A DNA stretch of 28,054 bases from a virus. The notes under the pieces were generated by a model. That model was not told the origin of the DNA. It saw only the letters and a list, made by a program, of their open reading frames with translations, and ran no database searches. A program made the translations under genes and the position numbers. This document shows positions 1 to 28,054 of the stretch, piece after piece; position 1 is the first letter of the stretch, and the number at the start of each line of letters is the position of its first letter. The DNA is taken from positions 1-28,054 of IMG/VR virus record IMGVR_UViG_3300047284_000321. One strand, 5' to 3'.

Positions 1-1
1 T

Positions 2-205
2 GGACCCCAAGCCCTCGTCAAGCAGCTCAAGGAAGACGGCGAGCTAGTCCTGAAGCTGATCGTTGCTGAGAAGCTCGGCTACACGTTGGTCGAGCTGGAG
101 GAACGGATGACGCCGCAGGAGCTGTGGCTGTGGTCGACGTTCTATGAGCTACGGCAACAGGAAGAGAAGGCAGCGCAAGAGAAGGCAATGCGGCGTCGTC
201 GGTAG
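2..205 (+). CDS. Tail assembly chaperone, C-terminal part (5' truncated by window edge)
   Basis: An open frame runs from the window edge to TAG at 203-205, giving about 67 visible residues. It is highly charged and helical, with a core reading LVKQLKEDGELVLKLIVAEK and a tail ending in KAMRRRR. Small acidic/basic helical proteins with such an Arg-rich end sit directly before the tape measure gene in siphoviruses, where they act as tail-assembly chaperones (gpG/gpGT type). Position and character support the call; no specific motif does. In that family the longer form is often made by a programmed -1 frameshift, but the slippery site would lie upstream of this window. The stop is 26 bases before the tape measure start. 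Confidence 0.55.
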   Translation, partial: GPQALVKQLKEDGELVLKLIVAEKLGYTLVELEERMTPQELWLWSTFYELRQQEEKAAQEKAMRRRR

Positions 206-231
206 GCTGTCTCTAGCGCTGCGCAGGGATC

Positions 232-3200
232 TTGAGCACACAGTTCGCTGTGGATCTTGTCTTCAAGAGCCAGGGCGTCGACAAGATCAAGGATGCGACC
301 GACAAGCTCAAGGGCGTCGAGGATGCTGCGCAGAAAGCCGGCTCCTCAACGAAGGGCGCTGCTAACGGAATCAAGGCGTTTGGCGTCAGTGCTCGCGGTG
401 CAGCTGGGGGCGTTTCCGCGCTTGGCGGCGCTCTGCAAGCAGCTCTAGGCCCGATCGCTGCGTTGAGTGGTGCCGTTGGCGCGCTGACTGCAGCATTCCA
501 GACGATCGCAGCGCAGGACTTTGCTGAGGCGAAGGTGCGCACGCTTGGCACCAATAGCAAGGAGCTGGTCGCTGAGCTGAAACTGGTCAGTGCTGAGCTG
601 AAGGGCCAGGCCAGCGTTGCTGAACTGACGGCCGCTGCGTACGACGTGGCATCGGCTGGCTTTGTGAAGGCGGCGGATGCTGCAGCGGTGTTGAAGGCAG
701 CAAGCCTGGGCGCTGTTGGTGGCTTCTCTGACATCAACACGGTGGGTAATGCTGCCACCAGCGTGTTGAACGCTTACGGCTTGGCTGCCAGTGAAGCGTC
801 ACTGGTGGTCGATCGATTTATCCAAACGCAGAACGACGGCAAGATCGTCGTGGCGGAGTATGCGCAGAACATCGGCAAGGTGGCGGCAGCTGCGGCTGGT
901 CTGCAGATCCCGCTGGAAGAAGTCAATGCGGTGATCGCTCAGGCCACTGCCTCAGGTGTGCAGGCGGAGGTGGCATTCACAGGTTTGAAGTCAGCCTTTG
1001 CGCGGCTGGCATCGGGTGATGCCAACAAGGAACTAGAGGGCTTTGGCATCAAGATTGATGCGGCAAGCATCGCTAGCGATGGTCTTTACGGCACGCTGAA
1101 GAAGCTGGAGAAGCTCGATACGGGCACGCTGTTCAAGGTGCTGGGCACAGAGGCAGGCCCAGCGTTGCTGCCGGTGATTCAGAACCTGGAGCGCTTTGAG
1201 GAGCTGATCAAGAAACAGGAAGGCAGCGCAGGTGCTGCCGCCAAGGCAAATGCTGAAGCCGCCAACACGATCCAGGGTGCGTGGAAGGCGGTGCAAACCG
1301 AGCTGAGCAACTTGTTTGCCGACCAGTCAGAACTGGGCACCGTGCTGAAGGTGACGCTGCAAGCAGCAGCGGCAGCGGTGAAGATCTTTGGGCAGACGTT
1401 GAATGTGCTGCTGGCGCCGATCAAGGTGATCGTTGATGCACTGAGCACGATCGCCAAAGCAGCTGATGAAGCGTTCAACATCAGCGCAACAATCGAGCAA
1501 GCCAACTCTGCTGCTCAATCGTTCCAAGCTGAGCTGGGCACCATCCGCGACGAGTTCCTCGCTGACCTAGCGGGTGCGTTTGAACCCATCGTCGAGCTGT
1601 GGGGTCAAGCGATGGATGCCATCGCTGGCTGGTGGGGCAGCACCACGCAGACCATGGGCGAGATGGCTGATGGTTTGGGTGGCTGGATTCAAGGCGTTTG
1701 GAACGGCATTGCAAGCGGTGCTCAGAACATCATCAGCCCGATCATCAATGCCTTCAAGGCGGCATTTGATGGTGCGTGGAACATCATCATGGGCTTCTGG
1801 AACAGCCTGCCGGGCTGGCTGAAAGGGGCCTTATCTACTGCTGGCAGCGTTGTTGGCGGTGTTGCCAGCGCTGTGACCAACGCATTGAACAAGGTTGGCG
1901 CTGCCGTGCAGAAAGGCATCGCAGGTGCTGGCAAGAACGGTGCGGGCAAGACTGCTCCGCAGCAGATTGCCTATCAACCAACTGGTGGTGGAGCTGCCGC
2001 CCCCGCTGGTGGTGGCGGTGGTGGCAAGAAGGGCAAAGGCGGCGGCGGTGGTGGCAAGAGCGGCGGCGCTACACGCGAAAGCCAAGTGCCTGCGCTGCAG
2101 CGGGAGTTACAGCTCAAGCAAGAGTTGTTCGGGCTTGAGCAAAAGATCGCTGCAGCTCAGGCAGTCGACGACAAGAGCACCGTCATCCGATTGCAGGGTG
2201 AGCAGAAGCTGCTGGAGCTGAAGAGCAAGATCGCTGCCGTTGAAACTGACACCAAGCTGCCTGCGGCAGAGAAAGCTCTCAAGAAAGCAATCCTTGAACA
2301 GGAGGTGACTGAGGCACGCTTTGAGACGGCAACCAAGCTGGAGACGCTTGAAGCTGACCGAAAGGATCGGCTGCAAGAGATGCTCACTGGTTTTGACCGT
2401 GAGATCGAACTGGCTGGGTTAAAGACTGAGGAAGCCAAGAAGCTGCTGGAGATTGAGCACAAGATCCTTGACCTGAAGAAAGAGGGCCTGCTCACCAGCG
2501 ACGCCGAAATCCAGTCTTATCGGGACAAGGCTCAAGCTGCTGCTGCAGCAACCACAAAGGACGACAAGCAAAGCCAAGCTGAGTCTGATGCTCAGGGCAT
2601 TGCCAGCACTCTTACGGGTGGCATCAAAGACGCAATCAAGGCTGCTGTAACTGGCGGCGATGTGAAGGCTGCACTGAGCAACATGCTTGCCAGCCTTGGC
2701 GATCGTCTGCTTGACATGGCCTTCAGGCCGTTGGAGCAGATGCTGACCCAAAGCCTGACCAACATGCTGAGCCCTGCGGCAAATCAGCAGATGGCAGCGG
2801 CGTATCTGATGCAGCAGTCAGGCGCGCAGATGATGATGGCGGCCCAGACTTATGCCGCTGCAATGGCGGCTGGTGGTGCTGGCGGGTTTAATCCGCTGGG
2901 CATTGTCGGCTCCATCTTTGGCGTAGCCGGCGGTGCTTTCGGTGGCGGTGCTTTTGGCTCTGGATTCAATCCGTTGAGCACCACCAAGCTTTTTCCTGGC
3001 GGCCTTTTTGCTTCAGGGGGTTCGCCCACTCCTGGCCAACCCACGATCGTCGGTGAGCGCGGCCCTGAGCTGTTCGTCCCCGGTCAGTCCGGTGGCATCA
3101 CCAACAACCAGAACCTGCGCAGCATGATGGCGTCGGATCACGCCAAGACTGAAGGGCGCAACAACGCCCCGGTGATGAACATGAGCTTTGAGACCACCAA

Positions 3201-3345
3201 GTTCATGGATCGCGATTGGGTTGATCGGGAGCAGTTGGAAGCAGCGATGGCGCAAACCGCTCGCCAAGGTGCCGCGCAGGGTGAGCGCCGCGCCATGGAG
3301 CGCCTTCGTCAATCACCCCGCACCCGCCGGTCGCTCGGACTATGA
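232..3345 (+). CDS. Phage tail tape measure protein
   Basis: This 1037-residue protein would set tail length and form the rod inside the tail tube before DNA ejection. Residues about 130-300 resemble the TP901-type tape-measure core: alanine-rich helices with conserved Gly/Asn, for example GGFSDINTVGNAATSVLNAY. Hydrophobic Trp/Gly-rich segments follow at about 465-540. A Gly/Lys-rich low-complexity stretch lies at about 583-612, then a long charged coiled coil (about 615-790) and a hydrophobic Ala/Met/Gly-rich region. Near the C-terminus is PTIVGERGPELFVPG, a signature common in tape measures. The start is TTG at 232, preceded by AGGGAT; no better in-frame ATG lies near. The stop overlaps the next start as ATGA, as expected for a tightly packed tail operon. 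Confidence 0.93.
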   Translation: MSTQFAVDLVFKSQGVDKIKDATDKLKGVEDAAQKAGSSTKGAANGIKAFGVSARGAAGGVSALGGALQAALGPIAALSGAVGALTAAFQTIAAQDFAEAKVRTLGTNSKELVAELKLVSAELKGQASVAELTAAAYDVASAGFVKAADAAAVLKAASLGAVGGFSDINTVGNAATSVLNAYGLAASEASLVVDRFIQTQNDGKIVVAEYAQNIGKVAAAAAGLQIPLEEVNAVIAQATASGVQAEVAFTGLKSAFARLASGDANKELEGFGIKIDAASIASDGLYGTLKKLEKLDTGTLFKVLGTEAGPALLPVIQNLERFEELIKKQEGSAGAAAKANAEAANTIQGAWKAVQTELSNLFADQSELGTVLKVTLQAAAAAVKIFGQTLNVLLAPIKVIVDALSTIAKAADEAFNISATIEQANSAAQSFQAELGTIRDEFLADLAGAFEPIVELWGQAMDAIAGWWGSTTQTMGEMADGLGGWIQGVWNGIASGAQNIISPIINAFKAAFDGAWNIIMGFWNSLPGWLKGALSTAGSVVGGVASAVTNALNKVGAAVQKGIAGAGKNGAGKTAPQQIAYQPTGGGAAAPAGGGGGGKKGKGGGGGGKSGGATRESQVPALQRELQLKQELFGLEQKIAAAQAVDDKSTVIRLQGEQKLLELKSKIAAVETDTKLPAAEKALKKAILEQEVTEARFETATKLETLEADRKDRLQEMLTGFDREIELAGLKTEEAKKLLEIEHKILDLKKEGLLTSDAEIQSYRDKAQAAAAATTKDDKQSQAESDAQGIASTLTGGIKDAIKAAVTGGDVKAALSNMLASLGDRLLDMAFRPLEQMLTQSLTNMLSPAANQQMAAAYLMQQSGAQMMMAAQTYAAAMAAGGAGGFNPLGIVGSIFGVAGGAFGGGAFGSGFNPLSTTKLFPGGLFASGGSPTPGQPTIVGERGPELFVPGQSGGITNNQNLRSMMASDHAKTEGRNNAPVMNMSFETTKFMDRDWVDREQLEAAMAQTARQGAAQGERRAMERLRQSPRTRRSLGL

Positions 3346-3728
3346 CCTTCCCCGCCATTAAGCCTTCCAGCCGGAGCTTCAGCCCTGGGCAGCTGCCAAT
3401 CCGCAGCTACCGCACCCTCAGCGGTGCAATCTGGAAGCGCTCGTTCAGCAACACCCGCTCCGGCCATGCGCTGAGCCTGGAGTTCAGGAACATCCCAGAC
3501 GCCACCGCCGATCAGATCCTTGCTCACTTCGAGAGCATGGGTGGACCGTTCAACCGGTTTGATCTGCCAGCAGAGCTGTTCGTCGGGATGAGCAGCAGCC
3601 TCACAGGACGGATGCGAGCACCTGCCAACGTGCAGTGGGCTTACTCGTCAGAACCAAAGGTGCAGTCGGTCTACCCCGGCATCTGCACAGTCAGCGTGGA
3701 GCTAATTAGCGAGGTGGCAGCAGCGTGA
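3342..3728 (+). CDS. Minor tail protein, lambda gpM-like position
   Basis: This 128-residue protein follows the tape measure with an ATGA overlap, the place held by gpM in lambda-type tails. The N-terminus is basic and Ser-rich (TFPAIKPSSRSFSPGQLPIR), followed by a beta-rich body with the segment SGHALSLEFRNIPDATADQI. Proteins of this kind help assemble the distal tail tip complex. I see no enzymatic motif. The function rests on gene order (tape measure, M-like, L-like, K-like, J-like) and size; the fold is not recognisable with certainty by eye. It overlaps the next gene as GTGA. Confidence 0.6.
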   Translation: MTFPAIKPSSRSFSPGQLPIRSYRTLSGAIWKRSFSNTRSGHALSLEFRNIPDATADQILAHFESMGGPFNRFDLPAELFVGMSSSLTGRMRAPANVQWAYSSEPKVQSVYPGICTVSVELISEVAAA

Positions 3729-4189
3729 ACATTCAGATCTGCCAGCTGCTGGATCTGAAGATGCGCAATGGCACCCGGCTGCTAGCGCAGAACTTCTTTG
3801 TGAAGCAGAGCTACCCGTTCTTGGGTGAGACCTACCAGTTCGTGCCGTTTCAGATCTCAGGGTCACTGATGACAATCGGCGGCGACAACGAGACGCTCAC
3901 GGTGCTGTTCCCCAACACCGAGATGGCGCTCACGCTGCTGGAAGGTGGCGACGGCAATCGCAACAGCGAGCTGGTGTTGCGCAACCTATGGCTCAACAGT
4001 GCGCTGCAGCCGATCCCTGATCCGATCCCCGAGTTCTACGTGGGGCAGGGCAGCACGTTCAATGAGCTGACGATTGAGTGCCGCTTCCGCAGTGCGTTGG
4101 ATTCCGTTGGTGGCACCTTCCCCGCTCGCATTTTGACCGCCGAGAATGCAGGGGTGCTGCCGCTTAGCGCTGATGTGCGCTTGCAATGA
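3725..4189 (+). CDS. Minor tail protein, lambda gpL-like position
   Basis: This 154-residue protein starts at GTG 3725, overlapping the preceding stop as GTGA. It is beta-rich and acidic, with the core FVPFQISGSLMTIGGDNETL, and lacks signal peptide or membrane segments. Its size and position match the gpL tail-tip subunit of lambda-like phages, which connects tube and tip. No Cys cluster of the kind seen in some gpL proteins is visible, so the assignment is from synteny. An ATG at 4186 overlaps its stop but is out of frame with the following gene, whose start is a few codons upstream. Confidence 0.55.
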   Translation: MNIQICQLLDLKMRNGTRLLAQNFFVKQSYPFLGETYQFVPFQISGSLMTIGGDNETLTVLFPNTEMALTLLEGGDGNRNSELVLRNLWLNSALQPIPDPIPEFYVGQGSTFNELTIECRFRSALDSVGGTFPARILTAENAGVLPLSADVRLQ

Positions 4190-4562
4190 TCTGCTGTTCT
4201 TGCGGTATGGCTGGGGGCACGCACCAGGCGATGGCACCGGCCTGACCGATTGCTTCCAGCTGGTGTGCGAAGTGCGCCGCCGGCTGGGCTTGCGGGATTA
4301 CGCCCCAGACTTCGACTGGGTTTATGACACCTACACTGAGGCAACGCTGCCTCGGATGCGGTTGATGCGCTGGTTGCTTGAACATTGCAGCCGCGTGACT
4401 ACACCGCAGCCAGGTGATCTATTGCTGTGCCAAGGGCGTGCGGCAGGTGCGTTTGCAGTGGTGAGTGCTGAAGGTGGGATGATCCACCTTCGGGACTCCG
4501 GCACTGTGGCGCATCACCTGCGTGTGCCCAGTGCTCTTCCTTTGTTCCGGCCGCTGCCATGA
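4173..4562 (+). CDS. NlpC/P60-like tail-tip protein (gpK-like), possibly degenerate
   Basis: This 129-residue protein starts at ATG 4173, 17 bases inside the previous gene. A longer in-frame form from ATG 4146 is possible but would overlap more. The segment GTGLTDCFQLVCEVRRRLGL resembles the catalytic Asp-Cys motif of NlpC/P60 peptidases. Later segments, TPQPGDLLLCQG and GGMIHLRDSG, match the PGDL and MIH landmarks. In lambda, gpK lies just before gpJ/gpI and has this domain, thought to cut peptidoglycan during entry. The usual catalytic His strand (HVGI-like) appears here as AGAFAVVSAEGG, with no His, so activity is doubtful. It overlaps the tip protein as ATGA. Confidence 0.6.
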   Translation: MCACNDLLFLRYGWGHAPGDGTGLTDCFQLVCEVRRRLGLRDYAPDFDWVYDTYTEATLPRMRLMRWLLEHCSRVTTPQPGDLLLCQGRAAGAFAVVSAEGGMIHLRDSGTVAHHLRVPSALPLFRPLP

Positions 4563-7500
4563 ACCGCAAGCTTCTGCCGTATGAGCGTGGCCTGTGCGAG
4601 CAGCTGGGCCTGAGCGAGGAAGAGTATCTGCTGTTCTTGGCAGCGCAGAAGGACTACTCGATCTCGGAAGCGAAGCGGCGCGAAGAGCTGCGGGGTGATC
4701 CTGTCTCGATCGTCTTGACGGTTGTCGGGATCCTGTTTCAGGTGGCGTCGGCCTTGCTGGCACCGAAGCCCGAGCAACCGAAGTTCAGGGCACAGCGCCG
4801 GGATCGAACCTACGCACCGCGCTATGGCTTCAACTCAACGCAAGAGCTGGCGCAGTATGGCGACCCGCTGAATCTGGTTTATTGCAACCAGTCGATCAAT
4901 CCGCAGGGTGCGGTGCGGGTGAACTCGGCGCTGCTGTGGTCGTCAGTGGAGAGCACCGGCAGCGGGCAATACATGCAGCTGTTGTTGCTGGTCGGTGCTG
5001 CAGGAGTCAAGAAGCTCGACTTCGGCAAGACGGCATTTGGGCAGTTGCCAGCAAAGCAGTTCGCAGCGGCAAGCACCTGGATGTATTACGCCCAGCAGAA
5101 CGGGCCGGTGTTGGCGCAAGACAAGGTATGGGGTAACGCAAGCGATCCGGCGCTGGAAGACATCGGCGGGGGTGACATCATCCACCGGCTGCGGCATGGC
5201 AACAGCCTGACCGAGGGCTACTCGATGGCGTTCACGCCAACGACCGCCAAAGACCTCGGGGTGTATGCGCCCATCCCGATCAACGTGGATGTGTTTGAGC
5301 GCGATCAGGATGGCGACCTTACCAGCCATCCGATCGGGATTGAATCGCGCACGCCTTGGACAAACGGGCAGTGGTATGACGCGGGCGATCAGTTTCAGCT
5401 GTTTTTCAAGAAGGTTGACCGCGACCAGGAAGAGGTTGCCGATGAGGCAGCCAAGGATCTGCGGCTGCAGCTGCTGAACAACCTGGATCGCGGGGCGATC
5501 TATGAGCTAGGCAGTGCGCACTTCAGGCTGCTGCGCTGGGAGGAAGGCGACAACATCCATGCCGAGAACATCAGCGCACGGTTTGAATGCACTGAAGCTG
5601 GCTTTGCACCGTCGACGCCGTATGACCGCACGCAGCCGCGCAAGCTCGAAGACTATGACCGCGAGCTGTTTGAGCACTACCGCAAGGTGCTTGAAGCGCC
5701 ATCACCGTCGTCGGTAGAAGATCTCGCTACCAACAATGTGATCGCCGGCACGATCAGCGCGATCGGCGGGTCGCTCACAGCTATGTCAGAGCACAAGATC
5801 TGGCTGGGTCTTTCGCAAAAGCAACAAGCTAGCCGCACATACAAGAACAGCCTCATCACCGACGACATTTACATCAAGGGGTTTGGCAAGGAATACGACT
5901 TCAACGGAACGGTGACGCTGACCTGGATCAATGATCTGGACAAGACCTCTACCGCGACCTACCCCGAAGGTGGTTCGATTGCTTACACCGAACTGATCCT
6001 TGAGCAGTTCTTGGCGGATAAGCCCAAGTTGCCCACCAAAGCGTTGCGCAAAGAGTATTCCGACGATCTCAAAAGGCTGCGGAAGTATCGCGACGACCTT
6101 CGAGCTGGCCGCTACAAGCGCCAACTGCGTAACGACATCAAAAACAACGACCCCACGGTGCGGGCGATTTGGGACAAGGTTCGCAACCTCAACAACCTGA
6201 TCGCTGCTGCCAACGGCGAGGAGATGGATGACACCTGGAGAGCAGAGGCACGCCAGCAGCAAACTGCGGTAGACCTGCGCAACCAGATCGCAGCCAAGCG
6301 GGAAGAGATCGAAAGCTACGCCGATAACGAATCAGGCGGCCGCGCGGTCAAGAAGGTGAAGCGACTGGAGAACCAGATCGAAAACCTGCGTGACACCCGC
6401 CGTGATTTCATCAACGACTACATCGCTCAGAAGCGCCGTCAAGCCAAGAAGCCGGCTAGTCAGATCCGGGCATGGCGCGACGAAAAGGATGACCTGCTGG
6501 AGGCGATGAATGCAGAGATTGCCGTGCGTTTGGATGACTGGCGCACCGAGAAGGTGCGTGAGGCGCGCGAAGCGACCTATGCCTTCACGGGGTATGACGG
6601 CAACCGCTACGCCTGCGGGGTGAACTGCCTGATCGACAAGCTTGACGATCTCAAGGGCGAGTTCACAACTGATCAGGTGGGCACCGACCTGATTCGCAAA
6701 GCCCTGCGCGATTTGATTGCCAAGAAGCGTGAGGCGCTGCAGTGGCTGCGCTGGCTGGCAAAGAACTGGGACACCCTCGCCCGCGACGTAGACGACGACT
6801 TCTTTAGCAAGTGCTTAGTGAAGCGCGCCCGCGTTGATTACCAGACCATCACCAAGTGTGATCGTGTGATGTTCAACTTCCGCGCGCGCCTGTTCCGTCG
6901 CATCTCAGGGCGTCAGCTGGAATACGGCACCAACGAAGCGCCGGACGGCTACAAGCTCAGCGACAACGGTATTAAGCGCCGTGTGATGTTCTTCCGCATG
7001 ATGTATCGCGATCTGGGCGCTGACCTGTGGCAGGAGGTGCCAAAGATCTTTGCGATTGAGCGGGCCAGTGACACCGATCACTATGTGTTTCTGCAGTTCA
7101 TCTCGCCGCGCAAGGCAAAGCGTGAGTTTCGCTTTGTGCCCCTAGTGGATGCTCGCCGCACGGTGCGAGAGAAAAGCATCGACGGGTATATCTATATCAA
7201 AAACGGCGGGAGCATTAAGAGCTACAGCCACGACGGCAACACGATCAGTTTTCGCGGGCGGTATGTCGGCTTGGCCGAGAACAAGCTCCCCGACCTGCGG
7301 GAGACCGGGCCGATGTATACCAACGAGTGGGACATGTTCTCCGTCCACTCAGACACGCAGATCCAGTTCAGCTTCGACAACGGCCCCGAGGCATCGCTGG
7401 TGAACGTGACCGAGCAAGTCACTTGCCCACTGGATGAGCAGAAATACAAAGGGATGAGCCTGCTGGCCTTCCACACCTACGCCAGCAACGGGGTGGATGA

Positions 7501-8641
7501 TCTGCGCACCATCTCGACCTACGCCTTGGAAGGTAAAGCGTCGTGGAAGGTCAACGACACCACCGGCCAGCCGTATCAAAGCGGAGAGGGCGCTTGCTTT
7601 GCGCCAGACATCTTTGCTGACACGGTGCTTGATAGCACCAACGGAATCAAGAACTTCGCCAACGCCAACGCGATCGACTGGGAGCAACTGGCAAAAGCAA
7701 AGCGCTTCTGCAAGAACAACGGGCTCGGCTGTCGCCTGTTCATGGATGGCGTGATTGCTGATCGGCGCAGCTGGCGTGAGTTCTGGGCGGAGGTGGCGCC
7801 GTTCAGCCTGCTGGAGTTTGCGCGGCTGAATGGCAGGGAAACCTTGCTGCCTGCGCTGCCTATCACGCCTGACGGTCAGGCGACCACCAGCTTGACGATC
7901 TCGGCGCTGTTCAACGAGAGCAACATCCTGGAGGAGTCCTACAAGGAGGAATACCTCGACTACGGGGACAACACCAAGGATCTGGTGGCCACGGTGATCT
8001 ACCGCGAGGTGGCAGAAGACGACGAGGTGTTCCCTCGCAACACCAGCGTGACGTTGTGCCGCGCGGACACGAACGACGCCGAGGCGGTGTGGCAGACCTT
8101 CGACCTGTCGGATTGGGTGTCGCAGAAGCGGCAGGCAGAGCTGTATGGCCGTTACCTATGCCAGCAGCGGCGTTATGTGGGGCGCACGATCGAGTTCCAG
8201 ACAGTGCCGACTGATAGTCCTGTGCAGCCTGGCGCTTACATCGTTGTGGACATCGGGCTCAAGCGCTGGGATTCAGTGCGCACCGGCGTGGTGCAGGCCG
8301 GCGGAACGTTGGATCTGCCGCTCGACGTGGGGATTCAAGATGGCGTCTACACCGTGATGACCTACGACAGCACCCACGAACCACAGGTGCATCAGGGCGT
8401 TGCAATCGAGAACGGTGTGGCGCTGGGGCTGAACGTGCCTGAGGGTTCGCTGTTCGTGCTGGGCAACAGCAGCGATGCTCGCCGTGTGTTCCGCGTCACG
8501 GAGGTGTCACTCGATGAGGATGCGGTGCTGACCGTGCGTGGCGCTGAGCACCCGTGCCAAGTGAACGGCGCGGTCTACACCAGCCTGGTGGCAGATCTGA
8601 GCGACGGTCTCTTTAGAGAGGTCGGCGTAGACTGCACCTGA
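4559..8641 (+). CDS. Tail tip / host specificity protein (gpJ/TipJ-like)
   Basis: At 1360 residues this is the largest protein in the window and lies where lambda gpJ does. These proteins form the central tail tip and contact the receptor. The N-terminal 50 residues are charged. A hydrophobic stretch (SIVLTVVGILFQVASALLAP, about 49-68) is followed by a conserved-looking region with YAPRYGFNSTQELAQYGDPL, typical of the TipJ N-terminus. Residues about 487-745 (about 6018-6795) form an unusual Lys/Arg/Asp/Glu-rich helical insertion rich in coiled coil, containing YACGVNC. The C-terminal third has beta-rich segments as expected for tip domains. It starts by ATGA overlap, and the next gene follows after 10 bases. 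Confidence 0.88.
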   Translation: MNRKLLPYERGLCEQLGLSEEEYLLFLAAQKDYSISEAKRREELRGDPVSIVLTVVGILFQVASALLAPKPEQPKFRAQRRDRTYAPRYGFNSTQELAQYGDPLNLVYCNQSINPQGAVRVNSALLWSSVESTGSGQYMQLLLLVGAAGVKKLDFGKTAFGQLPAKQFAAASTWMYYAQQNGPVLAQDKVWGNASDPALEDIGGGDIIHRLRHGNSLTEGYSMAFTPTTAKDLGVYAPIPINVDVFERDQDGDLTSHPIGIESRTPWTNGQWYDAGDQFQLFFKKVDRDQEEVADEAAKDLRLQLLNNLDRGAIYELGSAHFRLLRWEEGDNIHAENISARFECTEAGFAPSTPYDRTQPRKLEDYDRELFEHYRKVLEAPSPSSVEDLATNNVIAGTISAIGGSLTAMSEHKIWLGLSQKQQASRTYKNSLITDDIYIKGFGKEYDFNGTVTLTWINDLDKTSTATYPEGGSIAYTELILEQFLADKPKLPTKALRKEYSDDLKRLRKYRDDLRAGRYKRQLRNDIKNNDPTVRAIWDKVRNLNNLIAAANGEEMDDTWRAEARQQQTAVDLRNQIAAKREEIESYADNESGGRAVKKVKRLENQIENLRDTRRDFINDYIAQKRRQAKKPASQIRAWRDEKDDLLEAMNAEIAVRLDDWRTEKVREAREATYAFTGYDGNRYACGVNCLIDKLDDLKGEFTTDQVGTDLIRKALRDLIAKKREALQWLRWLAKNWDTLARDVDDDFFSKCLVKRARVDYQTITKCDRVMFNFRARLFRRISGRQLEYGTNEAPDGYKLSDNGIKRRVMFFRMMYRDLGADLWQEVPKIFAIERASDTDHYVFLQFISPRKAKREFRFVPLVDARRTVREKSIDGYIYIKNGGSIKSYSHDGNTISFRGRYVGLAENKLPDLRETGPMYTNEWDMFSVHSDTQIQFSFDNGPEASLVNVTEQVTCPLDEQKYKGMSLLAFHTYASNGVDDLRTISTYALEGKASWKVNDTTGQPYQSGEGACFAPDIFADTVLDSTNGIKNFANANAIDWEQLAKAKRFCKNNGLGCRLFMDGVIADRRSWREFWAEVAPFSLLEFARLNGRETLLPALPITPDGQATTSLTISALFNESNILEESYKEEYLDYGDNTKDLVATVIYREVAEDDEVFPRNTSVTLCRADTNDAEAVWQTFDLSDWVSQKRQAELYGRYLCQQRRYVGRTIEFQTVPTDSPVQPGAYIVVDIGLKRWDSVRTGVVQAGGTLDLPLDVGIQDGVYTVMTYDSTHEPQVHQGVAIENGVALGLNVPEGSLFVLGNSSDARRVFRVTEVSLDEDAVLTVRGAEHPCQVNGAVYTSLVADLSDGLFREVGVDCT

Positions 8642-8651
8642 GGATGGCGCC

Positions 8652-9083
8652 ATGAGTTTCTTCAGCGGTCGACACGGCAGCCTCGTTTATCTCGGCAAGC
8701 CGGTAGCGAAGGTGAGCAGCTGGCAGCTCACGCTGTCGACTGATCTGCTGGAGACCACAACGGTCGAGCAGTTTGCGCCCACCTATCGCCCTGGGATGAA
8801 GAGCGCAACGGGTTCAGCGCAGCTGTTTTACTACCGCCTGGAGTTCCGCGACCGCACGGAGAACACCAGTTTCGTGGAGCTGTTGAACAAGTTGGTGCGC
8901 GTGGGTGAGCTGGGGGAAGCCGACCGGGTATCACTGGATCTGGGGATTGGATCATCCACGGCAGATCGCTTGCTGGTGGATGCCTACCTGACACGAGCTG
9001 ACCTGGGCAGCACATCAGGCGAGGTCGCCAAAGTGAGCGTGGATTTCACCGTCACGGGTGATCTGAAGCGAGGTCTGGGCTGA
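8652..9083 (+). CDS. Phage structural protein, possibly tail-tube-like fold
   Basis: This 143-residue protein has a start context of GAGGATGGCGCC before ATG, a usable Shine-Dalgarno. The N-terminus reads SFFSGRHGSLVYLGKPVAKV, then alternating beta strands and one helix, ending with DFTVTGDLKRGLG. That pattern (small beta-barrel, a helix, a final FxxTG-type strand) recalls tail-tube or distal-tail subunits, but a tube gene downstream of the tip gene would be unusual. I therefore call it structural, with the exact role uncertain. It overlaps the next start as TGATG. Confidence 0.5.
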   Translation: MSFFSGRHGSLVYLGKPVAKVSSWQLTLSTDLLETTTVEQFAPTYRPGMKSATGSAQLFYYRLEFRDRTENTSFVELLNKLVRVGELGEADRVSLDLGIGSSTADRLLVDAYLTRADLGSTSGEVAKVSVDFTVTGDLKRGLG

Positions 9084-9955
9084 TGTTTGTCACCGGTGAT
9101 CAGGGCTGCGTTCAGATCCGGCGGCGCACTGGGCTGACGGTTGATTCGATCGTCACCCCAGAAGATGTCAACACGATCATCAACCGCTTCAACTTTGAGG
9201 GCTCTGGCACCAACATCTTGATCGGCGATCGGATTGAGCTGAGCACCGATGACCCGCGTGGTCTGGCATTTATCGACCCAAGTTGGTGGCCTGATGGCAC
9301 GGTGCATCACAGCGCGATGTTCTACGCCCACATGAATGCGATGGGCGGCATCCGCATGTATGGCAGCTTTGAGGATGCGATCAATAACAACAAGGCAAAC
9401 GTGACGCCGCTTGTCCCGTTCACCGGTGCGCCGATTGCCGTGCGCGCTGATGTGCGTGACACCGGGCATCACGCCTTGGGGGGAGTGCGGCGCTTTACGT
9501 TCAATACGGATCGCGCGGCGATTGATACGACGAGCTTGGGCGACCTGTTCACCGAGCAGTTCAGCGCGGGCAACATCACCGGTAGTGGCACGATCGACTG
9601 TTTCTTCCAGACCAGCCGCGGGGAGTGTGCGCTGCAGGAAGCTGGCGTTGAGATGAGCGTGTTGCTGCCGCAGATCATCCTGCGCACGGAGCTGGGCGGT
9701 CAGTTCGACGCGATCCTCCAGCTGACAGATGGCAGCGACGGCACTCCGGTGTTCTATGAGGTGACAGCGCTCACCACACGGGTCGGTGTCGAGGTTGAAC
9801 CGGGCGGGATTATCAGCGTCGCGATGGATTTCGTGACGAGCGGCGAGTTCTACCTGCGTATAGGTGAACCGTCTGGCTACATCCTGAAAGAGGACTACGA
9901 CCGCATCATGAGGGAGCAGGACATCGACTTCCTCGTGACAGAACCCACTGATTAA
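9083..9955 (+). CDS. Phage structural protein of unknown role
   Basis: This 290-residue, acidic, beta-rich protein overlaps its upstream neighbour by one base (TGATG). It contains TVDSIVTPEDVNTIINRFNF near the N-terminus and several Gly/Asp turns, and ends with ILKEDYDRIMREQDIDFLVTEPTD. I recognise no named family. Two beta-rich halves (about 10-110 and about 130-260) may be related to the preceding 143-residue protein, since both contain a strand near the end reading VxVDF or VAMDFVTSGE. It lies between tip and fibre genes, so a role in the distal tail is inferred. Confidence 0.5.
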   Translation: MFVTGDQGCVQIRRRTGLTVDSIVTPEDVNTIINRFNFEGSGTNILIGDRIELSTDDPRGLAFIDPSWWPDGTVHHSAMFYAHMNAMGGIRMYGSFEDAINNNKANVTPLVPFTGAPIAVRADVRDTGHHALGGVRRFTFNTDRAAIDTTSLGDLFTEQFSAGNITGSGTIDCFFQTSRGECALQEAGVEMSVLLPQIILRTELGGQFDAILQLTDGSDGTPVFYEVTALTTRVGVEVEPGGIISVAMDFVTSGEFYLRIGEPSGYILKEDYDRIMREQDIDFLVTEPTD

Positions 9956-9987
9956 CCTAGGGGAAGCTCAGTCGCAAATCGGTAGCC

Positions 9988-12219
9988 GTGGCAGACACCA
10001 GGATTTCGGCGCTGACACGTCTGCCGGAAGCCGGTGTCTCACCGACAGACCTGCTGCCGATCGCAGACCTGTCGGCATCAGAGACGAAAGCCATCACAGC
10101 AAAGGACTTGCTGGAAGGCGTCGTCATCAACATGGACGCCGGCTCGATACCGGCCGACAAGATTGATTTCAGCAGCGGCGTTCCAAGCGGAACGATCGAC
10201 ATCACGCAAGGTGATGTGGTGCTGGGGCGCATCACAGGCGCTGGTTTCGCTGAGGAGATTGCTTGCACGGCAGCCGGGCGCGCCTTGCTTGCGGGCATTG
10301 ATGCCGCAGCACAACGCACATCGCTGGGTCTTGGCAGCTTGGCGCTGCGGAGCGGTAGCTGGGTGGACGGCTCCAGCTTTAGCGGCACCAGCAGCGGCAC
10401 CAACACCGGCGACCAGACGATCACGCTGACGGGTCCGGTCACAGGCGCCGGCACTGGCACCTTTGCCACGACGATCACCGCTGGCGCTGTTGGCACCACG
10501 CAGCTGGCGACAGGCGCAGCCACCACGATCAAGGTGGCTGATGACGCGATTACCTCAGCCAAGTTGGCTGATCAATCCAGCACGGTTGTGGTGACGGGTT
10601 CACCAGCTGGTGCTGGTGCGTTCATCGGTCAGGGCGCAATCAACAGCGTCAACAACGTCACCTACACCTACACCGCAAGCGGGTGGGTGGAGAACGCCGG
10701 GGCAAAGAGCATCACCTTCAACGAGGTGAATACACCGCTGTCGTTTGCGGTGAGCGGCAGCAGCGCGTTGACGGTGGACGTGAGGCTTGATCTGCAGGCT
10801 GCAAATCGAGTGTGGGCAGGTCCGAGCAGTGGCGCCAACGCGGTCCCGACCTTCCGCGCTTTGGTGAGCGCTGATCTACCTGCCGCAACAGCAGGAGCAA
10901 TCGGTGCTGTCAAGCCTGGTGACGGGCTGAGCGTGGCAGCCGATGGTCTGCTGACGGTGAACAAGGCAAGCACCACCGCAATCGGCGGAGTGTCGATAGC
11001 ACCGGGCGATGCAGTCACCGTGGATGGCGCAGGGCAGATCGCTCACTCCAATAGCGGTGTCACTCCTGGCACCTACCCGAAGGTGACGGTGGATGCCTTC
11101 GGGCATGTGGTGTCTGGCAGTGCGTTAGATGGCACTGATGTGCCGCCGCACGATGCGTCGTTGCTGGTGAGCGGCAGCATCCCAGCAGGACGGTTTGGCG
11201 ACAAGAGCATCCCTGCCAATGCGTTGGCGGATTACGCGACGGCGTATATCCAGGATGTGCTGCCGCCACTGACAGGCAACACAATCGGGCGGCTGTGGCT
11301 CAACCCACTGGCGCAGCAGATCAGGATGTGGGACGGCAACGTTTGGGTGCCGATCGGTGTTGGCGCGCTGAGTGAGCAGAACCTGCGTTTCAGCGGTCTA
11401 TTCAATGCCAGCGACGGCAAGATCACGATCTTGACGCAGTTTGGGCGTGATGCGGGGTACAAGGTTGGCGATGTGTTGCCGGTTGCCACCGACCAGCTGA
11501 CGGGTTCGTATTTCGTTTGCGACACCGCAGGCAACGGCACGGCGGTGGTGCCTGGCATTGCGTTCGATCCGGGTGACTGGTGCTTGTGCTTGGGCGTCGC
11601 ACAGGGCTGGGCGCGGATCGACACGCTGAGCGGTGGCGGTGGCGGCGGGACCACCACGCTGGACGGGCTGATCGACGTGGATGTGCCTAACCCGAGCGCG
11701 GGTCAGGTGCTGGAGTTCGACGGCACGGTGTGGAAGGCAGTTGCCGTTGCCGACGCCACCACAACAGTTAAAGGCCGGATTGAACTAGCAACGCAGGCGG
11801 AGGTGGATGCCGGCACTGATGCCGTGCGTGCGGTGACACCCGCCACGTTGAAGCAGTACGTGGCGACAGCAAGTCCACCGCCACCGGATGCCACCACAAC
11901 GGTGAAGGGCATCGTTCAGCTGGCGACTGCAGCTGATGTGACTGCAGGCAGTGCAACGAAAGGGGTCACAGCAGATCTGCTGAAGACCACCAACGACACG
12001 CTGACGACTGCAACGAACAACATCACCACGATCCAGGGGCAGATCACCACGCTCCAAGGTCAAACGATTGATGCCAGCGAGACTGCAAAGGGCATCATCG
12101 AGTTGGCAACGATTGCAGAGGTCACAGCTGGCACTGACACGGTGCGAGCCGTGACACCAGCAGGAGCCAAAGCGGTCTACCTGCCCACCGATTTCCGCAC
12201 TCTTGCCGTTCTTCCCTGA
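9988..12219 (+). CDS. Tail fibre protein with C-terminal repeats
   Basis: This 743-residue protein starts at GTG 9988 (MADTRISALTRLPEAG). The N-terminus resembles phage particle-attachment segments (DLLPIADLSASETKAITA). The body is Gly/Ala/Thr-rich with fibre-like short strands such as TLTGPVTGAGTGTFATTITA. A domain at about 405-545 contains LPPLTGNTIGRLWLNPLAQQ. Three repeats of the tail-fibre type begin at about residues 588, 633 and 694, each with KGxxxLAT, then an acidic stretch and, in two of them, AVTPA. It lies five bases before the DGR variable protein, so the two are probably co-expressed and may form one adhesion device. Confidence 0.8.
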   Translation: MADTRISALTRLPEAGVSPTDLLPIADLSASETKAITAKDLLEGVVINMDAGSIPADKIDFSSGVPSGTIDITQGDVVLGRITGAGFAEEIACTAAGRALLAGIDAAAQRTSLGLGSLALRSGSWVDGSSFSGTSSGTNTGDQTITLTGPVTGAGTGTFATTITAGAVGTTQLATGAATTIKVADDAITSAKLADQSSTVVVTGSPAGAGAFIGQGAINSVNNVTYTYTASGWVENAGAKSITFNEVNTPLSFAVSGSSALTVDVRLDLQAANRVWAGPSSGANAVPTFRALVSADLPAATAGAIGAVKPGDGLSVAADGLLTVNKASTTAIGGVSIAPGDAVTVDGAGQIAHSNSGVTPGTYPKVTVDAFGHVVSGSALDGTDVPPHDASLLVSGSIPAGRFGDKSIPANALADYATAYIQDVLPPLTGNTIGRLWLNPLAQQIRMWDGNVWVPIGVGALSEQNLRFSGLFNASDGKITILTQFGRDAGYKVGDVLPVATDQLTGSYFVCDTAGNGTAVVPGIAFDPGDWCLCLGVAQGWARIDTLSGGGGGGTTTLDGLIDVDVPNPSAGQVLEFDGTVWKAVAVADATTTVKGRIELATQAEVDAGTDAVRAVTPATLKQYVATASPPPPDATTTVKGIVQLATAADVTAGSATKGVTADLLKTTNDTLTTATNNITTIQGQITTLQGQTIDASETAKGIIELATIAEVTAGTDTVRAVTPAGAKAVYLPTDFRTLAVLP
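11752..12177 (+). repeat. Three diverged tail-fibre repeats
   Basis: Units begin near 11752, 11887 and 12070. Each starts GAYGCCA and encodes a KGxxxLAT element followed by an A-E/D-V-x-A-G motif; units 1 and 3 also share a T-D-x-VRAVTPA end. Unit spacing is 135 and 183 bases because of a Pro-rich linker and a short coiled coil between units. Such repeats are common in phage tail fibres and give sites for recombination between fibre genes. Confidence 0.75.
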
Positions 12220-12224
12220 CTCCG

Positions 12225-14441
12225 ATGACTCTGCAATCGACTGACTTGTTTGCCGTTCATCGCAGCGGCACCACCTACCAAGCGCAAGCATCGGTGGTGA
12301 AGAGTGGCATCCTCAACAGCCACATCATTCAAAGCCCGACACCGCCCACGATCGCAACTCACCCTGGCATCACCAACGGCACGATCTGGGTTGATACCAG
12401 TCAGTCGCCGCCAACAGTCAATGTGTGGGACCCTGCCGCCAATGGCGGCGCGGGCGGATGGGAGGAGTCCTCTGGAACGCCAAGGCCGATTGCCCCCGCG
12501 CCTGCGGATGTCTCAGCATCGCCTGCGTTCGTCAGTGGCACAGGAACACAGGCAGACCCTTTTGTGCTGACGCCTGTAACGGTTGCCAATGCTGGGGGTA
12601 CGGCACTTAGCTCGCAGAGCTTGACAATCAAAGGGAAAGTTGGCGGCATTGTGTCCTTTGTTGACCTTGCCGCTGGGGCCAATGGCGCCCGTTTCACGCA
12701 GGCTGCTGGCGTTGTAGGCGCGGCAGGAACATGGAGTGGCAATCTTTCCTATCTCGACACGCCCAATAGCACCGTCGATGCCAGCTACACCGCCAACCTG
12801 AAGGTTGGCACTGTCTATTTCCGCTGGGTTATTTCGCAGAAGACCGCTCCGCCCGTACCGTCGCTCGTTCAGGCAACTGCTACGACCGTTGCTGGCAAGG
12901 CAGAAGTTGGGGCTGTGCTGACTGCCGCGCCTGGCACCGCAACTGGCGGTACTGCCCCGATCACCTATGCCACTAAATGGCAGGTCAGTGCTGATGGCAC
13001 CAGCGGCTGGACTGATATTGCAAGCGCGACAGGGACGACCTACACCGTGCTGGCGGGACAGCTGGGCCAGTACGTCCGTGCGCTGACTACCGCTACGGAC
13101 TCCACGGCCACGGCGCAGACCCTTGCCCTGCCTTCAGCTTCTACTGCGAAGATCACCACCTCGCCAGTGGCCACACTTGGTTGGAACGCTGACACAGACG
13201 CCTATACCCGTGATCCTGTTGCTGGACGGATCATTGATGTCCACTCCAGGATGCGGCGATGCTTGGTTACGGATGCGGGTGCTGTCACCTATCTGGATGC
13301 AGACGACAGCACCAAACTTGCTGGCGACTGGTTGCGGCTCTGCGAAACAACAGAGCTGAGCACCCCGTACACAGGCACCCATGGCAGCGAGGTTGCTAAC
13401 ACCACATTGCGAGGCTCGGCTTCTGCCTGGGTGGCGGGAACCTACACCAAGGGCCAGCGCGTAGCGAATGGCGGCAGTGTGTGGGAATGCCTGGCAGCTA
13501 CCACCACGACAACGCCTGGGGCTGGTAGCACTGCTGCCACCTTGAGTGGTGGTGCTGGTCAGGTGATGGTGGAGATCCCGCGCTTTAGCGTGTGGCATGA
13601 AACTGCAACGGCAGGCAGCTACTTGCAGCATCAGCTCCACTTAACTCGCGGTACAAAGCTGGACGGCGGGTATGCGGTACATCCTGCCTTTGTTCGGGCT
13701 AATGGCAGCTACCGCGACTACATCTACATCGGCGCGTATCAAGGTACTGGCACCAACGGCAATGGTTCTGCCAGCGGGGTCAACAACACAACCAGCATGA
13801 CGCGAGGCGCTTGCCGTACAGCATGTGCTGGCAGGGCCGCTAACTGGCATCAGCTTGGGTACTGGGAGTACAACGCTCTGCAGTGGCTGCTATTCACCGA
13901 GTACCAGGACATGAATAGCCAGAAAGTGCTGGGCAATGGCGCCATGGATGGCAACACATATCAGGTGGCGACAGGGATAAGCAACGCAAGGGGGAACCGT
14001 TGCGGACACCTGTACACGTCTGGTGGTTCGGCGAATGACTACGTGTCCTATAGAGGCGTCGAAAACTTCTACGGAAGAGCGTGGCAGTGGGTTGATGGTT
14101 TGAACCTGAATGGGACAGTGCCTTACGTTTGCGGAGATCCGTCGAAGTGGGCTGACGATACCGCGACTGGTTACAGCGCACTTCCTGCAGTTCCTGCCGG
14201 TGGCGGCGAGTACATCAGGGATCTGGCATCCGGCATTGCATTTATGCCGTCTTCCCTGGTGGGGGCGTCAGCGACAACTTTTATTGGTGACGCGTTGTAT
14301 ACAGGTACCGGCTGGCGTGTGGCCAGTGTGGGCGGCGGCGCGGCCAATGGCGCTCCGGTGGGGGCCTTGTGCTCGGCTTTCGGCGATGCCTCGTCCGTTG
14401 CGGCCGCGAGCTCCGGCGGCCGTTGCGCCTACGCGCCATAA
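12225..14441 (+). CDS. DGR variable (target) protein; tail-fibre adhesin with C-type lectin/FGE-like C-terminus
   Basis: This 738-residue protein is the substrate of the retroelement. The N-terminus (about 1-200) is fibre-like, with TPPTIATHPGITNGTIWVDT. An Ig-like beta domain lies at about 207-307, including WQVSADGTSGWTDIA. From about 448 the sequence has formylglycine-enzyme / C-type-lectin character: MVEIPRFSVWHE, NWHQLGYWEYNALQWLLFTE, then GRAWQWVDGLNLNG. The last 44 residues contain the variable repeat, coding residues about 695-735, with only YAP after it. VR residues read GWRVASVGGGAANGAPVGAL and onward, while the template would encode GWHVANVGSNANNGTQVGAL. Placing diversity at the extreme C-terminus on a lectin fold is the classic design (Mtd in Bordetella phage). 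Start is ATG 12225, without a clear Shine-Dalgarno. Confidence 0.92.
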   Translation: MTLQSTDLFAVHRSGTTYQAQASVVKSGILNSHIIQSPTPPTIATHPGITNGTIWVDTSQSPPTVNVWDPAANGGAGGWEESSGTPRPIAPAPADVSASPAFVSGTGTQADPFVLTPVTVANAGGTALSSQSLTIKGKVGGIVSFVDLAAGANGARFTQAAGVVGAAGTWSGNLSYLDTPNSTVDASYTANLKVGTVYFRWVISQKTAPPVPSLVQATATTVAGKAEVGAVLTAAPGTATGGTAPITYATKWQVSADGTSGWTDIASATGTTYTVLAGQLGQYVRALTTATDSTATAQTLALPSASTAKITTSPVATLGWNADTDAYTRDPVAGRIIDVHSRMRRCLVTDAGAVTYLDADDSTKLAGDWLRLCETTELSTPYTGTHGSEVANTTLRGSASAWVAGTYTKGQRVANGGSVWECLAATTTTTPGAGSTAATLSGGAGQVMVEIPRFSVWHETATAGSYLQHQLHLTRGTKLDGGYAVHPAFVRANGSYRDYIYIGAYQGTGTNGNGSASGVNNTTSMTRGACRTACAGRAANWHQLGYWEYNALQWLLFTEYQDMNSQKVLGNGAMDGNTYQVATGISNARGNRCGHLYTSGGSANDYVSYRGVENFYGRAWQWVDGLNLNGTVPYVCGDPSKWADDTATGYSALPAVPAGGGEYIRDLASGIAFMPSSLVGASATTFIGDALYTGTGWRVASVGGGAANGAPVGALCSAFGDASSVAAASSGGRCAYAP
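14308..14430 (+). repeat. DGR variable repeat (VR)
   Basis: The 123 bases starting CCGGCTGG and ending GCCGTTGCGCCT align without gaps to 14511-14633. By hand count there are 28 differences; 27 are at template A, becoming G in 21, C in 4 and T in 2. The other is T to C at 14413. Both ends are identical to the template (first 9 bases, last 12 bases), as expected for the flanking segments where cDNA anneals. The 3' identical GC-rich block (about 14419-14430) is the candidate initiation-of-mutagenic-homing site. Confidence 0.96.
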
Positions 14442-14457
14442 TTGAGAATGCTCTCAA
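14442..14457 (+). other. Hairpin just 3' of VR (target-recognition hairpin candidate)
   Basis: A perfect 6-bp stem TTGAGA/TCTCAA closes a four-base loop ATGC, beginning one base after the variable protein's stop codon and 11 bases after VR. Bordetella-type DGRs need a short hairpin or cruciform with a tetraloop at this place for efficient retrohoming. No T-run follows, so an intrinsic terminator is less likely. Confidence 0.6.
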
Positions 14458-14462
14458 CAAGC

Positions 14463-14483
14463 AAGGAGGTGATCGCCATGTAG
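14463..14483 (+). other. Strong Shine-Dalgarno with start-stop mini-ORF before the template repeat
   Basis: AAGGAGGT (14463-14470) is a near-perfect ribosome site. At the right spacing follows ATG immediately followed by TAG (14478-14483). In another reading, GTG at 14469 gives only four codons before the same TAG. It could load a ribosome and release it just before the template RNA, or be the remnant of a lost accessory gene. No Avd-like ORF is present. Confidence 0.45.
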
Positions 14484-14510
14484 ACGAGCAAGAGGCTTGA
14501 CTCAGTTTCT

Positions 14511-14633
14511 CCGGCTGGCATGTAGCCAATGTGGGCAGCAACGCGAACAATGGCACTCAAGTGGGAGCCTTGTACTCGAATTTCAACAATGCCTCGTCCA
14601 ATGCGAACACGAACATCAGCAGCCGTTGCGCCT
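14511..14633 (+). repeat. DGR template repeat (TR)
   Basis: This is the invariant donor copy, between the variable gene and the reverse transcriptase on the same strand. It holds 32 adenines by hand count, 27 of which are changed in VR. Read in the VR frame it is rich in AAC/AAT codons (Asn) and ends in SSRCA; AAY codons allow wide amino-acid change without stops. The copy is flanked 5' by the start-stop element and 3' by a C6 run. Confidence 0.96.
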
Positions 14634-14752
14634 TTCCCCCCTCGGTTTTCTGACCATACTGAGCAAGCCTGACCGCTAGGTCAAACACACACAATGCACA
14701 AGGGCCCAGTAGGCGAAAGCTCGAACGTCCCGCGACGACAGGGGGGTTAAAA
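14634..14752 (+). ncRNA. TR-RT spacer; 3' part of the DGR template RNA
   Basis: These 119 non-coding bases correspond to the structured spacer that, in Bordetella phage, is part of the RNA needed for cDNA priming. Visible structure includes a hairpin TGACC-GCTA-GGTCA (14670-14683) and a possible long-range pair between C6 at 14636-14641 and G6 at 14741-14746. The G6 run lies 6 bases before the RT start and is its only ribosome-site candidate. A functional RNA is inferred from DGR architecture; the exact ends cannot be seen. Confidence 0.55.
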
Positions 14753-15832
14753 ATGAAACGGTATGGCTACCTCTGGGAGCAGGTTTGCAGCATCGAGAAC
14801 CTGTGGGCGGCCTACCAAAATGCCAGAAGGGGAAAGGCCAGATATAGGCAGATCAGTGAGTTCGATCCAGTGGCTGAGCAGTTCATCCCAAAGCTGCAAC
14901 AGCTGCTATTGACTGGGCAGTTCAAAGCCAGTCCATACAAGGTCTTCAGCCTGGTCGAACGAGGGAAGCTCAGAACAATTCACGCATTGCCTTTCTACCC
15001 AGATCGCATTGTTCATCACGCAATCACGCAGGTCTGCGCTCCGATCTGGGAGCGGTCGCTGATACGCAATACATTCGCTGCGCTGCCAGGGCGTGGCATT
15101 CACGATGGTGTGCGGCGCATGGCGCGGATCACCTTGAAGAGTGAAGGGCTCTTTGTCCTCAAGATGGATGTGAGGCAGTTCTACCCGTCAGTGGACCATG
15201 GCATCCTGAAGCAGATTGTTCGACGCCAGATCAAGGATGCAACGTTGTTGAGTGTCCTTGATGAAATCATTGATTCTGGACCGGGCCTACCCATTGGTAA
15301 CTACCTAAGCCAATATTTTGGCAACCTATTCCTGAGTCCCGTCGACCACCGCGTCACAAGCGGCCTGGGCTTTCGTCACTACTTTCGCTACTGCGACGAT
15401 ATTGTTGTTTTGCACCACCAGAAAAAACGCCTACATACGTTAAAGGCTGAGATCGAGGCCGAGCTGTTGGCTCTGCGTCTTGAGGTGAAGGGAAACTGGC
15501 AGGTCTTTCCGCTTGCAACGAGAGGACTTGATTTCATCGGATACAGGTTCTGGCCATCGCACACCTTGGTCAGAAAGAAAACAGTCTTGAGACTGAAGCA
15601 GCGGCTGCGCATGAAGCGGCCAACATTGAATGAAGCGTTAAGAGTGAACCACGCAGCAAGAAGTTTTGCAGGATGGCTGCGGTATGCGGACACGGTTAGG
15701 CTGAGGCGAGTGGTAATCCAGCCCGCCTTGGGCGAAGTCAATGCTTACGTCAGTCGATTTCGGGCCAATCAAACCATCCATCGCCACCTTTTACGGGGGG
15801 TATCGCGTGCCCGTCGCACTGCAGCAGGTTGA
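14753..15832 (+). CDS. DGR reverse transcriptase
   Basis: This 359-residue RT copies the template RNA with errors at adenine and drives transfer into VR. Motif A reads LKMDVRQFYPSVDH (catalytic Asp139). The DGR-type motif 4 is LPIGNYLSQYFGN (179-191), where group II introns usually have QG in place of SQ. The active site is YCDD (213-216). A C-terminal thumb-like basic segment follows (RKKTVLRLKQRLRMKRP). No maturase or endonuclease domain is present, as is usual for DGR RTs, which are typically 300-450 residues. The ATG follows GGGGGGTTAAAA. It overlaps the next gene. An accessory Avd protein, common in DGRs, was not found near it. Confidence 0.96.
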   Translation: MKRYGYLWEQVCSIENLWAAYQNARRGKARYRQISEFDPVAEQFIPKLQQLLLTGQFKASPYKVFSLVERGKLRTIHALPFYPDRIVHHAITQVCAPIWERSLIRNTFAALPGRGIHDGVRRMARITLKSEGLFVLKMDVRQFYPSVDHGILKQIVRRQIKDATLLSVLDEIIDSGPGLPIGNYLSQYFGNLFLSPVDHRVTSGLGFRHYFRYCDDIVVLHHQKKRLHTLKAEIEAELLALRLEVKGNWQVFPLATRGLDFIGYRFWPSHTLVRKKTVLRLKQRLRMKRPTLNEALRVNHAARSFAGWLRYADTVRLRRVVIQPALGEVNAYVSRFRANQTIHRHLLRGVSRARRTAAG

Positions 15833-16121
15833 CATCCCTGCTGGTGCTGACGGCTCTACGGCAAAGGGGTGGCGTGGCTACCTGCTGGAGCTGGCGGGGC
15901 TGACGGAGGTTGAGTTCGACCGTGTATCAGCAGAGCTGCCGCCTGGCGACTATTCGGCAGACAAGCTGGCTGTATTGACGGAAGCTGTCCATGAACAGCG
16001 GCGTGCAGCGTATCCACCGATTGAGGACTACATCGACGGCGTGGTGAAGGGGGATGACGCCCAAGTTGCTGAATACAAAGCCAAATGCCTTGAGGTAAAG
16101 AAGCAGCACCCGATGCCGTGA
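15741..16121 (+). CDS. Phage tail-associated protein (tail fibre assembly/XkdW-like)
   Basis: The frame gives 126 residues from ATG 15741 or 104 from GTG 15807. The GTG is preceded by a G6 run at 15795-15800 and reduces overlap with the RT from 92 to 26 bases, so I favour it. The C-terminal part, YPPIEDYIDGVVKGDDAQVA and on to KQHP, is a pattern common in small proteins at the end of tail-fibre clusters. The middle, RGYLLELAGLTEVEFDRV, is helical. A role in fibre or tail assembly is inferred from this pattern and from position. It overlaps the next possible gene as GTGA. Confidence 0.6.
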   Translation: MLTSVDFGPIKPSIATFYGGYRVPVALQQVDIPAGADGSTAKGWRGYLLELAGLTEVEFDRVSAELPPGDYSADKLAVLTEAVHEQRRAAYPPIEDYIDGVVKGDDAQVAEYKAKCLEVKKQHPMP

Positions 16122-16303
16122 TCGAGTGGTGCGGCTACCTGATCACCACGATGCCGTCGCGGTTCATTCGCTACGACGTGCCGCCAGTGAACGTGGAGTG
16201 CGTCAGAGCACCATCTTCGTGCTCAGAGCTGGATCCTCTTCCTCGTGAGCAAGGGGATCAAAGCTGCCCTCGACATTGGCATCACCGACAGGCTCAGCCG
16301 TAA
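16118..16303 (+). CDS. Small ORF of unknown function, doubtful 3' half
   Basis: A GTG at 16118 overlaps the preceding stop as GTGA and opens a 61-residue frame beginning MIEWCGYLITTMPSRFIRYD. Only the first 28 or so residues lie outside the opposing gene that ends at 16203; the remainder looks like an antisense shadow (PREQGDQSCPRHWHHRQAQP). The tight coupling favours a real short product, but the C-terminal half is not convincing. No family recognised. Confidence 0.3.
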   Translation: MIEWCGYLITTMPSRFIRYDVPPVNVECVRAPSSCSELDPLPREQGDQSCPRHWHHRQAQP

Positions 16304-16523
16304 CGCCCTTGCGCTCAGCATCCATCGCCTCCAGGCTGTCGAGCCACGCCCGCAGCGCATCGCCGGTTGGGGTCTTCGTGGGCCAGGCAGCAAACTTCAG
16401 CACCTTCTTGCGGGTGCGGCAGTAGATGCTCACGTTCGGTTTCCAGCAGACAAACCAGCGGGAAGTCCAGTCGCGAGCGGTCTCGATCCTGATGCCGTTG
16501 GATACGAAGGCATCGCGCTTCAT
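16203..16523 (-). CDS. Unknown phage protein of lysis-region operon
   Basis: This 106-residue protein starts at ATG 16523, overlapping the HNH stop as ATGA on the minus strand; that coupling selects this start over an upstream in-frame ATG at 16667. The N-terminal half is basic and aromatic (DWTSRWFVCWKPNVSIYCRT), followed by LKFAAWPTKTPTGDALRAWL. The C-terminal tail is acidic and probably disordered (NVEGSFDPLAHEEEDPAL). No membrane segment is present, so it is not a canonical holin. Function unknown. An inverted repeat lies across its stop codon. Confidence 0.6.
   Translation of the reverse strand: MKRDAFVSNGIRIETARDWTSRWFVCWKPNVSIYCRTRKKVLKFAAWPTKTPTGDALRAWLDSLEAMDAERKGVTAEPVGDANVEGSFDPLAHEEEDPALSTKMVL
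16206..16224. other. Inverted repeat at convergent gene ends
   Basis: GAGCAC (16206-16211) and GTGCTC (16219-16224) pair around a seven-base loop at the 3' end of the minus-strand gene, near where plus-strand tail genes converge. No T-run follows on either strand, so terminator function is uncertain. Confidence 0.3.
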
Positions 16524-16948
16524 GTGTTTGCAAGCCAGTGGTTTGAGCCGCAGCGCCCGTAGAAGTGATGGGCTTCGCCACGGCGGCGGGTGCCATGAGT
16601 TTCCATGTCTGCCGCATTTTCGGCAGCGGTGCCCCACGCCAGGTTTTCCAAGCGGTTGTCCCTGCAATCCCCGTTTAGGTGGCGAGTAAGTGCTCCTTCG
16701 GGAGCTGGCCCCACAAACGCCTCAAGCACAAGGCGGTGAACCTTCTTTGTAGTCCGCACACCGTTTTGGCAAAGCCCAATCAGCTGATAGCCATCCTTGT
16801 CGTTACCTGGCTTTAGGACTCGTTCTTTGCGAGTCAGGTAGTAACCCTTGCAGTTCCAGACCACGCTTTCAATTCGTTTGACTCTGCCCGCATCAGAGAC
16901 GACATAGGTCGATTCGTAGCCGACCACAGGTTTCCACTGTTCAGCCAT
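16520..16948 (-). CDS. HNH homing endonuclease with NUMOD4 domain (copy 1)
   Basis: This 142-residue protein has an N-terminal NUMOD4-like domain (WKPVVGYESTYVVSDAGRVK) and a HNH core: VHRLVLEAFVG, then GALTRHLNGDCRDNRLENLA with its His/Asn/His-equivalent residues and the closing WGTAAEN. Such free-standing endonucleases cut DNA lacking their gene and spread between phages. It overlaps the lysin by 8 bases upstream and the next gene by ATGA, so it is fitted into the operon without a visible scar. It is a paralogue of the gene at 19866-20423. Confidence 0.88.
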   Translation of the reverse strand: MAEQWKPVVGYESTYVVSDAGRVKRIESVVWNCKGYYLTRKERVLKPGNDKDGYQLIGLCQNGVRTTKKVHRLVLEAFVGPAPEGALTRHLNGDCRDNRLENLAWGTAAENAADMETHGTRRRGEAHHFYGRCGSNHWLANT

Positions 16949-17534
16949 GCTGGTGCATTAAGCGAATGAGCTTTTCGGGGTAAACCGGGTCAGTCGCGTA
17001 GCCTTGCCGCTTCAGTTCGTGCGCGGCCTCTTCTGCTGTCGCGCAGTGATTTACGCCTTTGTAGCCCTTGTAATCCAAGTACCAGCGTGTCACTAGGTAG
17101 TTCACGCAGTCCTTCAGGGTTGGGAAGTCGATAAACCCTGCGGTGATCGTGACGTAGTGACCGTCAACGAACTCCTGGGTTGACTTGTTGGTGCCGCTCC
17201 CCTTGATTCCAAACGCGTTCCATTTGCCCGACATCGCTGTGCCATGAGCTGACTCCAGCGCCCACTGCGCTGCCACCAGCTCAGGGAAGCGAGCACCGCA
17301 GACCCTGGCTGCAGCCTCTACGCCTTCCCAAGTGTTGGGGAAGTCGGCTGGCGCCGGTTCCCGTTCCCGCCATTTGGTCACCCACTCGGCTGAGTCAGTG
17401 AGCAGAGCGGGGTCGCTCTGGCTGAGGTGCTGACGCAGCAGCTCGATCGCAGCCTGCTGGTGAGGCTCGCCTTTGTAGTTGGCCCAGAACTGCCGCCAAT
17501 GCTCAGGCGTGAACTGCACTTGATCCATCGTCAC
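16941..17534 (-). CDS. Endolysin, glucosaminidase (FlgJ/lysozyme-subfamily 2 type)
   Basis: This 197-residue protein would cut the glycan strands of peptidoglycan at lysis. The glucosaminidase core covers about residues 70-195: PELVAAQWALESAHGTAMSG holds the catalytic Glu of the ALES motif, followed by KWNAFGIKGSG and DFPTLKDCVNYLVTRWY. The end, GYATDPVYPEKLIRLMHQHG, is typical of this family, where a Tyr-Ala-Thr-Asp-Pro motif closes the domain. The N-terminal 60 residues are charged and may bind the wall or be a linker. No signal peptide, so release would need a holin, and none is recognisable nearby. It is divergent from the recombinase. Confidence 0.88.
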   Translation of the reverse strand: MTMDQVQFTPEHWRQFWANYKGEPHQQAAIELLRQHLSQSDPALLTDSAEWVTKWREREPAPADFPNTWEGVEAAARVCGARFPELVAAQWALESAHGTAMSGKWNAFGIKGSGTNKSTQEFVDGHYVTITAGFIDFPTLKDCVNYLVTRWYLDYKGYKGVNHCATAEEAAHELKRQGYATDPVYPEKLIRLMHQHG

Positions 17535-17574
17535 TGCGCTTGCTCCGCCCTATTTAAGGAAAAGGTGCTCATAG

Positions 17575-17609
17575 CGCATACTAGGCGTGGACTGGGCTTT
17601 CAGTATGCG
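17575..17609. other. Inverted repeat at recombinase start (attP or operator candidate)
   Basis: CGCATACT (17575-17582) and AGTATGCG (17602-17609) form a perfect 8-bp inverted repeat separated by 19 bases, spanning the recombinase start codon. Large serine recombinases bind imperfect inverted repeats of about 40-50 bases at attP, which usually lies beside their gene. It may be part of attP or an autoregulatory site. Inference only. Confidence 0.35.
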
Positions 17610-18915
17610 TCTCGGCTACGGCCGCTGCAGCACCGACGAGCAAGCTGACGCATTACAAGCTCAGCTCTTAAGGCTGACACAGGCTGGCTGTGACGAGATC
17701 CTCAGCGACCTCGAAAGCGGCACCAACGACGAGCGCCCTGGTCTGCAGCAGGTGATGGCCTTGGTGATGGCCGGCAAGGTCACCGAGCTGCTGGTCACCC
17801 GTGTGGATCGCCTTGGCCGCCACGCTGCCTATGCCGATCAGCTCCTGGCGCTCTGCAGCCTCAAGGGTGTCACCGTCCGTGCGCTCGATGGCGGGGAGAT
17901 TGAAACGGCCACGCCTCAGGGCTTCTTCATGGCGCGCACCATGACGACCCTCGCTGAAATGGAGTCGCGGATGCTGAGCATGAGGCTGAAGAAGCAGTTC
18001 ACCGTCTACCGCCAGCAAGGCCGGCATCTGCGGCGCCGCAAACCGTTTGGCTACATGGGCGGCCCTGAACACAAGCTGGTGCCCAACCCTGACGAGTGGG
18101 ACCAAGCGCTCCGCGTCTTGGATGAACTGCGCCGCTATGGCAGCTTCAGCCGCACGGCCATGCACCTCCCTTCCTGGTGCAGCTGGACGCCAGCAGCAAG
18201 CAGCCTGCAAGCCTGGTTCTGCAACCCCGTGATCCGCGGGCACGTCGGCCATCACCTCGACAAGCATTCCGGCAAGGGCTGGCGTCAAGCCTGGGGCGAG
18301 ATCTACTACGACCAGCACGAAGCGCTGATCAGCGAAGCTGACTGGCAGGCCCTGGCCGACAGCCTGCGCCGCACAAAGAACAACTTCGCCGGCAAACCCA
18401 CGGTCGAGGCGCGGCACGGTCTGACCGGCCTGCTGGTGTGCGACAGCTGCGGCCATCGCATGAGGCGCAACAGCTCGGTCGGCGTGGTGTGGTGGCGCTG
18501 CCGGCATCGGCTCTGCACCGCCCGCGGCGGAATTAAGGAGTCGCTGGTGTTCCCGTTGGTAATTGATGCCTGCGTCAATGCAGCGCAGAAGTTGGCAGCA
18601 GTCGCCGCGGCCCCACCAGATGACGATCCGCGCATCGCCTTGAAGCGACGCGATCTGGAGGCGCTGCAATCCTTGGCAGCAAGAAACCCCGGCCTCCTGC
18701 CTGGCTGTAAAGCGCTGGAGCAGGAGATCGAGGCAATGCAACGGCGACCAGCACCGTCAGTTGATCTGGTCCGTTATCAACAGATGATGAGCGACCCGAA
18801 GTTCTTCACGGGTGCAACCGCAGATCAGCAGCGTGCGATCTATGGGGCGGTGCTGCAGGAACTACGGGTTGGACCAGGCGGTCACCCTGTGATGCCTGTT
18901 CTTCGTAGCTTTTGA
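17605..18915 (+). CDS. Large serine recombinase (phage integrase)
   Basis: This 436-residue protein would integrate and excise the phage. The N-terminal resolvase domain begins MRLGYGRCSTDEQADALQAQ with catalytic Ser9 in the usual R-x-S context. VTRVDRLGRHAAYADQLLAL and MARTMTTLAEMESRMLSMRL match the next conserved blocks. The recombinase domain follows (RRRKPFGYMGG). A zinc-ribbon with Cys at about 279 and 282 (CDSCGHRMRR) and a later CRHRLC pair is present, then a short coiled coil. I choose ATG 17605; GTG 17587 would add six residues before the domain. It is shorter than many large serine integrases (450-600) and resembles cyanobacterial XisF-type excisionases (inference). Confidence 0.92.
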   Translation: MRLGYGRCSTDEQADALQAQLLRLTQAGCDEILSDLESGTNDERPGLQQVMALVMAGKVTELLVTRVDRLGRHAAYADQLLALCSLKGVTVRALDGGEIETATPQGFFMARTMTTLAEMESRMLSMRLKKQFTVYRQQGRHLRRRKPFGYMGGPEHKLVPNPDEWDQALRVLDELRRYGSFSRTAMHLPSWCSWTPAASSLQAWFCNPVIRGHVGHHLDKHSGKGWRQAWGEIYYDQHEALISEADWQALADSLRRTKNNFAGKPTVEARHGLTGLLVCDSCGHRMRRNSSVGVVWWRCRHRLCTARGGIKESLVFPLVIDACVNAAQKLAAVAAAPPDDDPRIALKRRDLEALQSLAARNPGLLPGCKALEQEIEAMQRRPAPSVDLVRYQQMMSDPKFFTGATADQQRAIYGAVLQELRVGPGGHPVMPVLRSF

Positions 18916-18967
18916 TCCTGGCGAGCAGCGCCTCGCGCAACGTGAGCAGCTTCGGGTCGTCGCTCAT
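18806..18967 (-). CDS. Small ORF coupled to sigma factor gene
   Basis: ATG at 18967 overlaps the sigma-factor stop as ATGA and opens a 53-residue frame to TGA at 18806. The first 28 residues (MSDDPKLLTLREALLARIKS and onward) are helical and look like protein; the last 20 are Pro/His-rich and overlap the antisense 3' end of the recombinase by 110 bases. It may be the last gene of the early operon, possibly cut short where the recombinase module joined. No family recognised. Confidence 0.4.
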   Translation of the reverse strand: MSDDPKLLTLREALLARIKSYEEQASQGDRLVQPVVPAAPPHRSHAADLRLHP

Positions 18968-19869
18968 GCCGCCACCCCTTGCATGGCGGCCTTGCGCAGC
19001 TTTCTCATCACGCGCTTCTCAAGCTGCTGCACGTTTTGACGTGTGCAGCCCATGCGCTTAGCCACTGCAATCTGCGAGAGACCCTCGCCTTTGCAGTCGA
19101 TGCCATGGCGCAGGTTGATCAGCGTGCGCTCCTTCTCGTTCAGCCTGTCAAGCCAGATGTCCAGCTTGCAGAGCAGCGAGTCCTTCTCCAGCTCCTCCAT
19201 CGGAGTGGTGTCGGTGCTCTCGATCAGGTCAACCAGAGAGCAAGTGTTTTTCTCGCCCTTGGTGTTGTGTGCCTTGGCGTCAAGGCTGCCGCACCCTGAG
19301 GCATGGGTGAGGTAGCCCTGCATCACATTGATGGTGACGCCGCAGTAGTCAGCGCACTCCTGTGGAGTCGGCGGCCGGTGGTGATCGCGGATGAACGATG
19401 GCGCCCAGTTGCGGATCTTGTTCAGGCAGTCGATCGCATTGATCGGCAGCCGAACGGTGCGGTCCTGTTGAGAGATCGCCCTTGTGATGCCCTGGCGAAT
19501 CCACCAGTAAAGATACGTGCTGGCCTTGTACCCTCTTTCAGGGTCAAACTTTTCAACCCCTCGAACTAAGCCAAACATGCCTTCTTGCACGAGATCAGAT
19601 AGATCAAGCGTGCGAACATGAAAGACATAGCGCTTAGCAATGCTCACCACCAGGCGAAGGTTGGCGGTGATCATGCGCTCCTTGGCTCGTTCGCCGGCGC
19701 GTAACACCCGGTTCTCCTCTTTGGTGTAGGGGCCTGCCGGGTTTGCCTCCCGCAAGACAACCATGGCCTGCACCCTGCGCGAGAGAAGAATCTCCTCTTC
19801 GTGCGTCAGCAGTGGGATCTTCCCGGCTCGGTTGAGGAACCACGAAATGGCGTCAGTGTTTTCGCTCAC
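18964..19869 (-). CDS. Phage-encoded sigma-70 family factor (cyanobacterial group 2-like)
   Basis: This 301-residue protein has region 1.2 (ISWFLNRAGKIPLLTHEEEI, about 8-27) and the full region 2: ANLRLVVSIAKRYVFHVRTL, DLVQEGMFGLVRGVEKFDPE, and the melting/-10 segment YKASTYLYWWIRQGITRAIS, then RTVRLPIN. Region 3 follows, and region 4 reads LNEKERTLINLRHG and LSQIAVAKRMGCTRQNVQQL as the -35 HTH. This is the architecture of host primary/group 2 sigma factors of cyanobacteria, not of divergent phage sigmas such as T4 gp55. It could redirect host polymerase to phage promoters. It starts by ATGA overlap with the HNH gene and lies in the leftward early operon. Confidence 0.93.
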   Translation of the reverse strand: MSENTDAISWFLNRAGKIPLLTHEEEILLSRRVQAMVVLREANPAGPYTKEENRVLRAGERAKERMITANLRLVVSIAKRYVFHVRTLDLSDLVQEGMFGLVRGVEKFDPERGYKASTYLYWWIRQGITRAISQQDRTVRLPINAIDCLNKIRNWAPSFIRDHHRPPTPQECADYCGVTINVMQGYLTHASGCGSLDAKAHNTKGEKNTCSLVDLIESTDTTPMEELEKDSLLCKLDIWLDRLNEKERTLINLRHGIDCKGEGLSQIAVAKRMGCTRQNVQQLEKRVMRKLRKAAMQGVAA

Positions 19870-20423
19870 GCCGGCACCTCCAGCCAGGCCCAGTTGCGAC
19901 CAGTCGCAATGTGGCTGATGTTTTCAGCGCGCACGCCGAATTCACGGCCGAGAGACGCACGGCTTTCACCAGCAAGCAGCCGGCGCTTGATCTCAACCAC
20001 TTGCTCCTCTGTGAGCCTGGCTGAGCCATTCCTGGTGCCCCTGGGCAAGGTGCCGTCGCGCAAGCGATCGGCACCGTTGTTGTCCGATGGCGTGCCGTAG
20101 GACAAGTTGCAAAGACGGTTGTCCAGGGGGCCACCAGGACCGTGGCGGACGATGTGCCCCTCAGGGCAAGGGCCAAGAAATGCCTCGGCCACCAAGCGGT
20201 GAACGAGCACCTGCTTGCCCGCTACGTTTGCGGAGGCATAGCGGCCGATGCCAGGCCGAAGCACGCGACCCTTCAGGCGCTTGCAATGCGCTGGGCGCTG
20301 CTTGATCTCAGAGTCGTTGGCGATGACGCCAACTTCACGGTCAAGGCTGCGCACACGGCCAAGGTCGCTGACTTCGTAGTTAGGCGCCCAGCTGATGGGA
20401 CGCCACGTTTCGGTGACGTGCAT
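19866..20423 (-). CDS. HNH homing endonuclease with NUMOD4 and HTH tail (copy 2)
   Basis: This 185-residue paralogue of the 16520-16948 gene has NUMOD4 (WRPISWAPNYEVSDLGRVRS), a HNH block (VHRLVAEAFLGPCPEGHIVR, then a His-Gly-Pro-Gly-Gly segment and PLDNRLCNLSYG), and an added C-terminal helix-turn-helix (LTEEQVVEIKRRLLAGESRA, LGREFGVRAENISHI) that would aid DNA targeting. The second HNH position reads HGPGG in place of the HLNGD seen in copy 1, so metal binding may be altered. It overlaps its upstream neighbour as TGATG and the sigma gene as ATGA, again seamless in the operon. Confidence 0.86.
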   Translation of the reverse strand: MHVTETWRPISWAPNYEVSDLGRVRSLDREVGVIANDSEIKQRPAHCKRLKGRVLRPGIGRYASANVAGKQVLVHRLVAEAFLGPCPEGHIVRHGPGGPLDNRLCNLSYGTPSDNNGADRLRDGTLPRGTRNGSARLTEEQVVEIKRRLLAGESRASLGREFGVRAENISHIATGRNWAWLEVPA

Positions 20424-20719
20424 CAGAACAGGTCTCCCGCCTCAATTTTGTTCTTCGGGTCGCTGGTGACACCAAGCAGGTAGTCATTGCCAGCAGCGCT
20501 CGTGCGGGGCAGCAGCTTCTGTGAAACGGTGACGCACGGCTCACCCTTCTTGTTGGTGGTGATCAGGGCGTCAGTGCTGTTGGCCCAAGCGTGCAGGGCG
20601 TTGATCTGCTCCAGGGGCCATTCAGACTTGGCCCAGAACTCGTTCTCCTTGCCTTCAATCTTGGATTTGTTGAAGGTGCTGTACAGGGTGAAAGCGTCGG
20701 GGGCGTATTCAGGCGACAT
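20423..20719 (-). CDS. Unknown early phage protein
   Basis: This 98-residue acidic-to-neutral protein begins MSPEYAPDAFTLYSTFNKSK. The middle segment EWPLEQINALHAWANSTDAL is helical; strands follow (DALITTNKKGEPCVTVSQKL) and a final DYLLGVTSDPKN. Its length and position just below recombination genes suggest a nucleic-acid-related accessory, but no motif proves this. It overlaps upstream by 11 bases and downstream by one base (TGATG), so it is part of the same transcript. Confidence 0.6.
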   Translation of the reverse strand: MSPEYAPDAFTLYSTFNKSKIEGKENEFWAKSEWPLEQINALHAWANSTDALITTNKKGEPCVTVSQKLLPRTSAAGNDYLLGVTSDPKNKIEAGDLF

Positions 20720-20918
20720 TGCGGAACTGTTGTGAGAGAAGGTGGTTGATGGCGGTGTTGATGCTCCAGTCGTTCTGACGGCAAAGTGCCATCAGGTCGG
20801 CATAGAGGTCGGGCTGCAGCTTTGCGCTAATGCGATACCTGTTCTTCCAGTCCTCACGGTCAACACCGTTAGGACGTGGCTCGCGAGGCGTGCGCTGTTG
20901 GGCGTAGCTCTCAGCCAT
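20709..20918 (-). CDS. Small protein, possible ribbon-helix-helix regulator
   Basis: A 69-residue form starts at ATG 20918 and overlaps the upstream stop as ATGGCTGA; an 86-residue form from ATG 20969 is possible. The basic N-terminus (AQQRTPREPRPNGVDREDWK) leads into NRYRISAKLQPDLYADLMAL and CRQNDWSINTAINHLLSQQF. That is one strand followed by two helices, the pattern of ribbon-helix-helix proteins of the CopG/Arc type. RHH is inferred from this pattern only. Confidence 0.55.
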   Translation of the reverse strand: MAESYAQQRTPREPRPNGVDREDWKNRYRISAKLQPDLYADLMALCRQNDWSINTAINHLLSQQFRNVA

Positions 20919-21213
20919 GAACTGATGAAATTGAGTTTCGTCCACGGGTGCGGCTTGGCATGGGGACATCGACGGCCTCAACCTCAAGGTCTGGGAAGAG
21001 GTGAAGCAATGCCCTGGCACGCTCGGCGGCACCTTCTGGCGTGACGAACTGCAGGGCAATGGCCGAGTTGTCAGTGAACGGATCACTGTCGTCAGCGACG
21101 ATCGAGTGATCAGCTAGCCAGCCGCTGTCCGTTTTCAGTAGGAAGCGGACGCACTGGCTGTAGAGACTGGAGCAGCGATATCGCTGCCTTGATGAGGGCT
21201 TCGTTCTGTCCAT
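20911..21213 (-). CDS. Unknown small early protein, start uncertain
   Basis: The believable part reads LLKTDSGWLADHSIVADDSD, then NSAIALQFVTPEGAAERARA and a closing helix with LFPDLEVEAVDVPM, about 75 residues. The only in-frame standard start is ATG 21213, which would overlap the upstream gene by 104 bases and add a basic, low-quality N-terminus. A CTG at about 21136 may be the true start. Function unknown. Confidence 0.45.
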   Translation of the reverse strand: MDRTKPSSRQRYRCSSLYSQCVRFLLKTDSGWLADHSIVADDSDPFTDNSAIALQFVTPEGAAERARALLHLFPDLEVEAVDVPMPSRTRGRNSISSVHG

Positions 21214-21325
21214 GTTCAACAGCTGAATAGAAGCGTGACTGGAAGTAGCTCTGCGTCCATTGATCGCGAACTTCATCTTGAAGATCCAGAAGAGCGGCGA
21301 GAGCCAGTTCAAAGCGTGGGGTCAC
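21110..21325 (-). CDS. Unknown small helical early protein
   Basis: This 71-residue protein starts at GTG 21325, overlapping the Erf stop as GTGA. It is almost wholly helical: FELALAALLDLQDEVRDQWT, then EALIKAAISLLQSLQP. No known motif. The tight coupling to the annealing protein suggests co-expression and perhaps an accessory role. Confidence 0.55.
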   Translation of the reverse strand: MTPRFELALAALLDLQDEVRDQWTQSYFQSRFYSAVEHGQNEALIKAAISLLQSLQPVRPLPTENGQRLAS

Positions 21326-22020
21326 GGTTGCGTGAGAGTGGCGAGGATCTGCTGAGCGACGGCCCCGTGTTCGACTTCTTGCAGGTGCTTCGTGATGGCT
21401 TCCTTCTCGTCAAGCTTGAAGTGCTTGCGGTATTGAGAGCAGAAGCTGTCGAAGGATTGAGCGTCAGAAGTCTTGAGGTGTTTGAGCACCTCGATGATTT
21501 CGTCGCGCTCAGCTGCAGGAAGCGGCTTGGGTGCGTCGGGAGCAGGTGACTTCTCTGCTTTAGGCGCGGTTGGCTTGGCCTGCGCAGGCGTAGGGGAAGA
21601 TTTCACAGTTTTGGCCGCGGCCGGTGCTGTTTTCTGCGGAGGTGCAGCAGATTCGCCGTCGTCGTCTTCAATGCCAGCGGCCAGGCCGAGGATTGAAAGC
21701 AGGCTGTAGCGCCGCAAGTAGGTGGTGGCACCACCGAAATCGTGAAGCGGATTGCGGCCGGAGCCGATGATCATCGGCAGATCGCTGTCGATGGTTTCGC
21801 CGCTGGTGTGCCGCAGCGTGGTGCGCAGCACTGGGGTGCCTTCGGTTGGGATGAAGGTCTGAGTGATGGCCAGGCCGTTCTTGCTGAGAGCAGGAAGGAC
21901 AGCGGAAAGCACAGTGGCGAGGTCGGCGTAGTGGCCGAAGTTGCCGCGGGCTTCTTTGTGAATGGTGGCCACGTCTTTGTGAAAGCCACAAAGCGCGGAG
22001 GTGAGGTTGGCTTCTGTCAT
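21322..22020 (-). CDS. erf: ERF-family single-strand annealing protein
   Basis: This 232-residue recombination protein would anneal single strands during phage recombination or circularisation. The ERF signature is clear at about residues 22-118: KEARGNFGHYADLATVLSAV, LPALSKNGLAITQTF, LRHTSGETIDSDLPM and TTYLRRYSLLSILGLAAGIE followed by an acidic DDDG. A Pro/Ala/Lys-rich linker (about 122-170) joins a C-terminal helical domain (AERDEIIEVLKHLKTSDAQS). It starts by ATGA overlap with the preceding small gene and is the second gene of the leftward operon. A RecB-like nuclease that could supply ssDNA is encoded separately at 26922-27584. Confidence 0.92.
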   Translation of the reverse strand: MTEANLTSALCGFHKDVATIHKEARGNFGHYADLATVLSAVLPALSKNGLAITQTFIPTEGTPVLRTTLRHTSGETIDSDLPMIIGSGRNPLHDFGGATTYLRRYSLLSILGLAAGIEDDDGESAAPPQKTAPAAAKTVKSSPTPAQAKPTAPKAEKSPAPDAPKPLPAAERDEIIEVLKHLKTSDAQSFDSFCSQYRKHFKLDEKEAITKHLQEVEHGAVAQQILATLTQP

Positions 22021-22229
22021 TTGCGCAGGGCTATGCGAGCTTCACGCACGCCGCTGTGCCATTGGCTCAGCGATGCACGTTGCTCTGGTGTGAAGGATTC
22101 CCAAGCGATCGTTTCGACCACTGAGGTGATGAGTGCGTCGGCTTCATCAACGGCCTCGTCTACGGCCTCGATGAAGCGAGCGCATTTCAGGTAGAGATCA
22201 TTGGCTTCGGGGGGTGTGACTCGGTGCAT
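22017..22229 (-). CDS. Small unknown protein, first gene of leftward early operon
   Basis: I take ATG 22229, giving 70 residues beginning MHRVTPPEANDLYLKCARFI; longer frames from 22247 or 22271 would run into the promoter and operator. The protein is acidic and helical (EAVDEAVDEADALITSVVET) with FTPEQRASLSQWHSGVREA near the end. Function unknown. Its stop overlaps the Erf start as ATGA. Confidence 0.6.
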   Translation of the reverse strand: MHRVTPPEANDLYLKCARFIEAVDEAVDEADALITSVVETIAWESFTPEQRASLSQWHSGVREARIALRK

Positions 22230-22251
22230 CGCTGCTGCGGGGTGCATCACG

Positions 22252-22285
22252 AAGGTAGGGGTCAACTCCACCCTGGGTCAACCCT
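22252..22285 (-). promoter_or_regulatory. Leftward early promoter with two operators
   Basis: Two copies of the operator element lie 16 bases apart: GGGGTCAACTCC (22258-22269) and TGGGTCAACCCT (22274-22285). Read on the minus strand, TTGACC within the upper copy (22276-22281) can serve as -35, with TACCTT (22252-22257) as a weak -10 at 18-base spacing. A repressor here would block the Erf-sigma operon. Confidence 0.6.
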
Positions 22286-22323
22286 ACGCAGCCGAGGCGC
22301 AGCAGTGCGTTTGCGTCTCAGCG

Positions 22324-22965
22324 TTAGACCCCAGTCGCCCACTGCCTGATGCCGCGTTCTGCTGCGCCTTGCAGCTCATCCACCTCGTCAGGTTCCCACT
22401 CGCTCCAGCCGCTCAACACGTCGCGCATCTTCTCCAGTTGCGCATCGGTGAGGTCGTCTAAGCAGCGCAAAAGTTGGTCCCATGCTTCGACAGGGGAGAG
22501 CATCTGCGTGCGTGCGTGATCACGGAAGGCATCGCGCATCTGCTTGCTGAGGGCTGAGGCTTCCTCTGGCGTGCACTGCTGCGGAGCGATCAGATCGTCA
22601 GGCAGCGGCTGCTCACCAATGAACATGGCGAAGAAGCCGGCGGCACTGGCCACCAGGCCGTCTGCGGTGTGGAACGGCTCACTGCCGATGAGACGATCGC
22701 GCAGTGAACGGCTCGTGATCAGCTTGAAGTCCTGGGTGGCGACAGCACGGTTGAAGGCGGCTAGGCCGATCCAAAAATCCGGCTTCATCTGAAGCTCCCC
22801 CCTGGTACACAAACTGACCTGGCTGTTCCACGGCCCTGGTGAACCGGCGGCCTTGGCCCAGTCGTGCAGGGTCTGCTGTGACCAGCCGTTGCGACGAAGC
22901 CAGACGGCCAATGCCTTCCCGAAGGCCGTGCGACACGCCTGCTGATCGGCAGGGGCGGGGTTCAT
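22324..22965 (-). CDS. Repressor-like regulator with N-terminal helix-turn-helix
   Basis: This 213-residue protein has an XRE-like helical N-terminus: AFGKALAVWLRRNGWSQQTL, HDWAKAAG, and then NSQVSLCTRGELQMKPDFWI, which fits a helix-turn-helix plus the following helices. The rest is acidic and helical (AFRDHARTQMLSPVEAWDQL; LDDLTDAQLEKMRDVL) and may dimerise. No Ser-Lys LexA/CI peptidase motif is evident, so RecA-driven self-cleavage is not expected; relief by the antirepressor would fit. It is divergent from the rightward promoter at 23042 and has an operator 17 bases before its start. The regulator role is inferred from the HTH and position. Confidence 0.7.
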   Translation of the reverse strand: MNPAPADQQACRTAFGKALAVWLRRNGWSQQTLHDWAKAAGSPGPWNSQVSLCTRGELQMKPDFWIGLAAFNRAVATQDFKLITSRSLRDRLIGSEPFHTADGLVASAAGFFAMFIGEQPLPDDLIAPQQCTPEEASALSKQMRDAFRDHARTQMLSPVEAWDQLLRCLDDLTDAQLEKMRDVLSGWSEWEPDEVDELQGAAERGIRQWATGV

Positions 22966-22982
22966 GAGTTGAGGGTGACTCT

Positions 22983-22997
22983 GGGGTCAACCCTATA
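22983..22997 (-). promoter_or_regulatory. Operator and possible promoter of the repressor-like gene
   Basis: GGGGTCAACCCT (22983-22994) is one mismatch from the consensus. On the minus strand TATAGG (22992-22997) abuts it and could be a -10 element; a good -35 is not seen. The operator ends 17 bases from the start codon, so binding would autoregulate. Confidence 0.5.
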
Positions 22998-23041
22998 GGG
23001 CATTGGCCGGAGCTGGGCAGTCCCTAAATAGGGGCGCCGTA

Positions 23042-23070
23042 TTGCACCGGGGTTGACCCCGTGCTATGCT
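23042..23070 (+). promoter_or_regulatory. Rightward promoter with operator in spacer
   Basis: TTGCAC (23042-23047), a 17-base spacer and TATGCT (23065-23070) form a good sigma-70 promoter. The perfect operator GGGGTTGACCCC (23049-23060) fills the spacer, so a bound repressor would exclude polymerase. It faces the 55-residue gene in the cro position. Confidence 0.75.
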
Positions 23071-23179
23071 CATGGTGTCAGCAGGAGAGACCGCGTGTGC
23101 GGCCCTGCAGGCACAGCACTCCTGAGCCCTACGGACCGCGCCACGGCGTCCGCTGGCAGCACATCGACAACTGAGTCAC

Positions 23180-23347
23180 ATGACACCACTCGACCGCCTC
23201 AATCGGGCACTGGTCATTCAGAACGCTCTGACTGAGCTGATGACCGATACAGAGGCAGACACATACGAAGTGCTCACGGAGCACTTCAACGATTACATCA
23301 ACGATCTTCGGATCGACTATCAGGATTCACTGGGTTCTGAGATCTGA
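23180..23347 (+). CDS. 55-residue acidic protein in cro position
   Basis: ATG 23180 to TGA 23345-23347 encodes MTPLDRLNRALVIQNALTEL and continues through TEADTYEVLTEHFNDYINDL. It is acidic and helical, without a clear helix-turn-helix. It is the first gene after the operator-controlled rightward promoter and is closed by a strong terminator 4 bases after its stop, so it is expressed as a single-gene transcript with a leader of about 100 bases. That arrangement is typical of an early control protein, but function is not known. Confidence 0.6.
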   Translation: MTPLDRLNRALVIQNALTELMTDTEADTYEVLTEHFNDYINDLRIDYQDSLGSEI

Positions 23348-23351
23348 TGCA

Positions 23352-23373
23352 CGGGGGCCGCAGCCCCCGTTTT
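23352..23373 (+). terminator. Intrinsic terminator after the 55-residue gene
   Basis: A perfect 7-bp stem CGGGGGC/GCCCCCG with loop CGCA is followed by TTTT (23370-23373). It lies 4 bases after the stop. Confidence 0.9.
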
Positions 23374-23431
23374 CGTGCCCCTAGAGCGCTTGGAAAGAGA
23401 CAGCGCAGGGGCTTCCACCGCATTCAACCCA

Positions 23432-23614
23432 ATGACCAACGCCATCGCCTGGGCGCTGGTGCTGCTGACTCTCCCCTTCGTGATCCTTTGGTGGGCCACC
23501 GAGAGCCGCAGCGTCCGCATCCAACGCCTACGCCGCCAGGGGCAGACCTGGAACCAGATCGCTGCCCGCTACGGCTGCAGCCCTTCCACCGCAAGGAGGT
23601 GGGCTACGGCGTAA
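23432..23614 (+). CDS. Membrane-anchored helix-turn-helix mini-protein
   Basis: The 60-residue protein from ATG 23432 has a single hydrophobic helix (AIAWALVLLTLPFVILWW, about 4-21) followed by a basic segment (ESRSVRIQRLRRQGQTWNQI) and AARYGCSPSTARRWATA, a clear resolvase/HTH_23-type helix-turn-helix. The membrane segment would place the HTH on the cytoplasmic face by the positive-inside rule. Longer in-frame starts upstream are less likely because they enter the terminator region. DNA binding by a membrane-tethered phage peptide is inferred. It is followed after 28 bases by an operator-bearing promoter. Confidence 0.6.
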   Translation: MTNAIAWALVLLTLPFVILWWATESRSVRIQRLRRQGQTWNQIAARYGCSPSTARRWATA

Positions 23615-23642
23615 CGGATTATTACTCCCCGCTTGCCTACCG

Positions 23643-23672
23643 TTGCGCAGGGGTAGACCCCAGTGCCATAGT
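23643..23672 (+). promoter_or_regulatory. Second rightward promoter with operator in spacer
   Basis: TTGCGC (23643-23648), then the perfect operator GGGGTAGACCCC (23650-23661) and CATAGT (23667-23672) at 18-base spacing. The arrangement copies the promoter at 23042, with the operator one base after the -35. It drives two exported proteins. Confidence 0.65.
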
Positions 23673-23717
23673 GATCACATCGGAGGGGGATCGCCCCCGA
23701 GTCACCCGATCCAACCC

Positions 23718-24005
23718 ATGAAACTCTTCACCGCTACAGCCGCTGCTCTCCTCATCGCAGCTCCGGCTCACGCACAGATCTACAGGGGCGAGTTCGTCAA
23801 CCCGGCGACCGCCACGGTGGCACAGTGCAACACCAGCGTTTATGGCCGCACTGCCACGACCAGCTGCAAGGACATCCCTTATCACATCTGGCGCGCTGGC
23901 AAGCAAGCCGAGCTTCAGGCCATGGAGAAAAATGCTGACGCGATGAAGGCGCGCCGTTGCCTTTATGCCAAAGCCGTTGGGCTTGCAGATGCTGATTGCA
24001 ACTGA
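23718..24005 (+). CDS. Small exported protein
   Basis: ATG 23718 gives 95 residues with a clean signal peptide: MKLFTATAAALLIAAPAHAQ, predicted to be cut after AHA. The mature part is about 76 residues with four Cys (in QCNTSVYGR, TSCKDIPY, RRCLYAK and the final DCN), so disulphides in periplasm are likely. A longer frame from 23643 overlaps the promoter and is rejected. No family recognised. It is followed by another exported protein on the same transcript, and is under a phage operator, which suggests an early role at the envelope. Confidence 0.65.
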   Translation: MKLFTATAAALLIAAPAHAQIYRGEFVNPATATVAQCNTSVYGRTATTSCKDIPYHIWRAGKQAELQAMEKNADAMKARRCLYAKAVGLADADCN

Positions 24006-24027
24006 TCACCACCCTCTGAGTCACACC

Positions 24028-24456
24028 ATGAAAATCATCACCAACATCCTCGGCACCATCGGCATCCTGTTCATCGGTGCCGTGGGCTGCACTGCTCTCT
24101 TCGCTAACAGCTACAACAACGTCACTAAGGAGTCAGAGGGCACCGCTGAGGTAACCGATGCCAGCTGGGTTCCTTCTGGGTTTACAGCTTGGAACAACGA
24201 CGTGGCCATGAAGTGGTCCGATAACGGCTCCTACAGCTGCGATGCACGCCGCTGCATCCAGATGGAGGTGGTCGCCAAGAACGGTTGCGGCTCCCTCTAC
24301 GCAGAGAGCGCCCTGGTGGATTCAGCCGGCAATAACGTCGGCTACACCAACGCCACCAGCTCTGGCGTGAAGCCGCTGCAAAAGGCGTTGCTGATGCTGG
24401 ACACCTACAACGAGAACACAGCCCAGTTCCAGCTCTCCAAGATCAGCTGCTATTGA
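24028..24456 (+). CDS. Exported or membrane-anchored small protein
   Basis: ATG 24028 gives 142 residues. The N-terminus MKIITNILGTIGILFIGAVG is hydrophobic and followed directly by Cys-Thr; AVGC is a weak lipobox, so it may be a lipoprotein or remain anchored. The mature part has several Cys (YSCDARRC, KNGCGS, and a final ISCY) and is predicted extracytoplasmic. It follows its neighbour by 22 bases and is closed by a terminator at 24508. Function unknown. Confidence 0.6.
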   Translation: MKIITNILGTIGILFIGAVGCTALFANSYNNVTKESEGTAEVTDASWVPSGFTAWNNDVAMKWSDNGSYSCDARRCIQMEVVAKNGCGSLYAESALVDSAGNNVGYTNATSSGVKPLQKALLMLDTYNENTAQFQLSKISCY

Positions 24457-24471
24457 CTCCCTAGCCTGCAA

Positions 24472-24488
24472 GCGGAGGAGAACTCCGC
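24472..24488 (+). other. Short hairpin before terminator
   Basis: GCGGAG (24472-24477) pairs with CTCCGC (24483-24488) around GAGAA. It sits between the gene and the terminator, and may stabilise the transcript 3' end; no T-run follows. Confidence 0.35.
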
Positions 24489-24507
24489 GAGGTCAAGAGG
24501 AATCACA

Positions 24508-24530
24508 GGGGCCATCAGAGGCCCCTTTTT
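24508..24530 (+). terminator. Intrinsic terminator of exported-protein operon
   Basis: GGGGCC/GGCCCC stem with loop ATCAGA and five T (24526-24530). It ends where the convergent minus-strand gene stops. Confidence 0.9.
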
Positions 24531-24685
24531 CATGCCTGCCTGCAGACGATCGCCTCAAGCATCCGCACCTTTTCCTGAAGCCTCTCGTTGCGTTCGATCG
24601 CTTCAGCCAAGAGTGCAAATGGGTCGTTGATGCCGTCTAGAGCGAGTTGCTTACGGAGCTGTTTTGCCTCGGTGGAGTAGGCCAT
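24530..24685 (-). CDS. Small helical protein, unknown
   Basis: A 51-residue frame starts at ATG 24685, preceded by AGGAGG at 7-base spacing, one of the best ribosome sites in the window. The sequence is helical: EAKQLRKQLALDGINDPFAL, then AEAIERNERLQEKVRMLEAI, a likely short coiled coil, ending VCRQA. It is convergent with the exported-protein operon. Function unknown. Confidence 0.65.
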   Translation of the reverse strand: MAYSTEAKQLRKQLALDGINDPFALLAEAIERNERLQEKVRMLEAIVCRQA

Positions 24686-24726
24686 GGGGCCTCCTGCTTT
24701 GGGGTCTCTTTAAGCGTAACGGATTG

Positions 24727-24906
24727 TCAACTATCTGTTGCCCCATGTTTGAGGCTCGTGAAATGCGCGGGCTTGCTCTTGGCCGCGGCCTTGCGTTTCG
24801 CCCTGCGAGCGGGTGGATCAACGCGCAGGGATTCGATCGTTTCCCTGTAGCCGGGCGCTTCACCGGGGCCGCCGTTGGCAGGGTCGAGCAGATCGGTCCA
24901 GTTCAT
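24727..24906 (-). CDS. Small unknown protein
   Basis: ATG 24906 gives 59 residues: MNWTDLLDPANGGPGEAPGY, RETIESLRVDPPARRAKRKA and a basic end. It has a Pro/Gly-rich middle and a nuclear-localisation-like basic run, as in many small phage proteins. No family. The weak start context (no Shine-Dalgarno) and an overlapping divergent start on the other strand lower confidence. Confidence 0.45.
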   Translation of the reverse strand: MNWTDLLDPANGGPGEAPGYRETIESLRVDPPARRAKRKAAAKSKPAHFTSLKHGATDS

Positions 24907-25084
24907 GGCCCAGTGTCCCAAGTGCGGGACACTCCTGCGCAGGGGCAGCAGTGGTTCGCTTGTATTACTTGACGAGTATGGCAAAGTATCCGACGGAAAT
25001 CTGTTAAACTTTGCGAGCAGGGCACCCGGTCTTCGACCGAAGGGCAGGGCTACGGCTCTGCCCTTTGCTTTTGCGTATTCGTAG
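24905..25084 (+). CDS. Possible zinc-ribbon mini-protein
   Basis: ATG 24905 opens a 59-residue frame with AQCPKCGTLLRRG, then GSLVLLDEYGKVSDGNLL. The CPxCG knuckle is convincing, but a second Cys pair is missing and the C-terminal 20 residues fall in a strongly structured RNA region with a terminator-like hairpin. The start shares bases with the divergent minus-strand gene. Confidence 0.3.
   Translation: MAQCPKCGTLLRRGSSGSLVLLDEYGKVSDGNLLNFASRAPGLRPKGRATALPFAFAYS
24912..24933. other. 8-bp inverted repeat between back-to-back starts
   Basis: AGTGTCCC (24912-24919) and GGGACACT (24926-24933) form a perfect inverted repeat with a six-base loop, at the edge of two divergent starts. It could be an operator, or a coincidence of the CPKCG codons of the plus-strand frame. 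Confidence 0.35.
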
Positions 25085-25130
25085 GGCCGCTAGTCTTCCG
25101 AGACAAACCTTGGAAGGACGGGTGCCCTGC
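25017..25130 (+). ncRNA. Structured leader of the antirepressor gene
   Basis: A perfect 12-bp inverted repeat GCAGGGCACCCG (25017-25028) / CGGGTGCCCTGC (25119-25130) encloses two local elements: a short stem GGTC-TTC-GACC (25028-25038), which shares one base with the outer stem and so competes with it, and an 8-bp stem AAGGGCAG/CTGCCCTT (25040-25065) followed by a T-rich tract. The whole precedes the TTG start by 40 bases. This looks like an attenuator or a regulatory RNA; the function is inferred. Confidence 0.5.
25040..25072 (+). terminator. Terminator-like hairpin within the antirepressor leader
   Basis: AAGGGCAG (25040-25047) pairs with CTGCCCTT (25058-25065) around a ten-base loop and is followed by TGCTTTT. 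It may end upstream transcripts or act as an attenuator for the gene at 25171. Confidence 0.55.
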
Positions 25131-25170
25131 AGCCCCGCTCAGCCAAGGATCACGCCACAGGAGGGCGGGC

Positions 25171-25989
25171 TTGGCTGACAACGTGTTTGCGATCGTCCAG
25201 CGGGACGGTGTCGAAGGCTTTTGGTTTGAAGAACACTGGATCCGCCTGGTCCGGGGCTTTGCCACCGAAGTTGGCACCAAGGAGGAGATCGGCTTCGTAG
25301 CGACCGACCTGGCCAAGGCGCTGGATCACAGCCAGGCCGTAAAGATCACCCGTCTGCTCGACCCGGATCAAAAGGGTATCCATTCAGTGGATACCCCTGG
25401 CGGAACCCAGTCTCTGACTGTGATCTCCGAGTCGGGCTTCTACAAGCTCGTCCTCCGAAGCGACAAGCCCCAGGCGGCTCCGCTTCAGGACATCGTCTCC
25501 AGGGAGATCCTTCCCCAGATCCGCAAGACGGGCCAGTACGCGCCCCACTTGGCGGATCCGACCCGCGCCGTGGCTCGGATCAAGGGCAAGAAGGCTCGGA
25601 TCACACTCCAGGACACCCTGTTCGAGCATGAGGTGACGATGGATGGTGCAGGCATTGGGGCCATCACCAACGTCACCTATCGGATCGGCTGGGGCAAGAC
25701 GGCAAAGGCCCTGCGGAGGGAAATGAACTTGCCTGACGGCGTTAGCCCTCGGGATCGGATGTCAGCCCGTGATCTCAATCGGCTGAACGTCCACGAAACG
25801 GTTTTAGAGGCACAGGTTCGCCTGCAAGACGTTCGAGGCAATGCCGACAACATCCTTCTCGCCACTAACTGCGGCCATGCAGTTGAGAAGATGTTGAATC
25901 AGCCAATTCTTGCTGACTTCGATACAGACAAAGAGGAGCCCAAAGTCAGCTACTCGCCTTACAGGGTGTTCACAGCCTCAGACTTCTGA
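25171..25989 (+). CDS. Bro-N family antirepressor
   Basis: This 272-residue protein carries a Bro-N domain at about 20-125: GTKEEIGFVATDLAKALDHS, VKITRLLDPDQKGI, TPGGTQSLTVISESGFYKLV, RSDKPQAAPLQDIVSREILP with the closing QIRKTGQY motif. These landmarks define phage antirepressors, which free early promoters by inactivating the repressor. The C-terminal half (about 150-270) holds a distinct helical region (RMSARDLNRLNVHETVLEAQ). The start is TTG 25171, well supported by AGGAGGG at 25159-25165. Its leader contains long-range RNA structure. Confidence 0.9.
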   Translation: MADNVFAIVQRDGVEGFWFEEHWIRLVRGFATEVGTKEEIGFVATDLAKALDHSQAVKITRLLDPDQKGIHSVDTPGGTQSLTVISESGFYKLVLRSDKPQAAPLQDIVSREILPQIRKTGQYAPHLADPTRAVARIKGKKARITLQDTLFEHEVTMDGAGIGAITNVTYRIGWGKTAKALRREMNLPDGVSPRDRMSARDLNRLNVHETVLEAQVRLQDVRGNADNILLATNCGHAVEKMLNQPILADFDTDKEEPKVSYSPYRVFTASDF

Positions 25990-26054
25990 GACTCACCTCA
26001 TACGCTTGCGCAGCTGATGCACCGCAGGTAACTTTGAGGGGTCCCTGAGTCACC

Positions 26055-26747
26055 ATGGAACCCCTCACCATCAAACTGAGGCTCGACGCCGAAACGGCCG
26101 AGTTACTCCAGCTTCATAAACCCAGATCCCTTCCCCTGGCTACGTTCTGCACCCTTCTGATTGAACAGGAGGTTGAAAAGCTTGACACCGGCCGTAGACT
26201 ACCCGCGTACCGTGTCGGTGCGGGAACCAGTAGTTACCTACCAACGAAGGAAGAACGGATCAACGAAGCAAGCACTTCCGCACTTGCTTCCTCCGATCTT
26301 CCTTCTGAGGAATTCGAAACTGACCTCATTGTCATGGGGGATGGTGTCGGGAGGGAGTCTGAGGGAGGGCCTAGGAAGGACCCATCTCGGAAGCCAGCTG
26401 TTAGGGCGGTTCGACCCAACCTGGAGCCCTTCGCCGATCTCATCCAAGACTTCTGGAAGATCAAGGGCGGCAGCAAGAACGATCGCGCCTGGTCCCTTCT
26501 TCAGACCGAACTGACAAAGCTCCAAAAGGCTCACGGTGATGAGGTGACTCGTCATCAGATTGAGCTGGCCATCAACGGCAAGTGGAAGGGCATTACTGAG
26601 GCCAACTTCACGCGTTTCTCTGCGCCCAAGGGCAATGCGTTTGCGCAGCCGGAGTTCAAGCACCCTGCCGCGCGTGAGTTCCGCAACGGGCGCTTCGTTG
26701 ATGAAGACGGCCCAACCACTAACCCGGTGTTGAAGGAGTTGTTTTGA
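26055..26747 (+). CDS. Unknown early protein, possible replication/regulatory factor
   Basis: This 230-residue protein has an N-terminal segment TIKLRLDAETAELLQLHKPR resembling a ribbon-helix-helix strand and helix, a Ser/Gly/Asp-rich linker (about 60-120), and a helical C-terminal domain, FADLIQDFWKIKGGSKNDRA with WSLLQTELTKLQKAHG and AINGKWKGITEANFTRF. The last block resembles domains at the C-termini of phage replication-associated proteins (inference). It is the first gene of a rightward operon; its stop overlaps the next start as TTGA. Confidence 0.6.
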   Translation: MEPLTIKLRLDAETAELLQLHKPRSLPLATFCTLLIEQEVEKLDTGRRLPAYRVGAGTSSYLPTKEERINEASTSALASSDLPSEEFETDLIVMGDGVGRESEGGPRKDPSRKPAVRAVRPNLEPFADLIQDFWKIKGGSKNDRAWSLLQTELTKLQKAHGDEVTRHQIELAINGKWKGITEANFTRFSAPKGNAFAQPEFKHPAAREFRNGRFVDEDGPTTNPVLKELF

Positions 26748-27112
26748 AGAAAGCCTTTGACCTGACCGAAGTGCGCCTTCTCCTTCGGCAAGGCATCGCC
26801 AAGGGCTACTGGACCCTCGAACAGCTCGATGAGCCATCGCCTGGCTGGAAGGAGAACGCCAAGACCTTCCGCATCAACTACCCGAAATACCAACAAGCCG
26901 AATACCGCAACCCGCTCCGCGATGAACCCGAGTCACCAACCGTTGAAGCAGGGCCTAGCCCCCGTGACCTTGCCCCCAGTGGAGGGCCTGACCTTCTACC
27001 CGGAGGAACACCGCTACCGCTTCCAAGGCCAGTGGATCCGGCATTCAGTAACCCAGGTCATCAACCAGAAGACCCCGCAGCAGATGGCGCGGATCATGAG
27101 TTCCCGTTCTGA
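26744..27112 (+). CDS. Small unknown protein with proline-rich tail
   Basis: A TTG start at 26744, with AAGGAG at 26733-26738, overlaps the preceding stop (TTGA). The first 60 residues look conserved and globular (KKAFDLTEVRLLLRQGIAKG, YWTLEQLDEPSPGWKE, AKTFRINYPKYQQAEYRNPL). The last 60 are Pro/Gly/Asp-rich low complexity and overlap the start of the nuclease gene in another frame by up to 190 bases. Function unknown. Confidence 0.55.
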   Translation: MKKAFDLTEVRLLLRQGIAKGYWTLEQLDEPSPGWKENAKTFRINYPKYQQAEYRNPLRDEPESPTVEAGPSPRDLAPSGGPDLLPGGTPLPLPRPVDPAFSNPGHQPEDPAADGADHEFPF

Positions 27113-27584
27113 GTGGGAACCTCGCGGCAACACCGTCCACGCCTGCCTGGAAAACTTCCTGCTGCACGGCGATGCCGGTGACCCCGGCGACTACGCCGAG
27201 TGGGTGGCCCCGTTGGTGGCTCACCCGATGTGGAAGACCTGGAAGGCCGTCGCCGTCGAGCACCGCCTCGTCGATGCACGCCACTCCATTGCCGGCTCGT
27301 TCGATGCCCTCTTGCAGAACCAGGACACCGGGGAGCTGGTGATCGCTGATCTCAAGACCCAGAGCAGCCGCCACAGCAAGCCCAGGGACATCAGTCCCCA
27401 GCTAGGTGCGTACACGAACCTGATCGACCTGTGTCACCCGCACATGGCCGGGCAGATCAAGCGCGGCCTCGCCATCTGGTCACGCCCTGCCGAGACCGCC
27501 ATCACCACCTACGCGATGGATGACGCCATCCCCACCTACCTGGCCTGTCGTCACGCCTTCCTCGCCAAGCAGCCTGATTTCTGA
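26922..27584 (+). CDS. PD-(D/E)XK (RecB-like) exonuclease
   Basis: From ATG 26922 the product is 220 residues. The core motifs are Glu113 in VEHRL, Asp128 in AGSFDAL, the Asp143-x-Lys145 pair in ELVIADLKTQ, and Gln160 in SPQLGAYTNL, the order expected for RecB/lambda-exonuclease-type nucleases. N-terminal GLTFYPEEHRYRFQGQWIRH and SVTQVINQKTP are typical of the phage subgroup. It probably pairs with the Erf protein at 21322-22020 in recombination, although encoded on the opposite strand about 5 kb away. A later start (GTG near 26964) would reduce the overlap with the upstream gene. It overlaps the next gene by one base (TGATG). Confidence 0.85.
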   Translation: MNPSHQPLKQGLAPVTLPPVEGLTFYPEEHRYRFQGQWIRHSVTQVINQKTPQQMARIMSSRSEWEPRGNTVHACLENFLLHGDAGDPGDYAEWVAPLVAHPMWKTWKAVAVEHRLVDARHSIAGSFDALLQNQDTGELVIADLKTQSSRHSKPRDISPQLGAYTNLIDLCHPHMAGQIKRGLAIWSRPAETAITTYAMDDAIPTYLACRHAFLAKQPDF

Positions 27585-27919
27585 TGAACGTCAACCAGCT
27601 CTCCCTGCTCTCCACTGACGAAGACAAGCTCAGCCGTGCCTGGGCTGAATGCAAACGCGCCAACCCCTGGCTGCTGCCAAAGCTGGCAGAGATGGCCCGA
27701 GAGATGAAGCGTTGTGGCCACAGCCACTACGGCATCAAAAGCCTGTTTGAAGCACTGCGTTGGGAGACCCGCTACTCAACCGGTGACCTCGGATTGAAGG
27801 TCAACAACAACCACACCGCACTGGCTGCTCGTGACCTGATGGCCCTTTACCCCGACCTTGATGGCTTCTTTGAAACCCGTGAGCGCAAGGCCCATGGCAA
27901 CTGGGGCCAAATCCATTGA
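27584..27919 (+). CDS. Conserved-type unknown phage protein
   Basis: This 111-residue protein overlaps the nuclease stop as TGATG. It has a mostly helical N-terminus (SRAWAECKRANPWLLPKLAE) and a segment MKRCGHSHYGIKSLFEALRW, then ETRYSTGDLGLKVNNNHTAL, a pattern I have seen in many unannotated phage proteins that lie beside replication/recombination genes. No catalytic motif. Confidence 0.6.
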   Translation: MNVNQLSLLSTDEDKLSRAWAECKRANPWLLPKLAEMAREMKRCGHSHYGIKSLFEALRWETRYSTGDLGLKVNNNHTALAARDLMALYPDLDGFFETRERKAHGNWGQIH

Positions 27920-27931
27920 GCTTTGTCAATA

Positions 27932-27953
27932 CCCCTAGCTAGGGGTTGACCCC
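27932..27953 (+). promoter_or_regulatory. Operator near right edge, with adjoining palindrome
   Basis: A perfect consensus operator GGGGTTGACCCC (27942-27953) overlaps a perfect 14-base palindrome CCCCTAGCTAGGGG (27932-27945). A good -35/-10 pair is less clear than at the other sites; CAGTAT (27959-27964) is a weak -10. It lies 40 bases before the next exported-protein gene. Confidence 0.55.
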
Positions 27954-27993
27954 TGCGGCAGTATTGCCTCGTCACCACCGCAACCCACATGTC

Positions 27994-28054
27994 ATGCGCT
28001 CACTCCGCTTCCAAACCCTCGGCTTCCTCCTCGGTCTGGGTCTGGGCATTTCTG
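27994..28054 (+). CDS. Exported protein, 5' end only (cut by window edge)
   Basis: The ATG at 27994 begins MRSLRFQTLGFLLGLGLGIS, a good signal-peptide start (basic residues then a hydrophobic core). The frame is open to the window end. An out-of-frame ATG at 27989 gives a less plausible Ser-rich product. It follows an operator of the same type as those before the other exported proteins. Confidence 0.5.
   Translation, partial: MRSLRFQTLGFLLGLGLGIS

Follow-up and report, generated by a model that had tools for sequence, protein, structure and literature searches.

A diversity-generating retroelement of the Avd-less lineage in a likely Synechococcus-type siphophage

Diversity-generating retroelements (DGRs) acting on phage tail proteins are an already known kind of system. 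In the element of Bordetella phage BPP-1 (mtd/avd/brt), the spacer recruits the reverse transcriptase (RT) together with Avd and primes the cDNA (PMC12875486). A DGR lineage of the order 'target gene-TR-RT' that does without avd has also been described, with crAss LMMB placed in lineage 3 (PMC7290462). TaqVP from a Thermus aquaticus prophage is a DGR variable protein of the FGE-type C-type-lectin fold (PDB 5VF4, PMC6328139). As for the cyanobacteria, Synechococcus and Prochlorococcus genomes were reported to lack DGRs, and no cyanobacterial DGR was assignable to a prophage (PMC7517822). A literature search, judged on titles and abstracts and with subscription papers outside its scope, returned no description of a DGR in any cyanophage.

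Here we describe a 28,054-base viral contig, a fragment whose whole length is called the window below. The window almost certainly carries a DGR of the Avd-less 'target-TR-RT' phage lineage, presumably working along the lines of the mechanism proposed in the last section. Of moderate interest here are the host context, a broken relative in a cultured phage, and the spacer RNA.

Anatomy of the retroelement and its target gene

The following features make up the cassette and its immediate surroundings.

12225–14441, + strand: target gene (variable protein), a 738-aa tail protein with a likely C-terminal FGE-type C-type-lectin domain (phrog_5302 and TaqVP matches)
14308–14430, + strand: variable repeat (VR)
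14442–14457, + strand: short inverted repeat TTGAGA-ATGC-TCTCAA after the VR, a candidate target hairpin of the BPP-1 type
14511–14633, + strand: template repeat (TR)
14634–14752, + strand: TR-RT spacer, a conserved structured RNA domain
14753–15832, + strand: DGR-type RT, 359 aa (PF00078, E=2e-11; phrog_1423, E=3e-109)
15741–16121, + strand: small ORF overlapping the end of the RT gene

A repeat scan identified the VR and the TR, which was also aligned with those of relatives, as the dominant direct-repeat pair of the region, at a spacing of 203. The two copies give a gap-free alignment of 123 bases that contains 28 mismatches, 27 of which fall on adenines of the downstream copy (hypergeometric P=4.8e-21); these are exactly the counts given in the first-pass annotation. 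The adenine bias lies on the downstream copy, which is therefore the template, and 27 of its 32 adenines are altered in the VR. The changes from TR to VR comprise 21 A>G, 4 A>C, 2 A>T and a single T>C. No mismatched position has an adenine on the VR side (0/28), and codon positions 1 or 2 take 25 of the 28 changes. When both strands of the whole window were scanned, no second variable repeat and no other A-biased repeat pair came up.

The excess of A>G (21/27) was considered as a peculiarity of the window phage and rejected. Pooling of 38 TR/VR pairs of the clade gave 467 G, 234 T and 165 C at template adenines, with selection as a confounder of this spectrum. The share of G climbs with the GC content of the genome and depends on the next base: 92% of the template adenines before G are changed, 89% of these to G, whereas the outcomes before T are about equal. 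G is thus favoured across the 38 pairs, and the excess is not special to the window phage. These 38 pairs do not show the increase in A>C changes at adenines followed by C that was reported for BPP-1 (the NAC effect).

The target ORF encodes a tail protein of phrog_5302 (E=2e-64), and the VR stops 11 bases short of its end. No Pfam family fits the protein well. A profile of the C-terminal half built with 14 relatives matched TaqVP (5VF4, E=7.7e-8); the third matching stretch, a weak one, covers the VR. Foldseek on an AlphaFold model of the end of the protein also returned 5vf4 as the top hit (E=1.7e-7), which is supportive only, as the mean pLDDT of the model is 54. The C-terminus of the target is therefore likely to adopt the FGE-type C-type-lectin fold. 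TaqVP is its closest solved structure, although the sequence similarity is weak and the DGR of TaqVP has avd.

The inverted repeat after the VR forms a 6-bp, AT-rich stem with an ATGC loop instead of GRNA (shuffle p ~0.04). It is kept in the related phage contig L002 and not in L004–L006. As a target-site hairpin it is borderline in the window and L002. Phage DGRs are described as having a GC-rich hairpin of 7–10 bp with a GRNA loop 4–34 bp after the VR, and that this stem departs from that form counts against the main reading.

Divergence among relatives and a decayed cousin

The same cassette, with A-specific differences beside the same RT, is present in L002, L004–L009 and most of about 45 relatives. 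L002 has the same layout and an RT 86% identical to that of the window. The TRs of the two differ at 13 of 123 positions and the VRs at 31. The first-pass annotation had suggested a comparison of VRs among related phages, and here it proved informative: the two VRs disagree at 18 of the 31 sites with A in both TRs and at only 1 of the 79 with the same other base in both (P=1.7e-11). The VR of a further relative, L076, differs at 19 of 31 TR-A sites versus 7 of 79 others, and the contrast holds against both the window and L002. The VRs of L002 and L003/L068 are identical, but the contigs are 100% identical over all 7,646 bases, so this identity is uninformative either way.

As the VR divergence between the window and L002 is almost confined to template-A sites, the DGR has been active since the two lineages split, and the sequence comparison supports mutagenic homing after they parted. 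This variation was measured between related phages, with a single sequence representing the window phage, in which the DGR is presumably active at present. Separately, at L076 7239–7386 the VR-bearing target gene leads within ~50 bases not into a TR but into the apparent start of a further gene (HNH-like by eye), where the contig ends.

The Synechococcus phage S-EIVl (KJ410740) contains a VR at 21083–21205 and a TR at 21275–21397 that differ at 29 positions, 27 of them at TR adenines (P=2e-18). Its RT starts at 21519, aligns over 27 residues (48%) and is then interrupted by a stop codon. A fragment weakly similar to RT residues 309–337 follows in another frame, before the small ORF. The remaining RT start and the out-of-frame end piece indicate that the middle of the RT was lost by an internal deletion with a frameshift. 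The target C-terminus is 46% identical to that of the window, and the VR/TR/spacer layout and the downstream small ORF are shared, whereas the window RT is intact. Outside the cassette, the window genes tested have counterparts in S-EIVl only for the endolysin (51%) and part of the HNH gene. The decayed DGR with VR, TR and spacer (KJ410740.1 21083–21600; L085, same coordinates) is unannotated in the record.

S-EIVl is also an argument for regarding the window DGR as a relic that was once active and now lies idle with a frozen VR, as it seems to in S-EIVl, where the A-specific VR and TR are retained yet the RT is broken. Incomplete DGR cassettes are likewise known from crAss-like phages (PMC7290462). 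We consider such a relic improbable: in the window the RT, TR and spacer are all whole, L002 retains them, and the VRs of the two have diverged nearly exclusively at A sites. A plain duplication of the end of the tail gene, with selection for receptor change and no retrohoming behind its divergence, would account for a direct repeat adjoining the gene beside an RT that could be an unrelated neighbour, but it is scarcely credible when 27 of 28 differences lie at the adenines of one copy only (P=5e-21), dozens of relatives show the pattern next to the same RT, and this RT is of the DGR type.

RT lineage and the TR-RT spacer

The RT ORF is open throughout and carries the YCDD and LPIGNYLSQ motifs noted at first reading. 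Both YxDD and the (I/L/V)GxxxSQ motif defined for DGR-type RTs (PMC3521204) are thus present. The best solved relative is the BPP-1 DGR RT (8ub7, E=2e-47), followed by a group II RT (4e-19). In a tree of 71 rows, the window RT groups with L002, L004, L005 and L006 (support 100/100). This cluster is nested in a 49-row group (100/99) of phage and bacterial TR/VR-bearing loci that includes crAss LMMB and excludes BPP-1, VP58.5 and the DGRs of filamentous cyanobacteria. A position outside the DGR RTs, which the first-pass annotation had named as evidence against its reading, is not what the tree returned. The placement in lineage 3 rests on the grouping with crAss LMMB in this tree and makes no use of the original reference set for the lineages. 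That an RT of some other bacterial type (group II intron, retron or DRT/UG) lies here by chance has a negligible probability: generic RT models do match, all under the curated cut-off where one exists, but the BPP-1 DGR RT is far closer than the group II RT, IGNYLSQ replaces QGxxxSP, and TR and VR are present.

No bAvd match above the cut-off was found in the window or any viral relative with a model that detects the Avd of BPP-1 and VP58.5, and the intervals between VR, TR and RT are too short for avd to fit. The small ORF after the RT was examined as a candidate Avd and rejected, as it matches neither bAvd nor Pfam. It has counterparts in L002 (80%) and S-EIVl (33%), stays downstream of the target gene even where the RT is broken (S-EIVl), and perhaps encodes a tail-fibre assembly protein.

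The window DGR is a member of the Avd-less 'target-TR-RT' lineage and not of the BPP-1 branch. It shares with lineage 3 (crAss LMMB) the target gene-VR-TR-RT order, the absence of avd, a C-type-lectin target, the 49-member RT clade and the same spacer RNA, the last as a partial match (E=2.5e-6); crAss LMMB belongs to another phage group with another host, and its RT is ~39% identical to the window RT. The A-specific TR-to-VR changes, the RT family, the VR at the 3' end of a receptor-binding tail gene and the likely FGE-type lectin fold are shared with BPP-1, whereas BPP-1 has avd between its VR and TR, an RT 34% identical and outside the clade, and a spacer with no proper match to the RNA model (E=0.74, misplaced). 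With no avd gene and an RT in another clade, the window DGR is not closely BPP-1-like, and the comparison is valid for the principle and not for the branch.

The 119-base spacer is near-identical in L002 and alignable to distant relatives. Its elements are a TGACC/GGTCA stem at 14670–14683 and a closing helix of 14636–14642 with 14740–14746, which also covers the purine-rich stretch just 5' of the RT start. A covariance model of 16 spacers locates the element directly before the RT in most loci outside the building set, with matches including phage LBR48 and, partly, crAss LMMB. Pairing is kept in 92.9% of cells of the unfitted alignment, with a covariation of 0.483 versus at most 0.073 when slid, and in 96.8% of cells of the fitted one (covariation 0.524). 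Independently of this, the TR 3' end pairs with the final spacer bases ahead of the RT start through sequences that vary by phage: CCCCCCT/AGGGGGG in the window, GCCCTCAG/CTGAGGGC in L005 and CCTTTGTGC/GCACAAAGG in L022. The closing-helix pairs of each locus outdo swapped ones (0/100,000 permutations, with non-independence among related rows). The Avd-less lineage shares this spacer as a covarying RNA domain, for which Rfam has no match. The domain was found upstream of the RT in ~40 loci.

Phage context and proposed mechanism

Beyond the cassette, these genes bear on the phage and its lifestyle.

9988–12219, + strand: second tail-fibre gene, upstream of the target (phrog_910 tail collar fibre)
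17587–18915, + strand: serine integrase (PF00239, PF13408, PF07508)
18964–19869, − strand: sigma factor of the cyanobacterial RpoD/SigA family (TIGR02997, E=1e-80, under its cut-off)
19866–20423, − strand: NUMOD4/HNH endonuclease gene beside the sigma factor

The first-pass annotation had described a serine integrase and a sigma factor in a likely picocyanobacterial phage; both genes are in place, and the evidence supports a phage of the Synechococcus type. A search of 50,697 phage records with the large tail gene at 4559–8641 matched solely S-CBS3, S-CBS1, S-LBS1 and Microcystis phage Mic1. The best-fitting family for the sigma factor is the cyanobacterial RpoD/SigA one, with S-CBS3 as the top phage hit and S-CBS1 also among the best, and the gene order of the window is concordant with S-LBS1 and S-CBS3. 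These matches and the shared order make the window likely to derive from a Synechococcus-type siphophage, at low identity. S-LBS1, S-CBS1 and S-CBS3 have related tail genes and a cyanobacterial-type sigma factor in the same order, but their identities to the window are only 22–37%, and S-LBS1 and S-CBS3 are without an RT. In S-CBS3, GU936715.1 7835–8995 (L073 4790–5950) is annotated as a major tropism determinant (mtd), yet the record has no RT match. The serine integrase and a Bro-N anti-repressor gene suggest a temperate lifestyle; S-LBS1 was the first Synechococcus siphovirus reported with an integrase (PMC6157547). No head genes (capsid, terminase) were recognised in the 28,054-base fragment. 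A search of 386 sampled cyanobacterial genomes for a prophage of the window type gave no close RT (best 39%) and one weak target match only, and plasmid records gave no match.

The earlier reading of a complete DGR on a tail protein is well supported by the RT/TR/VR anatomy, the relatives, the VR divergence between phages and the TaqVP match. In the mechanism we propose, a transcript running through TR and spacer would fold so that the spacer domain closes back on the TR 3' end. The RT would bind the folded transcript as an RT-only complex, copy the TR and misincorporate opposite adenines, with the cDNA presumably primed from the spacer. The mutated cDNA would then home to the 3' end of the tail-protein gene and take the place of the VR. 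Surface residues of the C-type-lectin domain would change, and with them, probably, receptor binding on a Synechococcus-like host.

By analogy, the window spacer may play the role of the BPP-1 spacer without Avd. We offer as a tentative, on balance doubtful, generalisation that in Avd-less phage DGRs the domain closes on the TR 3' end and the RT primes and copies the TR without an accessory protein. In that reading the closing helix covers the ribosome-binding region of the RT, so RNA use and RT translation would exclude each other. That Avd is essential in BPP-1 (PMC12875486) counts against an Avd-free mechanism. The conserved spacer RNA offers a testable handle on DGR function without Avd.

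The window places a DGR in a likely Synechococcus-type phage, with a decayed relative in the cultured S-EIVl. If the tail varies in this programmed way, that would matter for the means by which such phages track receptor changes in picocyanobacteria.
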